Shown here: one piece after another, positions 1-64,000 of the stretch | How positions within the stretch are numbered: the stretch's first letter is position 1 | Layout: every line of letters begins with the position of its first letter | Source: Vulcanimicrobiota bacterium | GTDB taxonomy: Bacteria; Vulcanimicrobiota; Vulcanimicrobiia; Vulcanimicrobiales; Vulcanimicrobiaceae | NCBI GenBank assembly: GCA_013036095.1 | Contig: JAAXCW010000002.1 | Location: 62,001-126,000 of the forward strand | Reading direction: 5' to 3' | DNA length: 64,000 nucleotides | Notes under the pieces: model-generated | Told to the model about the DNA's origin: nothing | The model's database searches: none | Seen by the model: the letters and a program-made list of their open reading frames with translations, nothing else | Made by a program: the position numbers and the translations under genes

Positions 1-182
1 ACGCGATAATTCAGCATCGTCGTGACCACGGGAGCAAGCTTGTCGCTCACGACAACGACCTTCAGGCCGTTGGGAAGCGTCGCGCGGGTCACCGTTAGCG
101 AACCGGCGCGGGCCGGCGCAAAACAAGCAAGCGCGATGGCGGCGCAAACGATAGCCGTGGACCGGATACGGAAGCTTTTCAT
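1..182 (-). CDS. M16 family (insulinase/pitrilysin-like) peptidase, N-terminal fragment
   Basis: The gene runs off the left edge, so only the first 60 codons are visible. Translation from the ATG at 182 gives a Sec signal peptide (basic MKSFRIRS, hydrophobic IVCAAIALACFA, then ARAG) followed by LTVTRATLPNGLKVVVVSDK. The 'TLPNGLKVVV' strand followed by a segment like 'APVVTTMLNYRVGS' is how secreted M16 metallopeptidases begin. The HxxEH zinc motif would lie about 40 residues further on, outside the window. It is probably a periplasmic zinc peptidase. It lies 11 bases downstream of recG on the same strand and could be cotranscribed. The family call rests on a short stretch and is an inference. 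Confidence 0.7.
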   Translation of the reverse strand, partial: MKSFRIRSTAIVCAAIALACFAPARAGSLTVTRATLPNGLKVVVVSDKLAPVVTTMLNYR

Positions 183-193
183 GGCGGCCGGGT

Positions 194-2338
194 TCAAGAA
201 CTGAGCAGCATGGCCCTAGCGCTCGGTTCGCCCTCGACCAGCGAGCGCAATCCCGCGTGAGCGGGCGCGCGCAGCTCGGGATCCTCGGCGGCGATGCTTT
301 CGGCCGCCGCTTTCGCGTCGCGGTAGACCGCGATATCCCGTACCAAATCGGCGACCCGGAAGCTGGCCAGTCCCGATTGCGCCGTCCCCGCGAACTCGCC
401 CGGACCCCGCAGCCGCAGATCTTCTTCGGCGATCGCGAATCCGTCGTTGGAGCCGGCCAGAATCTGCAGACGTTCCAGCTCCTCGGCTTCGTCGGCCGCG
501 ATGAGCAAGCAATAGGACTGGGCCGCGCCGCGGCCGACGCGCCCACGCAACTGATGAAGCTGCGAGAGCCCGTAGCGCTGTGCGTCGAGTACCACCATAA
601 CGCTCGCATTTGGGACGTCGACTCCGACTTCGACCACGGTCGTCGCCACCAGCACCTGCACTTCGTTGCGCGCAAACCGCTGCATGGCGTCTTCTTTTTC
701 GCGCGGTGCCATGCGACCGTGCAGCAGTCCAAGCCGCAGATCAGGAAAGACGGTCTTCTGTAGCCGCTCGGATTCGGCGACCACGCTGGTCAGGTCGAGT
801 TCAGATTCGTCGATCACCGGCGCGACGATGTAGGCCTGCCTTCCGAGCGCGACGTTCTTGCGCACGAATTCGTAGGCACGGTCCAGGCGGCTTTGTCGCA
901 AGACGTAGGTTTCGATGGGGGACCGGCCGGGCGGCAGCTCGTCGATAACCGAAACGTCCAAGTCGGCGTAGATCGACTGCGCGAGCGTGCGGGGAATCGG
1001 CGTCGCGGTCATGTGCAGCGTATGCGGCGCGCTTCCTTTAGATCGTAAGCGGGCCCGTTGCTCGACGCCGAACCGGTGCTGCTCGTCGATGATCGCGAGT
1101 CCCAGCCGCGCGAAGTCGACGCCCTCGGTCAGTAACGCATGGGTCCCAACGGCCACCGCCGCTTCGCCGGAACCCAGCCGCGCAACCGCCGACGCGCGCG
1201 CTTTTGCACCTTGACTGCCAAAGACGGCTTCGACGGCGATTCCGAACGGCATCAGGAGCGGAGACAACTTCGCGGCATGCTGCGCTGCCAAAATCTCGGT
1301 GGGAGCCATCAACGCGGACTGAACGCCGTTACGAGCGGCCAGAAGAATCGCCGCCGCCGCGACGAGCGTCTTGCCGCTTCCGACGTCGCCCTGCAGCATG
1401 CGGTTCATCGCAGAATCGCGTCCCATGTCTTCCCAAATCTCACCGATGACGCGCCGCTGCGCCGCCGTGAGCGGAAACGGCAACTCGCGCTGGAGTTCGT
1501 CGAGCAGTTCGGGCGATATGCGCAGAGCCTGCGCGTTGCGTTCGGCCGAACGGGTTTGCCGTTTCATCTGCGCCGCCAGCGCGAGCGCGAGAAATTCGGT
1601 AAAAATAAAGCGCTCGCGCGCTTTATGTGCCTCTTCGGGAGAGGCCGGGGCGTGCATACTGCGGTAAGCTTCCCGCAGCTCCGGAAACCGGCGCGCGCGC
1701 AAAATCGCTTTGGGTAACGGATCGTCGGAAGCGAGTGCGAGCAGCTTCGGCAAATTGCGCGTGACGACTTGGCGGATCTTGCGCGACGTTAAATCTTTCC
1801 CGGCCGGATAGACGGGTACGAGCTCGCCGCGATACGTTTCCCCATCGGTCAGAACCTTGTGGATCGCGACGTTCATAACGGGGCCCGTCAGGGAACGCTG
1901 CGTTCGTCCGCGCACGAACAAACGCATGCCCTGGCGCAGCGCGCCCATCAGATAGCTGCGCCCAAACCATTTTGCCACGAACGTCCCGGACTCGTCGGCG
2001 AGCTCCGCCTCGACAATCGCCAACCGCCGCGCGCGCCTTTCCCGCACCCAAATGATCGTGCCGGCAGCGTTTTCTTCGACGGTGTCGTCTTGAGCGCGCG
2101 CCAACTGCGCGGCCGGGGTCACTTCACGCAGATCGTCGTATCGAAACGGAAAATCGTTGAGCAGATCGAGCGGCGTGTGAATGCCGAGCTCGGCAAAGCG
2201 GCCGGCTGAGGATTTTCCGACACCGGCGAGTTCCTCGAGATTCAGAGTTGCATCTGCATTTCGGTTGTCGGCGTGAAGCCTATGCTTTCGTATAGCACCC
2301 TTCCCGCGTCGCTCGTCCTTAGGCGCGCTTTCGAACAC
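194..2338 (-). CDS. recG: ATP-dependent DNA helicase RecG
   Basis: RecG remodels stalled replication forks and branches Holliday junctions. The order is typical: an N-terminal helix-hairpin-like segment (ELAGVGKSSAGRFAELGI), an OB-fold wedge, then two SF2 helicase lobes with Walker A (GDVGSGKT), a DEQH box (IIDEQHRFGVEQR), TATPIPRTLA and the arginine-finger region (QLRGRVGRG). At 714 aa it is slightly long for the family. The first ~31 residues, read from the ATG at 2338, overlap the 3' end of the GNAT gene by 97 bases and do not look like RecG. A start at CTG 2245 (overlapping the GNAT stop as CTGA) or GTG 2221 (preceded by GAGGA) is plausible. It follows panE and the GNAT gene in one likely transcript. 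Confidence 0.95.
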   Translation of the reverse strand: MFESAPKDERRGKGAIRKHRLHADNRNADATLNLEELAGVGKSSAGRFAELGIHTPLDLLNDFPFRYDDLREVTPAAQLARAQDDTVEENAAGTIIWVRERRARRLAIVEAELADESGTFVAKWFGRSYLMGALRQGMRLFVRGRTQRSLTGPVMNVAIHKVLTDGETYRGELVPVYPAGKDLTSRKIRQVVTRNLPKLLALASDDPLPKAILRARRFPELREAYRSMHAPASPEEAHKARERFIFTEFLALALAAQMKRQTRSAERNAQALRISPELLDELQRELPFPLTAAQRRVIGEIWEDMGRDSAMNRMLQGDVGSGKTLVAAAAILLAARNGVQSALMAPTEILAAQHAAKLSPLLMPFGIAVEAVFGSQGAKARASAVARLGSGEAAVAVGTHALLTEGVDFARLGLAIIDEQHRFGVEQRARLRSKGSAPHTLHMTATPIPRTLAQSIYADLDVSVIDELPPGRSPIETYVLRQSRLDRAYEFVRKNVALGRQAYIVAPVIDESELDLTSVVAESERLQKTVFPDLRLGLLHGRMAPREKEDAMQRFARNEVQVLVATTVVEVGVDVPNASVMVVLDAQRYGLSQLHQLRGRVGRGAAQSYCLLIAADEAEELERLQILAGSNDGFAIAEEDLRLRGPGEFAGTAQSGLASFRVADLVRDIAVYRDAKAAAESIAAEDPELRAPAHAGLRSLVEGEPSARAMLLSS

Positions 2339-2694
2339 TTATGCACCCGTGCCCATTCCAGTGCTAGTTCCATCAGGCGCCGCGCAATTCCGCGACGCCG
2401 ATATTGCGGGAGGACATACGTCCCGTTGATTTGGGCAACCCGCGTCCCGAAAGTGGCTAATCTGTATCCTCGATCGAGCGACACAATCACCATGCCGATG
2501 GCGTCGCCTCCGTTTAAAGCTAGGAAAAGTTGCGCATCGCCTTCATTCTGTCGCTTTTCAAAGTACGAGGCGAAACGTTCGCGCCAACCAGGCGAAACGA
2601 TGTCGTAATCCTGTCCCATCTCCACGGACATAGCCCGACGTAACGCTGCGGCAAAAGCATACGCATCACTTGATGCAGCTCTACAATCAATCAT
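2242..2694 (-). CDS. GNAT family N-acetyltransferase
   Basis: A 150-residue single-domain GNAT protein that transfers an acetyl group from acetyl-CoA to an unknown amine. The acetyl-CoA binding signature is clear: a beta-4 strand ending GTYVLPQYRRRGIARRLM (the Q/R-x-x-G-x-G/A loop) and a C-terminal VLYESIGF motif. The ATG at 2694 overlaps the panE stop (ATGA), so it is translationally coupled. Its 3' end overlaps the annotated start region of recG. The substrate cannot be predicted. Confidence 0.88.
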   Translation of the reverse strand: MIDCRAASSDAYAFAAALRRAMSVEMGQDYDIVSPGWRERFASYFEKRQNEGDAQLFLALNGGDAIGMVIVSLDRGYRLATFGTRVAQINGTYVLPQYRRRGIARRLMELALEWARVHKCSKARLRTSDAGRVLYESIGFTPTTEMQMQL

Positions 2695-3641
2695 GCGGAC
2701 GATCGCGGCGATGCCCGGAGTTGCGTCAGCGCGTACACCGTTTCGATGTGAGGAACCGGAACGCCGTATTGCCGCGCGATTTCGATCGTTGCGCCGCAGA
2801 TAGGCTCGAGCTCGAGCGGCTTGCCCGCCTCGAGATCCTGGAGCGTTGACGTCTTCACATCGGCGATATGCGTCGCCATTTGGAGACGCGCCTCGGCGGT
2901 GATCGCGATTTCGACGCCGTCAGCCCGCGCCACGGCGAGCCCCTCGTCGATAATGGCGCGCAGCACCGCGCGCGCCGGCGGATCGTCCAGCATCGCGCGC
3001 ACGGTCGCGCCGGTCAGCGCGCTCACCGGATTCAGCGCCAAGTTTCCGAGCAATTTGCGCCAAACCAGACGGCGAATATCAGACTCAACCGTCGCGTGCA
3101 ATCCGGCATCTTCAAAAAACTTCGCAAGCTGCAAGATCCGTGATGTCTCCGAACCATCCAGCTCCCCCATCGGATAGAGCATGTTGCCGGTTTGCTTCAC
3201 GCGACCCGCAGCCGGAATCATCCCGGACGTGTGCACGACGCCCCCGATGACCTGTTCGTAAGGAATCGCTGCGCCGATGCGTCCGCCCGGGTCAACGCTT
3301 TCCAGCGTACGTTCGCGCGAATACCAAAACGGCAAACCATTCTGGAGCGTTACGAATGTCGCACCGGACTTCACGGCGTTTCCTAATTGCGGCAGCACGC
3401 CGGGCCACTGGTGAGCCTTGAACGTCAGCAGGACGTATTGTGGATTTTCGAATTCGCGCAAATCGGCAGCGGCCGGAAACCGCGCCTCAAAGTCTCCGAG
3501 GACGCTTTCAACCTGTAGCCCATTTTTTCGGATTGCGGCTAGGTGATCGCCGCGCGCGACTACTCCGACCTCCGCTCCTGAACGGGCCAGCGCTCCGGCA
3601 ATGAACCCGCCAATGGCGCCCGCGCCGAATATGACGATCAT
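2691..3641 (-). CDS. panE: 2-dehydropantoate 2-reductase (ketopantoate reductase)
   Basis: Reduces 2-dehydropantoate to pantoate with NADPH in pantothenate/CoA synthesis. At 316 aa it has the usual family length. The Rossmann motif is at the very N-terminus (MIVIFGAGAIGGFIAGAL), followed by the GVVARGDHL turn. The catalytic-lysine helix is present (RLVWRKLLGNLALNPVSALTG), as is the C-terminal substrate motif region around EPICGATIEIARQYGVPVPH. It is the first gene of a likely panE-GNAT-recG transcript. Some paralogues act on other 2-keto acids, so a PanE role is likely but not certain. Confidence 0.9.
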   Translation of the reverse strand: MIVIFGAGAIGGFIAGALARSGAEVGVVARGDHLAAIRKNGLQVESVLGDFEARFPAAADLREFENPQYVLLTFKAHQWPGVLPQLGNAVKSGATFVTLQNGLPFWYSRERTLESVDPGGRIGAAIPYEQVIGGVVHTSGMIPAAGRVKQTGNMLYPMGELDGSETSRILQLAKFFEDAGLHATVESDIRRLVWRKLLGNLALNPVSALTGATVRAMLDDPPARAVLRAIIDEGLAVARADGVEIAITAEARLQMATHIADVKTSTLQDLEAGKPLELEPICGATIEIARQYGVPVPHIETVYALTQLRASPRSSA

Positions 3642-3649
3642 GAAAGATT

Positions 3650-3721
3650 AGGCGACGGGCAGATTCGAACTGCCGAATGGAGCTTTTGCAGAGCTCTGCC
3701 TTACCACTTGGCTACGTCGCC
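3650..3721 (-). tRNA. tRNA-Cys (GCA)
   Basis: The reverse complement folds into a cloverleaf: acceptor GGCGACG/CGTCGCC, an anticodon loop CTGCAAA with anticodon GCA, a T-arm GGCAG-TTCGAAT-CTGCC and discriminator U73, an identity element of tRNA-Cys. The CCA end is not encoded. It lies just downstream of tRNA-Gly on the same strand and upstream of panE. Confidence 0.95.
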
Positions 3722-3728
3722 GCCAAAC

Positions 3729-3799
3729 AGCGGGTGGCGGGAATCGAACCCGCGCGTCGACCTTGGGAAGGTCACAGGCTACCATTACATCACACCCGC
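3729..3799 (-). tRNA. tRNA-Gly (CCC)
   Basis: The reverse complement has acceptor GCGGGTG/CACCCGC, an anticodon stem-loop with loop TTCCCAA (anticodon CCC), a T-arm with GTTCGATTC and discriminator U73. No CCA is encoded. The D-stem is imperfect: the pairing partner of the second D-stem base is mismatched. It precedes tRNA-Cys by seven bases, so the two are likely cotranscribed. Confidence 0.93.
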
Positions 3800-3894
3800 T
3801 CGCGGTTGGGCGTCGGCCACGGTTCTTCCCACCTCCGGTCCCGTCCTACAATACGGCGACGGAGTGTGAGGTTGCAACGGAGAACGAGGGCGGC

Positions 3895-4686
3895 GTGACG
3901 TGGGTATATGCGTTGCCCATCTGGGTATTGGCCCCGCTTGCAGTGATCGTCTCCAGCATCGTAGCGATGGCCGGTTTGCATGCCTTTCGTACCGCGATCA
4001 AACGCAAGCAGCTCATCCCCCATAACGACGTGGCCGGCGCGATCTTCGGAATCATCGGCACCGTGTTGGCCGTCGGCCTTTCTTTCATGTTCATCAACGT
4101 GTGGACGCAGTATGTGATGGCGTCCAACGTCGTTCAGCAAGAGGCGAGCGCGGTCGCCGACCTCCACCATCTGGCCGGCGCGTTCCCACCCGCGGACCGC
4201 GCGAAGATCCAAGAAGGCACGGATAAGTATATTCAGCTCGTCATCGAGCAAGAGTGGCCGCTGATGCGTAACGGGGGTCATAGCCAAGCCGCCTACAACG
4301 CCGCCTATAACGTCCTTGGCGTTATCACGTCTTTGAAGCCCGGATCCTCGGAAGAGATCATGCTGCAGTCGCACGCGCTCGATGCCGCCAACGCGTTCCT
4401 GGATGACCGGCGCCAGCGCCTCCACGCCAACGACGAAGGTATTCCGTTACTCCTTTGGGGAGTGCTCATCTTTATAGCGTGCATGGTGCTAATTTTTTCC
4501 TATTACTTTCGCGTGGAGAATCCGCTCGAGCAGCATATCATGGTTGCAGCGCTCGCGTCCGTTATCGTTGTCGTGATGCTGTTGATCGCAGAGTTCGACT
4601 ATCCGTTCCGCGGTGACGTCGCCGTTTCGCCTGCGGCATTCCAACACGCTTGGAACTCCTTGCATCATTTAGAAGGCGGTTACTGA
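3895..4686 (+). CDS. DUF4239-like membrane protein (first of a tandem pair)
   Basis: A 263-residue integral membrane protein. The frame is open further upstream, but that part would run through the tRNA-Gly gene. The GTG at 3895 has GAGGG four bases upstream and aligns with the start of its neighbour (both begin TWVYALP), so I use it. There are two N-terminal membrane helices (LPIWVLAPLAVIVSSIVAMAGL and GAIFGIIGTVLAVGLSFMFI), a ~120-residue soluble loop with QQEASAVADLHHLA, and two C-terminal helices. This matches the DUF4239 layout, whose function is unknown. The stop overlaps the start of the next gene (TGATG). Confidence 0.82.
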   Translation: MTWVYALPIWVLAPLAVIVSSIVAMAGLHAFRTAIKRKQLIPHNDVAGAIFGIIGTVLAVGLSFMFINVWTQYVMASNVVQQEASAVADLHHLAGAFPPADRAKIQEGTDKYIQLVIEQEWPLMRNGGHSQAAYNAAYNVLGVITSLKPGSSEEIMLQSHALDAANAFLDDRRQRLHANDEGIPLLLWGVLIFIACMVLIFSYYFRVENPLEQHIMVAALASVIVVVMLLIAEFDYPFRGDVAVSPAAFQHAWNSLHHLEGGY

Positions 4687-5480
4687 TGATGACCTGGGTC
4701 TACGCCTTGCCGGCGTGGATCCTGATGCCCCTGACGGTGATCCTGACGTGTTCGGTTACCGGCGTCGCGCTATACTGGACACGAAACCGATTGACCCGCA
4801 ACGATCTCATCACGCATAACGACGTTGCGTCGGCGATCCTGCAAATGCTCGGGACGGTGCTCGCGGTGATGATGTCGTTCATGGTGGCCGGCGTCTGGCA
4901 ACAATATGACGCGGCCGGCCAGAACACGCAGGTCGAAGCCAGCGCGCTTTCCGATCTCTACCATCTGGCGGACGCGCTGCCCCAGCCTGCGCGCGGTCAG
5001 ATTCAAAATGACGTCAACAGCTATATCGTGCTGCTGCTCCACGATGAGTGGCCGCTGTTGGCGCGCGGCAGCGAGAGTTGGCGGGCCTCTCAAGCAGCTT
5101 ACCGCATTCAGTATGTGATCACACAGTTCAGGCCCCCAAACGAACAGACGTCGCTCGTACAGTCGGAAGCCATCTCGTACGCATCGCAGTTCCTGGATGC
5201 GCGCCGGCAGCGGATCCGCGATAACGCTACGGGCATACCGAACGTCCTGTGGTCCACAATGCTCGTCGCCGGGGCCGTCACGATTTTCTTCTCGTTTTAT
5301 TTCAAGGTGGAAAAGCCGGCCGCACAGCACATCATGGTCGCCGCGCTGACGGCGGTCATCACGCTTATCTTCGTGCTCATCGCCGAGTTGGACTACCCGT
5401 TCCGCGGCGACATCGCCATTCACCCCGACGCATACCAGCACGTGTATAACGCGCTGCACCACATCGGCTTCTCGAGCTAG
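4686..5480 (+). CDS. DUF4239-like membrane protein (second of a tandem pair)
   Basis: A 264-residue paralogue of the preceding gene. It has the same MTWVYALP start, the same LITHNDVASAILQMLGTVLAVMMSFM helix, a VEASALSDLYHLADALP loop and the same C-terminal pair of helices ending in AELDYPFRGDIAIHPDAYQHVYNALHH. The ATG at 4686 overlaps the upstream TGA by one base, which fixes the start and implies translational coupling. The 3' end overlaps the convergent membrane protein gene by four bases. It arose by tandem duplication and its function is unknown. Confidence 0.85.
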   Translation: MMTWVYALPAWILMPLTVILTCSVTGVALYWTRNRLTRNDLITHNDVASAILQMLGTVLAVMMSFMVAGVWQQYDAAGQNTQVEASALSDLYHLADALPQPARGQIQNDVNSYIVLLLHDEWPLLARGSESWRASQAAYRIQYVITQFRPPNEQTSLVQSEAISYASQFLDARRQRIRDNATGIPNVLWSTMLVAGAVTIFFSFYFKVEKPAAQHIMVAALTAVITLIFVLIAELDYPFRGDIAIHPDAYQHVYNALHHIGFSS

Positions 5481-6148
5481 CCGCCCAAGAGATTGACCGC
5501 GCGCCCGGCGACGATAGCGATGGTCACCAGCGACGTCAGCGCTTCAGCCATCATCAGCGTCTTTCCAAGTGCCGTCAGTGGAAACGTATCGGTCGGGCTA
5601 AACGCGGTGGCGTTGGTAAACGCCAAGAACAGGTAATCCAAGAAGCGCGGACGCCAGTTGGACTTCGCGCGCAGCTCCGGCGAAAGCAGGCTTTGCGAAA
5701 ACATGAAATCGCCCAGCTGCGGATTCTGCACGAAGTTCAATGCGCAGCGGGCCGACGGGCCGCCCCCGTCAATCTCCCAAAACCACAGCGCGTAGACCAG
5801 GATATTCGTCAGCCAAATCTGCACGGCAGCCAGCAGCAGTTCTTCGCCCGTGAAGACTTTGCGATGATGCACGGAAAGTTCTTGATACAAAAACAGCACG
5901 ATCGTCGCGACGTTAAAGACGCTGAGAATGGCGATGTGCGCGATCGAGGCTGCGCGCTGCCATTCCGCTTCACGGTGACGGTGCGGCGAAAGGATCAGCA
6001 GCGGAACGAGGATGCCCAGCACGAGCAGCGGCAAAAGCCAAAGCGGTCCGACGATGATGCGCGGCGGCAATGTGACGTAGAGCAGCAGAATAGCGACGAC
6101 CGCCAGCGCGGCGTGCCAGCGGGGCTCTTCCTGAAATCTTACGGCCAA
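5477..6148 (-). CDS. Integral membrane protein with a channel-like C-terminus
   Basis: The frame is open to 6805, but the part upstream of about 6150 lies antisense to the DUF5069 gene and its composition is not protein-like. I place the start near TTG 6148 (223 aa); this is uncertain. Predicted helices include ALAVVAILLLYVTL, LWLLPLLVLGILVPLLI, IAHIAILSVFNVATIVLFLY and LLLAAVQIWLTNILVYALWFW. The C-terminus has a pore-helix-like segment (AFTNATAFSPTDTFPLTALGK) followed by a last helix (EALTSLVTIAIVAGRAVN), which recalls two-helix ion channels. I do not know the family with certainty. It is divergent from the DUF5069 gene and convergent with the DUF4239 pair. Confidence 0.7.
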   Translation of the reverse strand: MAVRFQEEPRWHAALAVVAILLLYVTLPPRIIVGPLWLLPLLVLGILVPLLILSPHRHREAEWQRAASIAHIAILSVFNVATIVLFLYQELSVHHRKVFTGEELLLAAVQIWLTNILVYALWFWEIDGGGPSARCALNFVQNPQLGDFMFSQSLLSPELRAKSNWRPRFLDYLFLAFTNATAFSPTDTFPLTALGKTLMMAEALTSLVTIAIVAGRAVNLLGG

Positions 6149-6214
6149 GAATCTGCAGTTCGCAGGCGGCTGCCCGATTGCATCCCGCCGCGGCCGACTC
6201 AGGTTACAGCGTAC

Positions 6215-6565
6215 ATGGCTACTGATTTTCGCGACGGCAAGACTTTTCCACGGCGCGGGCGTGAAGCAATCGGCGACGCACTCTGGCTGGCCCGCCTCTT
6301 CGATAAGGCCCGGGCTGCCGCAGCCGGCACGATTTTTGATTACATCTATCCCTGCCCGATGGACAAAGGGGTCATGGAACGCTGGGGAATAACCCCCGAC
6401 CAGTTCGACGAAGCGATCGGCGCGCACGGCACGGACGAAGCGATAGGGGAATGGCTCCTCACGCGCACGACTTCGCAGCGCATCGGCGACGCAAACCGCT
6501 GGCTGCTCGACGAAAAGAAAGCCAACCTCGACCGGCAAGACTCCGAGGAAGGCGTTACGATCTAA
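6215..6565 (+). CDS. DUF5069 domain-containing protein
   Basis: A small 116-residue cytosolic protein. The segment ALWLARLFDKARAAAAGTI followed by FDYIYPCPMDKGVMERWGI is the signature of DUF5069 (LPRTIDKARA..GT..eY.YnCPLD). No function is established for the family. The ATG at 6215 is the first in-frame start after the divergent membrane gene; no strong Shine-Dalgarno is visible. The stop overlaps the AAAGGAGG of the following hydrolase gene, so the two are probably cotranscribed. Confidence 0.8.
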   Translation: MATDFRDGKTFPRRGREAIGDALWLARLFDKARAAAAGTIFDYIYPCPMDKGVMERWGITPDQFDEAIGAHGTDEAIGEWLLTRTTSQRIGDANRWLLDEKKANLDRQDSEEGVTI

Positions 6566-6577
6566 AAGGAGGATCGC

Positions 6578-7261
6578 ATGGGCGAACGGATCGAGTACTC
6601 GCGTCCGGACGGCAAGACCACGCCAGCGTACTACGCTGCCCCAGAAAAAGCGAACGCGCCCGGAATCGTGTTGATCGAGGAGTGGTGGGGCGTTACGGCA
6701 GACATGATGGCAATCGCCGACCGTTATGCGCAGCTCGGCTACCGCGTGCTTCTGCCCGATCTTTTCCGCGGGCGCACCGCCGCAACCGGCGACGAAGCAA
6801 ACCACTTAATGCAAGGGTTGGATTTCTCCGATGCGGCCGCCCAAGACGTCCGCGGCGCGATCACATATTTAAAGGAAGCCGGCACGAAAGTCGGCGTGAC
6901 AGGGTACTGCATGGGCGGAGCGCTCGCCTTGGTCGCCGCCATGCACGCAAAGGAAGCCGACGCGGCTGTTATTTTCTACGGCTTTCCGCCCGCGGAAGCG
7001 GGCGATCCGGCAACGATCGAAATCCCTATTCAATGCCACTTTGCCAAACATGACGATTTCTTTGCGCCGGGCGGCGTCGAGAAACTCGAGGACCGGTTCA
7101 AAGAGGGAAAGGTCCCCTACGAACTTTTTTGGTATGACGCTAAGCACGCTTTTGCAAATCCGAATCCGGTGGGAAGCGCGGGGCTGGGCCACTATGATGC
7201 CGCGGCCGCACACACATCTTGGGAGCGCGCAGTGCGGTTTTGGAAAAACACGCTTAGCTAA
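6578..7261 (+). CDS. Dienelactone hydrolase family protein
   Basis: A 227-residue alpha/beta hydrolase. The Cys nucleophile elbow is GYCMGG, the acid is in FAKHDDFF, and the catalytic His is in WYDAKHAFANP. The IEEWWGV and DLFRGRTA strands are typical of carboxymethylenebutenolidase-like enzymes, which hydrolyse dienelactones and related cyclic esters. The natural substrate here is unknown. A strong Shine-Dalgarno (AAAGGAGG, 6565-6572) supports the ATG at 6578. It lies between DUF5069 and DUF4242 in a compact three-gene group. Confidence 0.9.
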   Translation: MGERIEYSRPDGKTTPAYYAAPEKANAPGIVLIEEWWGVTADMMAIADRYAQLGYRVLLPDLFRGRTAATGDEANHLMQGLDFSDAAAQDVRGAITYLKEAGTKVGVTGYCMGGALALVAAMHAKEADAAVIFYGFPPAEAGDPATIEIPIQCHFAKHDDFFAPGGVEKLEDRFKEGKVPYELFWYDAKHAFANPNPVGSAGLGHYDAAAAHTSWERAVRFWKNTLS

Positions 7262-7276
7262 CGACAGGAGATCCGT

Positions 7277-7567
7277 ATGCCCAAATTCGTTATCGAACGG
7301 GAAATCCCCAACGCCGGAAAGCTTTCCGGCGACGAGCTGCAGCAGATCTCAGCAAAGAGCTGCAGCGTCTTGCGCGACATGGGTCCTTCCATTCAATGGG
7401 TGGAGAGCTACGTCACGGGCAACAAGATCTTTTGTATCTACATTGCCCCCAGCGAAAAAGAGATTCGCGAGCATGCCGAGCGCGGCGGCTTCCCCGCGAA
7501 CGCGATCCATCAAGTGATGGGCCGAATCGATCCGACCACTTCTGAGGGCTCACGAGTCCCCGCGTAA
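7277..7567 (+). CDS. DUF4242 (SCO4226-like) small ferredoxin-like-fold protein
   Basis: A 96-residue protein with the DUF4242 pattern: a PKFVIEREIPNAGKLS first strand, a central LRDMGPSIQWVESYVTGNKIFCIYIAPSEKEIREHAERGGFPAN block and a conserved HQVM near the end. Some relatives bind nickel (SCO4226). The ACAGGAGATC upstream of the ATG at 7277 is a good ribosome site. It follows the dienelactone hydrolase by 15 bases, so the two are likely cotranscribed. Confidence 0.82.
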   Translation: MPKFVIEREIPNAGKLSGDELQQISAKSCSVLRDMGPSIQWVESYVTGNKIFCIYIAPSEKEIREHAERGGFPANAIHQVMGRIDPTTSEGSRVPA

Positions 7568-7575
7568 AAACCAAG

Positions 7576-7652
7576 AGACCACCTGCTCGGCGATTTCTCG
7601 CCGCTCTCGGGGACAAGCGAGCAACCGAGCATAAATGGGAACAATGTGGTCT
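7576..7652 (+). promoter_or_regulatory. Candidate structured leader RNA upstream of the glycine-zipper gene
   Basis: The DNA encodes nested complementary arms. P1 is AGACCAC (7576-7582) with GTGGTCT (7646-7652). P2 is TGCTCGG (7584-7590) with CCGAGCA (7625-7631). Inside P2 are two hairpins: CGA-TTTC-TCG (7591-7600) and GCTC/GAGC (7603-7606 with 7619-7622). P1 and P2 are separated by one base on the 5' side and a 14-base A/G-rich stretch on the 3' side. It sits 35 bases before the ATG at 7688. I compared it by eye with common riboswitch consensus sequences and found no match. Regulation of the downstream gene is an inference. Confidence 0.45.
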
Positions 7653-7687
7653 GGAATACGTTCTGAGGTTAGAAAGAGGTACTGTAC

Positions 7688-8239
7688 ATGCGCATCATAT
7701 CACCCGTGGCCGCCCTGGTGTTGGCGGTCTTCGCAAGCGGAGTGGCCCTGGCGCTCTCGCCGGGAACCAATCTTAGCGGCACGATAAACGAGACGATCGA
7801 CACCGGCCACGCCTACGTCGGCCAGGCGGTGACCATCTCCAATGTCAGCGCCCCAGGAGCCAACATCTATAATGCCACGATGTACGGCACCGTTTCGAAA
7901 GTCGTCAGTGCGGGACAAGGCCGTCCGGCCCAGCTTCGCATCACTCTCAACCGGCTGCGGCTCTCGAACGGCACGACCTATCAGATCGTCGGCGTCGTAA
8001 CCGGCTGGAACGCCGTCACCAAGAATAATACGCTGAAGGAAGTCGCGGGAGCGGTCGGCGGCATGGTCGTCGGCAACATCCTTGGCAAGTGGATATTCCA
8101 CGGCGCCAGCGGCGGCGGACTGGTCGGCGCGGCCGGCGGATATTTGGCCGCCAAAAACAACAAATCCAACATGGTCGTGAGCGCGGGATCGCGAGTGCAA
8201 GTGCAACTCGTCTCGGCTCGCCGCCAACCCGGTACCTAG
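7688..8239 (+). CDS. Exported glycine-zipper protein
   Basis: A 183-residue protein with a signal peptide (MRIISPVAALVLAVFASGVALA). The mature N-terminal half reads like a beta-sandwich (GTNLSGTINETIDTGHAYVGQAV and further strands). A Gly/Ala-rich zipper at about residues 120-155 (AGAVGGMVVGNILGKW, then GGGLVGAAGGYLAAK) could insert in a membrane or oligomerise. It ends in a polar, basic tail. An AGAGGT ribosome site precedes the ATG, and a strong terminator follows. I do not recognise a named family. Confidence 0.8.
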   Translation: MRIISPVAALVLAVFASGVALALSPGTNLSGTINETIDTGHAYVGQAVTISNVSAPGANIYNATMYGTVSKVVSAGQGRPAQLRITLNRLRLSNGTTYQIVGVVTGWNAVTKNNTLKEVAGAVGGMVVGNILGKWIFHGASGGGLVGAAGGYLAAKNNKSNMVVSAGSRVQVQLVSARRQPGT

Positions 8240-8260
8240 CCGAAGGAATCTGTCCTAAGA

Positions 8261-8290
8261 AACGCCCCGCTTACGCGGGGCGTTTTTTTT
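8261..8290 (+). terminator. Rho-independent terminator after the glycine-zipper gene
   Basis: AACGCCCCGC-TTAC-GCGGGGCG followed by eight T residues. It ends the 7688-8239 transcript and also lies just past the 3' end of the convergent SLOG-like gene. Confidence 0.93.
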
Positions 8291-8300
8291 GGGCGCGCTC

Positions 8301-9944
8301 CTAACCGTGGACGACGCTGAGCGGGCGCTCGCGATGCAAAATGAGCCAATCCGCATGTTCGGTCAGCGCTTCGTGTCCCAGCTCGCCGATCACGGCGGCC
8401 GCATCGCCGGCATAGCCGCGGTTGCGAATCTTGTGCAGCCGGCGCAATGCAAAATCAAAAACGACGAACATCCGCTGGTAGCGGCGCGCGTTTTCGCCGT
8501 ATGCTTCATGTTCCGAGAACGCGCGGATTAACAATGCCATCAAACCGGCAAGCGCCATCGGCACCGTGGCCAAATACGCGACAAGCTCGTTGTGAGCCGC
8601 GACCCACGGGATCGGGACACCGCGCCAGGAGAGCGGCCCAAACGCAAGTCCGCCGGCAACCATCAATGCGGCTCCGGCCGCCCCCGATAGCGCGATTCCC
8701 AAGCCGGTCGCCGCGACCGTGACGCCTTTGTAGAGCCGCTCGCGCTTCGCTTCGCGTCGCGCTGCGGCATAATAGTAGCGCCACTGGCCGCGAATCCACT
8801 CCAGACATTGGGGATGGTGCGGCGATTCGGCTTCGACTTGCCGAACGCCGAAAATGAGAGACGCAGCTCGCAGCGCGAGTCTGATCCATTGCAGTTCGCT
8901 CTGCTGCATCCGCAGATATGATGCGTCCACCACGCGATCGCGCAGGCCCGCGCAGCGCCACGCTTGCTGAACACGCAGACCTTCGGCGAGCGCGCGATAA
9001 TCCTGATAGCGGTTCTCATAGTCGTTCTTTCGCGCGAACGCAAAAAATGCGAAAGCAACAAATAACAGACCGGCCTTGATAGCAACTCCAGCCGGGCCGA
9101 GCTCGACGATTTGCGCGGCGCCGGCGATAAATCCAAATGCATAGATGAATCGCATGAACAAGACGCTCTCGTGCTGCAGCCGGTTCGCCGCCTCATCGGT
9201 GATTTTCATCAAGTCCGCGAGTCCCTCGATGTGCGATTGCGCGGCGCGTTGAATATCGCGATTGTACGTGTCGAGGCGGCCGATCGCTGCGCGAAAGTCC
9301 CGTTCGCCGCGGCGGTCCGAACTAAAGCGGCGCGGGTGAATTTCCCGCACCGTGAACGCGTCGGCCGGACGGGGCTGTCCTTCGCGCGGCGTCACAATGT
9401 GATAGACGGGGCCGATATCCGGCACGTAGGGCACGATGGCGCTGCGCTGCACATTCGAGATGCCCATCGTTCGCATGGCGACCGCGTGCGAGGTTCCACC
9501 GGGGCCCTGTCCCGGTTTACCGTCCCAAAAAGCGATCAGGATCTGACTGTGGTAAGCGATGTATGATGCGGCGGCTACATAGCCATCTTCGGCATTTCCC
9601 ATGCTGCCTGCGACACTCACCTTCCAACATTTTTGGAGTATCTTGGTAAAGCGGCCGCGTTCGGGAGGCGAAAAATCTTGTTCGTAACGCTCGACCGCAA
9701 ACGGAAGGTACGCCATCACAGCGACGCCGCGCTCCACCGCTTCTTCGGCGGCCAATATGTCTGCGCCGGCGGCGAGTGCCGTCAAAACCAGCAACGGCGT
9801 AAACGGGTGCTCCCGCTGCAGTCTGGCAAGCGCCGATGCGAACTGCTCGCGTAGCGCTCCCTCATCTTCTCGCGGAACGTCGCGGTGTCCGACAACGCCT
9901 ATGACCAGCGGCACAGCGTCGAAAGCCGGTTTCATCGCCACCAT
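8301..9944 (-). CDS. SLOG-domain protein with SLATT-like transmembrane C-terminus
   Basis: About 547 aa from the ATG at 9944, which has GGGAGG ten bases upstream; the frame stays open to 10013, inside the TIR gene. Residues ~12-200 look like a SLOG (DprA/LOG-related) Rossmannoid: VIGVVGHRD at the first strand, TALAAGADILAAEEA at the glycine-rich turn, VMAYLPF, then YIAYHSQILIAFWDGK. This fold binds nucleotides or nucleotide ligands. The C-terminal part has helices at about 262-282, 287-304, 406-434 and 453-474, with the NRYQDYRALAEGLRVQQAW motif between helix pairs, as in SLATT effectors, and a final HEALTEHADWLILHRERPL segment. It is divergent from the TIR gene with a 60-base gap. The family assignment is by motif reading only. 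Confidence 0.7.
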   Translation of the reverse strand: MVAMKPAFDAVPLVIGVVGHRDVPREDEGALREQFASALARLQREHPFTPLLVLTALAAGADILAAEEAVERGVAVMAYLPFAVERYEQDFSPPERGRFTKILQKCWKVSVAGSMGNAEDGYVAAASYIAYHSQILIAFWDGKPGQGPGGTSHAVAMRTMGISNVQRSAIVPYVPDIGPVYHIVTPREGQPRPADAFTVREIHPRRFSSDRRGERDFRAAIGRLDTYNRDIQRAAQSHIEGLADLMKITDEAANRLQHESVLFMRFIYAFGFIAGAAQIVELGPAGVAIKAGLLFVAFAFFAFARKNDYENRYQDYRALAEGLRVQQAWRCAGLRDRVVDASYLRMQQSELQWIRLALRAASLIFGVRQVEAESPHHPQCLEWIRGQWRYYYAAARREAKRERLYKGVTVAATGLGIALSGAAGAALMVAGGLAFGPLSWRGVPIPWVAAHNELVAYLATVPMALAGLMALLIRAFSEHEAYGENARRYQRMFVVFDFALRRLHKIRNRGYAGDAAAVIGELGHEALTEHADWLILHRERPLSVVHG

Positions 9945-10004
9945 GATAGCATGGCCTCCCGGGCGGGAGCCCGGCGCCCGCGCGCGTAACACTTCCCGAG
10001 CTTC

Positions 10005-11129
10005 ATGGCCCACGATGTTTTCGTCTGTTACTCTTCGGAGGACAAGACCATCGCGAATGCGGCCTGCGCGAAGTTAGAAAGCGCGGGAATTCGCTGTTGG
10101 ATTGCCCCGCGCGACCCGATCGCAGGAATCCCCTACGGTCGACAGCTCGTCGACGCGATCACCGCGGCCCGCATCGTGCTGCTGATTTTTTCCGGCAACG
10201 CCAACCGATCCGAGCATGTCTTGCGCGAGCTCGAAATCGCCTCGGACTCAGGCAAAATCATTGTTCCTTTCCGGATCGAAAACGTTGTTCCGAGCGGCGA
10301 CTTGCGCTATTACATCACGCGCGTGCACTGGCTCGATGCGATGTCGCCGCCGATGGAGTCTCGCCTCAACGAGCTGGTCGCGCTGATGCAGCGGCTGCTC
10401 GAACTTCCGGTCACGCCCGTTGCGCCTGCAGCCGGTGTTGCGTCCACGGCTCGCAAGGGTTATCCGGCGATCGCCGCGATCGCCATCGTCGCGGCCACAA
10501 TCGCGATCGCCTTGGGGTTGTACGTCATGAAGCACTCCGCTGCGCCCGCCGTTCACGCGATCGCAAGGAAAACGCCGCAACCGAAGCGCGCCGCCGCAGA
10601 CAACGCAAAACGAGCACCTCACGTTGCCGCCGCCATAGCAACTCCCGCTCCGCCGCCGACGCCGCGGATCGTGTATGTTCCGCAGCCGCAGGGCACGCCC
10701 GTTCGGCTTACGGTTGTGCCGAACGTGCCGAGGAAAACTGCCGCTCCCAAACTCCGCGCCACGGCGAGACCCGTTGCTCGCGCCACGGTCGCGCCAACGG
10801 CCGCTCCGACCGCTGCGTCCTTGCTTGCTGCGCGCCCGCCGACACTGGTCGAATACCGAACCCGGATTCAGAGCCTTTTTATCAGCCGCATGAACGAGAC
10901 GAGCTGGCGTGTAGGAACCGCACCGAATGTAGGCGGCCCGTGGACGACAACAGGCAGAGCGAGCATGGCCGGAACGGCCGGCACTACGCTTTCGTCATCG
11001 AGCGGGCGCATGTGGCTCTTCGTCCCCGACGTCGGAGCCCTCGGACCCTATGCCCACGAGATTTGCTTCAGCAACGTTGGTCCCGGCAGGTGCGACGCGA
11101 ACACAATTCCGATCGTTGCGGAGCACTAG
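10005..11129 (+). CDS. Membrane-anchored TIR domain protein
   Basis: 374 aa. The N-terminal ~135 residues are a TIR domain: HDVFVCYSSEDKTIANAACAKLESAGI, then WIAPRDPIAGIPYGRQLVDAI, VLLIFSGNANRSEHVLRELEIA (Glu75 at the position of the NADase glutamate) and the C-terminal HWLDA strand. A membrane helix follows at about 154-174 (PAIAAIAIVAATIAIALGLYVM), then a ~110-residue Pro/Ala/Lys-rich linker, then a ~90-residue domain starting near LVEYRTRIQSLFISR. With TIR inside, the C-terminal domain would be periplasmic. Bacterial TIR domains cleave NAD or make cyclic ADP-ribose signals. Its partner is the divergent SLOG-like gene. Confidence 0.85.
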   Translation: MAHDVFVCYSSEDKTIANAACAKLESAGIRCWIAPRDPIAGIPYGRQLVDAITAARIVLLIFSGNANRSEHVLRELEIASDSGKIIVPFRIENVVPSGDLRYYITRVHWLDAMSPPMESRLNELVALMQRLLELPVTPVAPAAGVASTARKGYPAIAAIAIVAATIAIALGLYVMKHSAAPAVHAIARKTPQPKRAAADNAKRAPHVAAAIATPAPPPTPRIVYVPQPQGTPVRLTVVPNVPRKTAAPKLRATARPVARATVAPTAAPTAASLLAARPPTLVEYRTRIQSLFISRMNETSWRVGTAPNVGGPWTTTGRASMAGTAGTTLSSSSGRMWLFVPDVGALGPYAHEICFSNVGPGRCDANTIPIVAEH

Positions 11130-11176
11130 CGAGACAGGGGGCGCGGGGCGCGCGTTGAATCGAGGTCGGTCGCCGT

Positions 11177-11249
11177 GCCGAGATAGCTCAGTTGGTAGAG
11201 CACGCGCCTGAAAAGTGCGGTGTCCCGTGTTCGATTCACGGTCTCGGCA
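11177..11249 (+). tRNA. tRNA-Phe (GAA)
   Basis: Acceptor GCCGAGA/TCTCGGC, a D-arm GCTCAGTTGGTAGAGC, anticodon loop CTGAAAA (GAA), T-loop GTTCGATTC and discriminator A73. CCA is not encoded. A terminator hairpin follows within six bases. Confidence 0.97.
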
Positions 11250-11254
11250 AATTT

Positions 11255-11290
11255 AAACGCCGGAAAATAAACATTTCGGCGTTTTTCTTT
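11255..11290 (+). terminator. Terminator after tRNA-Phe
   Basis: AAACGCCG at 11255-11262 pairs with CGGCGTTT at 11277-11284, closing an A-rich loop and followed by a T-rich run (TTTTTCTTTTC). It ends the tRNA-Phe transcript. Confidence 0.85.
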
Positions 11291-11423
11291 TCTTTCTCGT
11301 TCCTTTGTGCCGTACAGCTGGCACACTGCTCTGCGATCGTTACGTTATGAAAGAACGATGACCATTGTGAGTGCGTAGATAAGCCTTGATTTGCGTGACT
11401 CGCGCCTGAAAGGAGAGTCGACT

Positions 11424-11762
11424 TTGGACACTTTGGCACTGGAGGCTTTCGCCGCGCTCGATATCCGAACAGGTACCATCGTTACGGCGGAGCCGTTTCC
11501 GGAAGCGCGTAAGCCGGCATACAAACTTACAATAGATTTTGGCGGGGAACTCGGGTCGAAGCGCTCGAGCGCGCAGTTGACCGCACGCTACAAGTTCGAG
11601 GAATTGATCGGCAAGCAAATCGTCGCGGTGGTGAACTTTCCGCCGAAACGCATAGCGGGTTTTCTTAGTGAGGTTCTCGTGCTTGGAGTGCCCGACGCAA
11701 ACGGCGAGACGATTCTCCTCGCGCCGCATTCTGCCGTTCAGAACGGCGTCCGCGTTTATTAG
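11424..11762 (+). CDS. csaA: tRNA-binding domain chaperone CsaA
   Basis: 112 residues from the TTG at 11424, preceded by AAGGAGA at 11410-11416; an ATG-initiated version would add residues the family lacks. The sequence is a classic CsaA/EMAP-type OB-fold: ALDIRTGTIVTAEPFPEARKPAYKLTIDFG, SSAQLTARYKFEELIGKQIVAVVNFPPKRIAGFLSEVLVLG and a C-terminal PHSAVQNGVRV. CsaA is a dimeric export-related chaperone that also binds tRNA. The 3' end overlaps the convergent TonB-like gene by four bases. Confidence 0.93.
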   Translation: MDTLALEAFAALDIRTGTIVTAEPFPEARKPAYKLTIDFGGELGSKRSSAQLTARYKFEELIGKQIVAVVNFPPKRIAGFLSEVLVLGVPDANGETILLAPHSAVQNGVRVY

Positions 11763-12424
11763 CTGCTGAACTCGACTTTAAAGAGATACGAGCCGGGCAC
11801 CGGTTGGCACCCGCGTATTTCCGGCGAGTAGGTGCTTGCGCGAGCCGCATCGAGCGCCGCGCGGTCCAATTCCATCGAACCCGTCGATGCGTACACCGAG
11901 ACGCCGGTGACGGTGCCGCTTGCGTCGAGATCGACCTTAATCATTGCGGTCGCATTTGCATTCGCATCAAAGTCGCTTGCCGTACGTTCCGGCGAGACCG
12001 CATTTATCGTCTTGGCTTCGACGTTCGGATCACTGCACGCCGGACCCGGCTCCTGCGTCGGCACCACCGGTTGACTGATCACGCCGCCGGATCCGTTTGT
12101 TCCGGGGTTGCCCGGCGCATTTGGCTCGCCGGTAGGAAGCGACGGCGTGATAGCCACGTGGCCATGAAGATTACGCGAATCATGGGGTCGCGCAACCGGC
12201 AGGCTAACGATTTGAATGTGTTGATGTGAAATTGGAGTGCGCAGACGTTGCGGGGGTTTGGGCGGTTCAGGCTTCGGGCGGATCCAAATGTGCGTGATGA
12301 CCGGTATCACGTGATACGGAACCGCGTCGGCAGGCGGCCGGACGAACGGCGCCAGGACCAGATGGAAGATCAGCGATAGCGCGAGAGCTGCGCCCAGCAT
12401 TCGGCGGTTTTTCGGTGCTCCCAT
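11759..12424 (-). CDS. TonB family energy-transducer-like protein
   Basis: 221 aa. The N-terminal signal anchor (ALALSLIFHLVLAPFV) is followed by a Pro-rich spacer (RPKPEPPKPPQR) and a glycine-rich region. The C-terminal ~80 residues are a TonB_C fold: MIKVDLDASGTVTGVSVYASTGSMELDRAALDAARASTYSPEI, then CQPVPGSYLFKVEFSS. TonB links inner-membrane proton motive force to outer-membrane receptors. No exbB/exbD lies nearby. It shares a C-x-PVxGxYLF ending with two other proteins in the window. Confidence 0.85.
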   Translation of the reverse strand: MGAPKNRRMLGAALALSLIFHLVLAPFVRPPADAVPYHVIPVITHIWIRPKPEPPKPPQRLRTPISHQHIQIVSLPVARPHDSRNLHGHVAITPSLPTGEPNAPGNPGTNGSGGVISQPVVPTQEPGPACSDPNVEAKTINAVSPERTASDFDANANATAMIKVDLDASGTVTGVSVYASTGSMELDRAALDAARASTYSPEIRGCQPVPGSYLFKVEFSS

Positions 12425-12463
12425 ACGGCTTGTAACAAACGCGCGCCCCGTTTTGTGACAGCG

Positions 12464-13018
12464 CTACTTTAAGCCGAGTGGCTTTCGCGCGACCAGCAAC
12501 CGCAGCGACTCGGCGATCCGCTTCGCCCGGGTCTCCGGGCGTTTGGCCATCGAAATCCACGCCACAAAGTCGCGCCGCCGCTTCTTCGGCAGCGCCTGAA
12601 ATTCGCGCCACGCCTTCGCGTTCGATTTGATCGCGTTAGCGATATACGCGGGCACGCGCTGCGGAATGTCAGGCGGTGCAGACCGATGACTTGTCGGCGC
12701 AGCGGCCAAGCCGGCCGCGCTCAGCGAGCCCGCAGCGGCGAGCTCTTTCCATCTTTGCCGGTTGCTGTCTGACCATTTGCTGCCGCGCCTGCGCGGCGTG
12801 AATTTGCGCGCATACGTGTCGGCGTCCAAACTCTTGATGAGGCTATCGACCCATCCAAAACAGAGCGCTTCGCGAACCGAATCATCGTACTCGATCGACT
12901 TCACGCCGCTGTGTTGCTTGTGGTATACGAGCCACGCGCCTTCGCTCGATGCGTGGTGTTTTCGCAGCCATGCGCGCCATCCACTGCGGGTTCGAACGTC
13001 GACTTTCGGCAGCATCAC
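12464..13018 (-). CDS. YdeI/OmpD-associated family protein
   Basis: 184 aa. The family signature is clear: RSGWRAWLRKHHASSEGAWLVYHKQHSG, then YDDSVREALCFGWVDSLIKSLDADTYARKFTPRRRGSKWSDSNRQRW, and a C-terminal helical part rich in Lys/Arg with PKKRRRDFVAWISMAKRPETRAKR. The function is not established; relatives often travel with SRPBCC and VOC genes, as here. Last gene of the ArsR-SRPBCC-VOC-YdeI operon, overlapping the VOC stop by four bases. Confidence 0.88.
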   Translation of the reverse strand: MMLPKVDVRTRSGWRAWLRKHHASSEGAWLVYHKQHSGVKSIEYDDSVREALCFGWVDSLIKSLDADTYARKFTPRRRGSKWSDSNRQRWKELAAAGSLSAAGLAAAPTSHRSAPPDIPQRVPAYIANAIKSNAKAWREFQALPKKRRRDFVAWISMAKRPETRAKRIAESLRLLVARKPLGLK

Positions 13019-13518
13019 GCTTTCGCGGATAGTTCTCCCTCATAGGCGCGCTTCAAAGCGTCGATATCGAGCTTCTGCATTTGCAGCATCGCCTTCATTG
13101 CGCGCTGCGCGCCTTGCGGGTCCGGGCCGCCGATGTAATCGCTCAACCCGGCCGGGACGATATTCCAAGAGAATCCGTACTTGTCGGTCAGCCAGCCACA
13201 TTGCACTTTCTTTCCGCCCTCGGAGAGTTTCTCCCAAAGACGGTCGACCTCGGCTTGCGTTTCGCAGTTCACGTACAAAGCGATCGACCCGGGCGCCGGA
13301 CCCGGTGAACCGCTTTCGGTCGGGCCGCCATTAAGCGCCATAAACTCTTGCCCGTCGAGCTCGAACTCCACGACCATCGCGCTTCCCGCCGGCCCCGGTC
13401 CGGCTTCTCCGTACCGGCTGACATCGGTAATGCGTGAGTTTTTAAAAACCGAGACGTAAAAGCTTGCAGCTTCTTCCGCGTCGCCGTCAAACCATAAGAA
13501 AGGAACGATGTTCTGCAT
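13015..13518 (-). CDS. VOC family protein (PhnB/glyoxalase-like)
   Basis: 167 aa, of the 3-demethylubiquinone methyltransferase-like/PhnB branch of vicinal oxygen chelate proteins. It begins MQNIVPFLWFDGDAEEAASFYVSVFKNS and contains EFELDGQEFMALNGGP and KVQCGWLTDKYGFSWNIVP, typical of this branch. A metal-dependent catalytic role is possible but unproven. It is in the middle of a four-gene operon and its start adjoins the SRPBCC stop. Confidence 0.9.
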   Translation of the reverse strand: MQNIVPFLWFDGDAEEAASFYVSVFKNSRITDVSRYGEAGPGPAGSAMVVEFELDGQEFMALNGGPTESGSPGPAPGSIALYVNCETQAEVDRLWEKLSEGGKKVQCGWLTDKYGFSWNIVPAGLSDYIGGPDPQGAQRAMKAMLQMQKLDIDALKRAYEGELSAKA

Positions 13519-14042
13519 TAATAGGCCTCCGGCGTGCTTTTCTTGAGGTGTGCTTCCAAATGGTCGAGCGTCTGTCCCCAGCCGATCAGTGCGCCGTTAC
13601 GCTCTGCGACCGAGAGCGGGACCGATTGCGTGACCGTTAGCTTGGTTTTCTTTCCGCTATCTTCCGGTTCGAAGATGACCGTCATCACCATTTCTTCCGG
13701 AAAATCCTCGCTCAGCCCATACGCGGAGGGTTTTAGGCGGTTTCCTTTCTCGTCGGAAAAATGTATGGCCGAAACCGTGCGGCGTGGCACGTCCACTTCA
13801 CGAAAAACGCCTCTTGACCAAATCTCGCGGCCTTCCAGCCATTGCGGCGACTGCATGGAAAACACAAGTATCCCGCCAGGACGCGGGTCGATCTCGCAAT
13901 GCGGAATCGAAAAGCCGTCCGGCGCGAACCACTGTTTAAACTGATCAGGCTCGTACCACGCCTTGAAGACAACCTCTGGAGGCGCATTAAAAACGCGTGT
14001 AAGCGTGAGAATGGGTTCGGCGGTCTTATCGTTTGCGGCCAC
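13518..14042 (-). CDS. SRPBCC/AHSA1 domain protein
   Basis: 174 aa with a START-like (AHSA1) fold: LTRVFNAPPEVVFKAWYEPDQFKQWFAPDGF, then a central beta-sheet with IDPRPGGILVFSMQSP, and a C-terminal helix with GWGQTLDHLEAHLKK. These small ligand-binding proteins are commonly encoded with an ArsR regulator. It overlaps the ArsR gene by 17 bases. The ligand is unknown. Confidence 0.9.
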   Translation of the reverse strand: MAANDKTAEPILTLTRVFNAPPEVVFKAWYEPDQFKQWFAPDGFSIPHCEIDPRPGGILVFSMQSPQWLEGREIWSRGVFREVDVPRRTVSAIHFSDEKGNRLKPSAYGLSEDFPEEMVMTVIFEPEDSGKKTKLTVTQSVPLSVAERNGALIGWGQTLDHLEAHLKKSTPEAY

Positions 14043-14376
14043 GATTTTTCTCTTTTCTCTGCATCTGCTGCAGGTAATTTTCTAAACGATCGAATTTTTG
14101 CGCCCACAGTGCTTCGTATTGGCGCAGCCACGTCGCAAGGGGTGCCAATCCTTGCGGCTCTGCACGGTAAAACGTATTGCGCCCATATCGCCGGCCGGCC
14201 ACAAGACGCGCTTCCTGCAACGCCTTCAAATGCTGAGAAACGGCCGGCTGAGAGACTCCGGCATATTGCGTGAGCGCTACAACCGTCATCTCCCGCTTTC
14301 GTACGATCTGCTCGAAAATCGCGCGGCGCGTGGGATCCGAGAGCGCGTGCATCAGAACACCGGCCGGGTCGGTCAT
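14026..14376 (-). CDS. ArsR family winged-helix repressor
   Basis: 116 aa. It begins with HALSDPTRRAIFEQIV and has the recognition helix region VSQPAVSQHLKALQEARLVAGRRYGRNTFYRAEP. It lacks the ELCVCD metal box, as is usual for ArsR proteins paired with SRPBCC genes. It probably represses its own operon; a perfect inverted repeat lies upstream at 14385-14402. Confidence 0.92.
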   Translation of the reverse strand: MTDPAGVLMHALSDPTRRAIFEQIVRKREMTVVALTQYAGVSQPAVSQHLKALQEARLVAGRRYGRNTFYRAEPQGLAPLATWLRQYEALWAQKFDRLENYLQQMQRKEKNRGRKR

Positions 14377-14384
14377 TCCAAAAT

Positions 14385-14402
14385 CATAAGCGTATACTTA
14401 TG
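14385..14402. promoter_or_regulatory. Palindromic operator of the ArsR-SRPBCC operon
   Basis: CATAAG-N6-CTTATG, a perfect 6+6 inverted repeat starting nine bases upstream of the ArsR start codon. It is A/T-rich in GC-rich surroundings, as expected for an ArsR half-site pair. Autoregulation is an inference. Confidence 0.65.
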
Positions 14403-14424
14403 TATTGTCAAGTCGTATTGAAGA

Positions 14425-14453
14425 AATGCCCCGACATTTCATCGGGGCATTTT
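14425..14453 (-). terminator. Terminator downstream of the tRNA-Asp/tRNA-Val pair
   Basis: AATGCCCCGA (14425-14434) pairs with TCGGGGCATT (14442-14451). On the minus strand it follows tRNA-Asp and is trailed by a short U-rich run (ATTTCTTC). It separates the tRNAs from the ArsR operon. Confidence 0.75.
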
Positions 14454-14461
14454 GACTCTGG

Positions 14462-14535
14462 CGACGCTGATGGGGCTCGAACCCACGACCTTCGCCGTGA
14501 CAGGGCGACGCTCTAACCAACTGAGCTACAGCGCC
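14462..14535 (-). tRNA. tRNA-Asp (GTC)
   Basis: The reverse complement gives acceptor GGCGCTG/CAGCGTC, D-arm GCTCAGTTGGTTAGAGC, anticodon loop CTGTCAC (GTC), T-loop GTTCGAGCC and discriminator G73. CCA is encoded at 14459-14461. Confidence 0.96.
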
Positions 14536-14550
14536 ATCGCCGGATAATGG

Positions 14551-14622
14551 TGGGCACGGTTGGGATTGAACCAACGACCCCCCGCGTGTGAAGCGGATGC
14601 TCTCCCACTGAGCTACGCGCCC
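14551..14622 (-). tRNA. tRNA-Val (CAC)
   Basis: The reverse complement gives acceptor GGGCGCG/CGTGCCC, D-arm GCTCAGTGGGAGAGC, anticodon loop TTCACAC (CAC), T-loop GTTCAATCC and discriminator A73. CCA is encoded at 14548-14550. It is upstream of tRNA-Asp on the same strand. Confidence 0.95.
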
Positions 14623-14701
14623 ATGCGTTTATGGAACCGGCATATCGTATCCTAGTCGCGCCGCCGCTGTCTAGCGAGCGCTTGCGGGTATAGGGCACAG
14701 G

Positions 14702-15229
14702 ATGGACCTGCTGACCCTCGGCCACGGAACGCTCGCGCAAGCCGCCCTCGCGGCCCTCATTGAACGCGCGCGCATCGACCGCGTCGTCGACGTGCGAACG
14801 GTGCCGAAGAGCCGCGCGCATCCGTGGGTGTGGGGCGATCGCATGGCGCTCTGGGTGCCCGATGAAGCGCACGCGGAGTATGTTTGGGAACGCGATCTCG
14901 GCGGCTTTCGAACGCCGCGGCCCGGTTCGCAGCATACCGCATTACGGAACGCCGCCTTCCGCGGCTACGCAGATTATATGGAAACGGATCGTTTCCGCTC
15001 CGCGCTTTCGAACCTCGTGAACTCGTTGCCGAACCGGCGCGTCGCGGTCTTGTGCTCGGAAACGCTATGGTGGCGCTGTCATCGCCGGCTTATCGCCGAT
15101 GCCGCGGTCTTATTGCATGAAGTTGACGTGCAGCACCTCATGCCCAACGGCGCGCTGCAGAAGCATCCGCCAACCGCCGGCGTTCGCCGCCGAGGCGATC
15201 TCTTGTTGTACGATGGGGAAGCCGCATGA
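14702..15229 (+). CDS. DUF488 domain-containing protein
   Basis: 175 aa. It starts MDLLTLGHGTLAQAALAALIERARIDRVVDVRTVPKSR, the DUF488 hallmark (iGHs...f...L....i..lvDVR..P.Sr), with a C-terminal VLCSETLWWRCHRRLIADAA motif containing the conserved Cys and CHR. The function is unknown. It overlaps the topoisomerase start (ATGA), so the two proteins are translationally coupled. Confidence 0.9.
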   Translation: MDLLTLGHGTLAQAALAALIERARIDRVVDVRTVPKSRAHPWVWGDRMALWVPDEAHAEYVWERDLGGFRTPRPGSQHTALRNAAFRGYADYMETDRFRSALSNLVNSLPNRRVAVLCSETLWWRCHRRLIADAAVLLHEVDVQHLMPNGALQKHPPTAGVRRRGDLLLYDGEAA

Positions 15230-16317
15230 ACCCGGTGGAAAGCGCGAAGGCAGCGCACTTACGGTACGTGAGCGATGAAATGCCCGGCATTCGCCGAGAA
15301 AAGCATGGCGCGCACTTCGTGTATTATGCGCCGGACGGATCGAAGATCGACGACGAAAAAGAACTGACGCGCATAAAGGCGCTAGCCGTTCCGCCGGCTT
15401 ACACAAATGTGTGGATCTGTCCGATCGCCAACGGCCACATTCAGGCGACTGCACGTGACGCACGCGGACGTAAGCAATACAGGTACCATAAGCGCTGGCG
15501 CGAGACGCGCGATGAAAATAAATACGAGCGCATGATTGCGTTCGCGCAAAATTTGCCGAAAATCCGCAAGCAGATCGAAGCCGATCTCGCGCTGCCCGGA
15601 CTTCCCCGCGAAAAAGTGCTGGCGACCATCGTCCAGCTCTTGGAAACGACGGCAATCCGCGTTGGGAACGACGAGTATGCGAAGGAAAATAACTCGTTCG
15701 GGCTGACGACGTTGCGGAACAAACATGCGAAAATCGAAGGCGCGAAAGTGCGTTTTTCGTTTCGCGGAAAGAGTGGCGTGCGGCACGCCCTCGATCTGCG
15801 CGATCGGCGTTTGGCAAAGATTATCCGGCAGTGTCAGGACTTGCCCGGCCAGCAGTTGTTTGAATATCTCGAAGAGGATGGAACGACACGCGCGATCGAT
15901 TCCAATGACGTGAACGAATATATTCGGAAAATATCGGGCGAAGAGTTCAGCGCGAAAGATTTCCGGACGTGGGTCGGCACCGTAACCTGCGCCAACTTGC
16001 TTGCGCAAGATATTGCCGAAGAAACGCAGAGCGATCGAAAACAACGCGTGGCCTCGATCATAAAAGATGTCGCGAAACGGCTCGGAAACACTCCCGCAAT
16101 TTGCCGCAAGTGCTACGTGCATCCGGCGATCGTCGATGCGTTTCTGGAGCAGGGGCGGCTTGCGCCGGTTCGCGCTCCGCGCAACCGTGAAGGCTTGGAA
16201 TCCGAAGAGTCGTTTGTGCTTGCTTTATTACAGGAACGTTCCGGCGAAAGCGACTCCAAACGAACGATGCGTGCCTTGCAACAGACCTTAAGGAAACGCA
16301 AGAAGCAAGCGGCCTAA
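15226..16317 (+). CDS. DNA topoisomerase IB (poxvirus type)
   Basis: 363 aa. It relaxes supercoils through a 3'-phosphotyrosyl intermediate. The N-terminal domain has GIRREKHGAHFVYYAPDGSKI and IKALAVPPAYTNVWICPIANGHIQATARDARGRKQYRYH. The catalytic domain has TAIRVGNDEYAKENNSFGLTTLRNKH, the FRGKSGVRH Lys/Arg segment, DFRTWVGTV and the tyrosine motif CRKCYVHP (Tyr297). Length and motif order match bacterial TopIB. The C-terminus is basic. It is coupled to DUF488. Confidence 0.95.
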   Translation: MNPVESAKAAHLRYVSDEMPGIRREKHGAHFVYYAPDGSKIDDEKELTRIKALAVPPAYTNVWICPIANGHIQATARDARGRKQYRYHKRWRETRDENKYERMIAFAQNLPKIRKQIEADLALPGLPREKVLATIVQLLETTAIRVGNDEYAKENNSFGLTTLRNKHAKIEGAKVRFSFRGKSGVRHALDLRDRRLAKIIRQCQDLPGQQLFEYLEEDGTTRAIDSNDVNEYIRKISGEEFSAKDFRTWVGTVTCANLLAQDIAEETQSDRKQRVASIIKDVAKRLGNTPAICRKCYVHPAIVDAFLEQGRLAPVRAPRNREGLESEESFVLALLQERSGESDSKRTMRALQQTLRKRKKQAA

Positions 16318-16417
16318 CGCCGACGATAACCAGCCGAGCGTCCGCTCGTGAACCGAGCCGGGCCTTGGAAACGTTGGTTCTGAGGACTCATTGAAAGCTA
16401 CAGCTAGGAGACAACAC

Positions 16418-17113
16418 ATGACCAAAGTTATCAACCGGGCGCTCGCGACGACCTTCGCCGTCGCCCTGATCTTCGGATCGGGCACGTTCGCGCTCGCCGA
16501 TCGCGGCGACAAGGGCCACGGCCAAGACAAGCCCAAGGGCAAGGCTCATGTCGTGTCGGTTCGCGACAACGACAATGACAATGACAAAGGCAAAGACAAA
16601 GATAAAGATAAGAAAGTCAAAGCTCCGAAGAACCACGGAAACAGCATAACGGCGCAGAGCTGCGTAAATCCGGCCGGCAATCAGCGCGGCTGGTGCAAAT
16701 CGCACATGAATGGCTCGTTCATTACCGGAACGGTCGCCAGCATCAATGGCGGCACGGCGCTCGTGACGCTTTCCAACGGACAGCAAGTCACGGTGAACAC
16801 CGCTGGCCGCAACCTGAGCGTCGGGCAGCAGATTACGCTGCGCGGAAGCTTCGGAAGCAACAACGTGTTCATGCCGACCGGCGGCAACTACCGCAACTAC
16901 GGCGGACCCTATGCGGGCGCATCGGTGCGCGGACTGATCGTTTCCGTGAACGGAAGCTCGATGCAAATCGCGCAGGGCTTGAGTCTTGTTACCGTTGACA
17001 TCTCGAATGCGGCATCGCGCGGCGCGATCAGCGGCTCGCTGATTCCGGGACGCACGGTCACCGTAAACGGCAACTGGAGCGGCAGCACTTTCGTAGCTAC
17101 CAGCATCCAATAG
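16418..17113 (+). CDS. Exported protein with charged low-complexity segment (DUF5666-like)
   Basis: 231 aa from the ATG at 16418, preceded by AGGAGA. The signal peptide is VINRALATTFAVALIFGSGTFALA. A hydrophilic run of alternating Asp, Asn, Gly and Lys follows (about residues 28-70, with DNDNDND and KDKDKDKK). Two or three beta-strand modules follow (GTVASINGGTALVTLSNGQQ and GLIVSVNGSSMQIAQG), reminiscent of DUF5666 OB-like repeats. It is probably periplasmic or cell-surface. The function is unknown. Confidence 0.78.
   Translation: MTKVINRALATTFAVALIFGSGTFALADRGDKGHGQDKPKGKAHVVSVRDNDNDNDKGKDKDKDKKVKAPKNHGNSITAQSCVNPAGNQRGWCKSHMNGSFITGTVASINGGTALVTLSNGQQVTVNTAGRNLSVGQQITLRGSFGSNNVFMPTGGNYRNYGGPYAGASVRGLIVSVNGSSMQIAQGLSLVTVDISNAASRGAISGSLIPGRTVTVNGNWSGSTFVATSIQ
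16564..16617 (+). repeat. Degenerate hexamer repeat inside the charged exported protein
   Basis: Tandem GACAAN/GATAAN units encode the Asp-Asn/Asp-Lys run. The repeat is in frame and could change length by slippage without shifting the frame, because units are six bases long. Confidence 0.6.
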
Positions 17114-17151
17114 ACAGACTCTCCACCTCGCTCGCGGGGTGAAGATCGAAA

Positions 17152-17186
17152 CAAACGGGCCTCGGATATCTCCGGGGCTCGTTTTA
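17152..17186. terminator. Shared terminator between the charged exported protein and the CHAT operon
   Basis: AAACGGGCCTCGG pairs with CCGGGGCTCGTTT across an ATATCT loop, followed by a T-run on the plus strand and a matching A/T flank on the other. It sits where the two convergent transcripts meet. Confidence 0.75.
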
Positions 17187-20069
17187 TGTGTGGAAGGCGC
17201 CGTCTCCGAAAAGTACCGTTCCGGCCCAAAAGAACGGATGCGCAAGCGCGGAATCGGATCCGTGAATCATCTGAATTTTTGCGTTTTGGAGCGCACTTGC
17301 CGGCGACACCGGCGCCGCACCGCTTAACGCGTGAAAGAACGACGGTATAAACGTTTTTTGCACCTCGTCATACACGGTCCAATCCGTTACGGCCACATCC
17401 GGCGTGCCGGCGTACATAAACGCCTTCGTCAATCCTTGAACGCCGTCGCTTGCGTCAACGGCGCCGCCGCCGCTTTGGCATGCGGAAAGCACAACGAGAT
17501 CGCTCCTTAACGAGAGTCCATACACGTCGGACATGGTCAGGTAGCCGTTCTCCGCCGGATGCGCCAGCACCAGAGCCGGCTGATCGACTTCGCCGATCGT
17601 TCCCGGCAACACGGCATGCGTCGCAAAGAGTACGTAGCGATACTTTGTTAAATCCAAATGCACCAGCGTGTCTTTCGTCGCTGCTTCGCCGGTGTAGACC
17701 GCGCTGGAGCCCGCGCCGAGTTCGGACGCCACGGCATTCGCTTCCTCTTCCGCTCCTTGAAGCGCAGGAAAGCCGCCGTTTGCGCCTCGCGACGTTAAAT
17801 GGGAAACGACCGCCGCGCTTTGCGCATCGTGCGGCGCTGCCGAAGAAAACGCGGGATTAGCAAACGCCAGCAGCGGCGCGCGCTCTTCGAGACGGCGCTT
17901 TTCCAATCCGCTACGCAATGCGTTCAGTTCCGATGTTGATGACAAATACGACACCGCGTGATCTTCTATGAAATAGCGCTGGGGCGAATTCGCAGTGACC
18001 AGCGCTTCAAACGGCACATGGTACAGCGAACCCGAAGGAACGATGAAGACCGTCGCGGCGCCGCGCAGCATCGCGGTGGCCTCCGGCGGAAAGAGCGCCT
18101 GATAGAGATCCGCAGACGCCGCCGCAAACTGCGGTAGATTCGTAGTCGCGGCGTCGTAGGCGTACTGCAAACTCTTGCCTTCATCGACGTCGCGCTCGAT
18201 TTGCAGCGGCCCGCTGAGCATCGCGGCAACTTTTGCATCGAGCGCTCTTTTAGGCAACGCCAGATGCACTAAGCGAAAAGAATCCCGCGTGACGACCCAA
18301 AGATCGGTCGCGTCCGCCAGCGCTGCGAAGACCGCGATCGCTTCGTTGGGCGCGAGCAGCGCTTGCAGCGCGCCGATCTCCACCGGCTGCGGATGCTTCA
18401 GCGCATAGTACGCTGGATAATTCGTGCGCAGCTCGTCGTCGAACCGGCTTTGCTCCGCCTGCGCGTTTTCCCACGCCGATTCGGCGCTCTTGGTGTCCGC
18501 ATTCCCTGCCGAAATCGCGGCCAGCGCGGATTGCGCGTCGCTCACGCGTTTTGCCAGTTGTGTTTCCTCATCGAGAACCGCTTGCGGCACTCCGGAAAAG
18601 GCATTCGTCCCGCTCTGCGAGATCTGCTCGAGCGTCGTTCGCCCTTGACGCCGCTCGAAGACGCGAAATGCCTTGCGGTCCCACCCGGCGCCTGGGAATG
18701 CGCGGTCAAGGGCGCCGAGGTACGCGATGTAATTGTCGTAGACCGGCAGCGTGCTGCTGAAAAACGACCTGCGCGAAGCCGGGTCCGAAAGTTCGCTGCG
18801 CACTTGTTCGATATCGTTCAGGGCGCCGTCGTAGGCTTTCACCGCGCCGTTAACGTCGTGTATCTGCACGTTTGATGCCGCCATGATATTGTACGTCTTC
18901 CACGTCGGCATTTGATATTTTTGGTGCAGCGCAAGACTTTCGGCGCTCGATTGCAATGACTGCCGGTAGGCGTGGACATGGTATTGGGCGACCGCAAGGT
19001 TTTCGAGCGCTATCGCGAGGGTGGTTTGATCGTGCACCTTCCGAAAATATGTTATCGCTTTTCCATACGACGCTATGGCGCTCTCAAATTGACCCATGTC
19101 GTCCTGAAGATTTCCGAGCGAGGAATAGATGGTTGCACCTAGTCGCTCGTCGTGCGAGCGCTTAGCTAAAGCCGCCGCCTCCGTAAACGAGGCGAGCGCC
19201 GCCGTACGCTGATTCAGAAAATCTTGGGCGGTGCCCAGATTGTGCAGGTCGACGATAACTGCGTCCTGTTGTTCGCTTGGCGGAAGCTTCCGGTCGATGC
19301 CCAGCGCAGCGCGATAGAATTGCACCGCGCCATGCAAGTCGTTAAGATCTTCGCTCACGTCGCCCAAACTCCGCAGGGCGCGTGCACCGGCTGCGCGGGC
19401 GTGATGCGCCGCGTCGATTTTGAGAGCGGCTTCAAACATGAGTTGCGCGTCCTCGTAGTGCGCGTGTTCCTCGGCAACGATCCCCGCTTCTTCCAGATCG
19501 GCCTGCTCCGTTTGCCAGTCGCCCGCGCGTTTGCGCAACACAATCGCCTGCGCGAAAAGATTGAGCGCATCGGAATACGATCGCACGCGCACGGCCAAGC
19601 GCGCGTATATTTCAAAATCCTCGGCTTGCGCGCGCAAGTCCCCGTTCGCTTTGTCGAGCATGACCGCGCGATTGATGTCGGCAAATTCGCTCGGAATATG
19701 CTGCATCGCTTCGTCCGTATAGAGCAGATGCAAAGCCTGACTTTGAAGATGCGGCGCTTGCGCGGCCGCCGCGAGCGCAATCGCTTGCCTCGCGTTGGCA
19801 ATGGCGACCAGCGGACGCTGCGCCACGTCGGAGCTTCGCGCGAGCAGTACGTAGAAGCGCGCCTCGTCGTAGCGATCGCCCAAAGCGTGCGCGCGTTTGA
19901 TCGCGGCGCTTGCGATTCGCTGCGCCGAGGTTGCATCGCCGCGGGAAAGCGCGCGCTCCGCGCTTTGATAAGGCGCGACGAATTCCGCGCGCGGCACGGG
20001 TTCCGCCAAAACACGAGCGCCGCAGCAAAGCGCCAGGGCGAGCGTAAAAACGACTGTGCGTGGCGTCAT
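17184..20069 (-). CDS. Exported TPR-CHAT domain protease
   Basis: 961 aa with a cleavable signal peptide (MTPRTVVFTLALALCCGARVLA). About residues 30-450 are TPR-like helix pairs (for example AQRIASAAIKRAHALGDRYDEARFYVLLA). The C-terminal ~380 residues are a CHAT peptidase: the His motif YRYVLFATHAV (His818), the Cys motif DLVVLSACQSGGG (Cys864), and the trailing VTDWTVYDEVQKTFIPSFFHAL and HPFFWAGTVLFGDG blocks. Both members of the caspase-like dyad are intact. It is the last gene of a four-gene coupled operon, one base after the preceding stop. A periplasmic CHAT protease would cleave envelope proteins; the substrate is unknown. Confidence 0.92.
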   Translation of the reverse strand: MTPRTVVFTLALALCCGARVLAEPVPRAEFVAPYQSAERALSRGDATSAQRIASAAIKRAHALGDRYDEARFYVLLARSSDVAQRPLVAIANARQAIALAAAAQAPHLQSQALHLLYTDEAMQHIPSEFADINRAVMLDKANGDLRAQAEDFEIYARLAVRVRSYSDALNLFAQAIVLRKRAGDWQTEQADLEEAGIVAEEHAHYEDAQLMFEAALKIDAAHHARAAGARALRSLGDVSEDLNDLHGAVQFYRAALGIDRKLPPSEQQDAVIVDLHNLGTAQDFLNQRTAALASFTEAAALAKRSHDERLGATIYSSLGNLQDDMGQFESAIASYGKAITYFRKVHDQTTLAIALENLAVAQYHVHAYRQSLQSSAESLALHQKYQMPTWKTYNIMAASNVQIHDVNGAVKAYDGALNDIEQVRSELSDPASRRSFFSSTLPVYDNYIAYLGALDRAFPGAGWDRKAFRVFERRQGRTTLEQISQSGTNAFSGVPQAVLDEETQLAKRVSDAQSALAAISAGNADTKSAESAWENAQAEQSRFDDELRTNYPAYYALKHPQPVEIGALQALLAPNEAIAVFAALADATDLWVVTRDSFRLVHLALPKRALDAKVAAMLSGPLQIERDVDEGKSLQYAYDAATTNLPQFAAASADLYQALFPPEATAMLRGAATVFIVPSGSLYHVPFEALVTANSPQRYFIEDHAVSYLSSTSELNALRSGLEKRRLEERAPLLAFANPAFSSAAPHDAQSAAVVSHLTSRGANGGFPALQGAEEEANAVASELGAGSSAVYTGEAATKDTLVHLDLTKYRYVLFATHAVLPGTIGEVDQPALVLAHPAENGYLTMSDVYGLSLRSDLVVLSACQSGGGAVDASDGVQGLTKAFMYAGTPDVAVTDWTVYDEVQKTFIPSFFHALSGAAPVSPASALQNAKIQMIHGSDSALAHPFFWAGTVLFGDGAFHT

Positions 20070-20070
20070 G

Positions 20071-20997
20071 TCAGCCCTCCGTCAGCAGGTAACGCAGCTG
20101 CGGCACTTGCTGCGTGTCGTCGGGAAGTGGCGCCAGCTCTTGGTATGCCGCGAGCCTCCACTGATCGCCCTGGCCCTTGAGCAACGTGGCCCGCCAAAGC
20201 GCGCGCATGTGCACGGGAATAAGTGGATCGCCAAGCGCCTGCATCTCCTGCGGCGTCAGCTTCGGAAGCTGCGAGATGGGAATCACGCGAAAGGTCAGCG
20301 GAGCGGTCGCAGCTCCGGTTGCATCGGCAACGCGCACGCGGTAGCTGCCCGGTTCCAGACGCAAATTCACGAACCGCGCTTCGCTCGCGCCGGTCACCGG
20401 ATCGGTTTTTACCTGCGCGGCCGCTGCAATGGCTGCACCCTGCGCGTTCTCCAACGTCGCCTTGAAGGGCGCCGAGCCGTTAAGCCACGGAATCGAAAGC
20501 GTCCCGTCGGTGACAGGCGTGAGCTGTTCGACGTTTTCCAGAATCGCAAGCGCCGGCTTTCCCGCGCCCATCGAAATGTTCGATTCGGTCTCGGCGCTGT
20601 AGTAGTGCTCTTGCGCGGTACGCAGCACCGACGAGACGGAGTTCAGAATGCTGCGCACGACCGCCGGAAATCCTCCGCTATCCGCCGCGGAGCGCGAGCC
20701 GCAGCGGCCGTCCGTCGCGCCAACGCAATACGGTGAACGCGCGGCGTCAACCACGACGTTTTTTCCCGCGATGTACAGCGTGATCGTGAGTTTCCGGCCC
20801 TTGTCCGTAGCCCTGAGAATACTGACACGATCGCCGTTCTCAAGTGCATGCGCGGCGCCCACGCCGGGAACGCCGTTAACGGCATATGCCGAGGGCGGGC
20901 CGTTGATGTCAACAACCCAGCCGATTGACGGCGTCGCGGCGCGAGCCGCGCTCACAAACCCGGCGGCCAACAGCAGAACGGCAGTTGCAAATCGCAT
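20071..20997 (-). CDS. Exported protein of the CHASE2-CHAT operon (FecR/SH3-like N-terminus)
   Basis: 308 aa with a signal peptide (MRFATAVLLLAAGFVSAARA). The N-terminal part (GWVVDINGPPSAYAVNGVPG, then ALENGDRVSI) reads like a FecR- or SH3-type beta-domain of the kind that begins many cell-surface scaffolds. A CVGATDGRC pair lies near residues 85-95. The C-terminal half has an Ig-like beta-sandwich feel (LEPGSYRVRVADATGAA). The start overlaps the CHASE2 stop (TAATG) and the stop is one base from the CHAT gene start, so it is firmly part of the operon. Not recognised as a named family. Confidence 0.82.
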   Translation of the reverse strand: MRFATAVLLLAAGFVSAARAATPSIGWVVDINGPPSAYAVNGVPGVGAAHALENGDRVSILRATDKGRKLTITLYIAGKNVVVDAARSPYCVGATDGRCGSRSAADSGGFPAVVRSILNSVSSVLRTAQEHYYSAETESNISMGAGKPALAILENVEQLTPVTDGTLSIPWLNGSAPFKATLENAQGAAIAAAAQVKTDPVTGASEARFVNLRLEPGSYRVRVADATGAATAPLTFRVIPISQLPKLTPQEMQALGDPLIPVHMRALWRATLLKGQGDQWRLAAYQELAPLPDDTQQVPQLRYLLTEG

Positions 20998-22340
20998 TAC
21001 AAGCTCTCCTTCACTCCATGGTACGCGCGATGCGCGAACTCGTGCAAGAAAATACCGGCGAAAGGAACGATAGAATCAACGAAAATACCCAAATTAAACG
21101 CCGCCAGTCCCAAGGTGACCGCAGCGAGCGCAATAAGCGCGGCGGTCAGAGCCAGCGCCCAACCCGTTGCAAGCACCGCAAGCAACGCCGACAACAATAC
21201 AACAAGCGCAATCTCGATCGTGTAATGCATCGCAGGCGAAGGCTCGCGCAGCCAGTCGCCGGCCAGCAGCGAGTTCAATTCGTTCATTTGCACCACGACG
21301 CCGGGCACGCGGCCCAGCGGCGTAAAGTGGTAATCGCTGCCGAAGGTGCTGCCGATAAACACGATTTTGTCCGCGAATAAACTGCGCGCGCTTTCCGCGC
21401 GCCCGGCCGCGATCGACTCGGCGCCGACTTCGGGAACGTCCGCCGCTTCGCCATTCCGGTGCCATCCGATGCGCATGAAGAAACGGCGTTCGAACGGCTC
21501 TTCGGTCAATGCAATGTGCACCGTTCGCGCGTTAAACGGATTGCGCAGATCGACGGCTCTCGAGGGAATCGGCGCATCCGTCGTTCCCGGCGTGGAAGTG
21601 CACGCGCGCGCGAGCGGCGCGATCGCCGCGCGCACTTGTTGCAGCGCCGCGGTATCGTTTCCGGCGAGTGCGAGCAGCGGCGCCGATGGAATCGCCGTTC
21701 CCGGACCGGGACCGCGGCATGTCGTCTCCCACAGCCGCCAGCTGCGCGTGGTCGCATCGGTTGAATCGGTTTCCACGGTTCCAAACCGAACGTTGCCGTG
21801 CGGATTCCATGGATTTTCCGGCGTCGCCGCAATCGCCGCATCCACAATCGTCGGCAGCGCTTGCGATGCGTTTACGCCGGCGCGGCCGCTCACGAAAACG
21901 CTGTCGAGCCTGCGCACCGGACGCGCGAAAATCAGTGGCGCGCACTCCGGCGCGCATCCAACGCCGCGATTATAGGAGCCAACGAATCGCACCAGCTGCG
22001 AATCTCCGGCGCCAGGTGAGCGTTCGCGCAGATCGATATCGACGACGATGGCTTTCGGCCGGTTCGTCACGGCGTACGCGATGAGCCGCGCTAGTTTATC
22101 GCGCGGCGTAATCTCCTGGGCATGCCACGCCTGCGCCGCTTGCCGGTCGATGTCAATTAAGATCAGCGGCGACGGAGGCCGTGCCGCCGCCAAACGCGCC
22201 ATCTGCCAATTGATAACGGCATCGCGCAGATGCACGACGAGCGAATTCTGTTGCACGGCCGGCAACTGCATCACCAGCATCAGGAGCAGGCCGATAATAA
22301 GGTTCGTTGCAAATCTGATCCGTTTTTCGTGAGCGTTCAC
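20997..22340 (-). CDS. CHASE2 domain membrane sensor protein without cytoplasmic output domain
   Basis: 447 aa from GTG 22340, which overlaps the upstream TGA as GTGA; the longer frame is out of context. One N-terminal helix (FATNLIIGLLLMLVMQLPAV) leads to a ~300-residue extracytoplasmic CHASE2 domain: PLILIDIDRQAAQAWH, KAIVVDIDLRERSPG, and SLFADKIVFIGSTFGSDYHFTPLGRVPGV. Three close C-terminal helices follow (EIALVVLLSALLAVLATG, ALALTAALIALAAVTLGLAAF, IFVDSIVPFAGIFLHEFA), then a short tail. CHASE2 usually precedes GGDEF, kinase or cyclase domains; none is present. Signal transfer to the neighbouring CHAT protease is an inference. Confidence 0.88.
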   Translation of the reverse strand: MNAHEKRIRFATNLIIGLLLMLVMQLPAVQQNSLVVHLRDAVINWQMARLAAARPPSPLILIDIDRQAAQAWHAQEITPRDKLARLIAYAVTNRPKAIVVDIDLRERSPGAGDSQLVRFVGSYNRGVGCAPECAPLIFARPVRRLDSVFVSGRAGVNASQALPTIVDAAIAATPENPWNPHGNVRFGTVETDSTDATTRSWRLWETTCRGPGPGTAIPSAPLLALAGNDTAALQQVRAAIAPLARACTSTPGTTDAPIPSRAVDLRNPFNARTVHIALTEEPFERRFFMRIGWHRNGEAADVPEVGAESIAAGRAESARSLFADKIVFIGSTFGSDYHFTPLGRVPGVVVQMNELNSLLAGDWLREPSPAMHYTIEIALVVLLSALLAVLATGWALALTAALIALAAVTLGLAAFNLGIFVDSIVPFAGIFLHEFAHRAYHGVKESL

Positions 22341-23239
22341 CCTTTCGGGCCGCTCGGTTGCGAATTCTGACACAAGGCCGACGTCGCCGCAAAGAGCGTG
22401 CCGATAGCCGCGACTTGGCCTTGCGTCGACGTGTTCGTCCCCCAGTGTTTGCCGAAGGCCACCGAACTCGCGCTCGCGAGCGCGCCGATAAACCCGCCGT
22501 AGCGGCAGAAAAACCGGTTCGTGTTCGGCGGATAGGTGAGGCCGCTTACGATGTTCGCGCACGACGCCAGCCGTCCGGAAAGATCGTCGTACAAATCGTA
22601 GTTGGTGTAGGCAAACTGCGTGAGTGACGCCGAAAGATCGCCCGGCGATCCGCTTGCCGTCACCGTCTGCTGCACCAGTTTGTTGACGGCGTCGGTCAGC
22701 TTGACGCCCTGATCGGCCTCGTACGCAAACGAATTACACGCCGTGCGCCATGAATAATCGAATGACGCTTGATGGGCCTTCTGCCGTGTATTCCACGCAT
22801 ACACGGAGAGCAGAAAATCGCACATGCGCAAACGGTACACTTGCGCGCGAATGTCGCGGTAGGTTTGGCGAATTTCGTTCGCGATCGCATCGGGCGTTTT
22901 TACGCCGCGCAGCGCGCTCAAGCGCGCGCTCAAACTATTCTGGCCCGGCTCCGCGGCACAGATCGGAACGTACGTCGGCACGTCGCCCAGCAGCTGGCTG
23001 CAGCGCACGCCGTTGAGTCCCAAGAAGAACATGAGGTTTGGAAAAGATACGTCTGTGTGTCCCGATAGAACGGAGTAGTCGCGCGGCTGCGCGTAGATCG
23101 ACGCCTGATCGACCGCGTCGGCCTTGGCTCCGCACGGCGTCGCCGCCGTTGCCGGCTGCGCGTTCTGTTGCGCCGTTGCGATACCGGCCGGCGATAGAGC
23201 CAGACAACCGATGAAAGCCAAACATGCGCCGCGCTTCAT
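22337..23239 (-). CDS. Exported Cys-containing protein, first gene of the CHASE2-CHAT operon
   Basis: 300 aa with a signal peptide (MKRGACLAFIGCLALSPAGIATAQ) and a GGAGG site 11 bases before the ATG. Eight or so cysteines lie in the mature part, including CGAKAD, GVRCSQ, VPICAAEPG, RLRMCDFL, RTACNSF, ASCANIV, RFFCRYGG and ALCQNS, an even-looking set that suggests disulphides in the periplasm. The fold appears mostly helical. I do not recognise it. Its stop overlaps the CHASE2 start (GTGA). Confidence 0.8.
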   Translation of the reverse strand: MKRGACLAFIGCLALSPAGIATAQQNAQPATAATPCGAKADAVDQASIYAQPRDYSVLSGHTDVSFPNLMFFLGLNGVRCSQLLGDVPTYVPICAAEPGQNSLSARLSALRGVKTPDAIANEIRQTYRDIRAQVYRLRMCDFLLSVYAWNTRQKAHQASFDYSWRTACNSFAYEADQGVKLTDAVNKLVQQTVTASGSPGDLSASLTQFAYTNYDLYDDLSGRLASCANIVSGLTYPPNTNRFFCRYGGFIGALASASSVAFGKHWGTNTSTQGQVAAIGTLFAATSALCQNSQPSGPKG

Positions 23240-23371
23240 AAGCAGAATAACCTCCGTCGGAAGGCTCGCATCGGGTTTCTCCGGTCGCGCATACCCGCCC
23301 TGTGCATCAAAGGATGGAAATAAGACGACTCCCAGAAAGAACGAGGGCTCGTTTTCTGATAGCGGAAACGT

Positions 23372-23446
23372 GGGCGGTTAGCTCAGTGGGAGAGCACTTC
23401 CCTGACACGGAAGGGGTCATTGGTTCAATCCCAATACCGCCCACCA
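23372..23446 (+). tRNA. tRNA-Val (GAC)
   Basis: Acceptor GGGCGGT/ACCGCCC, D-arm GCTCAGTGGGAGAGC, anticodon loop CTGACAC (GAC), T-loop GTTCAATCC, discriminator A73 (23443) and an encoded CCA at 23444-23446. It lies between two minus-strand operons. Confidence 0.96.
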
Positions 23447-23478
23447 TTTTTACCTGAAACAATACAATGTGGTGAAAA

Positions 23479-25944
23479 TCACGGTTTGGGCGAAGGTGAC
23501 GCACGACCGGGATCAGGCGATGCAGGAAGCGGTTTGATGTGCTGCTGGCCACGGATCAGGTACTGAATGGAAAAGGATCGCGGCTGTAATGGCGTTGTTG
23601 CTAGCGCGAAGCTGCCGCCGCCCTGCGTCGGCAACGGATCTATGCCTTGGTATGTGGTAAAGAGACCCGCATGTGTTCCAAAAATATTGCCTGCAAAGAA
23701 GACGAGAGTTCCTCGCACGGCCTGAAACACCAAGCTCGCATTATAGATCGTGTACGCCGGCTGATTCGCCTGATTATTCGCTGAAGTATATTGCGCATTG
23801 AAGTTCCAGCCAACTCGTGAATGCGATTGAGCCGATTGGACGATCAGCCCTGCCCTGGCCACGGGAACGCGCGGCACCTGAACTCCGAGGCCGTAATAGC
23901 TGCCCGGAAGAAGCAGTCGCGGGTCGAGCGTCGAGTAATATGAGTTTGTGATCGCGTACGACGGCAAAAGCAGAGCCGTCTTACCAAGCGCGATCCTTCC
24001 AGATAACGTGAAACCTTGGGTTATCGCAGACTCGCCGGAAACCAATTGCGTCACGTAGACACGTGAGGGATCGAAAGGCGCCGAGCCGCAAACTGTGGGT
24101 TGCGCCCATACGTTCTGCAACCCGGCCAGATATTGCGCTAAAGAATCGTTTGGGAAAGTGTCCGGCGGCTCGCCGGCAATCGGAACGGCGGCCTGGATTG
24201 CCTGTCCGCCCAAATCCGTCCGGAAAGCCTGCAGCGTGAACGAGTTTTGTTTCATGACATGATTCCACCCCAGATTGTAATTCAGCGACGTCTGGTGCGT
24301 GGGCTGATCGTTGGGTCCCAAGACAAAAACCGATCCGTTGAAGCAATCGTATTGCGCGCTGAGCGGATCGCCGATGGCGCGCGCGATGGGGGGGCCCGGA
24401 TTGGAGCTACCGATGCCAAATCCGACGTTGAAGGTGTTGGCTGGTTCTGGTCGCCAGCTCACCGAGGTGAAGGCCTCGATCGTACTGCCGGTGCCGGTTC
24501 CGCTGGAATGTGAGAGCGAGTATTGCAAGCCGAGCTTGTCGTTGGCTTTCACGGCATCGCTTAACTCAGCCGAGAAAGTACGATAAGCAACGGCATTCTG
24601 GACACTCTGGTTGGCGTTGTACGTGGAAATATATCTGGCGTTGTCGGCACTCCCGGATAGAGACGCAGATATTGTGTGCCGCCGGACCAACCTGTACAGG
24701 GAGCTGGACAGGTTGAACGAGTTATTTACGCCGCTTGAAAACAACGGGGTGAGTAAACCGTTTACCGCGCGATTTGGCTCGGCTTGCTGGTTGCGGTTCA
24801 CTGAATAGTTAGCGTTCAGATTGTAGATCCAGTGCCCAAGAAGCGACCCGAAATTGAAGCTTTGGCTGGTCGTCGATGTGGTCGATGTGCTGTCGGGGCC
24901 ATTGCTGCACGGCAGCAGGGCCGTAGCGCTCGCGCAAATGTACGTCGAGTTAGCGAGGCCCTGCGTCATTGTGTAGCGGATCGTGGAAACCGGCGAAATC
25001 GGCGTGGAAACGGCAAAAAGATTGCTGTTGCGAACGTAGCCGCCGGTATGCTGGTATGCGTTGCCGGTTTGGTCCTCATAAAAGAGCCCCTCCAACGGCG
25101 AATCAGCGCCAGACGCGCTGTGCTGCAGCGCCAGCATCATTTTGCCGGCGCCGCCGGAGAGGTTCCAAGAGCCGGTTGTGAGCCCGTAATTCCCTAGGCT
25201 TCCCGAAAAGCTGTAACTCCAAAGTCGCGACGGCTGCAACGTGAAGAAATTAACTGTCCCGGCCGGTCCCAGCGCGCTTGGTGCGAAGCTTATTGATGCT
25301 CCCGTGAACAGGTCTTGCAGCACGCCGGCGGTCTGCGCGGCGTTTCCGGTCACCTGAACGCCATTGATTTTGTAACCCGTTTGGCTGGCATCTGCGCCCC
25401 GCAACGCGATGCTGAATGCGGAATTAGGGCCATAGAGTTCGTTGGAAACAGCTACGCCGGCCAGCTTATCGAGCGCATCGGCTAGATTTTGCGATACCAT
25501 TCGCTGGGCGCTTTCGCTGGTGACATCGACGACAAAGACGTCCGACGCGCGCGCAACGACCGAGGCGATCGTTTTCAGCGCCGAAGCATTTGGCGCGAGT
25601 CTCACGATAACCGCGATTTTTTGTCCGGGACTTAAGTCGAGATCAGCAGTCCGTGTCGAAGCATACCCGTCCGCTTCCACGCGCACGCGGTAGTAGGCCG
25701 GGGCCAACCCGGCAAAAACGGCGAGACCGCTTCCGTCGGTCAGCGACGCCGCCGGGGATTCGCCGCCGAGCAAATAGACGTCGGCATTGTCGACGGGTTT
25801 ACCCGTGGCCGCATCGGTAACGGTGACGATCAGCGAACCTGTTTGGTCTTGACTATCAGGTTGCGCAGCCGGCGCTTTGGCGGCGAGAAACAAGACCGCG
25901 AGCAACGGTAACAGCAAGGAAACAAGCGCCACCCGGGGCAGCAT
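23479..25944 (-). CDS. TonB-dependent receptor with N-terminal carboxypeptidase-regulatory domain
   Basis: 821 aa from the ATG at 25944, which has GAAGGAT upstream; an ATG at 26001 would overlap the upstream gene and lack a ribosome site. Order: signal peptide (ALVSLLLPLLAVLFLAAKAPAAQ), a carboxypeptidase-regulatory beta-sandwich at ~25-110 (SLIVTVTDAATGKPVDNADVYLL), a plug domain (QNLADALDKLAGVAVSNELY and IALRGADASQTGYKINGVQV), then a long beta-barrel ending at PRSFSIQYLIRG. It imports a ligand across the outer membrane with TonB energy. It follows the CBM9/barrel gene on the same strand; the substrate is unknown. Confidence 0.9.
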   Translation of the reverse strand: MLPRVALVSLLLPLLAVLFLAAKAPAAQPDSQDQTGSLIVTVTDAATGKPVDNADVYLLGGESPAASLTDGSGLAVFAGLAPAYYRVRVEADGYASTRTADLDLSPGQKIAVIVRLAPNASALKTIASVVARASDVFVVDVTSESAQRMVSQNLADALDKLAGVAVSNELYGPNSAFSIALRGADASQTGYKINGVQVTGNAAQTAGVLQDLFTGASISFAPSALGPAGTVNFFTLQPSRLWSYSFSGSLGNYGLTTGSWNLSGGAGKMMLALQHSASGADSPLEGLFYEDQTGNAYQHTGGYVRNSNLFAVSTPISPVSTIRYTMTQGLANSTYICASATALLPCSNGPDSTSTTSTTSQSFNFGSLLGHWIYNLNANYSVNRNQQAEPNRAVNGLLTPLFSSGVNNSFNLSSSLYRLVRRHTISASLSGSADNARYISTYNANQSVQNAVAYRTFSAELSDAVKANDKLGLQYSLSHSSGTGTGSTIEAFTSVSWRPEPANTFNVGFGIGSSNPGPPIARAIGDPLSAQYDCFNGSVFVLGPNDQPTHQTSLNYNLGWNHVMKQNSFTLQAFRTDLGGQAIQAAVPIAGEPPDTFPNDSLAQYLAGLQNVWAQPTVCGSAPFDPSRVYVTQLVSGESAITQGFTLSGRIALGKTALLLPSYAITNSYYSTLDPRLLLPGSYYGLGVQVPRVPVARAGLIVQSAQSHSRVGWNFNAQYTSANNQANQPAYTIYNASLVFQAVRGTLVFFAGNIFGTHAGLFTTYQGIDPLPTQGGGSFALATTPLQPRSFSIQYLIRGQQHIKPLPASPDPGRASPSPKP

Positions 25945-25984
25945 AAGTGATCCTTCGAGGTTGTAAGCGGCCATCCTAGACGGC

Positions 25985-28201
25985 CTACGTGCCTGCGTCA
26001 CCGCCGAACCGGAAAAGATATTTAAAGATGACCCGGTTTAATGTGCTCGGCGCCGCCGGCGTACCGAGGTTGATGAAATACTCGTCCCCGTTGCGCAAGC
26101 GCTGGTGAAACGCCGCGGCGAGGTTCAGGCCTGGCGGTGAAAAACCCCCGCGGCCGCTAATGGAACGCAGCGATATCGTGAGATTTGTGTTCGGTCCAAG
26201 TAGCGCGCCTATTGAAACGCGCCGCAACCACTGCGAATCAAACATGCCGTTCGAACGCGCGCGCATGAAACTGCCGTCCAACTCCAAGCCGGCTGAAAAG
26301 ATCCGGCCGATAGGACGCGACGTCGAGAGCGTGTACAAATGGAGATAATCCGGTCCGTTATCTCCCGCGCCAAGCTGACCAAATCCGAACTGCCCGAAAT
26401 TCAGCGACACGTCGATTGGCGTCGGGGTCCCATCGCGATACCCGATCGGAATCTGCGCAAGATTAAACGTATCGGTCCTGCCGCAGAAATAGCTTGGATA
26501 GCCGCTGAAGTACGATCGCGGCAAAAGGCTGTCGTTACACGTCGTATGTAATGCGGCGGGATCGGCCAGCGAATAGCTCCGCAGTTCCGAAATATTTACG
26601 CCGGCACCGTTGAGAGATATGCCGTTCCTGAACGCGGCGTTCACCGTAAGGTTGACGTCGGCTTGATGCACCGCGCCTGAGCGGTCCACAAAGCGGTCGA
26701 AGTTCGCGCCCAAGAAGTAGTTCTTCACGCCGTGGACCGAACCGCTGAAATTGAGAGCCTCCACGAAACCGCGCAAGTCGGAGTTTGGAATGATTCCGTC
26801 TACCGGATTGTAGTTCGGCGAGATATCGTGATAGGCAAGAAACACTTCGTAGTTTGGTTTATGCACGTCGATAAACCCGTCCGAATTGTGCCCCGAGCCA
26901 TTGGGAAGCAGCGGATTGAGTTCGGTGGCAAAGTTGGTCGCCCACACGAGGCCGGAACGCAAATTGCGGCCTTTCGTTCCGAATTCGTAACTCGTGTCGT
27001 TGCCGCCGGTACTGTGCCGCGCCAGCACGCCGTCTGCCCAGTATGTAAAGGTCCTATCGCCGAGCGCATGCTGATAACCAAAGGCCGAATCGTTGAACGT
27101 GTTGCCGGTGGTCTGATCGAAGCCGCGGAAATTCATAATGCCGAACGACTGCTTTCCGAACGTTCCCTCGATCTTCTCTCCACGATCGAACGGCCCGACG
27201 CTGGGCGAATAGAACAGCTGCCCGGACGTCCCGTTGTCGGTGTTGGTTGTGATAAAATTCGCGCCTTGGGCGAAAAACGGTCGGTACTCTTGCAGAAACC
27301 GCCGGAACTCTTGCGGCGCGATGGTTTGCTGGTCGATCTCGACATTCGAAAAATCCGGACTGAGCGTCCCAACAAAATTGATGGTATTCGTAATCGGATA
27401 CGTGAGATCGGCGCCGGCAAGGCGCACGCCCTGTCGTAAGAATTCGCCGTCGGCTTGCTGAAACACGTTGCGATCCCGTCCGATGCTCTCGAGTCCGTAC
27501 ACTTCTAAGTGTGGCTTCGGCCGAGCTCCGCCGGCGTTTCCGGCCGCGATGCCGGTCCAATATGGCCAAAACCGCGCGTCCGGCACATTCGGCCACGCAT
27601 TTCCAATCGGTCCATCCGACATGACGCCGTCATACGCCCACGTGTAATGCTCAGCCGGCGCCGCAACGTTGCGAATAAAGTTCACACGCCACGTTTGCGA
27701 GCCGCCGCCGCGCAATCGCATGACGTTGAGCGGAATAATCAACACGGCGTTCCACCCGTCGGCCGTCGCGGCGGCCGCCGCTTGCCATTGCGGCCGGTAG
27801 CGCGCGTTCTCGCTTGCCTGTTCGTAACGAACGCCTTTGGGCGTCGTTTCGAAGAAATAGGCCTGCGAACCGTTGCCGCTCGTATCGATGCCGACGCCGA
27901 CAAAATCGTCCGTCCCAAAACCGACGTCGTTTGTCGACTGCGTCGCCACAATCGGCGTGCCTTGCTGTTCTGCATGAAAGGCGACGTAGAGATTTTTCGC
28001 ATCGTACATCATCCAGACGTTCGTACGGTGCGGAGCGGGCGCGCGCGTCGTCAAATCCTGGAACCCGCCGGCGGCGGGAATGGCGCCCGGCGACCATGAC
28101 GCGGCTGGTATCGATGCGTCGAGCGGCGGGGGCGCCTTGGCCAAAGGCGCCGGAATCGAGTAGCTCGCCGTAACGAACGCAAGAACCAGGACCATCGTCA
28201 T
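25985..28201 (-). CDS. CBM9-like/DUF5916-like outer-membrane barrel protein
   Basis: 738 aa with a signal peptide (TMVLVLAFVTASYS). About residues 25-200 resemble a family 9 carbohydrate-binding (DOMON-like) beta-sandwich: NVWMMYDAKNLYVAFHAE, TDDFVGVGIDTSGNGSQAYFFETTPKGVRYEQ and WRVNFIRNV. The rest resembles DUF5916 barrels: SPDFSNVEIDQQTIAPQEFRRFLQEYRPFFAQG (the 'QVEAD..RPFFLE' motif), FGIMNFRG and alternating beta-strands to FKYLFRFGGD. It is probably a surface-exposed outer-membrane protein. First gene of a two-gene unit with the TonB-dependent receptor, divergent from the ToxR-like regulator. Confidence 0.82.
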   Translation of the reverse strand: MTMVLVLAFVTASYSIPAPLAKAPPPLDASIPAASWSPGAIPAAGGFQDLTTRAPAPHRTNVWMMYDAKNLYVAFHAEQQGTPIVATQSTNDVGFGTDDFVGVGIDTSGNGSQAYFFETTPKGVRYEQASENARYRPQWQAAAAATADGWNAVLIIPLNVMRLRGGGSQTWRVNFIRNVAAPAEHYTWAYDGVMSDGPIGNAWPNVPDARFWPYWTGIAAGNAGGARPKPHLEVYGLESIGRDRNVFQQADGEFLRQGVRLAGADLTYPITNTINFVGTLSPDFSNVEIDQQTIAPQEFRRFLQEYRPFFAQGANFITTNTDNGTSGQLFYSPSVGPFDRGEKIEGTFGKQSFGIMNFRGFDQTTGNTFNDSAFGYQHALGDRTFTYWADGVLARHSTGGNDTSYEFGTKGRNLRSGLVWATNFATELNPLLPNGSGHNSDGFIDVHKPNYEVFLAYHDISPNYNPVDGIIPNSDLRGFVEALNFSGSVHGVKNYFLGANFDRFVDRSGAVHQADVNLTVNAAFRNGISLNGAGVNISELRSYSLADPAALHTTCNDSLLPRSYFSGYPSYFCGRTDTFNLAQIPIGYRDGTPTPIDVSLNFGQFGFGQLGAGDNGPDYLHLYTLSTSRPIGRIFSAGLELDGSFMRARSNGMFDSQWLRRVSIGALLGPNTNLTISLRSISGRGGFSPPGLNLAAAFHQRLRNGDEYFINLGTPAAPSTLNRVIFKYLFRFGGDAGT

Positions 28202-28254
28202 CCCTTAAACTAATAAATGAATGTCGCGGCGCTGTCTTCAGAGAGTTCTCAAAA

Positions 28255-29616
28255 GTGCACAATTTCGGACCTTTTTGTCTCGACGAACGCCGGTTGGCGC
28301 TCACGCTGAACGGCGATCCCTTGCCGCTCGGCCCCCGAGTGGTGCAGACACTGCTGGTCTTCATTGAAAGTAACGGCAGCGTGATCTCAAAAAACGAACT
28401 GCTCGATCGCGTGTGGGGCGATGCCGCGGTCGGCGAAGGCAGCCTCACCCAAAACGTTTACGTGCTTCGGAAGCTCTTCGGCAAGCACTACCCCCAAGCG
28501 AAAATCCAGACCGTCGCGCGACGCGGCTACCGTTTTTCGGTCGAGAGCCCGCCGCCGCCCAGACACGCGCACAGAGTTGCACCGTACGGCTTCGGCATAG
28601 CCGTCATGGTGATTCTCGCCATCACGATCGGATCGTCATATGTCGCGGCGCGCCGCACGTATGCTCCCAAACTCTCGGCTTCGGGTTCGCAATTGTACGC
28701 CGTCGGGGTCTACTATTGGCGCCAGCGCACCGGGCCTGCCATCGCGAAAAGCATTCAATATTTTACGGCCGTTACGCAATCTGATCCTCAAGACGCGCGC
28801 GGCTATTCCGGTCTCTCCGAAGCCTACTCCATTCAGGCGAGCTACCGTTACGGTCCGCGCAGTTCCGAAACGCTGTATGCCCTGGCCCGTAAATTCGCTG
28901 TGCGCGCATTGGCGCTCAATCCCGGCTCCGCCGAAGCGCACGCCGCGCTAGGGCAAGCCGAAGACCGCCCCGCCGCACGAGCGGCCGCCGCCGCCGAATA
29001 CCGCAAAGCCATCGAGTTAGATCCAACCTATGCTCCGCCGCGTCAATGGTACGGCCAAATCCTGATGCAGCGGGCGCGCTACGCCGCTGCGTACGCGCAG
29101 CTGAAACGCGCTTCGCAACTCGATCCCACCTCCGTGTCCACGCTAAATGCCTTAGCCACCGCGGCATATTTGTCGCGCAACTATTCCGAAGCATTGACCT
29201 ACGCCCAAAGGACGATCGATCTTTCGCCGAAACGCGCCGACGCGCAAATCGTCCTCGGTCTCGCGCGTGAAGCCCGAAACGAGATCCCGCAAGCGATTCT
29301 TGCCTACCGGCAGTACGGAACGCTCTGCGGTCGCCCTTGCAACGGCGACGCCGCGGCTCTTCTTGCGCACGCATATGCTTCCACCGGAAAACTCAACGTC
29401 GCGCGGCAAGAGTTGCGCATAGCGCTTACGCACAATTACCCCCACGTCGACGAGCGGATGCCGCCGAACCTCGTCGTGGCGCTGCTGGCGCTCGGCCAGC
29501 GCTCCGAAGCGCTCGCCTTGGTGCAAACAGAGGCGTCGCACGGCGGTCTGTACACGAACGATCCGCGCTTGGATCCGGTTCGTTCCGATCCGTCATTCAA
29601 GCGTTATTTAAATTGA
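28255..29616 (+). CDS. ToxR/CadC-type membrane regulator with C-terminal TPR repeats
   Basis: 453 aa from GTG 28255. Residues 1-98 form an OmpR/PhoB-type winged helix: FGPFCLDERRLALTLNGDPLPLGPRVVQTLLVFI, ISKNELLDRVWGDAAVGEGSLTQNVYVLRKLF and a YPQAKIQTVARRGYRF wing. One membrane helix is at about 105-128 (YGFGIAVMVILAITIGSSYVAA). The periplasmic part is TPR-like (PQDARGYSGLSEAY, PTYAPPRQWYGQILMQRARYAAAYAQLKRASQLDPTS). It probably senses a periplasmic state and controls transcription directly from the membrane. It is divergent from the barrel-receptor operon across 53 bases, the likely target. Confidence 0.88.
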   Translation: MHNFGPFCLDERRLALTLNGDPLPLGPRVVQTLLVFIESNGSVISKNELLDRVWGDAAVGEGSLTQNVYVLRKLFGKHYPQAKIQTVARRGYRFSVESPPPPRHAHRVAPYGFGIAVMVILAITIGSSYVAARRTYAPKLSASGSQLYAVGVYYWRQRTGPAIAKSIQYFTAVTQSDPQDARGYSGLSEAYSIQASYRYGPRSSETLYALARKFAVRALALNPGSAEAHAALGQAEDRPAARAAAAAEYRKAIELDPTYAPPRQWYGQILMQRARYAAAYAQLKRASQLDPTSVSTLNALATAAYLSRNYSEALTYAQRTIDLSPKRADAQIVLGLAREARNEIPQAILAYRQYGTLCGRPCNGDAAALLAHAYASTGKLNVARQELRIALTHNYPHVDERMPPNLVVALLALGQRSEALALVQTEASHGGLYTNDPRLDPVRSDPSFKRYLN

Positions 29617-29644
29617 TGTTGAACCACGGCTAAGCGGAGGTTTT

Positions 29645-30835
29645 ATGAAACGCTTTGTTATTCTCATGTCTGCGTTAACCATCGTCGCGTTACTATGCGG
29701 CGTGGTCGCGGCGCGTCCGAATCGCGCGCGCAAGGCGCCGCGCGCCGCGGCGGTTACGGCCGTGCGGGGCCCCGCGGTCAGCTGCACCGCCCGAGATCCG
29801 CACGTTGCTGTTCCCGGCGCACCGCACGGCATGTACGTGTGGAATCCCTACAAAGTGCAGGGTGGAAAGTTCGAAAAACAACTCGAGGCGAGCGTCATCG
29901 GAAAAGATCCGACGCTCTGCGGCGTGAGCCTCGTCGTTTTGTGGAGCGCAGCCGAGCCGTCGAGAGGCTCGTTCGATTGGAGCAGCATCGCCACGCAAGC
30001 CGCGCCGTACCTCCGCGCGCACTTGCGCTACAACTTGCTCTTCGCCGACGCATCCGAAGTCGGAAAAACCGATAATGCCACGCCGGCATGGGTCTTCTCG
30101 CAAGATCGTGTCGCCAAAGTGCAGTGTCCCAGCCAGGTTCCCTATCCGAACTGGCTCGATCCGAAATTCGAGAACGACTGGGCCGCATTCATCGCCGCCG
30201 CGGTCAAAAAATTCGGCGGCGATTCATCGGTTGGGTATATGCGCTTCGGCATCGGCGCCGGCGTCGAAGCTTACCCGGGACACATGGAAGCGAAGAACCC
30301 GCGCCCTTGTTACAACGCATTCGTGAAGACGATCAACTGGACGTACGCCAAATGGCTCAAACACAGCCTGAACGTCGTTGACGCACTCGCGCGCCAGGGA
30401 AGCCATAAACAATTAATGGTTGCGCTGAACGGCATCGAGGATTCGCCGGGCATTTACGCCTACGCCAACGCCGTCAGCGCCGCAGCTGCGCCGCGCGGCA
30501 TCGCATTCGGCACGGAAAATCTGGGTATCGGCCACGTGGCCGCGCCTAATGCGAAACCCGCGCCGTGCGATCCGCAAGCCAAGAATGTGAACATCTACTG
30601 GTGCCAAGCGTTCAAGCGGCACGCCGGAAAAGTACCGTTCGAGTTTCAACCCATTGTCGCAACCACGCCGGGCTATACGCAAGGCTACCAGATTGATATT
30701 TCCAATCTCTTGCAATACGCCATCGCCAACAAAGCGCAAATTCTAGAACTCTATCCGCAAGAATGGCTCGCGCGCGACGCCAAGCACAAATCCGCATTGC
30801 GCGCCGCCGCGCAAGTCCTCGGCCTGGGCCCCTAG
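29645..30835 (+). CDS. Secreted TIM-barrel (glycoside-hydrolase-like) protein
   Basis: 396 aa with a signal peptide (FVILMSALTIVALLCGVVAA) and GCGGAGG before the ATG. The segment GMYVWNPYKVQGGKFEKQLEASVI, then LVVLWSAAEPSRGSFDWSSIATQAAPYLRAHLRYNLLFADASEV resembles GH42/GH5-like barrels ('W..iEP..G.fdW...'). WAAFIAAAVKKFGGDSSVGYMRFGIGAGVEA and AFGTENLG give candidate acidic catalytic positions (EAY, TEN). The substrate is unknown. It lies 28 bases after the regulator and may be cotranscribed. Confidence 0.65.
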   Translation: MKRFVILMSALTIVALLCGVVAARPNRARKAPRAAAVTAVRGPAVSCTARDPHVAVPGAPHGMYVWNPYKVQGGKFEKQLEASVIGKDPTLCGVSLVVLWSAAEPSRGSFDWSSIATQAAPYLRAHLRYNLLFADASEVGKTDNATPAWVFSQDRVAKVQCPSQVPYPNWLDPKFENDWAAFIAAAVKKFGGDSSVGYMRFGIGAGVEAYPGHMEAKNPRPCYNAFVKTINWTYAKWLKHSLNVVDALARQGSHKQLMVALNGIEDSPGIYAYANAVSAAAAPRGIAFGTENLGIGHVAAPNAKPAPCDPQAKNVNIYWCQAFKRHAGKVPFEFQPIVATTPGYTQGYQIDISNLLQYAIANKAQILELYPQEWLARDAKHKSALRAAAQVLGLGP

Positions 30836-32001
30836 GGACAATTCCCCGCGGCGGGCTTGCCCGACAACCGGTCCGCTATCCACGAACTCGTGTGGGCGTA
30901 GCTCAGATCCATCGCAGAATCGTGCGTGCCCCCGGCCACGGCGTGAAGTTCGGGGTGCGCGCCGTTGCCGCACAGCGTAGCCCGCAGCGACGCTGACGCG
31001 TCGTACGAAACCATCGCGTCATTCACCCCTTGCTCTATTAATACCGGAACCCGCACATTCACGCGCGACGGTTCGTTGGCGACAAAATCTTGCATCAACA
31101 CACTCGATACCACATTCGGCGCAAACATATCAGCCGGCGGAATGCTCCACGGCGCCGAGCCCATCAGCGAGCCGGCGCACTGCATTTGCAACGACGGCAA
31201 CAGCGCCATGCCCTTGGCGGAAAGCACCGTTTTTAGGTCAACTCGCGGGTCCTGCGACGCAATTCCCTCAACCATCATCGCAAGCAGCGGAAGCGTCGCC
31301 GACGGATATTTGCTCACCGACATCTCACCGAGAAAGTCCGGAATATCCGAAGCCGGCGCATAGGCGACCGCGCCCAACAGATGTAACTCGGGCGCCCACG
31401 AGTTCGCGGTCGCCGCAACAAAAAGCGCGACACTTCCGCCTTCGGAATGCCCCATCGCGATCCAGCGATCGCTCAATGCCGGATTGAGATGCAGCGCCGC
31501 GCGCACGATGTCGATCACGTCGTGCGCTCCCGATGCGCCGGCGAAATACGGATGCACGCCCGGTGTCCCTTCGCCTTCGTAATCGGTTTGCACGACCGCG
31601 AATCCGTCGGAGACCCAGCGCTCTAAAAAGCGTTGTTCGCCGTTTGGCCGCGCGAAGTTGGAAGGCGCGCACTGCGGCGCATTTCCCGTCGTGCCGTGCG
31701 CCCAGCTGATCACGGGCCACCCTCCCGCCGGCGGCGATCCCTTCGGAATGGAAATCGTCCCCGACACCGCAACGTCGCGCCCGCTCGCGGACACCGTATG
31801 ATACAACACCAGCGTATTTGTCGCGGCGGTTCTTAAGAGCGCGCCGCCGGTAAATGGCCGCGACCATATGACCGTTCCGGGCGCTGCGCCGGGCAGCGGG
31901 GACGGGACATCATAAGGTCCGGCGCCGCTTGTCGCCGCCAAAAGGAAAACAGCGGCCAGAGCCGCGCCTCCGGCCAATATGCCGCGCCGCATTTTCCCCA
32001 T
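30832..32001 (-). CDS. Exported lipase-like alpha/beta hydrolase
   Basis: 389 aa with a signal anchor (GILAGGAALAAVFLLAATSGAG). The N-terminal beta-sheet contains NTLVLYHTVSASGRDVAVSGTISIPKG and WPVISWAHGTTGNAPQCAPS. The nucleophile elbow is MGHSEGGS, the acid is in LIEQGVNDAMV and the His is in AVAGGTHDSAM. The pattern matches secretory lipases of the LIP/PF03583 type. It may cleave esters outside the cell. It converges on the TIM-barrel gene, with a four-base overlap. Confidence 0.85.
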   Translation of the reverse strand: MGKMRRGILAGGAALAAVFLLAATSGAGPYDVPSPLPGAAPGTVIWSRPFTGGALLRTAATNTLVLYHTVSASGRDVAVSGTISIPKGSPPAGGWPVISWAHGTTGNAPQCAPSNFARPNGEQRFLERWVSDGFAVVQTDYEGEGTPGVHPYFAGASGAHDVIDIVRAALHLNPALSDRWIAMGHSEGGSVALFVAATANSWAPELHLLGAVAYAPASDIPDFLGEMSVSKYPSATLPLLAMMVEGIASQDPRVDLKTVLSAKGMALLPSLQMQCAGSLMGSAPWSIPPADMFAPNVVSSVLMQDFVANEPSRVNVRVPVLIEQGVNDAMVSYDASASLRATLCGNGAHPELHAVAGGTHDSAMDLSYAHTSSWIADRLSGKPAAGNCP

Positions 32002-32148
32002 ATTCCCACCTACAGCGCTTGTGGGCGATGCCCTGTGACGGAGCGCCTATTTTTGCTCGAGCAGTTGAAACCGGTTGCCTTCGGCCCACGCCATTCGCGG
32101 ACTCACCCATTTGATTGAATCGCCATCCGAATACCGCATGGTAAAACG

Positions 32149-33039
32149 TTATGCGATCGCGTCCAGCGCCGTCGTTTGCAAGAATAACGAGTACCAGGAA
32201 TATTTCTGCAGCAAGTCATCGTGCGCGACGCTGGTCAGCACGAAAGTCGGCGCGCGCGTTTGGAGTTGCTCGAGCGTCATTGAGTCGGCCAGCCGCACGT
32301 AAAGATTTGGTGTAGGCGCCTGCAGTTTTCCCATGAGCGCCGCATTTCCCGTGCTCGTGTCGCCCGTAAAAAGGCTCAGCAGATGATGCTGCGGCACTCG
32401 CGCCCAATCCGCGAACGCATCGAAGTACCCGTACGCCGCGTCGAATAAGAGAACATCGCTAACGGAATCGTTCATGTCGCCGCGCGTCAGCGCGCCGCCC
32501 GCGCCGCCGTAGCCTCCGCTATGCGCCGTCAGCACGACCCGGCCAATGTTATCGGTGCTCGAAAATCGCAACTCCTTCAGCTTCGCCGCCACATCCGTCA
32601 TGAAGCGGCGAAAACCACCTTTATCCAGTTCCAGTTTTCCGAATCCCGAATCGGGCGCATTCGTCGGCCCTTCCGGCACAACGAGAATGGCATTGCGCTT
32701 ACTCGCCACGAGTTGCTCCCGCAAACGGTAGGTGGAAAACGTTGCCGCGATATCGTGATTCCACCCGTAGAAATGCACGATAAAATCCACCGCACCGTTA
32801 CGCACCTGCCATCCATCGGGAATAAAAATTCCGGTATTGGAGTTCATGTAATGCGTCGCCGCGTCGTACAACCGCCCCTGGTACACATGCCCTTGCAAAC
32901 GGCTTCCATGCGGATACGGTGCCGACGAAAACGGCACCAGCAATGTTCGCCCGCCGCTCGCCGCCGGCAAACCGGCGGCGGCAATCGCAGCCCCGGTGGC
33001 TTGCAAGAACTCCGAACGCGTCAGATCCACGCCCGGCAA
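32149..33039 (-). CDS. Exported alpha/beta-hydrolase-like protein
   Basis: 296 aa. The start VDLTRSEFLQATGAAIAAAGLPAASG resembles a Tat leader but with only one Arg (TRSEFL), so the export route is uncertain. VVLTAHSGGYGGAG is a GxSxG-like elbow (A-H-S-G-G), NAILVVPEG supplies the adjacent strand and SVAHDDLL may hold the catalytic His. Related PHB-depolymerase-like proteins use FIPDGWQVRNGAVDFIVHFYGWNHD-type openings. The function is unproven. Confidence 0.7.
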   Translation of the reverse strand: MPGVDLTRSEFLQATGAAIAAAGLPAASGGRTLLVPFSSAPYPHGSRLQGHVYQGRLYDAATHYMNSNTGIFIPDGWQVRNGAVDFIVHFYGWNHDIAATFSTYRLREQLVASKRNAILVVPEGPTNAPDSGFGKLELDKGGFRRFMTDVAAKLKELRFSSTDNIGRVVLTAHSGGYGGAGGALTRGDMNDSVSDVLLFDAAYGYFDAFADWARVPQHHLLSLFTGDTSTGNAALMGKLQAPTPNLYVRLADSMTLEQLQTRAPTFVLTSVAHDDLLQKYSWYSLFLQTTALDAIA

Positions 33040-33080
33040 ATTCGGCGCGCGCTAAAGTTTGTCATGGTGACCGGCAACCT

Positions 33081-33148
33081 TTGTCATGGTGAGCGGGCGC
33101 CATTGGGCGCCCCGGTCGAACCACGGCCGAGCAAGCCGAGGCCCGCGC
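33081..33148 (+). repeat. Dispersed palindromic intergenic repeat
   Basis: Begins TTGTCATGGTGAGC, has a core inverted repeat GGGCGCCATTGGGCGCCC, then GGTCGAACCACGGCCGAGC and ends GAGGCCCGC. It lies between two minus-strand genes, upstream of the alpha/beta-hydrolase gene. Confidence 0.8.
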
Positions 33149-33149
33149 A

Positions 33150-34496
33150 TCACATAGAAAACCCGACGAATTTTCCTTCCCGATCGAGAACGACATGCAG
33201 CGCGATCGTGCGATGCGCAAACACCGCGCTGTAAACATAATAGACGCCGGATTGAAGATAGGCCTTCGATAGGAACTGCAAGCGCTCGAAGCGCCCCAAC
33301 GGCGCGAGCTGTTTCATCATGGTCTCGTCCGCCGGCAGCTGAATGCTTACCAGCGGCTCAAACTGCGAGCGATCCCAATGCCCCACCGCTGCACCGGCGA
33401 GCAGCGCAGCTGCGCGTCTCGTTACGTCCGGTGCGGGATCGTACTGTAGTTGCGCTGCCAGATTACGTTCGGGCGAATACCCCGGAATATAGGTCTTCAG
33501 CGCCGCGTGAACCATCGGTCTCGTGTCGTACGCACCGTTCCCCAATACGATGACCGCAAAATCCTTAGCCGGCACCATCTCGTTGTCCGCGCGGTAACCC
33601 GCCAGTCCGCCGTGGTGTCCGGCAATGTGGACTTGCTGGCCCTCGACAACGAACAGCCCTTCCGCGTCACGCAATCCCACCGTGAGCGTTGCGTAAGGAA
33701 CGGTTTGTTGCATCGCCTCAAAAAACGGGTGCGGCAGCACTTTGCCTTGCATAAGCGCGATATCGAAACGCGCTAAATCTCCGATCGTCGAAAAGATGTC
33801 GCCGTCGGCGTAATACCAACTCCAATCGCCAGGATCGCCGTTGAAAGGCGCCGCGGGCGCATTTTTCGCAACCGGACCGCTCGTCGTGCGCTGCATCCCG
33901 AGCGGCTCGAAAATATTACGCTTTTCGTATTCCGCGAGCGAGAGCCCGGTCACGCGCTCAACAATCTGGCCGAGCGCCACATAGCCGGTGTTGCTGTAAT
34001 TCCAATCGGTGCCCGGCGTGAAATCGAGCCGCCGCGCCGCGACGCTTGCAAGGATGGCTTGCGGCGTCGTTTTCGTGACATTTTCAAACCGCGCCAAGGC
34101 GTCGTCCAGATAATTCGGAATGCCGCTCGTATGATTGAGCAACTGTCGCACGGTGACTGCGCCGAAGGCCGTTAGGTTTGGAAGATACTTCGAGATCGGA
34201 TCGCTCAGCGAGAGCTTCCCGCGAGAAACCAACTGCATCACGCTGACGGCGGTAAAGATCTTTGTCACCGAGCCGATCGCGAAAGTCGAATCGGGCGTAG
34301 CGTTCCCGAACGCCCGCGCATAGACCAACCGGCCGCCGGAAACCACCCCAACCACGATTGCCGCGCTTTGCTTGCTCGCCAACTGGCCGCCGGCTGCGGC
34401 CGCGACCGCTGCGCCTAACCCCGGTGGCACCGCCGGCACGACAGGCGCCCCCGCGCCCAAACACAGTGCGACCGCCGCTAAAGAAGCCGCGCGCAC
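33150..34496 (-). CDS. Serine hydrolase of the class C beta-lactamase family with C-terminal accessory domain
   Basis: About 448 aa from GTG 34496; upstream frame overlaps the 136-aa gene. The signal peptide is VRAASLAAVALCLGAGAP. The catalytic set is complete: SxxK in FAIGSVTKIFT, YxN in WNYSNTGY and HxG in VHIAGHHGGLAGY. The family covers D-aminopeptidases, esterases and penicillin-binding-like proteins. The last ~90 residues (from about GHWDRSQFEPLV to DREGKFVGFSM) look like the standalone domain encoded just upstream. The two genes are close on the same strand and likely cotranscribed. Confidence 0.88.
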   Translation of the reverse strand: MRAASLAAVALCLGAGAPVVPAVPPGLGAAVAAAAGGQLASKQSAAIVVGVVSGGRLVYARAFGNATPDSTFAIGSVTKIFTAVSVMQLVSRGKLSLSDPISKYLPNLTAFGAVTVRQLLNHTSGIPNYLDDALARFENVTKTTPQAILASVAARRLDFTPGTDWNYSNTGYVALGQIVERVTGLSLAEYEKRNIFEPLGMQRTTSGPVAKNAPAAPFNGDPGDWSWYYADGDIFSTIGDLARFDIALMQGKVLPHPFFEAMQQTVPYATLTVGLRDAEGLFVVEGQQVHIAGHHGGLAGYRADNEMVPAKDFAVIVLGNGAYDTRPMVHAALKTYIPGYSPERNLAAQLQYDPAPDVTRRAAALLAGAAVGHWDRSQFEPLVSIQLPADETMMKQLAPLGRFERLQFLSKAYLQSGVYYVYSAVFAHRTIALHVVLDREGKFVGFSM

Positions 34497-34503
34497 GAAA
34501 AAC

Positions 34504-34914
34504 TTATTGCGTCGGAGCCAGCCGAAAGCCGCTGATCTTCGCGCCTTTATCGAGGACGAAAATCTCACTGCATGCGTTCGCCTTAAACACGACGTGAAAG
34601 ACATAGGCGGTGTTGTCACCCAATACGGTTTGCTGGCCGACGTAGCTGAAGGTGACCGGATCGCCCCAGGGTCCGAAGGCGGCGGAAAACTGCTTTAACA
34701 TAGCGGGTGTAAGCAGCGTGTTCATTTTGGCATCGAGTTGCGTGCGGTCGATATCGCCCGTCTGAAGCCGGTGCAGCCACTCTTTCGCACGCGCGGTGAT
34801 CGCAGGATCGACCGTTGCCACGGGCGCGGGGCTCGGCGGCTGCATTTGCGCGAACGCCGGAACCGTCGTGGAGATAGCGATGGATAGGGTAAAAACAGCG
34901 GCTCTTAAACTCAT
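34504..34914 (-). CDS. Small exported protein related to the C-terminal domain of the neighbouring serine hydrolase
   Basis: 136 aa with a signal peptide (MSLRAAVFTLSIAISTTVPAFA). The mature part TGDIDRTQLDAKMNTLLTPAMLKQFSAAFGPWGDP, then FSYVGQQTVLGDNTAYVFHVVFKANACSEIFVLDKGAKISGFRL parallels the end of the serine hydrolase, where the same strand pattern ends in an equivalent 'DREGKFVGFSM'. This is a DUF3887-like or SnoaL-like cone fold by appearance. The start overlaps nothing. Function unknown. Confidence 0.78.
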   Translation of the reverse strand: MSLRAAVFTLSIAISTTVPAFAQMQPPSPAPVATVDPAITARAKEWLHRLQTGDIDRTQLDAKMNTLLTPAMLKQFSAAFGPWGDPVTFSYVGQQTVLGDNTAYVFHVVFKANACSEIFVLDKGAKISGFRLAPTQ

Positions 34915-34985
34915 GCCCGCACCTCTTTCATAGCGTATTTTCCGTGACCGCCGGGGTTTGTCATCCTAAGCGCCCCGCTTCCGTC

Positions 34986-35747
34986 CTATGAACGCACTCC
35001 ATCCATGGGCCAAAATCCATATATCGCGCGCCCCGGCTCAAGATCCCAAAAGCGTGTGTGATTGTCGCCGACGCCGTAGACGACCGCAAATGGTACGTCG
35101 CGCGAAAGAATCGCACGCACCAAGCGCGCAAAATCGCGTTTCGACATCCATGTCGCCGAATAACGCGCATGGGCATCTTCGGGTTTGAGATGGGGAAGAA
35201 ACGATGGCGCTTTAAGCGACGGATCCGTAGGCGAATCAACCTCAAGAATCGATCCGATTCGCACGCACGCGACGCGCAATCCAAACGCTTCACTGTAATA
35301 ACGGCCGAGCGCCTCACCGAAAACTTTTGCAACACCGTACAAACTGTCGGGGCGAAGCGGATCGTCCGCTCTTACGACCACCCCCGAGCCCGGAGCATAC
35401 AAGGCACGCGTGCCTTTCATTTCGTGCATGCCAACCGCGTGATTGGAACTGGCAAAAATCACGTGCTTCACACCCGCCCGGCGCGCGGCTTCGAACGCGT
35501 TGTAGGTCCCGGCAATGTTGACGTCCCTGACATCTTCCCAAGTCGCAAGCACATCGGAATAACCGGCCAAATGCACGACGGCTTCACATCCCGCAAAGGC
35601 TTTGGTCAGCGCATCCAAATCGCGAACGTCGACAATCGCCGGCGCGTCGTGCAAGTCGATCGGCACCACCTCATGATCGGCGGCGAGGTCTTTACATAGC
35701 GCACGGCCGATTACGCCTGCAGCTCCGGTTACCGCAATCCTCGTCAT
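34986..35747 (-). CDS. NAD-dependent epimerase/dehydratase family protein (uronate dehydrogenase-like)
   Basis: 253 aa, extended SDR. Rossmann motif MTRIAVTGAAGVIGRALCKDL, DVRDLDAL, VVHLAGYSDV, then ASSNHAVGMHEMKG and the YGVAKVFGEALGRYYSEAFGLRVACVRIGSIL block. The 'NHAVG' after Ser-Ser and the short length match uronate dehydrogenases, which oxidise hexuronates to aldarolactones. The active-site Tyr and Lys (YGVAK) are present. The substrate is inferred. Confidence 0.85.
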   Translation of the reverse strand: MTRIAVTGAAGVIGRALCKDLAADHEVVPIDLHDAPAIVDVRDLDALTKAFAGCEAVVHLAGYSDVLATWEDVRDVNIAGTYNAFEAARRAGVKHVIFASSNHAVGMHEMKGTRALYAPGSGVVVRADDPLRPDSLYGVAKVFGEALGRYYSEAFGLRVACVRIGSILEVDSPTDPSLKAPSFLPHLKPEDAHARYSATWMSKRDFARLVRAILSRDVPFAVVYGVGDNHTRFWDLEPGRAIYGFWPMDGVRS

Positions 35748-35759
35748 CCCGCTCCCGTG

Positions 35760-36803
35760 CTATCCGGCGCAAGCCACCGACGACGCGAGCTTTGCCGCCA
35801 CCGCCGCTGGAACACCGTTATGCCGGTACGCGGAAAGATCGAAAGCGCCGCCCTCGCTCGCACGAATCTTCCAGCCGTTGTGATTGACCAGCAAAAACGT
35901 CCGCACCGCATACCCGCCCGGGCCAAATGCGATCGCCAGGGCGTAATTGCCGTCGACGCCGACGGATGGCACCGTCGTACCGTTCGGCATTTCACCTAAC
36001 ACCAAGCGTTTTATCGGCGCCGAAACATCTCCGGCGCACCTTTGCTGGGCCGTAATGCGTTTCAACAGATCGTCGTTAGCTTGCATGTTCCCTTTGGCGT
36101 TCGGAGTCAGAAATCTCCCGTAATTTTGTTCGAGCGCCGGCGCCAGCAAGTCCGAATAGATCGCGTTAGCCCTGGTCGCAAAGTCGCGCGCCCAACGATA
36201 ACGCCCCACGTAGAAGGCCACGTCGGCTGCGCGCGAAAGCGTCGAGGCCGCCATCATCGCAAGACTAATCCGCTCGGGGCTCTTCGTCTGCGTGGCGCAC
36301 TGCATCAGCATGCGGGCGGCGTCATTCGCGGCTTGAAACGCCCGTTCATAGTCGCGGCGTTGCTGCAACACTTCGAACTGTTGCGACGCGGTCATTGCCT
36401 CGGTATCGCAAGTCTCTTGTACCGGGAGGGCCGGAGGAGATGTCGGCGGCACGTAACCTGGAATAAAACGCGGCGTCGGACCGGCCTTCGGATCGAACGT
36501 CATTGCAAACAGGTAGTCGCCCGTGACCGGTTGACAATTCACCACCTTCGGCGAATACGTGCTCTGCCGCGCTGCACTTAAAGCAGCTTGATCCAGCGCC
36601 ATATTGCCGGTGCTTTGGTAGATCTTGGCCCCCAAGAGACTACCCGTCGGCGATACCGTCACCACAACTTTCGCGGTAACCACGCCAAGGCCGAGCTCTC
36701 GTGCGCTGTCCGGCTATCCGGGCCGCGCAGCTTGCACGACGGTCACATCTTGGTACGGATTACGGCACGCCTGCGCCACCACCGGTGCGACGACAAAAAT
36801 CAT
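35760..36803 (-). pseudogene. TonB_C-domain exported protein gene interrupted by an in-frame amber codon
   Basis: Translation from the ATG at 36803, which has a strong GGGAGGGG (36808-36815), gives a short hydrophobic leader, CRNPYQDVTVVQAARPG, then TAG (36714-36716), then PDSARELGLGVVTAKVVVTVSPTGSLLGAKIY in the same frame. In TonB_C domains this place reads 'P-x-Y/F-P-x-x-A', so the amber replaces an aromatic codon. The downstream part (GTG 36683 onward, 307 aa) retains STYSPKVVNCQPVTGDYLFAM and a ~190-residue helical C-terminal extension. It may be a recent nonsense mutation, readthrough or a base error. The open remainder could be expressed from the GTG, but without its leader. Confidence 0.72.
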
Positions 36804-36807
36804 GACG

Positions 36808-36815
36808 CCCCTCCC
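36808..36815 (-). promoter_or_regulatory. Strong Shine-Dalgarno of the interrupted TonB_C gene
   Basis: GGGAGGGG, four bases before the ATG at 36803. Its quality supports the ATG as the original start rather than the downstream GTG at 36683. Confidence 0.7.
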
Positions 36816-36824
36816 TTAAGCACC

Positions 36825-37541
36825 CTACTTACCGTGTGCCGCTTTTCGTTCCCCTCCATCGGGCTTGCCGAAAATACATAACGCTGCCACGGCTGCAAGC
36901 GCGGCGCCCACAAGCGGACCCGCCACATAAATCCACATAATGTTATACGCTCCGCCCAAGATTTGTGGCGCTATCGAGCGTGCCGGATTCATCGACGCGC
37001 CGCTAATCGCACCCGCGAAGAAGCCGCACGTCGCGATGGTGAGTCCGACAGCGATCGCCGACTGCTTTCCGACGACGCCCTCTTGCTCGGCGCATCCAAT
37101 GATCACCGTCATTAAGAGAAACGTAACGATGATTTCCGCGATCGCCGCCTCGACCGGCGTAAACTTCGGGCCAGGATGACTCGCCCCCAACACCATTGCT
37201 GGGCCCCACAACGCGAAGGCCAGCGCCGCGGCGCCGAACGCCCCGGCGAACTGCACCACCCAGTACATCAGCATCAGCGGCCACGCCATCGCACGCCGAA
37301 GCGCAAAAGCAAATGAAACCGCCGGATTGATGTGCGCGCCGGAAACCTCCGAAAACGCATAGATCAGCGCGATTGTAATGAAGCCGCGCGCCAGCCACCG
37401 CGATACCCAGTCGACGTGATTTCCCGTGTAGTACAAAATATCGACGCTCGTCGGCACCAGCGTGACAAAGAACGTGCCGACGAACTCCGCGGCGAGCTTG
37501 GCCGAGAGCGGCGGTTTTTTCGTTTCGTTCCTTGCCGGCAC
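36825..37541 (-). CDS. Aquaporin family (MIP) channel
   Basis: 238 aa, six predicted helices and two NPA half-helices: GAHINPAVSFAFALRRA and GASMNPARSIAP. It begins with LAAEFVGTFFVTLVP, as MIP channels do. It conducts water or small neutral solutes across the inner membrane. Whether it is a water or glycerol channel cannot be decided by eye. It is monocistronic as far as visible. Confidence 0.95.
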   Translation of the reverse strand: MPARNETKKPPLSAKLAAEFVGTFFVTLVPTSVDILYYTGNHVDWVSRWLARGFITIALIYAFSEVSGAHINPAVSFAFALRRAMAWPLMLMYWVVQFAGAFGAAALAFALWGPAMVLGASHPGPKFTPVEAAIAEIIVTFLLMTVIIGCAEQEGVVGKQSAIAVGLTIATCGFFAGAISGASMNPARSIAPQILGGAYNIMWIYVAGPLVGAALAAVAALCIFGKPDGGERKAAHGK

Positions 37542-37580
37542 GTCCGATTATTTGCCGCCGGAGGCCCGGACTAAACAATA

Positions 37581-37638
37581 GCGTCATGGCGAGCGCCGTT
37601 AGGCACGCCCGAGCGAGCGAAGCGCGGCGAGGGCCGCA
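37581..37638 (+). repeat. Dispersed intergenic repeat, degenerate copy
   Basis: Begins GCGTCATGGCGAGCGCC, then GTTAGGCACGCCCGAGCGAGCGAAGCG and ends GCGAGGGCCGC. The hairpin core is decayed compared with other copies. It lies between aquaporin and the racemase pseudogene. Confidence 0.6.
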
Positions 37639-37655
37639 TGATCGTAGCTAAAACG

Positions 37656-38307
37656 CTACGCGTTCATACGTTTGACAATCGCGTCCACATGAACGCACGC
37701 AGCGTCGACGGCCGGAAAATCCGGCGGCTCCGCGTCATACATTGCCACGAAATCCGTGCCGGCCAGCACGACCGCCGCCACACCCTCGCGCTCCAGCAAT
37801 CTGTGCGCAATGCCCGACAAGCGCTCGCGGTCGCTCACCGTTGCCTCATCACCCCGCGCGAGCCGCAAGTAAATGGCGTCTACCTCGCGGATCTCATCGG
37901 CCGTCGGCTTCACCGCCTCCACGTCCAGATAGCCAAAAAGATCACTCTCAACAACGAAACTCGTCCCGAATAAACTCACGCGCCGCAACCCGCGCGTTTA
38001 GCGCAGCATTCAGCGCACCAGGCATATCGATGATGGGAATCGGCGAAGCGGCGCGCAGCTGCTCCAAGCACAGATGCGGCGTCACCGCCGCGATCGCGCC
38101 AATCGTCGCCCCAGCATGTGAGAGCTCCGAAAACATCCCGCCCAGATATGCCGCTAGCCCGTCTTTATCGCCGGCTACAACAAAATTGCGCGTCGTCTCC
38201 AAATCCGCATGCGCAAGCAGCATCGGAAAGAGATTCGCGCCGGGCAGCGCTCGCACAATATGTTCGTAATAGTGAACGCCGGCGGGCACCCCGAGCCCGC
38301 CGATCAA
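37656..38307 (-). pseudogene. Aspartate/glutamate racemase, frameshifted
   Basis: Two overlapping frames give one racemase. The N-terminal part has IGGLGVPAGVHYYEHIVRALP, LLAHADLETTRNFV and the first cysteine-like region IGAIAAVTPHLCLEQL, ending near MPGALNAALNAR. The C-terminal part resumes as RRVSLFGTSFVVESDLFGYLDVEAVKPTADEI with VVLAGTDFVAMYD. The frame changes near 37986-37995, consistent with one extra G. The conventional start is also missing: ATA occupies the place where ATG would overlap the upstream stop. Third gene of the ArsR-SRPBCC unit; likely inactive. Confidence 0.72.
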
Positions 38308-38318
38308 TCCTAGCCGCG

Positions 38319-38768
38319 TTATACGACCGGCTCCAGCTGCTCCAGAATCTGCGTCCAGCCTTCCTTGTGACGTTCGGCCGACTCCACGCTCCCGAGGAGT
38401 TCGTGCGTCAGCACGACTTCCGTACCGCCGTCAACTTCGTTGAACTCGAGCGTCAGTAACGACTCGACCTCGTCTTTGGGATCGTCCTCTTCCCAGCTCC
38501 ACGTCATCGAAAGCCGCTCCGGCCGGCGCACTTCGCGATATTTTCCGCGCACCAAGAGTTTTTCGCCGTCGGGCGGTTCCATCAAGATGCTGTATGCGCC
38601 GCCCTCGCGCACGTCCATCTTGATTTGCCGAGACGCCACGTCGCCCGGCCCCAAAAAACGCGCCGCGATCTCCGGCTTGGTCCACGCGTCGAACACGCGC
38701 TCGCGCGACGCCTTGTACGTGCGCCGCAAAATAACTGCCGGTACGACCGGCGTCCCTGTTTGTGTCAT
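38319..38768 (-). CDS. SRPBCC/AHSA1 domain protein
   Basis: 149 aa from the ATG at 38768, which overlaps the ArsR stop (TAATG). The fold pattern is VILRRTYKASRERVFDAWTKPEIAARFLGP, then REGGAYSILMEPPDGEKLLVRGKYREVRRPERLSMTWSWEED, and the C-terminal KEGWTQILEQLEPV helix. It is the same SRPBCC family as 13518-14042, in a second ArsR operon. The ligand is unknown. Confidence 0.88.
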   Translation of the reverse strand: MTQTGTPVVPAVILRRTYKASRERVFDAWTKPEIAARFLGPGDVASRQIKMDVREGGAYSILMEPPDGEKLLVRGKYREVRRPERLSMTWSWEEDDPKDEVESLLTLEFNEVDGGTEVVLTHELLGSVESAERHKEGWTQILEQLEPVV

Positions 38769-39109
38769 TACTTCTTCTTTCTTTTGGAAGGTTCGTCCAG
38801 AATGTCGCCGAGCCGGTCGAGGGTTGAGTTCCAGAATGCGTATTGTCTTTCCATCCACGCCGAGGCGCTCCGGATTACTTTAGGCGAGAGCGAGCAGCGG
38901 TGTTCGCGCCCAATGACGTCGCGTCTAAGGATCCCGCACTCTTCGAGCACACGAACGTGCTTAGAAATGCCGGGCTGCGATATCGAAAACCCGGCCCCCA
39001 ACTCGCCGACCGTCATCGGTCCCCGAGCCAGCCGCTCTACGATGCGTCGCCTTGTCGGGTCGGCCAGAGCCGAGAACACCGCGTCGAGTCCGCCTGTATT
39101 ATTAACCAT
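38768..39109 (-). CDS. ArsR family winged-helix repressor
   Basis: 113 aa. It begins with FSALADPTRRRIVERLARGPMTVGELGAGFSISQPGISKHVRVLEECGILRRDVIGREHRC, the usual ArsR/SmtB layout of the SRPBCC-linked type, without a metal box. The C-terminus is basic (PSKRKKK). It likely represses its own operon through the two direct repeats at 39108-39135. Confidence 0.9.
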   Translation of the reverse strand: MVNNTGGLDAVFSALADPTRRRIVERLARGPMTVGELGAGFSISQPGISKHVRVLEECGILRRDVIGREHRCSLSPKVIRSASAWMERQYAFWNSTLDRLGDILDEPSKRKKK

Positions 39110-39135
39110 ACGGTTATATAACTATACGGTTATAT
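39108..39135. promoter_or_regulatory. Direct-repeat operator/promoter of the second ArsR operon
   Basis: ATACGGTTATAT occurs at 39108-39119 and 39124-39135, a 16-base period. The first copy overlaps the ArsR start codon. The A/T-rich repeats stand out in GC-rich DNA. Binding by the ArsR protein is inferred. Confidence 0.55.
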
Positions 39136-39243
39136 GATACGAATGTCAATCGCTTCCGGGAAAATACGCTCCTAGATCGGCCATGGCCGCAAGCAGAGTC
39201 GCACTAAGAACCATGATAACGCTTTCAGCCGCTCGGATTGTGC

Positions 39244-39573
39244 TTAGCTGCTGAACGTTACCTTAAAAAGATAGCGCCCTGCGACCGGCTTGCAGTCCGT
39301 TATGCGCGGCGAATATTGGGATTCGGCGGCCGCTTTTAGTGCCGATTCATCGAGCGCTCGCACCCCACTCGAATGGATCACTCGTTCGCCGGTCACGCGT
39401 CCGTTGGCATCCAACGAGACCATAATCTCGGTCCGAGCGGGTCCACTTGCCGTTTGCACGGCAGACGCCGGAAAATCCGGAGTGCTCATAGATGTAACGG
39501 ACGCAGCGCGCGTGCAAGAGACCGGGCTCGCTGCGCCGATGACGCTCGCCGCAAAAATAATTGCTGTAAGTAT
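39244..39573 (-). CDS. Small exported TonB_C-domain protein (apparent ATA start)
   Basis: The in-frame ATG at 39489 would begin inside the domain. Reading further upstream adds ILTAIIFAASVIGAASPVSC, a good signal peptide, and an AGGAGG at 39582-39587 sits eight bases before an ATA at 39573. No ATG, GTG or TTG is available there. The mature part is a TonB_C-type fold: ARTEIMVSLDANGRVTGERVIHSSGVRALDESALKAAAESQYSPRITDCKPVAGRYLFKVTFSS. About 109 aa. The ATA could be a weak start or a decayed ATG. Confidence 0.65.
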   Translation of the reverse strand: MLTAIIFAASVIGAASPVSCTRAASVTSMSTPDFPASAVQTASGPARTEIMVSLDANGRVTGERVIHSSGVRALDESALKAAAESQYSPRITDCKPVAGRYLFKVTFSS

Positions 39574-39581
39574 TTGCCTAC

Positions 39582-39587
39582 CCTCCT
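39582..39587 (-). promoter_or_regulatory. AGGAGG Shine-Dalgarno before an ATA codon
   Basis: A full AGGAGG on the minus strand, eight bases before ATA 39573-39571. It marks where translation of the TonB_C protein should begin and is the reason for not using ATG 39489. Confidence 0.65.
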
Positions 39588-39643
39588 AAGCAGCGGCTAT
39601 TCCACCCAAATGATGCAAATACTATGTTGCCTCTCCGGCGGCG

Positions 39644-40030
39644 TTAATTTGGGTCGAGGCTGTGCGTGTCGATCGCCTGGCTCGAGGTCAAGCTATCATC
39701 GCTCTCTACATTCGGAGGCAGGCGCGGCGCCGAAACAATCGTCACTAAACTGCTGAGCCCCGCAATGTCGAAAATTCGCCGTAGATTGGGCGACACAATG
39801 ATAACGATTTCGAACGGGTCGCCGCCGGCGTCGACGAACGAGCGGCGGTAGCGCATCAGCACGCTCATGATCGTCGAATCGACAAAATCGGCTTGAGAGC
39901 AGTCGATCACCACGCGATGTACGCTGCCCGGTGCGGGAAGTGAAGCGGCCACGTCACTTCGCCGAGAGATGTCCAGGCTGCCCGTGAGCTGGACAACCGC
40001 GTTTTCTTTTCCGCGCGACTCGCCGAACAT
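39644..40030 (-). CDS. STAS domain protein (anti-sigma antagonist-like)
   Basis: 128 aa. The STAS pattern is ENAVVQLTGSLDISRRSDVAASL, VHRVVIDCSQADFVDSTIMSVLMRYRRSFVDAGGDPFEIVIIVSPNLRRIFDIAGLSSLVTI. The DST at the usual phosphoserine position is present. Such proteins bind an anti-sigma kinase when unphosphorylated. No kinase or phosphatase gene is adjacent, so its partner is elsewhere. The C-terminal ~25 residues are polar. Confidence 0.85.
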   Translation of the reverse strand: MFGESRGKENAVVQLTGSLDISRRSDVAASLPAPGSVHRVVIDCSQADFVDSTIMSVLMRYRRSFVDAGGDPFEIVIIVSPNLRRIFDIAGLSSLVTIVSAPRLPPNVESDDSLTSSQAIDTHSLDPN

Positions 40031-40147
40031 GGGAGCTATTTATGCTGTTAAAGCGGGGCGAATCCTACCTGTGATTTAGATGCGTGCAACGGCTCGGCTG
40101 CTTGTCGCACGATGTTTTTCGGGCATCCTGCACAATCTCTAAGCGCG

Positions 40148-40690
40148 TCAAATGACAAGCTCATAAACATACTCGTCGCCATCTAATCCGAGCTCCGTGT
40201 TTGCAATGTTTTGCTTTCTCACTCGCTTAAAGCCGAGCGATTCCACAAGTTTAAATGAGCTCTCATTCCCGACGGCCATCTCCGCAAGAATCCGGCGTAT
40301 ATGTAGATCCTCGCGCAGATGTTGCAAAACGGCCGAGATCGCCTCGCGCGCATATCCTTGCCGCTGATAGGCGGCGAAGATGCCATATGCGATGTAAGAA
40401 ACGGCCGGCTCCGGAAACGTCGTAGCCTGCATGGTGCCGACCAGCTGCCCACCGCTGCGATCGCGGCAAGCCCAGTTCTCCCTGACTTCGCCCTCGGCAT
40501 GCAAGGGATTCTCCCAGCGCCCGTACATGGCGCGGAGCTCCTTGAGCGATTTCGGGCGCAGCTTCGGGAAAAAGGCCCACATCCTCGCATCATTCAGATG
40601 CGGCCACGCCTCGATCGCGTGCATCGCAGTAATCGGCTCCATATCCAGTCGAGCGCTTTGGAGAAGGCGCAACGGACCCAACTCGCTCAT
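40148..40690 (-). CDS. GNAT family acetyltransferase (RimJ/RimL-like)
   Basis: 180 aa from the ATG at 40690; the longer frame overlaps the sigma-factor start. The pattern is LGPLRLLQSARLDMEPITAMHAIEAWPHLND, then YIAYGIFAAYQRQGYAREAISAVLQHLREDLHIRRILAEMAVGNESSFKLVESLGFKRVRKQ, with the Q-R-Q-G-Y-A acetyl-CoA loop. Relatives acetylate ribosomal proteins or small amines. Divergent from the ECF sigma gene. Confidence 0.85.
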   Translation of the reverse strand: MSELGPLRLLQSARLDMEPITAMHAIEAWPHLNDARMWAFFPKLRPKSLKELRAMYGRWENPLHAEGEVRENWACRDRSGGQLVGTMQATTFPEPAVSYIAYGIFAAYQRQGYAREAISAVLQHLREDLHIRRILAEMAVGNESSFKLVESLGFKRVRKQNIANTELGLDGDEYVYELVI

Positions 40691-40725
40691 CCTGCTAACG
40701 GAGGGGCTAACATTTCCAGCCCTGG

Positions 40726-41226
40726 GTGCGTCATATACCTGTGAAGTCTGTTGCCGAGCTCGTCGAGACCTGTTGGCCCGACGCGTATCGCATTGCATAC
40801 TCGGTCTTACGCAACGAGTCCGACGCCGAAGACGCTGCCCAAGAGGCGTGTGCGCAACTGCATGTTGCCCTGCCCGACCTGCGCGATGATCGCGCCTTTA
40901 AGCGCTGGTTTTACCGGATTGCCGTTCGCAAAGCGTACGAAATTGCCCGCACGCGCCGCCGTCACGACGGTGCAACGGTGACCGACGCCGCCGTCAATCC
41001 AACTGAGGAAAGCCTCGATTTAAGCCGCGCGCTCGAGCGGCTCCCGCTCAGCCAACGACTGCCGGTCATCTTCCATTATTACTACGGCTTCCCCGATAAC
41101 GAAATTGCCACGATCCTCGGCACGACTCACGCGGCGGTTCGCGTGCGCCTTTTTGCCGCGCGCCGAACACTGCGGCGCTTTCTGGAATCCGATTCGATCG
41201 CCGAAGGGAGCATCTGTCATGACTAA
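40726..41226 (+). CDS. ECF-type RNA polymerase sigma factor
   Basis: 166 aa from GTG 40726 (GTG 40741 is an alternative). Region 2 is DAYRIAYSVLRNESDAEDAAQEACAQLHVALPDLRDDRAFKRWFYRIAVRKAYEIARTR; region 4 is ALERLPLSQRLPVIFHYYYGFPDNEIATILGTTHAAVRVRLFAARRTLRRFL. It directs RNA polymerase to a small regulon. The downstream gene overlaps its stop by eight bases and encodes the likely anti-sigma factor. Confidence 0.93.
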   Translation: MRHIPVKSVAELVETCWPDAYRIAYSVLRNESDAEDAAQEACAQLHVALPDLRDDRAFKRWFYRIAVRKAYEIARTRRRHDGATVTDAAVNPTEESLDLSRALERLPLSQRLPVIFHYYYGFPDNEIATILGTTHAAVRVRLFAARRTLRRFLESDSIAEGSICHD

Positions 41227-41923
41227 CAGCGAGCGTATCGAAAATCTACTTTCGAGGGCCGCGGCGTCGACGATGGAGTCAATAGATATCCCACTCGCGG
41301 ATCACGTCGCAATTGCGCGGCGCGCCGAGCGTTCGAACCTGCGCCGGCCGGCCGGTGTGAAGTGGCTGGCGATTGGAGCCGCCGCAGCAGCCTTGATTGC
41401 GCTGCTCTTCCTGCCTCCAGTCAAGAACGCACTCGCTCGCGCAGCGCACACGTTTCTGACGATGACCTATTTTCCGTCGTCGCACAAAAATCAAGCGCCC
41501 GTCCCCGGCCAAACTGCGACGATCGAACAAGCCCGCGCCATAACGGCGTTTCACTTTGTCGAGCCGCGCGGCTTGCCCGCAGGATACCAGCTGATCGCGG
41601 TCGTGAAAGCGCCGGTCGGAGCATTACGACAGGGCGTAACGCTGCGTTACGTTTCGTCAGCAAACCCCATCGGGTTAGCGATGTTCGAGTCGGCGGGAAC
41701 GCCGAGCCGCAAGGTAGCGTTCTGTTGGGTTCTCCGTTCGGTGCGGGCGCGAGCGGGTCTGCTCAACCACCCCGAACGATATCGTGGCGGTCCATTGCCG
41801 CCCGGTATGAAGTCCATCCCTTGTAACGCCTGGAACGTCGGCGGAACACGGATTCAGCTCGTCGACATGACCGGTGCGCTCACTCCCGCTGAAATACGCC
41901 ACGTCATTGAAGCTACGCGCTAA
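41219..41923 (+). CDS. Membrane anti-sigma-factor-like protein (DUF4367-like C-terminus)
   Basis: 234 aa from the ATG at 41219, which has GAAGGGAG upstream. The N-terminus is a short cytosolic helical part (SERIENLLSRAAASTMESIDIPL), then one helix at about 45-65 (WLAIGAAAAALIALLFLPPV) and a periplasmic domain with TAFHFVEPRGLPAGYQLIAVV, ending VDMTGALTPAEIRHVIEATR. The ending is DUF4367-like. The coupling to the sigma gene suggests it holds the sigma factor at the membrane until a periplasmic cue. Its 3' end overlaps the receptor gene start region. Confidence 0.8.
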   Translation: MTNSERIENLLSRAAASTMESIDIPLADHVAIARRAERSNLRRPAGVKWLAIGAAAAALIALLFLPPVKNALARAAHTFLTMTYFPSSHKNQAPVPGQTATIEQARAITAFHFVEPRGLPAGYQLIAVVKAPVGALRQGVTLRYVSSANPIGLAMFESAGTPSRKVAFCWVLRSVRARAGLLNHPERYRGGPLPPGMKSIPCNAWNVGGTRIQLVDMTGALTPAEIRHVIEATR

Positions 41924-44900
41924 GTCTTCGCGCGCAAGCGCGATAGTGTTAAGCCTCGCAATGGCGACGGCGTTCGCAGTGCCCGCTCGCGCCGATACGG
42001 CCGGAAGCGTGGATATCACCGTGCTCGACGCCTCAACCGCAAAACCCATCCCGCTTGCGCGCGTGGTTTTCTATGATTGCGCTAGTGTCACCGGATACTC
42101 CGACGAACACGGCATCGCCCGCTTTGACGCCATCCCCGCGGGCGAATGCCGCGTGCAAGTCATTAAGCGCAACTACAAACCCGCGGTTTCCGCACCCTTC
42201 GCGATCGATCCGGTCCGCGTAACGTTTGCTACCGTACGGCTTGCGGGAAATTCGCTCAAAACAATTGGCAGCGTCACCGTCACCTCGTCGTCGCGCCTCT
42301 CACCGACCGACCTCGATGCGTCGAGCCCTCAAGCGTTACTGCACACGTCGCTTGGAGATGCTCTGGGCGATCTGTCCGACGTCTTACCATCCGATGCCGG
42401 ACTCTCGATCGACGGGCGTGACGCCACGCAAACAGGCGTGAGCGTCGATGGAGTCCCCGTCGCGGGCTCTAATGGACTGAGCGGAGTCAACGCCGACTTG
42501 TTCGGCGGAGCTTCTGTATCCGGGTCGCCGGCCAACGGCAGTCTCGGCGGCAACATTGGATTGTACAGTCTGGTTCCGACGCTCGCTTTCGAAAGCGATC
42601 TGAAACTCGCATACGCGAGCTTTGACAGCTCGTCGTTGCGATTCGCAGAAAGAGGTTCTGCGGGCGTAATGGGCCTCGTCTACGCTCACGCTTCACGCGG
42701 CGTAAACGCGCCGTTCAACGGCCTCGTCTTTCCCGACGCCAGCGGCTTAACGTACGCGCACTCCGCCCAGAGCTATTCCAACGGCGACCTGCTAAAAGTG
42801 CGCTTGCCGTTTTCGCTCGGCCACTCCTTAACGGCGACGTTTTTCACCAACAACAGCACCAGCGATGCGTATTGTGCTCGAATTTCCGGACCGCTACCAT
42901 GCGGTTTCGGCCCGGGCAACGGTTCGTCGAGCCGCAGTTCCCAGGCTGTGCTCGCCTATGCCAATCATTTCGGCGCCGTGAATTTCCAACTCAGCGGATT
43001 CAACGGCACGAGCTATTTTGGTACCGACTTCTCCCATCGTATGCTCAACGGCGTGGTTTCCCCAAGCGCGTCGAGCAGCCAGTCACGCGTATCCGGTTTC
43101 AATTTCTTTGCCGAAGCGCCGGCCGGCGAGCGCCACGACCTCACGCTCTTCGCACAGCAAATTGCTTTTCACGACTTGACCGCTCAAACGAATCCACTTT
43201 TTCCAGCCGGCATTTCCGCTGCAAGTACGTCAGCCTTCATGAACCTGCGTGTCGGAGATTCTTACCATGCGGATTCGCGCACCACGATCGCGCTAGGCTT
43301 CGGGTCGCAGCGCTCGTCCGGTGCGCCGGCAAACATTGCGGCCGACCTCGGTATCACCTGGCATGCCAACGCAGCCGACACCTTTCGAGGCACCTACTCG
43401 ACCGGGTCGCAAGGTGCGAATTTTTACGCTCAGCAATTTTTCAGCGACCCGCAATCTCTCGTGTATAACTGTAGCGCACAGACGGTTATCGGCGGAGGTC
43501 CCGGTGATGCGCAAGGACCGCAAGACACAAGCTCCGCCAATCTCTCCTGGGAGCACCGCCTGCGCAACGGACGCACCTTCGTTAGCGCATACCGTGAAGT
43601 GCAGCACGGCGCGCTCGCGCAAACGATCGTCAACGGAGCGTCGTTTGCCGGACAATTTCCCAGCGGTTATCTTGCCCAGATCGCGGCATTCGCGCAGACG
43701 CCTGCTGGCTGCGGTCCGGCCTCCGCGCTGGTCTTCCCCAACGATCTCTATCTGCGCACGAACGTCAGCGGACTCGACCGCACTTACGAAGGTGGCACGA
43801 TTGGCGTCGAGATTGCAAACGGTCACGGAATCCAATTCGCGCCATATATTGCGTTCGAACGCGCCACGCTCGGCGCTACGAACGACCCGCGAATCGCTAA
43901 CCCGTCTTCGATCTACCGCGCGGGACAACAGCTCCCCAACGTTCCGTTTTCGCGCTGGGGTTTCGTCGCCGATTACAAACCGCCGCGCGCGGCCTGGGAA
44001 GCATTGCTCGATATTCAGCACGTCTCGAACAATAACCCAAGCAACTTGCCGGCCTACACGACGGTCGCCGCCGGCCTCTCGGTCTCGACGCCGGTCGGCA
44101 GCTTCTCGCTTGTCGGAACGAATCTCACCAATCAATTCTCGGGCAACTTTGCGTCGCCGGTAAATGCCGTGGCCTTACCGACGGTCGGAGGGGGAAGTTT
44201 TCCAACCATCGCGCAACCGCTCGCGCCGCGCAGCTTTGCGCTGCTGTACTCGTCGCGGATCGGACGACTCGGAGCCGGTAACCATGGTGCTGAAACTACC
44301 GCAATCTCTCAGCAAACCAGCGTCTCCTTCGGCATCAAAACGTCGCTTTTTCCAAAAACGCCGCCCGTCGCGCCGTTTGAAATTCAGGCCTCGAATCCGG
44401 CGTGCACCGCTGAAGTCGCGCAGCAAATGCAAAAAGATTTTTCGGGACTGAGCACTTTCATCTCCGATCTCGAGAAGCGGAAATCGAACGGCTTGTATCC
44501 GGCCACCGCTGTGCCGCCGGTCGTACCCGACATGGTCGTGAAATACGTTCGGGTCGGAACATCGTATGCGCTCGAACTCGCGCCGCACGGGCGCGCCGGC
44601 GTTATCGGCCTACTTACTTGCGCCGACATTCATGCCGGCACCGCGGCGGAACTTGCCGCCCTTCATCTCTACGAACCCGTGCAGCTCGGACCCGAGCAGC
44701 CGGTCCCGATGCTTTTCCAACCGCGTGTTGGATTGTATGCATATATCGCGCCGCAATTTGCGTTGGATTTCGGTAAGCCCAAGCCGCTCCCTAAACTCCC
44801 ACCATCAAACCCTTTTGCGATCTCTTCAACGTGCACGTCTGCAGACAGGCCGCTTGCAAGCGCCGTTGTCGACGACGTTCGCAGCTATCTTGCAGCCAAT

Positions 44901-45158
44901 GTGAAGCCGCAAAAACCGGCAACCTATGATTGGGGCGCGCTCATACCCCATCAAACCGCGCGGGGTTGGTATCTGGAGCTTGCTTTCGATGATGTGTTTG
45001 CGTCGAACGGCTTGCAGCGATGCGTTCCGATCTTCCGCGCAATTGCAAACGAACTCATCGCAGCCGGCGGCGCCGGAACGCCCTTGCCTGCGGTGAACTA
45101 CGATCCGCGCTATGGCTTCTACATTTACACTCAGGGCGTCGTAAAGATAAGGCAATAG
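41907..45158 (+). CDS. TonB-dependent receptor with C-terminal duplicated extension
   Basis: About 1083 aa. I use TTG 41907 because it gives a signal peptide (LKLRAKSSRASAIVLSLAMATAFAVPARA); GTG 41874 is an alternative. A carboxypeptidase-regulatory domain follows (VDITVLDASTAKPIPLARVVFYDC), then a plug (TSLGDALGDLSDVLPSDAGLSIDGRDATQTGVSVDGVPVAG) and a barrel ending at APRSFALLYSSRIG. About 300 further residues contain two similar blocks, PFEIQASNPACTAEVAQQMQKDF and PFAISSTCTSADRPLASAVVDDV, each ending GLYAYIAP or GFYIYTQ. Barrels normally end at the last strand, so this extension is unusual. It may contact the adjacent anti-sigma protein; that is an inference. Confidence 0.85.
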   Translation: MKLRAKSSRASAIVLSLAMATAFAVPARADTAGSVDITVLDASTAKPIPLARVVFYDCASVTGYSDEHGIARFDAIPAGECRVQVIKRNYKPAVSAPFAIDPVRVTFATVRLAGNSLKTIGSVTVTSSSRLSPTDLDASSPQALLHTSLGDALGDLSDVLPSDAGLSIDGRDATQTGVSVDGVPVAGSNGLSGVNADLFGGASVSGSPANGSLGGNIGLYSLVPTLAFESDLKLAYASFDSSSLRFAERGSAGVMGLVYAHASRGVNAPFNGLVFPDASGLTYAHSAQSYSNGDLLKVRLPFSLGHSLTATFFTNNSTSDAYCARISGPLPCGFGPGNGSSSRSSQAVLAYANHFGAVNFQLSGFNGTSYFGTDFSHRMLNGVVSPSASSSQSRVSGFNFFAEAPAGERHDLTLFAQQIAFHDLTAQTNPLFPAGISAASTSAFMNLRVGDSYHADSRTTIALGFGSQRSSGAPANIAADLGITWHANAADTFRGTYSTGSQGANFYAQQFFSDPQSLVYNCSAQTVIGGGPGDAQGPQDTSSANLSWEHRLRNGRTFVSAYREVQHGALAQTIVNGASFAGQFPSGYLAQIAAFAQTPAGCGPASALVFPNDLYLRTNVSGLDRTYEGGTIGVEIANGHGIQFAPYIAFERATLGATNDPRIANPSSIYRAGQQLPNVPFSRWGFVADYKPPRAAWEALLDIQHVSNNNPSNLPAYTTVAAGLSVSTPVGSFSLVGTNLTNQFSGNFASPVNAVALPTVGGGSFPTIAQPLAPRSFALLYSSRIGRLGAGNHGAETTAISQQTSVSFGIKTSLFPKTPPVAPFEIQASNPACTAEVAQQMQKDFSGLSTFISDLEKRKSNGLYPATAVPPVVPDMVVKYVRVGTSYALELAPHGRAGVIGLLTCADIHAGTAAELAALHLYEPVQLGPEQPVPMLFQPRVGLYAYIAPQFALDFGKPKPLPKLPPSNPFAISSTCTSADRPLASAVVDDVRSYLAANVKPQKPATYDWGALIPHQTARGWYLELAFDDVFASNGLQRCVPIFRAIANELIAAGGAGTPLPAVNYDPRYGFYIYTQGVVKIRQ

Positions 45159-45160
45159 AG

Positions 45161-45237
45161 TTGTCATGCTGAGCGGGGCGCCGTCAGGCGCCCCAGTCGA
45201 ACCACGGCCGAGCGAGCGGAGCGAGCCGAGGCCCGCG
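45161..45237 (+). repeat. Dispersed palindromic intergenic repeat
   Basis: TTGTCATGCTGAGC, core GGGGCGCC-GTCA-GGCGCCCC, then AGTCGAACCACGGCCGAGC and GAGGCCCGC. Directly downstream of the receptor gene, where the hairpin could also act as a transcript end. Confidence 0.8.
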
Positions 45238-45295
45238 TGGCAACTTCCGGCCAATCGGCGGGAAATACCTAGGACACAGTTGTAGGGTAGCGTTC

Positions 45296-45775
45296 CTATA
45301 TGGCGCGCAGAAATGAAAGCAGCCGCGCATCAAACTCCAATGAAATCGGCTTCCCTACGCGGCATTTTGCGGTTGCGGGATGCCCGGGATTGAGCAGTAA
45401 GTTCGTTTCAAGCGGATTGACCGCCGACGGAACTCGCAGCACCGGGGTTTCGCGCGAGCGTATCCACTTTGAGCCGATCTCAACGCACCGCGCGTTCCCG
45501 ATCGCTTTCCATGACGCAGGCAAATCCCCGATGCTGATAGCTTTTACCGTCAGCGCTTCCGGAATCGTAATCTGAACGATGACCAAACTCTTGGGCAGGC
45601 GTTGTTGCGACGCTTGCACGAGCGTTTCAAGCAGCGCAAGCGACGCGTTTTCAGATGCGTAGACAAGCGTAAGGCCGGCTTCATTCCACCGGCCCCCAAT
45701 TTCTTCCGCCCCGCTGCCGCTTAGCACGACCTCGCGCGAGCTATATCGGCGTTTAGTAATCCGCCAAGCGATCAC
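45296..45775 (-). CDS. RES domain toxin
   Basis: 159 aa from GTG 45775, which overlaps the antitoxin stop as GTGA. The RES signature is visible: AWRITKRRYSS, GAEEIGGRWNEAGLTLVYASENASLALLETLVQ (Arg, Tyr and Glu of the active site), with LVIVQITIPEALTVKAI and RVPSAVNPLETNLLLNPGH later. RES toxins degrade or phosphorolyse NAD. The gene order antitoxin-toxin is standard. Confidence 0.9.
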   Translation of the reverse strand: MIAWRITKRRYSSREVVLSGSGAEEIGGRWNEAGLTLVYASENASLALLETLVQASQQRLPKSLVIVQITIPEALTVKAISIGDLPASWKAIGNARCVEIGSKWIRSRETPVLRVPSAVNPLETNLLLNPGHPATAKCRVGKPISLEFDARLLSFLRAI

Positions 45776-46206
45776 GTATAGACGCCGCGTTCCAGCTGGT
45801 TGAGCACCCGCACGACTTGCTCGGTGCCTGTTTCGGTGTCCAGCAGATCTATCGGTCGCTCGCCCTGCAGCGCCCTGTTCGGATCGCGAAACCATTCGCG
45901 AGCGTTTTGATCGTCCTCGAGTACGCTGCGGGCCAGCGTCATCACGCGCGCCAAACGAAAGGCCCGATCGGAATGAACAGCCCGCAGGCCGGCCGCGCCG
46001 CGCGCTTTTTGCCGGTAACCGGTCGCACGCGAGAGCCCGATCAATGTCAGAATTTCCTCGGCCGAAGCGCCAAAGGCCACCGCCAGCCGGTCGATAACCC
46101 GGGCGGGCAACCCTTTGCGCACCAATTCCCGCGCCGCGCTCTCCGCGGACTTCCCTTTGGGTGCCCGCTGTCCGAGCAGGGTCAGGGTATTCGCCGTGCT
46201 ACTCAT
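45772..46206 (-). CDS. Xre/ParS-type antitoxin of the RES toxin
   Basis: 144 aa. A helix-turn-helix region is at about 35-70 (IDRLAVAFGASAEEILTLIGLSRATGYRQKARG). A C-terminal MbcA/ParS/Xre toxin-binding domain follows: LEDDQNAREWFRDPNRALQGERPIDLLDTETGTEQVVRVLNQLERGVY. It neutralises the RES toxin and should autorepress. The start at 46206 lies only eight bases after a TATAAT box. Confidence 0.9.
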   Translation of the reverse strand: MSSTANTLTLLGQRAPKGKSAESAARELVRKGLPARVIDRLAVAFGASAEEILTLIGLSRATGYRQKARGAAGLRAVHSDRAFRLARVMTLARSVLEDDQNAREWFRDPNRALQGERPIDLLDTETGTEQVVRVLNQLERGVYT

Positions 46207-46214
46207 TTGACACG

Positions 46215-46235
46215 ATTATAGTCTCAATTGAAACT
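46215..46235 (-). promoter_or_regulatory. Promoter and palindromic operator of the Xre-RES operon
   Basis: On the minus strand, TATAAT at 46220-46215 is eight bases before the antitoxin start. The adjoining AGTTTCAATTGAGACT at 46220-46235 is palindromic with one mismatched pair. Autorepression by the Xre antitoxin is inferred. Confidence 0.65.
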
Positions 46236-46248
46236 ACACGCAAGCGAG

Positions 46249-46416
46249 TTAGTTTCGCCCCCCTTCCGGCTCCTCGTCGTCATACTCGGGAACCATCGCT
46301 TCTTCTGCATTAATCTCTTGCTGCTGCGCGACCATTCCCGTGTCGTCTGCCGCTCCGATCGCATCGTCGAGATCGTCGTCCGCGGACGGCCCGCGCCCCT
46401 TCTGGTCTTGGTCCAT
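46249..46416 (-). CDS. Small acidic protein, 55 aa
   Basis: Starts ATG 46416 with TGAGG seven bases before it. The sequence is strongly acidic (DDDLDDAIGAADD, EINAEEA, EYDDEEPEGG), with a QQQ in the middle, no cysteine and no hydrophobic helix. It is on the same strand as the Xre-RES pair, 42 bases upstream of the antitoxin start. A small disordered protein or phage-like anti-restriction mimic are possibilities; function unknown. Confidence 0.55.
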   Translation of the reverse strand: MDQDQKGRGPSADDDLDDAIGAADDTGMVAQQQEINAEEAMVPEYDDEEPEGGRN

Positions 46417-46495
46417 AATCAAACCTCATTTCAGAGAAAATGACTGCTTACCCGGGCGGCCTTTCATTCAAGCGAAGCGGTTGAATTGCCAGATG

Positions 46496-47179
46496 CTATG
46501 GCGTAAACGCCAACGGCATCTCGGTGCAATTCTTCAAATAATGGACGGTCTTCACCGGTTGGTTGTTGGCGTCTATATATGATACAGTGCATCCGCTGAC
46601 TGCCGGCTTTGGCCGGAGCACCGTGCCGGGCCGTATGTAACCAACCACCTCGCCGCCTCCGACGGTCAACGTGGACCCGGCCGGATAAACCATGATGGAA
46701 TGGAGCGCGCGCACAACAATTCCCGACGCTCGCGAATCGATCCGCGTATCGTCATCAAGCATTACCGAAAGGCCCATCCCGCGCGGTTTTCCGTTCACCA
46801 CGTTCGAAAGCATAATCATTGCCGTTTTATTCACGACGACGCGAGAACCGGTCGGAAGCACTTCCCCGGCCGGTGCCCCTGAAATGGTGCCCGGTTTTCC
46901 ATCGGATCCATAACAGTAGAGAACCGAAATCGTCGGGGGTCGCGCCGAAGGAGGTCCAGGAAATGGGTGATAGATCAGCGCTTCCTGTGTCGTGAGCGTC
47001 GAATCGGTTACCGACACCCAAGTGCCGTGAACGCCGTAGCTGCTCCAGCAGTCAACGCTGTACGTTTGTTCCGTCCCCATAAACTGGTGTTGAATGGCAA
47101 CCGGATTAGGAATATCGTCGGCCCTTGCGGCCGTCATAATCGCCGCTGACAGCAACAACACCGCCATCACCCCACGCAC
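46496..47179 (-). CDS. Exported protein of unknown function
   Basis: 227 aa from GTG 47179. A TATAAT at 47191-47186 sits six bases before this GTG, so the transcript may be leaderless. The signal peptide is VRGVMAVLLLSAAIMTAARA. The mature part has two cysteine-rich stretches (SVDCWSSYG, SVLYCYGSDG and VSGCTVSYIDANNQ) and repeated beta-strands (TGSRVVVNKTAMIMLSNV, SGIVVRALHSIMVYPAGSTLTVGGGEVVGYIRPGTVLRP). I do not recognise a family. Confidence 0.75.
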   Translation of the reverse strand: MRGVMAVLLLSAAIMTAARADDIPNPVAIQHQFMGTEQTYSVDCWSSYGVHGTWVSVTDSTLTTQEALIYHPFPGPPSARPPTISVLYCYGSDGKPGTISGAPAGEVLPTGSRVVVNKTAMIMLSNVVNGKPRGMGLSVMLDDDTRIDSRASGIVVRALHSIMVYPAGSTLTVGGGEVVGYIRPGTVLRPKPAVSGCTVSYIDANNQPVKTVHYLKNCTEMPLAFTP

Positions 47180-47232
47180 GCCTTCATTATACACGGAAGG
47201 CCAAACTTTGGCTGCCTGAAAACTAGATTTTC

Positions 47233-48855
47233 ATGCTTCTTCCGCTCCTGCTCGCTACCGTGACCAATTGGCATGCCGCCCCCGCTCGAGAGCCCAGAGC
47301 GATGGTCGTTACCGAACAGCATTATGCGACGCAAGTTGGTGTCGACGTCTTACGCCACGGTGGAAATGCGGTAGACGCAGCGGTCGCAGTTGGCTACGCG
47401 CTCGCCGTCGTCGATCCGTGCTGCGGAAACATCGGCGGTGGCGGTTTCATGCTCGTGCGCATGCACGACGGACGCGAACGCTTCATCGATTTTCGCGAAC
47501 GCGCGCCGTTCCGCGCAACGCCTTCGCTGTACCTAGATAAACATGGCAACGTCATTCCGAACCTGAGCACCAAAGGCTATCTCGCGGTCGGCGTCCCTGG
47601 AACGGTGATGGGCTTAGAGCGCGCCCGGACCGAATTCGGAACGCGCTCGCGCGCCGCACTTATGTCGCCGGCCATCAAACTCGCCAAAGACGGCTATCTC
47701 ATCGGACCCGACGACGCCCGCGTCTATAAAAGCATGCCCGGCGACACCATAAAAGCCGGTGACGTTCGAAAACAGCGCGATCTCGCCGCAACCCTCACAC
47801 TGATCGCGCGCGACGGACCCAACGCGTTCTATCGCGGGCCCATCGCGCAAGCCATCGTCGCGGCCAGCAGCGCACATCACGGCATTCTTTCGATGAAAGA
47901 CTTCGCGTCGTACTATACCAACGAGCTGACGCCGGTGCATTGCTCGTACCGCGGCTACGATCTCATCTCGGCCCCGCCGCCCAGCTCAGGCGGCGTGACG
48001 CTGTGCGAAATTCTCAACGTCATTTCACCCTACGACTTCGCGCGCTGGGGTTGGAACTCGATTCAAAGCGCACATTACACCGTCGAAGCCGAACGGCGCG
48101 CGTATGCCGATCGCAACACCTACCTCGGCGATCCGTCTTTCGTACAGAATCCCGTCGCTCAACTCCTCAACGCGCGCTACGGGGCCAAGCTGCGCGCGTC
48201 GATTTCAACCAATCGCGCCACGCCCTCGAGCCAAGTGGATCCCGGGCTCGGGCCTATTGCGCATGAAAACGCGCAAACCACGAGCTTCTCGATTGTCGAC
48301 AGCGCCGGAAACGCCGTCGCCGTCACCTACACGATCAACGATTCGTTCGGCGCCGGCGTCATCGCGGGCAACACCGGCTTTTTCCTCAACGACGAGATGG
48401 ATGACTTTACGAGCAAGCCCGGCGTGCCAAATATGTTCGGGCTCGTGCAGGGCACGCGTAACGATATTCGCGGCGGAAAGCGCCCGCTCTCTTCGATGAC
48501 GCCCACGATCGTCACGCGCAACGGAAAACTTTTCATGGTGACCGGCAGCCCCGGCGGCGGCCGCATCATTACGATCGTTCTGTCGACGCTGCAAAACGTC
48601 ATCGACTACGGCATGAACGTACAAGATGCCGTCAACGCTCCGCGCGTGCACATGCAGTGGTTGCCGGACGTCGTGGAATATGAGCCCGGCGCATTTTCGG
48701 TGCAGACCATGCAGCAACTACAAGCGATGGGTTACGCGCTGAAAGAAGTTTCGTCGTGGGGCTCCGCGCAAGCAATCGTCATAGATCCAAAAACCGGCGT
48801 CCGTTTAGGCGGCACGGATCGCCGCCGCCCGGAAGGCCTTGCCACCGGCTTCTAA
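47233..48855 (+). CDS. ggt: Gamma-glutamyltransferase
   Basis: 540 aa with a short hydrophobic leader. It cleaves and transfers the gamma-glutamyl group of glutathione and related peptides. AMVVTEQHYATQVGVDVLRHGGNAVDAAVA, GNIGGGGFMLV, KGYLAVGVPGTVMGLE and PPPSSGGVT are family blocks. The autocleavage site is QTTSFSIVD (Thr349 nucleophile), a variant of TTHYS, with GSPGG as the oxyanion region. It is probably periplasmic and part of the peptide-scavenging set in this region. Confidence 0.95.
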   Translation: MLLPLLLATVTNWHAAPAREPRAMVVTEQHYATQVGVDVLRHGGNAVDAAVAVGYALAVVDPCCGNIGGGGFMLVRMHDGRERFIDFRERAPFRATPSLYLDKHGNVIPNLSTKGYLAVGVPGTVMGLERARTEFGTRSRAALMSPAIKLAKDGYLIGPDDARVYKSMPGDTIKAGDVRKQRDLAATLTLIARDGPNAFYRGPIAQAIVAASSAHHGILSMKDFASYYTNELTPVHCSYRGYDLISAPPPSSGGVTLCEILNVISPYDFARWGWNSIQSAHYTVEAERRAYADRNTYLGDPSFVQNPVAQLLNARYGAKLRASISTNRATPSSQVDPGLGPIAHENAQTTSFSIVDSAGNAVAVTYTINDSFGAGVIAGNTGFFLNDEMDDFTSKPGVPNMFGLVQGTRNDIRGGKRPLSSMTPTIVTRNGKLFMVTGSPGGGRIITIVLSTLQNVIDYGMNVQDAVNAPRVHMQWLPDVVEYEPGAFSVQTMQQLQAMGYALKEVSSWGSAQAIVIDPKTGVRLGGTDRRRPEGLATGF

Positions 48856-48880
48856 TTTGCGGTGACAACTCGGCGCCGTG

Positions 48881-49852
48881 CTACGGACCAAACCACAACT
48901 TCTTCGCACGCGCCAGCGAAATATCCCCGCTTCGCACCTCGCGAATGATTTTCTCTAACCTCGGTATGTCGGCGCTCTCCCGCGTGTAGAGATCGCGGTC
49001 GTCGAGATTCGCTAGTGCCTTTTTGTACGCCGCCAGGGCATCATCAAATTTCCCTTGCCGGGCCAGTTTCAGCGAATACGAAATGTATCCGTTGTAAAGA
49101 ATACTTCGCTCCGAACGAAGCGACATCGGCGCCTTCTGAGCGCGCCATGTTTTTTCATGAGCGGGTGAAAAACGAATAACGGGTTGCGATGCCGCGGAAT
49201 CAAGCGAACCGATTTGAACCACCTCGCCTTGAGCCGGAGCATTGGTCGCCGGCAAATCCTCGGCGAATCCGGCAAAGCCCGACCCGTTCCCAAGCTTGCC
49301 TCTTACGATGGTCAGCACCCACGGTTGCGATTCCATTCCTGGCGGCACCCGAACGCTCACATGACTAACCTCAGTAACACGCAGCGATGCTTTCTGAAAA
49401 AATCGTTCTGGAGCCGGCACTTCGAGTCGATGGGAATAGGCATGATCTATCGATATCTCGGGCACGACTTGCATAGAGCCGAGGTCGACTATATGCACGA
49501 CTCCGCGACAGCCTTTCCCGACCCAAACACTCTCGATCACTAAGTACCTGCGCGCGCCCGATCCCACGAACGATAACGGCGCGACCATACCGCACGCTTG
49601 CCGCGGATCGATCTCGAAAACCGTCGGCGCATCGCGTATCCCCAGCCTATCGAGCGGGATAACAGCTACGATCCTGCCGTCTTTTGTGATCGTTAACTTG
49701 CCGTCGCGAACGACGGGTCCGTAATCGGCTTCGCCCGAAAACCCCGACGGCCGCATTGTAAACGACAGCGTGGCGCGAATGTCGCCCGACGTTGCCGATA
49801 TGGTCGAAATCGTCGCAAGTGCCAGGACCACCGCGCTAATCATTTTTGTCAC
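48881..49852 (-). CDS. Exported protein of unknown function with C-terminal TPR-like helices
   Basis: 323 aa with a leader (MISAVVLALATISTISATSG). The first ~230 residues are beta-rich (DGRIVAVIPLDRLGI, RRYLVIESVWVG). The last ~80 are helical with a TPR-like YSLKLARQGKFDDALAAYKKALANLDD and a GDISLARAKKLWFGP ending. The start overlaps the stop of the 565-aa gene (ATGA). Last gene of the aminopeptidase operon. No family recognised. Confidence 0.75.
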   Translation of the reverse strand: MTKMISAVVLALATISTISATSGDIRATLSFTMRPSGFSGEADYGPVVRDGKLTITKDGRIVAVIPLDRLGIRDAPTVFEIDPRQACGMVAPLSFVGSGARRYLVIESVWVGKGCRGVVHIVDLGSMQVVPEISIDHAYSHRLEVPAPERFFQKASLRVTEVSHVSVRVPPGMESQPWVLTIVRGKLGNGSGFAGFAEDLPATNAPAQGEVVQIGSLDSAASQPVIRFSPAHEKTWRAQKAPMSLRSERSILYNGYISYSLKLARQGKFDDALAAYKKALANLDDRDLYTRESADIPRLEKIIREVRSGDISLARAKKLWFGP

Positions 49853-51546
49853 CGCACCTGCGTCAAATCGATGAAGCTATAATAAGTATGCGGCTCCGCC
49901 GCGGAAGCGTAAACGGTTACTACCGCTTGCCATCGACGGCCGCCCCTGCTTATCGTAAAAGTCCGCGACCCGATCTGCGCGCCCACTGACGTGGCGCCGG
50001 TCTTCCATCCGGCCGCCCTGAATTGATCGCTGAAAGAATCGAGCAACTGCGCGAGCGAACTCGCGCCGTGAAACTCAGCGCCGCTCACTCCGCCGGGAAC
50101 GCCGGGTTCGCCCGCAGCCATCGTTACGCCATGCGGCGGAACGATCGGGGGCATGGGACCGAATCGCTCTTCGAATTGCGCCGTCGCCACCCGCTCTTGT
50201 CCTAATACGCAACGATCCGAAACGTTGATATTGACGTCGTTCGGACTTGCGTCCGGTCGCGGCTGAACCGTAATGGCGGGAGATCCTGTCTTGCAAAACG
50301 AGACAATCCCGCCCTCTTGGGGCCCGTAGAAACCGCTGCTCTTGCTCTCAGGCATGACGAGCGGCCACCACCCACGCGTCTTTAGGCGCGCATAATACGC
50401 CCGCAATTCCCTTTCGGTCAACGTATAATAGAGCGTATCTCCAGGATTTATTACCGCCGGTTGGTCCACGGGCTTAACCGCCACGCTGCCAATCGGCGGG
50501 CGATCCGGAAGCGGAACGGTTTTGCTGACGCCCGGCGGCGCGCGGCCTACATACACGGTCTGCGGCATTCCCGCAGCGTATTCGGAAAATAGGCGGTCCA
50601 TCAGCCGAATCAAATTGGCTTGTTGCGATTTTTTCAATGGTTCGGCGACGTGCGGCATTTGAAATGTCTGCACCGATGCGGCCTGCGACGGACTTAATAA
50701 ACCGCCCCCAGCGCTTATTTGCGCAAACAGCGAGCGCGGCTTTGTGCCCGGAAACAGCGCGAGCAATCCATGCCAAGCGTCCGCTCCTGAGCCGAAGGTC
50801 AGCTCCGCCGAGGCGGCGTTGCCCTGGTAAACGGGGTTACCGACTTGCCATCCGGCCGACAGCAGCTGCGACCGCAGCGACTCAAATGTGTCGCTGAGTG
50901 ATAACACGTTCGTTATGATGGTGGCGCTGTTCGCCATTTCCGCAACTCGCGGAAACAGCTCCGCGGAAAAGCTATTTCCCAGCGGTTCAAATTGCGTACC
51001 GGGAGGCGGGGCGAATAACGGCAGAGGGCTAACCCGTTGCGGCGGCGCGGGGCGCGCCGGGCCGCACGTTTGCGTCATGTTTGGTTGTGGTGGAGTAACC
51101 GCTATGCGGAAATCGCCGGGCGTTCGCTCTGCTCCCAGCACGGTTACCGAGTAGCCGCCTCTGCAATATTCGCTCGACGCCGGAATGTCCGCCGATTCAG
51201 GCGGTGCGAAGCCGCGAGGCGGCGCCTGAGCGCGTAGCTCGATAAAGCCGTCCTGCCGCAAAGCACCAACGTATGTTTCGTAGGTTGCTCGGAAGTCCGG
51301 CACCTCATAATAGAGCGTCGTGTAGCCGTTGCTTGGATTCGAAACGGTTCCGAGCAGAGTTGCCATTCGAGGCATTGGCACAGTCGTCGGCCACCCTGCC
51401 GGCAGGGAGCCCACCGTTATCGTAGCTCCATAACCGGTATCGGCAATTCGTTGCGCAAGTATGACTGCTGTCTGCGCCATATCTTCTGCGTCTGCACCCG
51501 CCACACAAAGCGCAGCCAGCAACGTCCCAAAGAAAAACGCCTTCAT
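49849..51546 (-). CDS. Exported protein with an internally duplicated (A-B-A-B) architecture
   Basis: 565 aa with a signal peptide (KAFFFGTLLAALCVAGADA). Half one: block A at about 38-160 (VGSLPAGWPTTVPMPRMATLLGTV, TTLYYEVPDFRATYETYVGALRQDGFIEL) and block B at about 180-280 (TQFEPLGNSFSAELFP, TFESLRSQLLSAGWQVGNPVYQG). Half two: block A' at about 330-445 (VYVGRAPPGVSKTVPLPDRPPIGSV, TLYYTLTERELRAYYARLKTRGWWPL) and block B' from about 460 (GVSGAEFHGASSLAQLLDSFSDQFRAAGWKTG). It is probably periplasmic. Not recognised as a named family. Confidence 0.8.
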   Translation of the reverse strand: MKAFFFGTLLAALCVAGADAEDMAQTAVILAQRIADTGYGATITVGSLPAGWPTTVPMPRMATLLGTVSNPSNGYTTLYYEVPDFRATYETYVGALRQDGFIELRAQAPPRGFAPPESADIPASSEYCRGGYSVTVLGAERTPGDFRIAVTPPQPNMTQTCGPARPAPPQRVSPLPLFAPPPGTQFEPLGNSFSAELFPRVAEMANSATIITNVLSLSDTFESLRSQLLSAGWQVGNPVYQGNAASAELTFGSGADAWHGLLALFPGTKPRSLFAQISAGGGLLSPSQAASVQTFQMPHVAEPLKKSQQANLIRLMDRLFSEYAAGMPQTVYVGRAPPGVSKTVPLPDRPPIGSVAVKPVDQPAVINPGDTLYYTLTERELRAYYARLKTRGWWPLVMPESKSSGFYGPQEGGIVSFCKTGSPAITVQPRPDASPNDVNINVSDRCVLGQERVATAQFEERFGPMPPIVPPHGVTMAAGEPGVPGGVSGAEFHGASSLAQLLDSFSDQFRAAGWKTGATSVGAQIGSRTFTISRGGRRWQAVVTVYASAAEPHTYYSFIDLTQVR

Positions 51547-51556
51547 TTCGCTTCGT

Positions 51557-51703
51557 TCATGGCGTCCCGCCCGATGTCATGGCGAGCAGCGGTTTGATAG
51601 GCTCGAGCACTCGATAAATAGGCGCTTTGATTCCGTAGATCTGCGCTTCGCCGCTTTCGAGCAGCGCTTGCAATTGCTGGAGACGTAAGAGACCGGCTTT
51701 CAC
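51557..51703 (-). CDS. Small protein, 48 aa, coupled within the aminopeptidase operon
   Basis: Starts GTG 51703, overlapping the upstream stop as GTGA, as other genes in this genome do, and stops 10 bases before the 565-aa gene. The sequence is helical and amphipathic: KAGLLRLQQLQALLESGEAQ, then IYGIKAPIYRVLEPIKPLLAM. No signal peptide or cysteine. The coupling and position suggest it is made, but a chance frame in GC-rich DNA cannot be excluded. Confidence 0.45.
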   Translation of the reverse strand: MKAGLLRLQQLQALLESGEAQIYGIKAPIYRVLEPIKPLLAMTSGGTP

Positions 51704-53496
51704 TTGTAGTCGACGTAATCCACAAGCGGCAACGAGCGCACGTGAATTCCGGTGCCGTCGATTAGCCCGGTGCAATGCGCCAAATTGCTGACGAACCACA
51801 CCCCGTTGTCCGGCGCATGAAGCAACGTGAGGCCGGGATCTAAGCAGGGGATACGGTAGAGAGTAGCCTCGCCGCTTTCGCTTAAACGCTCGATAGTGAA
51901 CGCGCTGTTGTTTTGAGCCCAAACCGATCCGTCGGGCGCTACCACGAAAGAACGAATGTCGCGAATAAAGTCGTTTTCCAGCCCGTACGGTGTTTCGGCA
52001 ACGTGCCGGACGAACAGCCCTCTATTAAGAAATGAGTATTCGATCCACGCACCGTGCAAGGCACCGCGGATATCAACAATCGGCGCATCTGCAAATAAAT
52101 CAAACTCATGTACAACGTCATCGTGCACGTCAACATAGCCGTAGTGCAAGCGATCTTTTTCCCTAAACCATATTGCAGCCGAACTTCGCGAAAGCGATGC
52201 GATTGGCGACTGAACCGGAAGTAGCTGAACTGCGCCCGTCGCCGGTATATGTCCCAACACGGGCTTGTCCCCAACCGAAAACCAGGCGTCGTCGGCAACG
52301 CCTGCACCAAGCGAGTCGGCCGGCCCAACTGCAACGTGGAAAGATGAACCATTCGCTCTATACCCGGTCACATTCGCGTTCGTAAGGGAACTCGTAAAAC
52401 ACCAGGCAACCGTTTGCGCCACTGTCGGGACGGGTCCACAGTCCCGTTCAGCGCCGGCTTTCGACCACGCGCCTAAGTGTCGGACCCACAGTCCGTGCGC
52501 TTCATACACGAACAAGTTGTTACCGGACTGGTCGATGGATTCGTAATACGGATTCTTAACCGGCGGCAAATCCCTCGTAGCCGTCCATCGGCCGTTGATG
52601 AAATGCAACGCCTCCCCGATGCAGCATGGCAGAATCCAATTGCCGTCGCCGGAGGTTGCGTACCGTAGCGGAGGAGCGCGGTAATGGTGCTCGTACGGCG
52701 GCGTGCCGGCCATTCCAACGCAGCGCGCATACGCCGGTCCGTCTTCGGTATCCGCATACCTTACGCAATCTCGTGGCGCGTACCAGGTGGCGGCATAACC
52801 CCCATTTTCACGGTGCAGCCGAATGACGTATCCGCGCGCCCCGATCGCCAGATCGCCACCCGGCGACATCGCTATGTTGCGCAACGACAAAGTGCCGTCT
52901 AGCATCCACAGGTGTTTAATCTCACCCGAAAGCGTGAGCGACACGAGCGACAAGTTGATAGGCGAGGTCGCGATGCCGAAAAAATGTCCACGTAGATCGG
53001 TAAGCCCGGCAACATTGAGCGGAAAGTCTATATGGCCGGCCTCTTGCCAGCTGCCGCCGCGCAACACGAATCTGTGGATTCGCCACGGCAGCGAATACAA
53101 TGGTGAATTCACGCTCTGCGCCAAAACCTCATCCGCGTATCGCAAAAGGCCATAGGTTGGCTGATTCAACAGGCGGTGGCCCACCGAGCCGTCCTCGTTA
53201 TACACCCAAAGATCTCCACCGAATTCGCCCGCATTATAAGATGCAAACCAATAGCCGGGAACGTGCAGCGTTTCATTCGGAACTGCAAAATGCTGCGCGG
53301 TCCAACTGTCACGAGCCGGCCTGAACGGTAAGCGCGGTTGCAGCATCTGATCGCTGGAAATCACCAACTTTTCACCGTGAAAACTAACGCGCCACGGCCG
53401 CGCGTCCAACTGCGCAGCCTCTAAGTCAGCGGCACTCGGAGTTGGGACCTGCACGAATAGTACTGCCAATACGGCGGCCGCCAGCCCCGCGATCAC
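51700..53496 (-). CDS. Exported beta-propeller-like protein
   Basis: 598 aa from GTG 53496, overlapping the aminopeptidase stop as GTGA. A leader (MIAGLAAAVLAVLFVQV) precedes repeated four-strand blade-like segments: GDLWVYNEDGSVGHRLL, DLRGHFFGIATSPINLSLVSLTLSGEIKHLWML, APDGSVWAQNNSAFTIERLSESGEATLYRIP and APDNGVWFVSNLAHC. The last two resemble virginiamycin-B-lyase-type ('streptogramin lyase') repeats. Probably a periplasmic binding or scaffold propeller; no catalytic residue is evident. Confidence 0.72.
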   Translation of the reverse strand: MIAGLAAAVLAVLFVQVPTPSAADLEAAQLDARPWRVSFHGEKLVISSDQMLQPRLPFRPARDSWTAQHFAVPNETLHVPGYWFASYNAGEFGGDLWVYNEDGSVGHRLLNQPTYGLLRYADEVLAQSVNSPLYSLPWRIHRFVLRGGSWQEAGHIDFPLNVAGLTDLRGHFFGIATSPINLSLVSLTLSGEIKHLWMLDGTLSLRNIAMSPGGDLAIGARGYVIRLHRENGGYAATWYAPRDCVRYADTEDGPAYARCVGMAGTPPYEHHYRAPPLRYATSGDGNWILPCCIGEALHFINGRWTATRDLPPVKNPYYESIDQSGNNLFVYEAHGLWVRHLGAWSKAGAERDCGPVPTVAQTVAWCFTSSLTNANVTGYRANGSSFHVAVGPADSLGAGVADDAWFSVGDKPVLGHIPATGAVQLLPVQSPIASLSRSSAAIWFREKDRLHYGYVDVHDDVVHEFDLFADAPIVDIRGALHGAWIEYSFLNRGLFVRHVAETPYGLENDFIRDIRSFVVAPDGSVWAQNNSAFTIERLSESGEATLYRIPCLDPGLTLLHAPDNGVWFVSNLAHCTGLIDGTGIHVRSLPLVDYVDYK

Positions 53497-56078
53497 AACC
53501 TAAGTCCGCTCTCATAACGCCGCACCCCGGACGCAATTTTGGCCGCCGCCTGCTGATTCGTCGCAATCTCTACCATCGCGGTGTGGATAGAATGCCCGCT
53601 ATATGGTCCCAGCTCGCGCTCGAAATACGCCCGAAGCTGAGCTCGCGGAAGAAACCAAAACGTCTGCGACACCTCGCTGGTGAGAAACCACGCCTGCTGA
53701 CTCGGGACGATGCGCGACAGCAATTCGCGTGTGTGCGCCTGAAGGAACGGCCACGCGATATCGGGATGACGCCTCGCCAGTGAAAAGAACATGTCCGGAT
53801 CTGAAACGTAGTCCGTGAAGACCCTCCGCGCTAATCCCGGCGACCCGACATGGGTGAGATAGGCAAACGGTTCGTTATCCAAGACATATCCGAAGCGAAC
53901 CCGCTGGGGCGGATTCTTCTTTAGTAGCGCTTCCATTGCCGAAACGTGTGCATCATCGGCGCCGGCTGCCGCTATGGATGCCCACAGCATCGGCATGAAG
54001 CCGCCCGTCTTTGATTTCGTCAAGGCATCAAGTCGCTGTTGCGCGGCTGCGGCAAACTCCGGATAGCCAACCGCCGAAAGTACGCTGAGCGCCGCCGTAA
54101 ACGGTTGCGGTTGCGCGTTGGGCGCCGCGTTCGGCACGACCTGAATCATCGGCGCCAGCGTTCGCCGCGCAATCTCTGCGACGGCGTCGCGCTCCCGGCC
54201 GGGCGGCAGCGCGGCGAACATCGATGCATACAAGAACGCGGCTTGCCGAAGCATCAGCGGCTCGTCTGTCGGTCGAATAAGCGATGAAAGACGCAAGAAA
54301 TAGTCCGCGGGCGCAATCCCGGCTACATTCAGCGCGACGGCATCGCGAATGGCATTTGAACGGTCGCGTTCGCTCGCACCATTGAGCGTCCGCTGTGCAC
54401 GCGCCGCATTCTCATACAGCATGCGGTAATATGGACGGTACCCCTGATTGATCGCCACCTCGTCGCCGCAGCTGCCGGCCGGAAACTGAGCGGCGCGCGA
54501 CTCCACCATATACGTTTGCGGCAAAGCATTTCCGGCGCTCACCGTGATCGGCAGCGGCCAGATCTGCGAGCGGTATCCGCGCGGCGAACCCAAACCGTCG
54601 AGAAACGGCGCCTGCGTTACGATCACCCTCTGGCGTACGCCCTTGCATCGCACCCAAACGGTGACCACAGGAAATCCGGGACGCTTCAGCCACGCGTCGG
54701 CGAATTTCTCCGCCGCTGGATCGTCGAAGGCGTTCCAAAAATCTTCGAACGAAACGGCCGTTCCGGCATGACGCTGCAGATAGCGCGCGAGCGCCGTGCG
54801 AAATGCGGCGTCGCCCACATGGGAACGCCACATTTCCAGAACAGCGGCGCCCTTGTCATACGTTGCAAGCCCAAACGGCACCCAATCGTCCTTGTCAAAA
54901 TCGGTGGCGATATTCGAAATCACCGGAATCGAACTCGCGCGAACCCCGTAAGACATGACCGTGTCGATGCCGCCGTCTTGATCCCGGTACCACGGCAGCG
55001 ATGGCTCGAGCGCGCGATCGGCGCCGTAGGCAAACCATTGCGTCACGCCTTCGGCGACAAAGGTATCGCGCCACCACCGCATTCCGACCAGATCGCCGAA
55101 CCACTGATGCCCCATCTCGTGCGCGAGCTCGTCGAATGCTTCGCGCGTACCCACGGCCGGATCTGCGTTAGGGCCCACGACGATATCTTGGCCGTTATAG
55201 AATGTCATCGCGCCCCACTGCTCGAGCGCGCTGTGGAACCATCCCGGTGCGGCGATGACGTCAAGTTTCGGTAACGGAAAACGGACGCCGAGATAAGAGT
55301 TATAGTAATGCATGATCCGCTCCGCGCGGGAAAGGATCGTGTTCAATCCCTCCGTTCCCGGCGCGGCGTACACATGTATCGGTACTCCATCACTTTCGCC
55401 CGAAACGGACGTCATGACGCCGGCATCGAGCGTCAGCAAATAGGTCGGCATCGGAGGTGTCGGCGCAAAATCCGTGCGCGCCCTCGACGGATCGAGTTGC
55501 GTTCGTGCCGTGGCGGGCATATTTGAAACAACGGTCCACTCCGCCGGCGCCGTGACATGCAGCGTGAATGCGGCGCGAAAGCCCGGTTCATCGAAGCATG
55601 GGAACATCGTGCGGGCGGTCGACGGCTCGAACATCGTCACGAGAAAGGGAACGACTTTCCCTTGCATGGCCTCGTCGTTCCAGAGCCCCGCTGAATTTAC
55701 GCCGTTATCGATTCGGCTGACAAAACTCAAATGCACATCGTGCGTGCCGCTCTGAACCGGCTCGGCCGGACGCAGCCATATTTGCTGGAGCAGCTTTACG
55801 TGATCTTCCACGGCCGCGGGCTGCCCATCGATCGTTACGTTTGAAACGCTGACGCCGAGCCAATTGAGTACGATGTGATCGACCTGAGTAACGACCCGGA
55901 CGCGGATCGTTTCATCCCCGTCGACCTGCATAGTTCTTACTGGGAGCCTTACGGAGAGGTCGTAGGAAATCGGAACGACGTCGTTAGTTAAGCGCGGCGC
56001 GCCCTCCGCAGCATTGGCAACGCGCGCGCCCGTCGTAGGGAGCACCGCAAGACACAGGCTCACCCATAGCCACCGCAC
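53493..56078 (-). CDS. Exported M1 family metallo-aminopeptidase
   Basis: About 861 aa from GTG 56078. Frame upstream of this covers an intergenic repeat (translating LRQAQDDS), so it is excluded. The leader is VRWLWVSLCLAVLPTTGARVANA. The GxMEN-type motif is WGAMTFYN (~288). The zinc motif is AHEMGHQWFGD (His320, His324) with the third ligand in VAEGVTQWF (Glu343). It removes N-terminal residues from peptides in the periplasm. First gene of a five-gene, largely coupled exported operon. Confidence 0.93.
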   Translation of the reverse strand: MRWLWVSLCLAVLPTTGARVANAAEGAPRLTNDVVPISYDLSVRLPVRTMQVDGDETIRVRVVTQVDHIVLNWLGVSVSNVTIDGQPAAVEDHVKLLQQIWLRPAEPVQSGTHDVHLSFVSRIDNGVNSAGLWNDEAMQGKVVPFLVTMFEPSTARTMFPCFDEPGFRAAFTLHVTAPAEWTVVSNMPATARTQLDPSRARTDFAPTPPMPTYLLTLDAGVMTSVSGESDGVPIHVYAAPGTEGLNTILSRAERIMHYYNSYLGVRFPLPKLDVIAAPGWFHSALEQWGAMTFYNGQDIVVGPNADPAVGTREAFDELAHEMGHQWFGDLVGMRWWRDTFVAEGVTQWFAYGADRALEPSLPWYRDQDGGIDTVMSYGVRASSIPVISNIATDFDKDDWVPFGLATYDKGAAVLEMWRSHVGDAAFRTALARYLQRHAGTAVSFEDFWNAFDDPAAEKFADAWLKRPGFPVVTVWVRCKGVRQRVIVTQAPFLDGLGSPRGYRSQIWPLPITVSAGNALPQTYMVESRAAQFPAGSCGDEVAINQGYRPYYRMLYENAARAQRTLNGASERDRSNAIRDAVALNVAGIAPADYFLRLSSLIRPTDEPLMLRQAAFLYASMFAALPPGRERDAVAEIARRTLAPMIQVVPNAAPNAQPQPFTAALSVLSAVGYPEFAAAAQQRLDALTKSKTGGFMPMLWASIAAAGADDAHVSAMEALLKKNPPQRVRFGYVLDNEPFAYLTHVGSPGLARRVFTDYVSDPDMFFSLARRHPDIAWPFLQAHTRELLSRIVPSQQAWFLTSEVSQTFWFLPRAQLRAYFERELGPYSGHSIHTAMVEIATNQQAAAKIASGVRRYESGLRL

Positions 56079-56106
56079 CAGCCTAGGAGTTCCACGGCCC
56101 TCACGG

Positions 56107-56164
56107 CTGTCATCCTGAGCCTGTCGAAGGGCACGGCGAGCGAGCGAAGCGAGTCGAGGCCCGC
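56107..56164 (+). repeat. Dispersed intergenic repeat, short copy
   Basis: TGTCATCCTGAGCCTGTCGAAGGGCACGGCGAGCGAGCGAAGCGAG and a GAGGCCCGC end. The core hairpin is missing. It lies between divergent genes, upstream of the M1 aminopeptidase. Confidence 0.7.
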
Positions 56165-56197
56165 ACGAGAAATACCCCGAACGGTTACGTTTGTGCA

Positions 56198-57025
56198 ATG
56201 AGAAACTTCCTCGCGTTCCCGCTGACCCGGCTCGTCCTGATCGTCGTGCTCTTCGGCGTGGTTGCCTTTGCCATGACGCCGATCGCGCTGCGCATGCACT
56301 CCGTTATCCTCTCGCAAGCGATGGTGTTTGCAATACTGCTCGCCGCCACGCTCGTTGTCGAATACTACTGCGCGCACCAAACGGCCGCCGACGTCGGCTT
56401 TCCATCGACCGGCGCCTTGAGCGGCTTGTTCGGCGGCCTCCTCATCGGCGCGATTCTCTTCTCGATCGTCATCGCCGTGCTTGCGCTGACGCATTGCTAC
56501 TCCGGCAGCTTCCAATCGTGGAACCCACTCCTTCCGGGACTGGCGTTCTTCCTGATCGGCGCACTCGTCGAAGAGCTGCTCTTCCGCGGAGTGCTCTTCC
56601 GTTTAATAGAGAAAGTCACCGGAACGTGGATCGCGCTCGCACTTTCCGCCGTGCTCTTCGGCGCCATCCATATCGCCAATCCGCACGCCACGTTCTTCTC
56701 CAGCCTCGCGATCGCGCTCGAAGCCGGCGTCTTGCTTGCGTTCGCTTACGTCCTCACGCGGTCGCTCTGGTTTGCGATCGGCATACATTGGGGCTGGAAT
56801 CTTTTTGAAGGCCCGATCTTCGGCACGCAAGTCTCCGGCGGCCAATTCACCGCCACCGTCTTTCATGCGAACATGCGCGGCCCAACCTGGCTGACCGGCG
56901 GCAGCTTCGGTCCAGAAGCCGGCGTCGTCGCGCTTGTCGTCTGCCTCGCTGCCGCGGTCGTCGTGGGCACGCTTGCGATCAGGAAACGACACATCATCTC
57001 ACCGATGTGGCTGAAAATAAAATGA
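56198..57025 (+). CDS. CPBP family intramembrane glutamic endopeptidase
   Basis: 275 aa, multi-helix inner-membrane protease of the CAAX/ABI family. The motif pair is VEELLFRGVLF (Glu125-Glu126) and FGAIHIANP, with the third motif IGIHWGWNLFEG. It would cleave within or near the membrane; substrates are unknown in most bacteria. The stop overlaps the DUF4760 start (ATGA). Confidence 0.92.
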   Translation: MRNFLAFPLTRLVLIVVLFGVVAFAMTPIALRMHSVILSQAMVFAILLAATLVVEYYCAHQTAADVGFPSTGALSGLFGGLLIGAILFSIVIAVLALTHCYSGSFQSWNPLLPGLAFFLIGALVEELLFRGVLFRLIEKVTGTWIALALSAVLFGAIHIANPHATFFSSLAIALEAGVLLAFAYVLTRSLWFAIGIHWGWNLFEGPIFGTQVSGGQFTATVFHANMRGPTWLTGGSFGPEAGVVALVVCLAAAVVVGTLAIRKRHIISPMWLKIK

Positions 57026-57579
57026 GCGCCGAATACCTCAGCGCATATGCCGCCATCGCCACGTTCATCGTCATCGCGATCACGGCGCTCGCGGCGCTCG
57101 TCCAGCTGCGCCACATTCGCGGCGCCAATCAGCTGACCGGACTATTGCATCTCACGGAGGCGTGGCGCGGCGAAGATATCCAGGGCGCGAACCGGTTCAT
57201 CCACACCGAACTCCCCGAGCGCCTGAAAGACGCCGCCTACCGGGCCGAACTGATGACTCTCGATCCGGATCGCCGCGCGCACAAGGAGTTACTCGTCGCC
57301 GATATGCTCGAACAAACCGGCTCCTACATTAAATATGGGATGATCGACGGACAGCAGTTCCTCGATATTACCAGCGGTTACGTCCGGCACATGTGGGATT
57401 GCCTCAAACCGGTGGTGGCGATGCGCCGCGTGGCCACCAATAGCGCCTCAGTGTATGAAAATTTCGAATACCTTGCCGTGCTCGAGCAAGATTTCACCGC
57501 TAAGAACAAGGGCGATAATTACCCGCGCGGAGTGCGCCGCCTGATGGATGAAAAGGAGTGGCGCGAGCTCGGGAGCTAG
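57022..57579 (+). CDS. DUF4760-like membrane-anchored protein
   Basis: 185 aa from the ATG at 57022, overlapping the CPBP stop. One N-terminal helix (LSAYAAIATFIVIAITALAALVQLRHI) and a cytosolic helical domain (LLHLTEAWRGEDIQGANRFIHTELPERL, HKELLVADMLEQTGSYIKYGMIDGQQFLDITSGYVRHMWDCLKPVV, NFEYLAVLEQDF) match the DUF4760 pattern. Function unknown. Probably cotranscribed with the CPBP gene. Confidence 0.78.
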   Translation: MSAEYLSAYAAIATFIVIAITALAALVQLRHIRGANQLTGLLHLTEAWRGEDIQGANRFIHTELPERLKDAAYRAELMTLDPDRRAHKELLVADMLEQTGSYIKYGMIDGQQFLDITSGYVRHMWDCLKPVVAMRRVATNSASVYENFEYLAVLEQDFTAKNKGDNYPRGVRRLMDEKEWRELGS

Positions 57580-58013
57580 GCTTGGATCAGCTGCGCGTCG
57601 GGCCGGATTTGCAACAAGTAGGCGTAGTCGCCCACACTGCGTGCGATTTCGTTCATTGCGTCTTCCGCCAGCGGCTTGCGCAGACACGCGTTGGCGCCCG
57701 CACGATAGCCTGCGGCGATGAGATCGCTTTGATCTTCGGCGCCCAGCATCACGATCGGCACGGTCGATAATTGGCGGTCCTTGCGCAGCCAGCGAAGCGC
57801 CCCTTCCGCGTGACTCCCGCTTGCATCAAGATCGACCAGCACAACGTGCGGCTGCGGAAACGCACGCGCCTGCACGGCCGGCAAACTCGTCGCACCGGTG
57901 CCGGCGAGGAATAAGCAGACGCCGCGCCCAGCACGAATAAACGCCCTTCTTAAGCGGGCGCCGTAGAGCGGGTCGTCCGTCACCAGGACGACCGTGAACG
58001 TCGCAGACTTCAC
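57576..58013 (-). CDS. Standalone response-regulator receiver protein
   Basis: 145 aa from GTG 58013, overlapping the MEDS-protein stop as GTGA. Receiver features: acidic pair VLVTDDP, phosphoacceptor VVLVDLDAS (Asp61 by this start), VPIVMLGAE and the Lys motif CLRKPLAED (Lys113). There is no output domain. Its partner kinase is not adjacent; coupling to the MEDS gene suggests a shared pathway. Confidence 0.88.
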   Translation of the reverse strand: MKSATFTVVLVTDDPLYGARLRRAFIRAGRGVCLFLAGTGATSLPAVQARAFPQPHVVLVDLDASGSHAEGALRWLRKDRQLSTVPIVMLGAEDQSDLIAAGYRAGANACLRKPLAEDAMNEIARSVGDYAYLLQIRPDAQLIQA

Positions 58014-58798
58014 GCCGGATCCCACGCCGGTTCTTTTGAGATCGTGTCGTAATGCTCCCGCGCCCGCCCGATGATCGCGTCGGCCAGGTCGGGCAAGTTA
58101 TTGCGCAGCCACAGAATCATGCTCTCGGGCCGCGGCACGACGCCCCACGCCGGCCGGTAATTCGCTTTCATCAGCGAACGCAAGCTGTCGACGCGTTCGC
58201 CAAGCACCTCGTCCATCGCCGAATTGAGCGCCTTGCCGAGCGCGCGATCCAACCCGCCCGGAAACAGATGCGTGTGCGTGCAAAGCACCGGATCGATATG
58301 CGTCAGTTCGAAGTCTTCGCCGAACACGTCGATCGCATAACTGCAGAACAGCGAGAACGACATCTTGGTCTGAAGCTCGTTCCACATTTGTTCGAGCAAA
58401 ATCGCTTCGGCGCGGCGGTTTTCACTCCACAATTTTCCGACCATCTCGCCGTAGGCGCGAATCCGCTCCGCCGGCACGTTCTCGAGCACGCCACCGACGA
58501 CGGTTTCAAAGCGCGCCTTGTTCGGCTGCCCCGCAACGCAGATCTGATCGAGCGTCTTGTCGCGGTCATATAATTGAAAGCGGCCGTCGGCCATCGCCGC
58601 CTCCGGATCGCCGCCCAAGCGGGCGACCTCGCGGACGAAAGCGTCGCGCCGTTCGGCGGTCGCGATAACGACCAGCCCCTCGCCCGACTGCAGACCTTCA
58701 AACAGAAAGCGGCCGACGTTGGCGATCAGATAGCGGTCGTCGGCTCCGCAGAACTGTACGAAATGACCCCGAGGCTCAGGTGTGACCAGCATCCGCAT
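58010..58798 (-). CDS. MEDS domain (DcmR-like sensory) protein
   Basis: 262 aa from the ATG at 58798; longer frame upstream lies in intergenic repeats. Pattern: GHFVQFCGADDRYLIANVGRFLFEGLQSGEGLVVIATAERRDAFVREVARLGGDPEAAMADGRFQLYDRDKTL, then ERIRAYGEMVGKLWSENRRAEAILLEQMWNEL. This matches the MEDS sensory domain of DcmR and of some histidine-kinase-associated proteins. DcmR has an N-terminal DNA-binding part; here none is present. A C-terminal ~60-residue tail follows. The TATACT at 58811-58806 is seven bases before the start, so the mRNA may be leaderless. Confidence 0.82.
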   Translation of the reverse strand: MRMLVTPEPRGHFVQFCGADDRYLIANVGRFLFEGLQSGEGLVVIATAERRDAFVREVARLGGDPEAAMADGRFQLYDRDKTLDQICVAGQPNKARFETVVGGVLENVPAERIRAYGEMVGKLWSENRRAEAILLEQMWNELQTKMSFSLFCSYAIDVFGEDFELTHIDPVLCTHTHLFPGGLDRALGKALNSAMDEVLGERVDSLRSLMKANYRPAWGVVPRPESMILWLRNNLPDLADAIIGRAREHYDTISKEPAWDPA

Positions 58799-58805
58799 CG
58801 GAGCC

Positions 58806-58811
58806 AGTATA
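58806..58811 (-). promoter_or_regulatory. Promoter -10 box of the MEDS-receiver operon
   Basis: TATACT on the minus strand, seven bases before ATG 58798. Transcription would start at or next to the A of the start codon. No good -35 is seen at 17 bases. Confidence 0.5.
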
Positions 58812-58827
58812 CCCCATTTTCCTATTG

Positions 58828-58955
58828 TCATCCTGAGTAGCGTTCGCCCCTGGCGAACGCGCCGTCGAAGGAGGGCGCGCTTCGTCATGGTGAGCGGGCG
58901 CCATAGGCGCCCCGGTCGAACCACGGCCGAGCGAGCGGAGCGAGACGAGGCCCGC
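58828..58955 (+). repeat. Two tandem dispersed palindromic repeats
   Basis: First unit: GTCATCCTGAG, core GCGTTCGCC-CCT-GGCGAACGC, then GTCGAAGGA. Second unit: GTCATGGTGAGC, core GGGCGCC-ATA-GGCGCCC, then GGTCGAACCACGGCCGAGC and GAGGCCCGC. The two cores differ but each is self-complementary. The second ends 13 bases before the start of the OB-fold gene. Confidence 0.78.
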
Positions 58956-58968
58956 AATAGGAGAGAAA

Positions 58969-59355
58969 ATGTTTGTAGGAATAGCACTGACGCTTGCGTT
59001 GCTTGCACCGCCGGTACCGTCGCCGACGCCGCCCGCACCCGCGCCGACCGCCGCCGCCATCGGGCCCGCGCAGATCGCCGCGGTCCTAGCCAATCCGGGC
59101 TCATTTGACAGCCAGCACCTCAGCGTCTCCGGCACGATTGCGAAGCTGGCCGAGAAAACATCGAAGCGCGGAAATGACTACACGACCTTCGATCTGTGCG
59201 ACGGAACGTCGTGCATCCATGTCTATAGCTACGGCCATCCGAAACTGACGAACGGACAAACGCTCACGGTCAACGGCAAATTCTTCGCCGACAAACACGT
59301 CGGCAGCCTCGATTTTAAGAACGAACTCGACGCCGACGAAGGCTCCCTGCCTTAA
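58969..59355 (+). CDS. Exported OB-fold protein
   Basis: 128 aa with AGGAGA before the ATG. The leader is MFVGIALTLALLAPPV followed by a Pro/Ala linker. The rest is an OB-fold: FDSQHLSVSGTIAKLAEKTSKRGNDYTTFDLCDGTSCIHVYSYGHPKLTNGQTLTVNGKF, similar to periplasmic nucleic-acid-binding tRNA_anti-like or YgiW-like domains. Its stop touches the TTG start of the metalloprotease gene. Confidence 0.8.
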   Translation: MFVGIALTLALLAPPVPSPTPPAPAPTAAAIGPAQIAAVLANPGSFDSQHLSVSGTIAKLAEKTSKRGNDYTTFDLCDGTSCIHVYSYGHPKLTNGQTLTVNGKFFADKHVGSLDFKNELDADEGSLP

Positions 59356-61857
59356 TTGAAAGCGCCTATCGCCGCGGCCGCTCTTTTCATTGCCGCCCTT
59401 ATGTTCAGCGGTGCGACGGCACGCGCACAGTCGAGCGCGCAACCCAGCGGTTACGCCACCTTTACCGCCGGAGCGCACGCCAAGCGCGGGCTTTTCACGA
59501 TCTGGCAAAAAGGCAACAAGACCTATCTCGAGATCGCGCCGAGCCAGCTCGATAAAGATTTCCTGGAAACGATCGCCCCGGGCAACGGCCTCGGACAAAG
59601 CCCGGTCTGGTGGGGCGACAACGACTACCTCCCAACCGAACTCGTCCGCTTCGAGCGGCGCGGCGATCAAGTCATCATGTTGTGGCCCAACTGGTACGCG
59701 CAGGCGCCCGGCACGCCGTCCGCGCAAATCGCGAATCTGTCGAATTTCCCCGACTCGGTCGCGGGCATCGGCGCCATCGCCGCCGAGGATCCGGCCACCG
59801 GCAACATCGTTTTCGATGTCTCTTCGCTCCTCAACGACGAACTCGATCTGAAAAACATCATCAACGGAAACCTCCCGCCCCAAAACGCATATCGCCTGGA
59901 TCCGTCGCTCTCCTACGTTGATCAGGTAAAAGCGTTTCCCGAAAACGACGTCATCACCGTCGCGCAAACGTGGTCGACCGACGCCAAGCACGTCATCGAC
60001 ACGGCGCCCGATGCACGCCGCCTGCGCATCGCGGTTGTATACAACTTCGTGCAAGTGCCCGTCGACAATTACCGTCCGCGCTTAGCCGACGATCGCGTCG
60101 GCATCTACGACGACATCTACCTCGACTTCAGTAACGATCGCCGCGACGAACGGCTGATGCGCTATCTCGTGCGCTGGAATTTCGATCCCGCCGATCCTAA
60201 CCGGCCGTCGGTTGCGCGCCATCCGATGGTGATGACGATGAGCGACTCGGTCCCGCCGCAGTACCGTCAAGCGATCACCGACGCATGTTTGGAATGGAAT
60301 AAAGCCTACGCGCGCATCGGCATTCTCGACGCCGTGAAAGTTGTGCCGCAGCCCAGCGATCCCAACTTCGATCCCGACGACTTCCGCTACAACGTCATTC
60401 GCTGGCTCAACGAAGCTCGCCCCGCATTTGGCGCCGACTCGCAGACGCTCTTCAACCCGCGTACCGGCGAAGAGATTCGCACCGGCGTGATCGTCTCGGC
60501 GGGTGAAGGTTCGGGCCCGTATTCCACCTGGAAATATACCGTCGACCCGGTGCGCTACGGACGCACCACCGATCCCGTTCCCGCCAAATTCGTCCACGAT
60601 TCCATCTTCGCCGCGCTCGTGCACGAGATGGGCCACAACCAGGGCATGCAGCACAACTTCATCGGGCACGAAGCCTACACTGCGGCGCAGCTGCAGAGCG
60701 AGCAATTTACGCGCACGCACGGCGTCACGTCGTCGGTGATGGAATACGCGCCGCTCAATCTTTGGCCGCGCGGCGTCCCGCAAGGCGAGTTCTATCAAAC
60801 CACGCTCGGCCCGTACGATTACTTCGCGATCAAATACGGTTACGCAACTATTCCCGGCACGCGGACCCCCGCCGACGAAGCCCCGACGTTGCGGCGCTGG
60901 GCGAGCGCATGGAGCAACCCGTGGACGCGTTATGCTTCCGATGAAGACGCGGAAAGCTGGCAAAACGGGCACTCGGCCGATCCGCGCGTTGACACCGGAC
61001 TCTTAACCAACGACGAGCTGCGCTGGTGCCAAATGACGATGAACTTAGATCGCGCCCGAGTTGCGCAGATCGCGCGCCTTTGGCCGCAGCCGGGGCAGTC
61101 GTATCAGCAAGAAACCGACGCGCTCCGTTCTCCCGTCAACGGCTATTTCAAATGCGCGCAGATGCCCGCGCATTATCTGGGCGGCCAATATCTCTCGCGC
61201 GCGCACGCGGGCGATCCGCGCTCTTCTCCGCCCGTCGTTCCGGTCGATCGCGTCAAGCAGCTCCAAGCGTTTAACATGCTTGCGAAATATCTGTTCGGCG
61301 CAAACACACTGAACATGCCGCCCTCCATGCTGCAACGTCTACCTTATGCGGAATGGGCCGGCTACGGCTACACCGGCTGGGAAGGCTACGGAAATCTTCC
61401 GGCGTGGGCCTATAACCCGCCGGTGCGCCATGATTACACGTTTACCGAACGCGTTAACGCCGCGCAAGCACAAACGATCGACTATCTCTTCAACCCGGTC
61501 GTGCTTGCGCGCATCGACGAAAATCCGGCGCTGGCAACCAAACCGACGATGTCCATCGACGATCTTTTCAACTGGCTGCACTCTGCGCTCTACAACGATC
61601 TCTCGCTGCGCGACATTCCGCTCGTGCGCCGCAATCTGCAAACAGCATTTGTAGACAAAGTCGCCGAGATCGCAAACAAGCCGCCCAAAGGCACACCCGC
61701 CGACGCGGTCGCGCTCGCGCGCGTCGAACTACGTCGCATCGCATCATCAGCGGCAAAGGCGATGCACGGCAACCACGACGGCGTCACGAGCGCGCATCTC
61801 GCCGATCTTGTCCACCGCGCGAACGCCCCCGTTGTAACCCTTGGTAGCCCGCCTTAG
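59356..61857 (+). CDS. Exported zinc metalloprotease (DUF5117/DUF4953-type)
   Basis: 833 aa from TTG 59356. Signal peptide KAPIAAAALFIAALMFSGATARA. Family blocks: GLFTIWQKGNKTYLEIAPSQLDKDFLE, PDARRLRIAVVYNFVQVP, and MTMSDSVPPQYRQAITDACLEWNKAYARIGI. The zinc site is VHEMGHNQGMQHNFIGH (His423, Glu424, His427, then His433), with a Met-turn-like SSVMEYAP. It resembles metzincin-like proteases. Probably periplasmic or secreted. Confidence 0.93.
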   Translation: MKAPIAAAALFIAALMFSGATARAQSSAQPSGYATFTAGAHAKRGLFTIWQKGNKTYLEIAPSQLDKDFLETIAPGNGLGQSPVWWGDNDYLPTELVRFERRGDQVIMLWPNWYAQAPGTPSAQIANLSNFPDSVAGIGAIAAEDPATGNIVFDVSSLLNDELDLKNIINGNLPPQNAYRLDPSLSYVDQVKAFPENDVITVAQTWSTDAKHVIDTAPDARRLRIAVVYNFVQVPVDNYRPRLADDRVGIYDDIYLDFSNDRRDERLMRYLVRWNFDPADPNRPSVARHPMVMTMSDSVPPQYRQAITDACLEWNKAYARIGILDAVKVVPQPSDPNFDPDDFRYNVIRWLNEARPAFGADSQTLFNPRTGEEIRTGVIVSAGEGSGPYSTWKYTVDPVRYGRTTDPVPAKFVHDSIFAALVHEMGHNQGMQHNFIGHEAYTAAQLQSEQFTRTHGVTSSVMEYAPLNLWPRGVPQGEFYQTTLGPYDYFAIKYGYATIPGTRTPADEAPTLRRWASAWSNPWTRYASDEDAESWQNGHSADPRVDTGLLTNDELRWCQMTMNLDRARVAQIARLWPQPGQSYQQETDALRSPVNGYFKCAQMPAHYLGGQYLSRAHAGDPRSSPPVVPVDRVKQLQAFNMLAKYLFGANTLNMPPSMLQRLPYAEWAGYGYTGWEGYGNLPAWAYNPPVRHDYTFTERVNAAQAQTIDYLFNPVVLARIDENPALATKPTMSIDDLFNWLHSALYNDLSLRDIPLVRRNLQTAFVDKVAEIANKPPKGTPADAVALARVELRRIASSAAKAMHGNHDGVTSAHLADLVHRANAPVVTLGSPP

Positions 61858-61861
61858 CTTA

Positions 61862-61959
61862 GTGTCATCCTGAGCCGACATTTTGTCATCCTGAGCGAGC
61901 GTTTCGCCATTGGCGAAACGCGCAGTCGAAGGGCGGCCGAGCTTGTCGAGGCCCGCACA
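61862..61959 (+). repeat. Dispersed palindromic repeat, compound copy
   Basis: Two GTCATCCTGAGC starts, then core GCGTTTCGCC-ATT-GGCGAAACGC, AGTCGAAGGGCGGCCGAGC and GAGGCCCGC. Core stem sequence differs from other copies but base-pairing is kept. Confidence 0.78.
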
Positions 61960-61983
61960 CCTACCCGCGCCGAAAGTACCGGC

Positions 61984-63021
61984 GTGACCTCGTACATGGC
62001 GTCCGTTGTCGCGGCTGTGCTGCTGATGGGAGCATCGCCGACGGCGCCGTACGTCGCGCAAAACGTCGCGGCGCTGCCCGCAAACGACACGGCGCCGCGC
62101 GATATCTTCATGACCGAATCCGTATTCCGTCACGGCCCGGGCCTCGCCATGATCGGCCACCCGAACCTCACCTCTAGCGCGTTGGTGCAGTGGCAGAGCA
62201 TCGTCGACTCCGAATTTCACGGTGTGAACCCGTTGCCGCAAGTGTCGCCGCAGCGAATGATTTTTAACGTGCTGCTTTCTTACAAAGGTAACGACGAAGC
62301 AAACAACTTAGCGCCGTACGACGGCAATGCGAACCTTAGTCTCGACGCTGCTACCGGTCACGTGCTCAGCTATTTCATCGAAGGTTCCGTGCCTTCGTAC
62401 GCCCCTCAAGTTCTCAGGATGGGCCCATGTCCGAGTTTCTTGGCCGATTCCCAAATCGATACAAATATCGATCCGCAGATACCCGCATGGATGCACAAAG
62501 TAGCGCACGATCGCATGTTGGAATCGCTTCCATGTCTACGCGGCGGCCCGGTTACGGGCGTCGACGCGAGCGGGCGATTCTGGTCGAATCGGATCTCGGA
62601 AGTTCGCGACTATGAACGCGAACACGCGGTTACGTGGAAATGGGTTGGCGCCAGCAACTGGCGCGATCCTAGTGGCGCGATTATTCCGAGCCCGAACGAT
62701 CCGCTCCGCATGCCGCTTGTGGGAACGTGGATCTGCACCGACGGACAATACACATTCGGATCTGCGGGCACCGGGCATTTCACCGACATAAAGCAGCCGA
62801 ATAATTCGGCCGATTTTATCTACGCGATCCAATATCTCGTTCTATATCAGGTGACTTTTGTGCGCATCGGATTCGGCCGCGCCGGCGGCGCGGAGTATGC
62901 AATTGCTTTTGATGGTCCCGCGAAATTGCATCTGCGCCACGCGGCGTTCTACAATGCGCTCGATCGCAATTGGCCTGCCCTCCCAACGCAGGACACGATG
63001 GACTGTACCCGCGCCTTGTGA
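61984..63021 (+). CDS. Exported protein of unknown function
   Basis: 345 aa from GTG 61984 (ATG 61996 is an alternative). Short leader SVVAAVLLMGASPTAP. The mature protein has DIFMTESVFRHGPGLAMIGHPNLTSSALVQWQSIV, IFNVLLSYKGNDEANNLAPYDGNANLSLDAATGHVLSY, and three or more cysteine-containing strands (MGPCPSFLADS, SLPCLRGG, GTWICTDGQY, MDCTRAL). I do not recognise a family. It stands alone between repeats and a lipoprotein gene. Confidence 0.72.
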   Translation: MTSYMASVVAAVLLMGASPTAPYVAQNVAALPANDTAPRDIFMTESVFRHGPGLAMIGHPNLTSSALVQWQSIVDSEFHGVNPLPQVSPQRMIFNVLLSYKGNDEANNLAPYDGNANLSLDAATGHVLSYFIEGSVPSYAPQVLRMGPCPSFLADSQIDTNIDPQIPAWMHKVAHDRMLESLPCLRGGPVTGVDASGRFWSNRISEVRDYEREHAVTWKWVGASNWRDPSGAIIPSPNDPLRMPLVGTWICTDGQYTFGSAGTGHFTDIKQPNNSADFIYAIQYLVLYQVTFVRIGFGRAGGAEYAIAFDGPAKLHLRHAAFYNALDRNWPALPTQDTMDCTRAL

Positions 63022-63069
63022 TGCCGTGGTGAGCGGACGCCAGCGACAGCTGTCATCCTGTTCCCTCCA

Positions 63070-63441
63070 CTATGGGACGTTGGCTTGTATCTGACCGGCA
63101 CCACTTACTGTGATGTTGCAAACACCGCTTGCCGCCGCGGTGACCGTTGCACTTTCAACGTTGCCATTCGTAGTTTCGCCCGAGATCGATACGCAACTCC
63201 CCGAAGCGAACGTGTAAGGGGGCTGTGGACCGCCAGACTGCCCAGTGGCGGTCAACGTCGCGTTTTGTCCAACAAATTGAAACGTGATCGGCGGCTGTTG
63301 TTGGGCGCCCTGAACCCACAAAGCGGTCCACGACAGCGAGGCATTATGAGGAAGAATTGGCCCGAAGACGGGCCCCTCTCCGCTGCACGCGGCTAACATC
63401 GCGCAGCTGAGGATAAGCCCTACGACATTGTACGTTCGCAT
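63070..63441 (-). CDS. Small lipoprotein
   Basis: 123 aa. A lipoprotein signal ends in LAACSG, so Cys would be acylated after residue ~18. The mature part is a beta-rich domain: LSWTALWVQGAQQQPPITFQFVGQNATLTATGQSGGP, then SGSCVSISGETTNGNVESATVTAAASGVCNITVSG, an Ig-like pattern with two cysteines. Function unknown. Confidence 0.78.
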   Translation of the reverse strand: MRTYNVVGLILSCAMLAACSGEGPVFGPILPHNASLSWTALWVQGAQQQPPITFQFVGQNATLTATGQSGGPQPPYTFASGSCVSISGETTNGNVESATVTAAASGVCNITVSGAGQIQANVP

Positions 63442-63550
63442 CGCGCTATTCTACCGAACCGAGTCAAAACACATGAACTTGCAGCGTTCCGTATGGTCGC
63501 TTACGGTCCTGCGGTTTACGGATAACACTTAGCTCTCTTCGCGTTCCGAA

Positions 63551-64000
63551 CTAATACGTTACGTAAGACAAACGCAGCTGCGCTGTCATAACAACCATCC
63601 CTGGATAAGGTGGCTCTCCGTTGCGAGCGACAAGCTGCGGCGAACCGTGTGGTCCGTCGAGGTCGCATTGGCCCTGCGTCACGTTTACCGCGAGCTCGCG
63701 CACGGCCAGGAGCTTTCCGAGCCGTCTATGCAGTTCCGACGCTTGCTCCGATGCAAATTTTTTCGCGTTCGCAAACGCCGTTGATCGAGCAGTCGCTAAG
63801 GTGTGCTCGCAGTTCTTTGCGGCCGGAATGGCATCACTGAAGGCGTGGTACGTGGGATAGCCCGACGCTTTCTCGATGATTTCACCAAGCCGACGCAATT
63901 GCGCGCCATTCTGATGCTCGACGGTGAACGCGATATCGATCCATCCGGGCCGCGCGCTTTGCCAAGGCGGCTGAAACGCCTCCTCGCGTGTGGTTAGCCG
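63551..64000 (-). CDS. SIMPL/DUF541 domain protein, C-terminal fragment
   Basis: The frame is open to the right edge, so the N-terminal part lies outside. Visible ~149 codons: WIDIAFTVEHQNGAQLRRLGEIIEKASGYPTYHAFSDAIPAAKNCEHTLATARSTAFANAKKFASEQASELHRRLGKLLAVRELAVNV, then PPYPGMVVMTAQLRLSYVTY. The helix-with-repeated-Ala and 'LGkll.v.e' segments and the closing strand match SIMPL domain proteins, often periplasmic. Family call by pattern only. Confidence 0.65.
   Translation of the reverse strand, partial: RLTTREEAFQPPWQSARPGWIDIAFTVEHQNGAQLRRLGEIIEKASGYPTYHAFSDAIPAAKNCEHTLATARSTAFANAKKFASEQASELHRRLGKLLAVRELAVNVTQGQCDLDGPHGSPQLVARNGEPPYPGMVVMTAQLRLSYVTY

Follow-up and report, generated by a model that had tools for sequence, protein, structure and literature searches.

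Linked genes for a CHASE2 protein without a cytoplasmic output domain, a small exported protein and an exported caspase-type peptidase recur across bacterial phyla

What does a CHAT peptidase with a predicted export signal do next to a CHASE2 membrane protein that has no cytoplasmic output domain? Most discussion of bacterial caspase and CHAT proteins treats them as effectors in the cytoplasm, and the question is raised by a locus in a 64,000-nt stretch of a Vulcanimicrobiota contig (the window). ORFs were called with simple scripts. Four tightly packed ORFs, all on the minus strand, span 23239-17184 as read directly from the sequence. The gene for a Cys-rich exported protein (300 aa, 23239-22337) ends in GTGA, which overlaps the GTG start of the CHASE2 gene (447 aa, 22340-20997). 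The CHASE2 gene ends in TAATG, which includes the ATG of the gene for a 308-aa exported protein (20997-20071), named P308 in this work, and after a one-base gap the CHAT gene starts with ATG at 20069 (961 aa, 20069-17184). All these junctions had been described in the first-pass annotation of the window and were found again on the minus strand. Compared with the congener G005, whose locus L055 has the same gene order, all four genes are under purifying selection (dN/dS of 0.08-0.15; 0.084 for the Cys gene and 0.147 for the CHAT gene). A promoter and terminator scan of the locus gave nothing exceeding shuffled sequences.

The CHASE2 protein (20997-22340, minus strand) matches PF05226 above the cut-off (E=2.6e-23). 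In the structure model (pLDDT 89.2), a single membrane helix at the N-terminus (residues 3-24, 22269-22334), also indicated by hydropathy, precedes the ectodomain, and three C-terminal membrane helices follow it (residues 369-389, 392-416, and 424-446; 21003-21236). The chain ends at residue 447, one residue beyond the last helix, which in the model leaves no room for a fused kinase, cyclase, or GGDEF domain. Among the module CHASE2 proteins (those linked to P308 and a protease) the tail past the profile is 0-43 residues long, with a single exception of 130; the non-module CHASE2 proteins of the class carry tails of 216-248 residues that read as cyclase. The end of the model and the short tails bear out the earlier claim that nothing cytoplasmic is fused to CHASE2. 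P308 was not seen beside the non-module CHASE2 genes; the flanks of those loci are short, so this absence is weak evidence. A PDB search with CHASE2 gave neither a sequence match nor a fold match (best E 0.6).

The CHAT protein (17184-20069, minus strand) contains TPRs and matches PF12770 (E=1.2e-61), the CHAT domain covering residues 652-956 (17202-18116). The catalytic His818 (motif FATHAV, codon at 17616-17618) and Cys864 (motif LSACQ, codon at 17478-17480) are intact and stand at the positions assigned to them in the first-pass annotation. Signal peptides were scored with a simple home-made score, by which the N-terminus MTPRTVVFTLALALCCGARVLA (20004-20069) is a predicted Sec-type signal peptide; the L055 homolog has a signal peptide of different sequence and the same character. 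Almost every module protease whose start is intact has a Sec- or lipoprotein-like N-terminus by this score. Most of those scoring as signal-less are truncated or disrupted ORFs; the one in L136 seems to have missed narrowly. An export signal is absent from two full-length CHAT proteins outside the module (L070 and L148). In the module CHAT proteins where both catalytic positions align, the His and Cys are unsubstituted. The signal peptide had been regarded as exceptional for a CHAT protein, a view that we revised: nearly all intact module CHAT proteins look exported, and so do several TPR-CHAT proteins of a cyanobacterial cluster (see below), which makes an exported CHAT less exceptional than was held.

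The model of P308 (20071-20997, minus strand; pLDDT 81.9) starts with a beta part at the N-terminus, continues through a helix into an Ig-like sandwich, and closes with C-terminal helices; the Ig-like and helical module comprises about residues 158-306 (20080-20526). Ig/FN3-like PDB matches were confined to the sandwich part. No Pfam family was assigned to P308. Its earlier FecR label was rejected, as no FecR family match was found in Pfam at E<=1; the SH3-like label survives as a feature of the model, from which both the beta/SH3-like and the Ig-like parts are taken. Members of the P308 family were detected in four bacterial groups. The best hint that P308 may act on the protease comes from L064, where a shorter CHAT protein (784 aa, L064:3885-6239) carries an additional copy of the Ig-helix module fused to its N-terminus. 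This P308-CHAT fusion is a single case, and it favors the scaffold role that had been suggested for the small secreted protein. Long exported proteins of Acidobacteriota (L122-L125) gave weak matches to the P308 N-terminus and no CHAT, C14, or CHASE2 profile match; they were not counted as P308 relatives, the similarity being attributed to a shared beta domain or chance.

To what extent is the locus conserved? Among 117 genomes of the class, which probably belongs to Eremiobacterota, P308 was found in 13, CHAT in 19, and both in 12. CHAT thus occurs in 12 of the 13 P308 genomes vs. 19 of 117 overall (Fisher p=8e-11, uncorrected for kinship), and all seven genera with P308 (out of 48) also have CHAT. 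Twelve Eremiobacterota P308 loci were analyzed; CHAT lies within 5 kb in 11 and CHASE2 in nine of them. The order CHASE2-P308-CHAT is collinear in L054, L055, L057, L059, L064, and L065; the strands alternate in L056, CHASE2 is divergent in L058, and L063 has no CHASE2 nearby. Linkage is conserved and gene order is not, and for this reason a fixed gene order was dropped as a criterion. The four-gene order proposed for checking in related genomes is not conserved either. The Cys gene (22337-23239, minus strand) is present in three of the 117 genomes (G000, G005, and G031), each time within a module locus, and was therefore placed outside the conserved unit, which consists of three genes, CHASE2, P308, and the protease. 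The Cys protein has a signal-like N-terminus and no Pfam family, and its six cysteines are kept in a homolog of 40% identity. It is a lineage-specific accessory that could serve as substrate, ligand, or inhibitor.

The linkage of the three core genes reaches well past close relatives: the set is found in three or more bacterial phyla. Eremiobacterota, Beggiatoaceae-type Gammaproteobacteria, Acidobacteriota, and Alphaproteobacteria all have CHASE2 linked to P308 and to an exported caspase-fold peptidase, in an order that varies. When GTDB-species contigs were scanned for module-type CHASE2, matches came from Acidobacteriota, Candidatus Parabeggiatoa, and Rhodospirillales. The place of CHAT after CHASE2 and P308 (profile E=1.5e-41) is taken by an exported C14 caspase in the Acidobacteriota locus L076. 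The third gene of the Parabeggiatoa locus L078 encodes a single-chain lipoprotein that combines C14 and CHAT; Ser replaces Cys in the C14 half, and the CHAT half retains both His and Cys. The L113 protease is a C14-TPR-CHAT protein. The protease slot is filled by CHAT, C14, or C14 and CHAT fusions; most of these proteases carry a Sec or lipoprotein signal, and CHASE2 and P308 are the constant partners. P308 is present in 24 of 43 genomes of the gammaproteobacterial order of Parabeggiatoa and is rare in Acidobacteriota (two convincing matches in 396 genomes). A plasmid search with the window CHASE2 protein returned nothing, and one with the Acidobacteriota homolog returned two Alphaproteobacteria. 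Mesorhizobium sp. AR07 has, on a plasmid, CHASE2 together with two caspase genes and a relative of P308 (E=1.1e-13); in Azospirillum sp. B510 a plasmid-borne CHAT lipoprotein gene adjoins CHASE2.

Over 52 P308 loci, several of them on short contigs, CHASE2 was found within 5 kb in 28, CHAT or C14 in 37, and both in 26. No other family near P308 was widely recurrent. The distances among the three proteins correlate over 21 loci (Mantel r of 0.85, 0.63, and 0.54; p=0.0002, likewise under permutation inside groups). Two observations count against a complex: P308 occurs without either partner in one gammaproteobacterial subgroup, where some copies adjoin a response-regulator or kinase gene, and CHAT and P308 occur without CHASE2 nearby in L063, L112, and L117.

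On balance we lean toward the view that the module forms an extracytoplasmic complex of receptor or anchor, adaptor, and protease, in which assembly, gating, cleavage, and the direction of the signal are parts that we infer. It is favored by the linkage and co-inheritance of the genes, the protease swaps, the intact dyad, the predicted export signals, the absence of a cytoplasmic output domain, and the one P308-CHAT fusion (L064). CHASE2 would serve as an inner-membrane receptor, an anchor, or both, its whole functional domain being outside the cytoplasm with no inside partner to signal to. P308 would be an adaptor or inhibitor whose Ig-like and C-terminal helical module holds or gates the TPR-CHAT or C14 peptidase. 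Ligand binding or envelope damage, sensed at CHASE2 or at the TPRs, might release the peptidase, which would then cleave a periplasmic, outer-membrane, or extracellular protein. The first-pass annotation had pictured a periplasmic sense-and-cleave module; its pairing of an exported caspase-type protease with an outputless CHASE2 was found, and sensing and cleavage are retained as predicted activities.

The main rival reading is constitutive exoprotein maturation that involves no sensing: CHASE2 would be a platform, P308 would present substrates, and CHAT or C14 would trim exoproteins such as two-partner-secretion (TPS) adhesins. The Ig-like domain in the P308 model is compatible with it, and genes for TPS-domain exoproteins adjoin three module loci (L130, L160, and L164). 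However, these three loci belong to related lineages, and the TPS family recurs neither at other loci nor within the window; we regard this reading as unlikely. Somewhat less probable still is envelope defense or cell death, in which CHASE2 and P308 would detect damage by phage or competitors and the caspase-type protease would kill or disarm. Caspase and CHAT effectors with receptors, CHASE2 included, have been proposed for bacterial conflict systems (PMC8195603, PMC10907252), and the module is enriched in large filamentous sulfur bacteria. But a PADLOC scan of the four proteins returned a TPR match alone, by which a known defense system was rejected; no defense-island genes were noted flanking the window locus, and the majority of module genes sit on chromosomes among ordinary neighbors.

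The Ser found in place of Cys in the C14 half of the L078 protein would suit a structural unit in which CHAT is a non-catalytic binding module. We consider this very improbable, since the aligned module CHAT proteins keep the His and Cys, that of L078 included. If unrelated exported proteins had come together by chance, the rarity of the Cys gene would be accounted for, and that rarity likewise led us to reject a conserved unit of four genes. For the three core genes chance is contradicted by the low dN/dS and by a linkage that recurs across phyla despite changed order, together with co-inheritance, and it is the least credible of the explanations.

The recurrence of the module across phyla suggests an undescribed caspase-type protease system working outside the cytoplasm. 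It is possible, though we consider it less likely than not, that these loci represent a cross-phylum class of caspase-type signaling or execution systems in which an outputless CHASE2 and an Ig-like P308 gate an exported CHAT or C14 peptidase, the reverse of the topology of known caspase-receptor systems. A conserved operon with an exported peptidase and a CHASE2 partner that has no cytoplasmic end would imply that cells can regulate and use caspase-type proteolysis beyond the cytoplasm. The module gives outputless CHASE2 proteins a testable role and brings to notice P308, a protein family that lacks a Pfam entry; the AR07 and B510 plasmids provide related linkages in named strains. In the open-licence literature we found no paper describing a CHASE2-P308-protease module and none pairing "CHASE2" and "CHAT domain".

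Several known systems share parts of this architecture. CHASE2 adenylate/guanylate cyclases such as CyaD1, CyaD2, and CyaK of Sinorhizobium meliloti (PMC13001267) resemble the module CHASE2 in having an ectodomain between N-terminal and C-terminal membrane helices, but they feed a cytoplasmic cyclase that the module proteins do not have. In Trichodesmium, CHASE2 is fused to a cytoplasmic metacaspase (PMC3501461, PMC2853523), and in EACC2-caspase proteins CHASE2 is a C-terminal option (PMC8195603). The window likewise couples CHASE2 with a caspase-superfamily peptidase; whereas those fusions are one chain with the caspase inside, the window has separate genes, a protease predicted to be exported, and P308 in addition. 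Craspase of type III-E CRISPR, whose TPR-CHAT protein has the RNA-guided partner Cas7-11/gRAMP and the substrate Csx30 (PMC9729208, PMC9935389), shares with the window protein the combination of TPRs and a CHAT domain with a His/Cys dyad; the window CHAT differs in its predicted export and its linkage to CHASE2 and P308. A parallel arrangement comes from annotation alone, and no papers on it were found: a Chase2 cluster on cyanobacterial plasmids (for example, Tolypothrix sp. PCC 7712, NZ_CP063787; Calothrix brevissima NIES-22, AP018209) that encodes a CHAT-CHASE2 fusion, a DUF928-like exported protein, and TPR-CHAT proteins. As in the window, the CHASE2 gene overlaps the gene for a small exported protein (in the cyanobacteria by a few bases), TPR-CHAT genes come next, and several of their products have exported-looking N-termini. 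P308 gave no direct Pfam match to DUF928 (PF06051) or its relatives, and a single-sequence comparison was also blank. Profile alignment with the DUF928-like neighbors (hhalign P=5e-4, probability 30%; reversed control P=0.17) indicates that the two proteins may be remote relatives. The cyanobacterial CHASE2, however, bears an N-terminal CHAT domain on the cytoplasmic side with both catalytic residues, and it is the absence of cytoplasmic output that separates the window module from this cluster.

The window and the congener's locus L055, which share the same gene order, were compared for synonymous divergence in the operon. The CHAT gene (17184-20069) gave a dS of 1.35 versus 0.61-0.75 for its three operon neighbours, i.e., an approximately twofold higher value. 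Judged from sequence comparison, the CHAT gene behaves as if it had been replaced by recombination or had evolved differently. At the other end of the window operon, a tRNA-Val(GAC) gene (23372-23446, + strand) lies directly upstream of the Cys gene and separates it from a TonB-dependent-receptor-like gene.

Other genes were found beside the module (linked CHASE2, P308 and exported CHAT/C14 peptidase genes). One gene family adjoins three module loci (L130:12009-14000, L160:10551-12458, and L164:3709-7245); the domain scan of L130 identified its member as a two-partner-secretion exoprotein with a TPS domain (PF05860). An exported serine hydrolase gene of the beta-lactamase family (PF00144) is close to the module at L055:15062-16585, L057:7578-9014, and L058:3530-5089.

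At L110:4970-7660, L137:3739-6999, L139, L145, L156, L161, and L163, a response-regulator/histidine-kinase gene is located close to the gene for the exported protein P308, which at these loci belongs to a P308 subgroup from Beggiatoaceae-type genomes. No CHASE2 or protease gene was found within 5 kb of P308 at several of these loci. The N-terminal beta region of P308 weakly matched (E about 1e-7) the N-terminal part of exported proteins from four Acidobacteriota loci (L122-L125; open frames of 859-918 aa), in which no CHAT, C14, or CHASE2 profile matches were detected.

Tandem CHASE2 genes adjoin the P308 gene at L075:687-5554 and L116:1-4787, and this set includes a single 1058-aa ORF with two CHASE2 domains. 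Further short CHASE2 proteins, far removed from the module type and likewise lacking an output domain, are encoded at L066:6452-7792 and L067:6520-7797; the latter is neighboured by a CHAT gene and a gene for an exported 262-aa protein.
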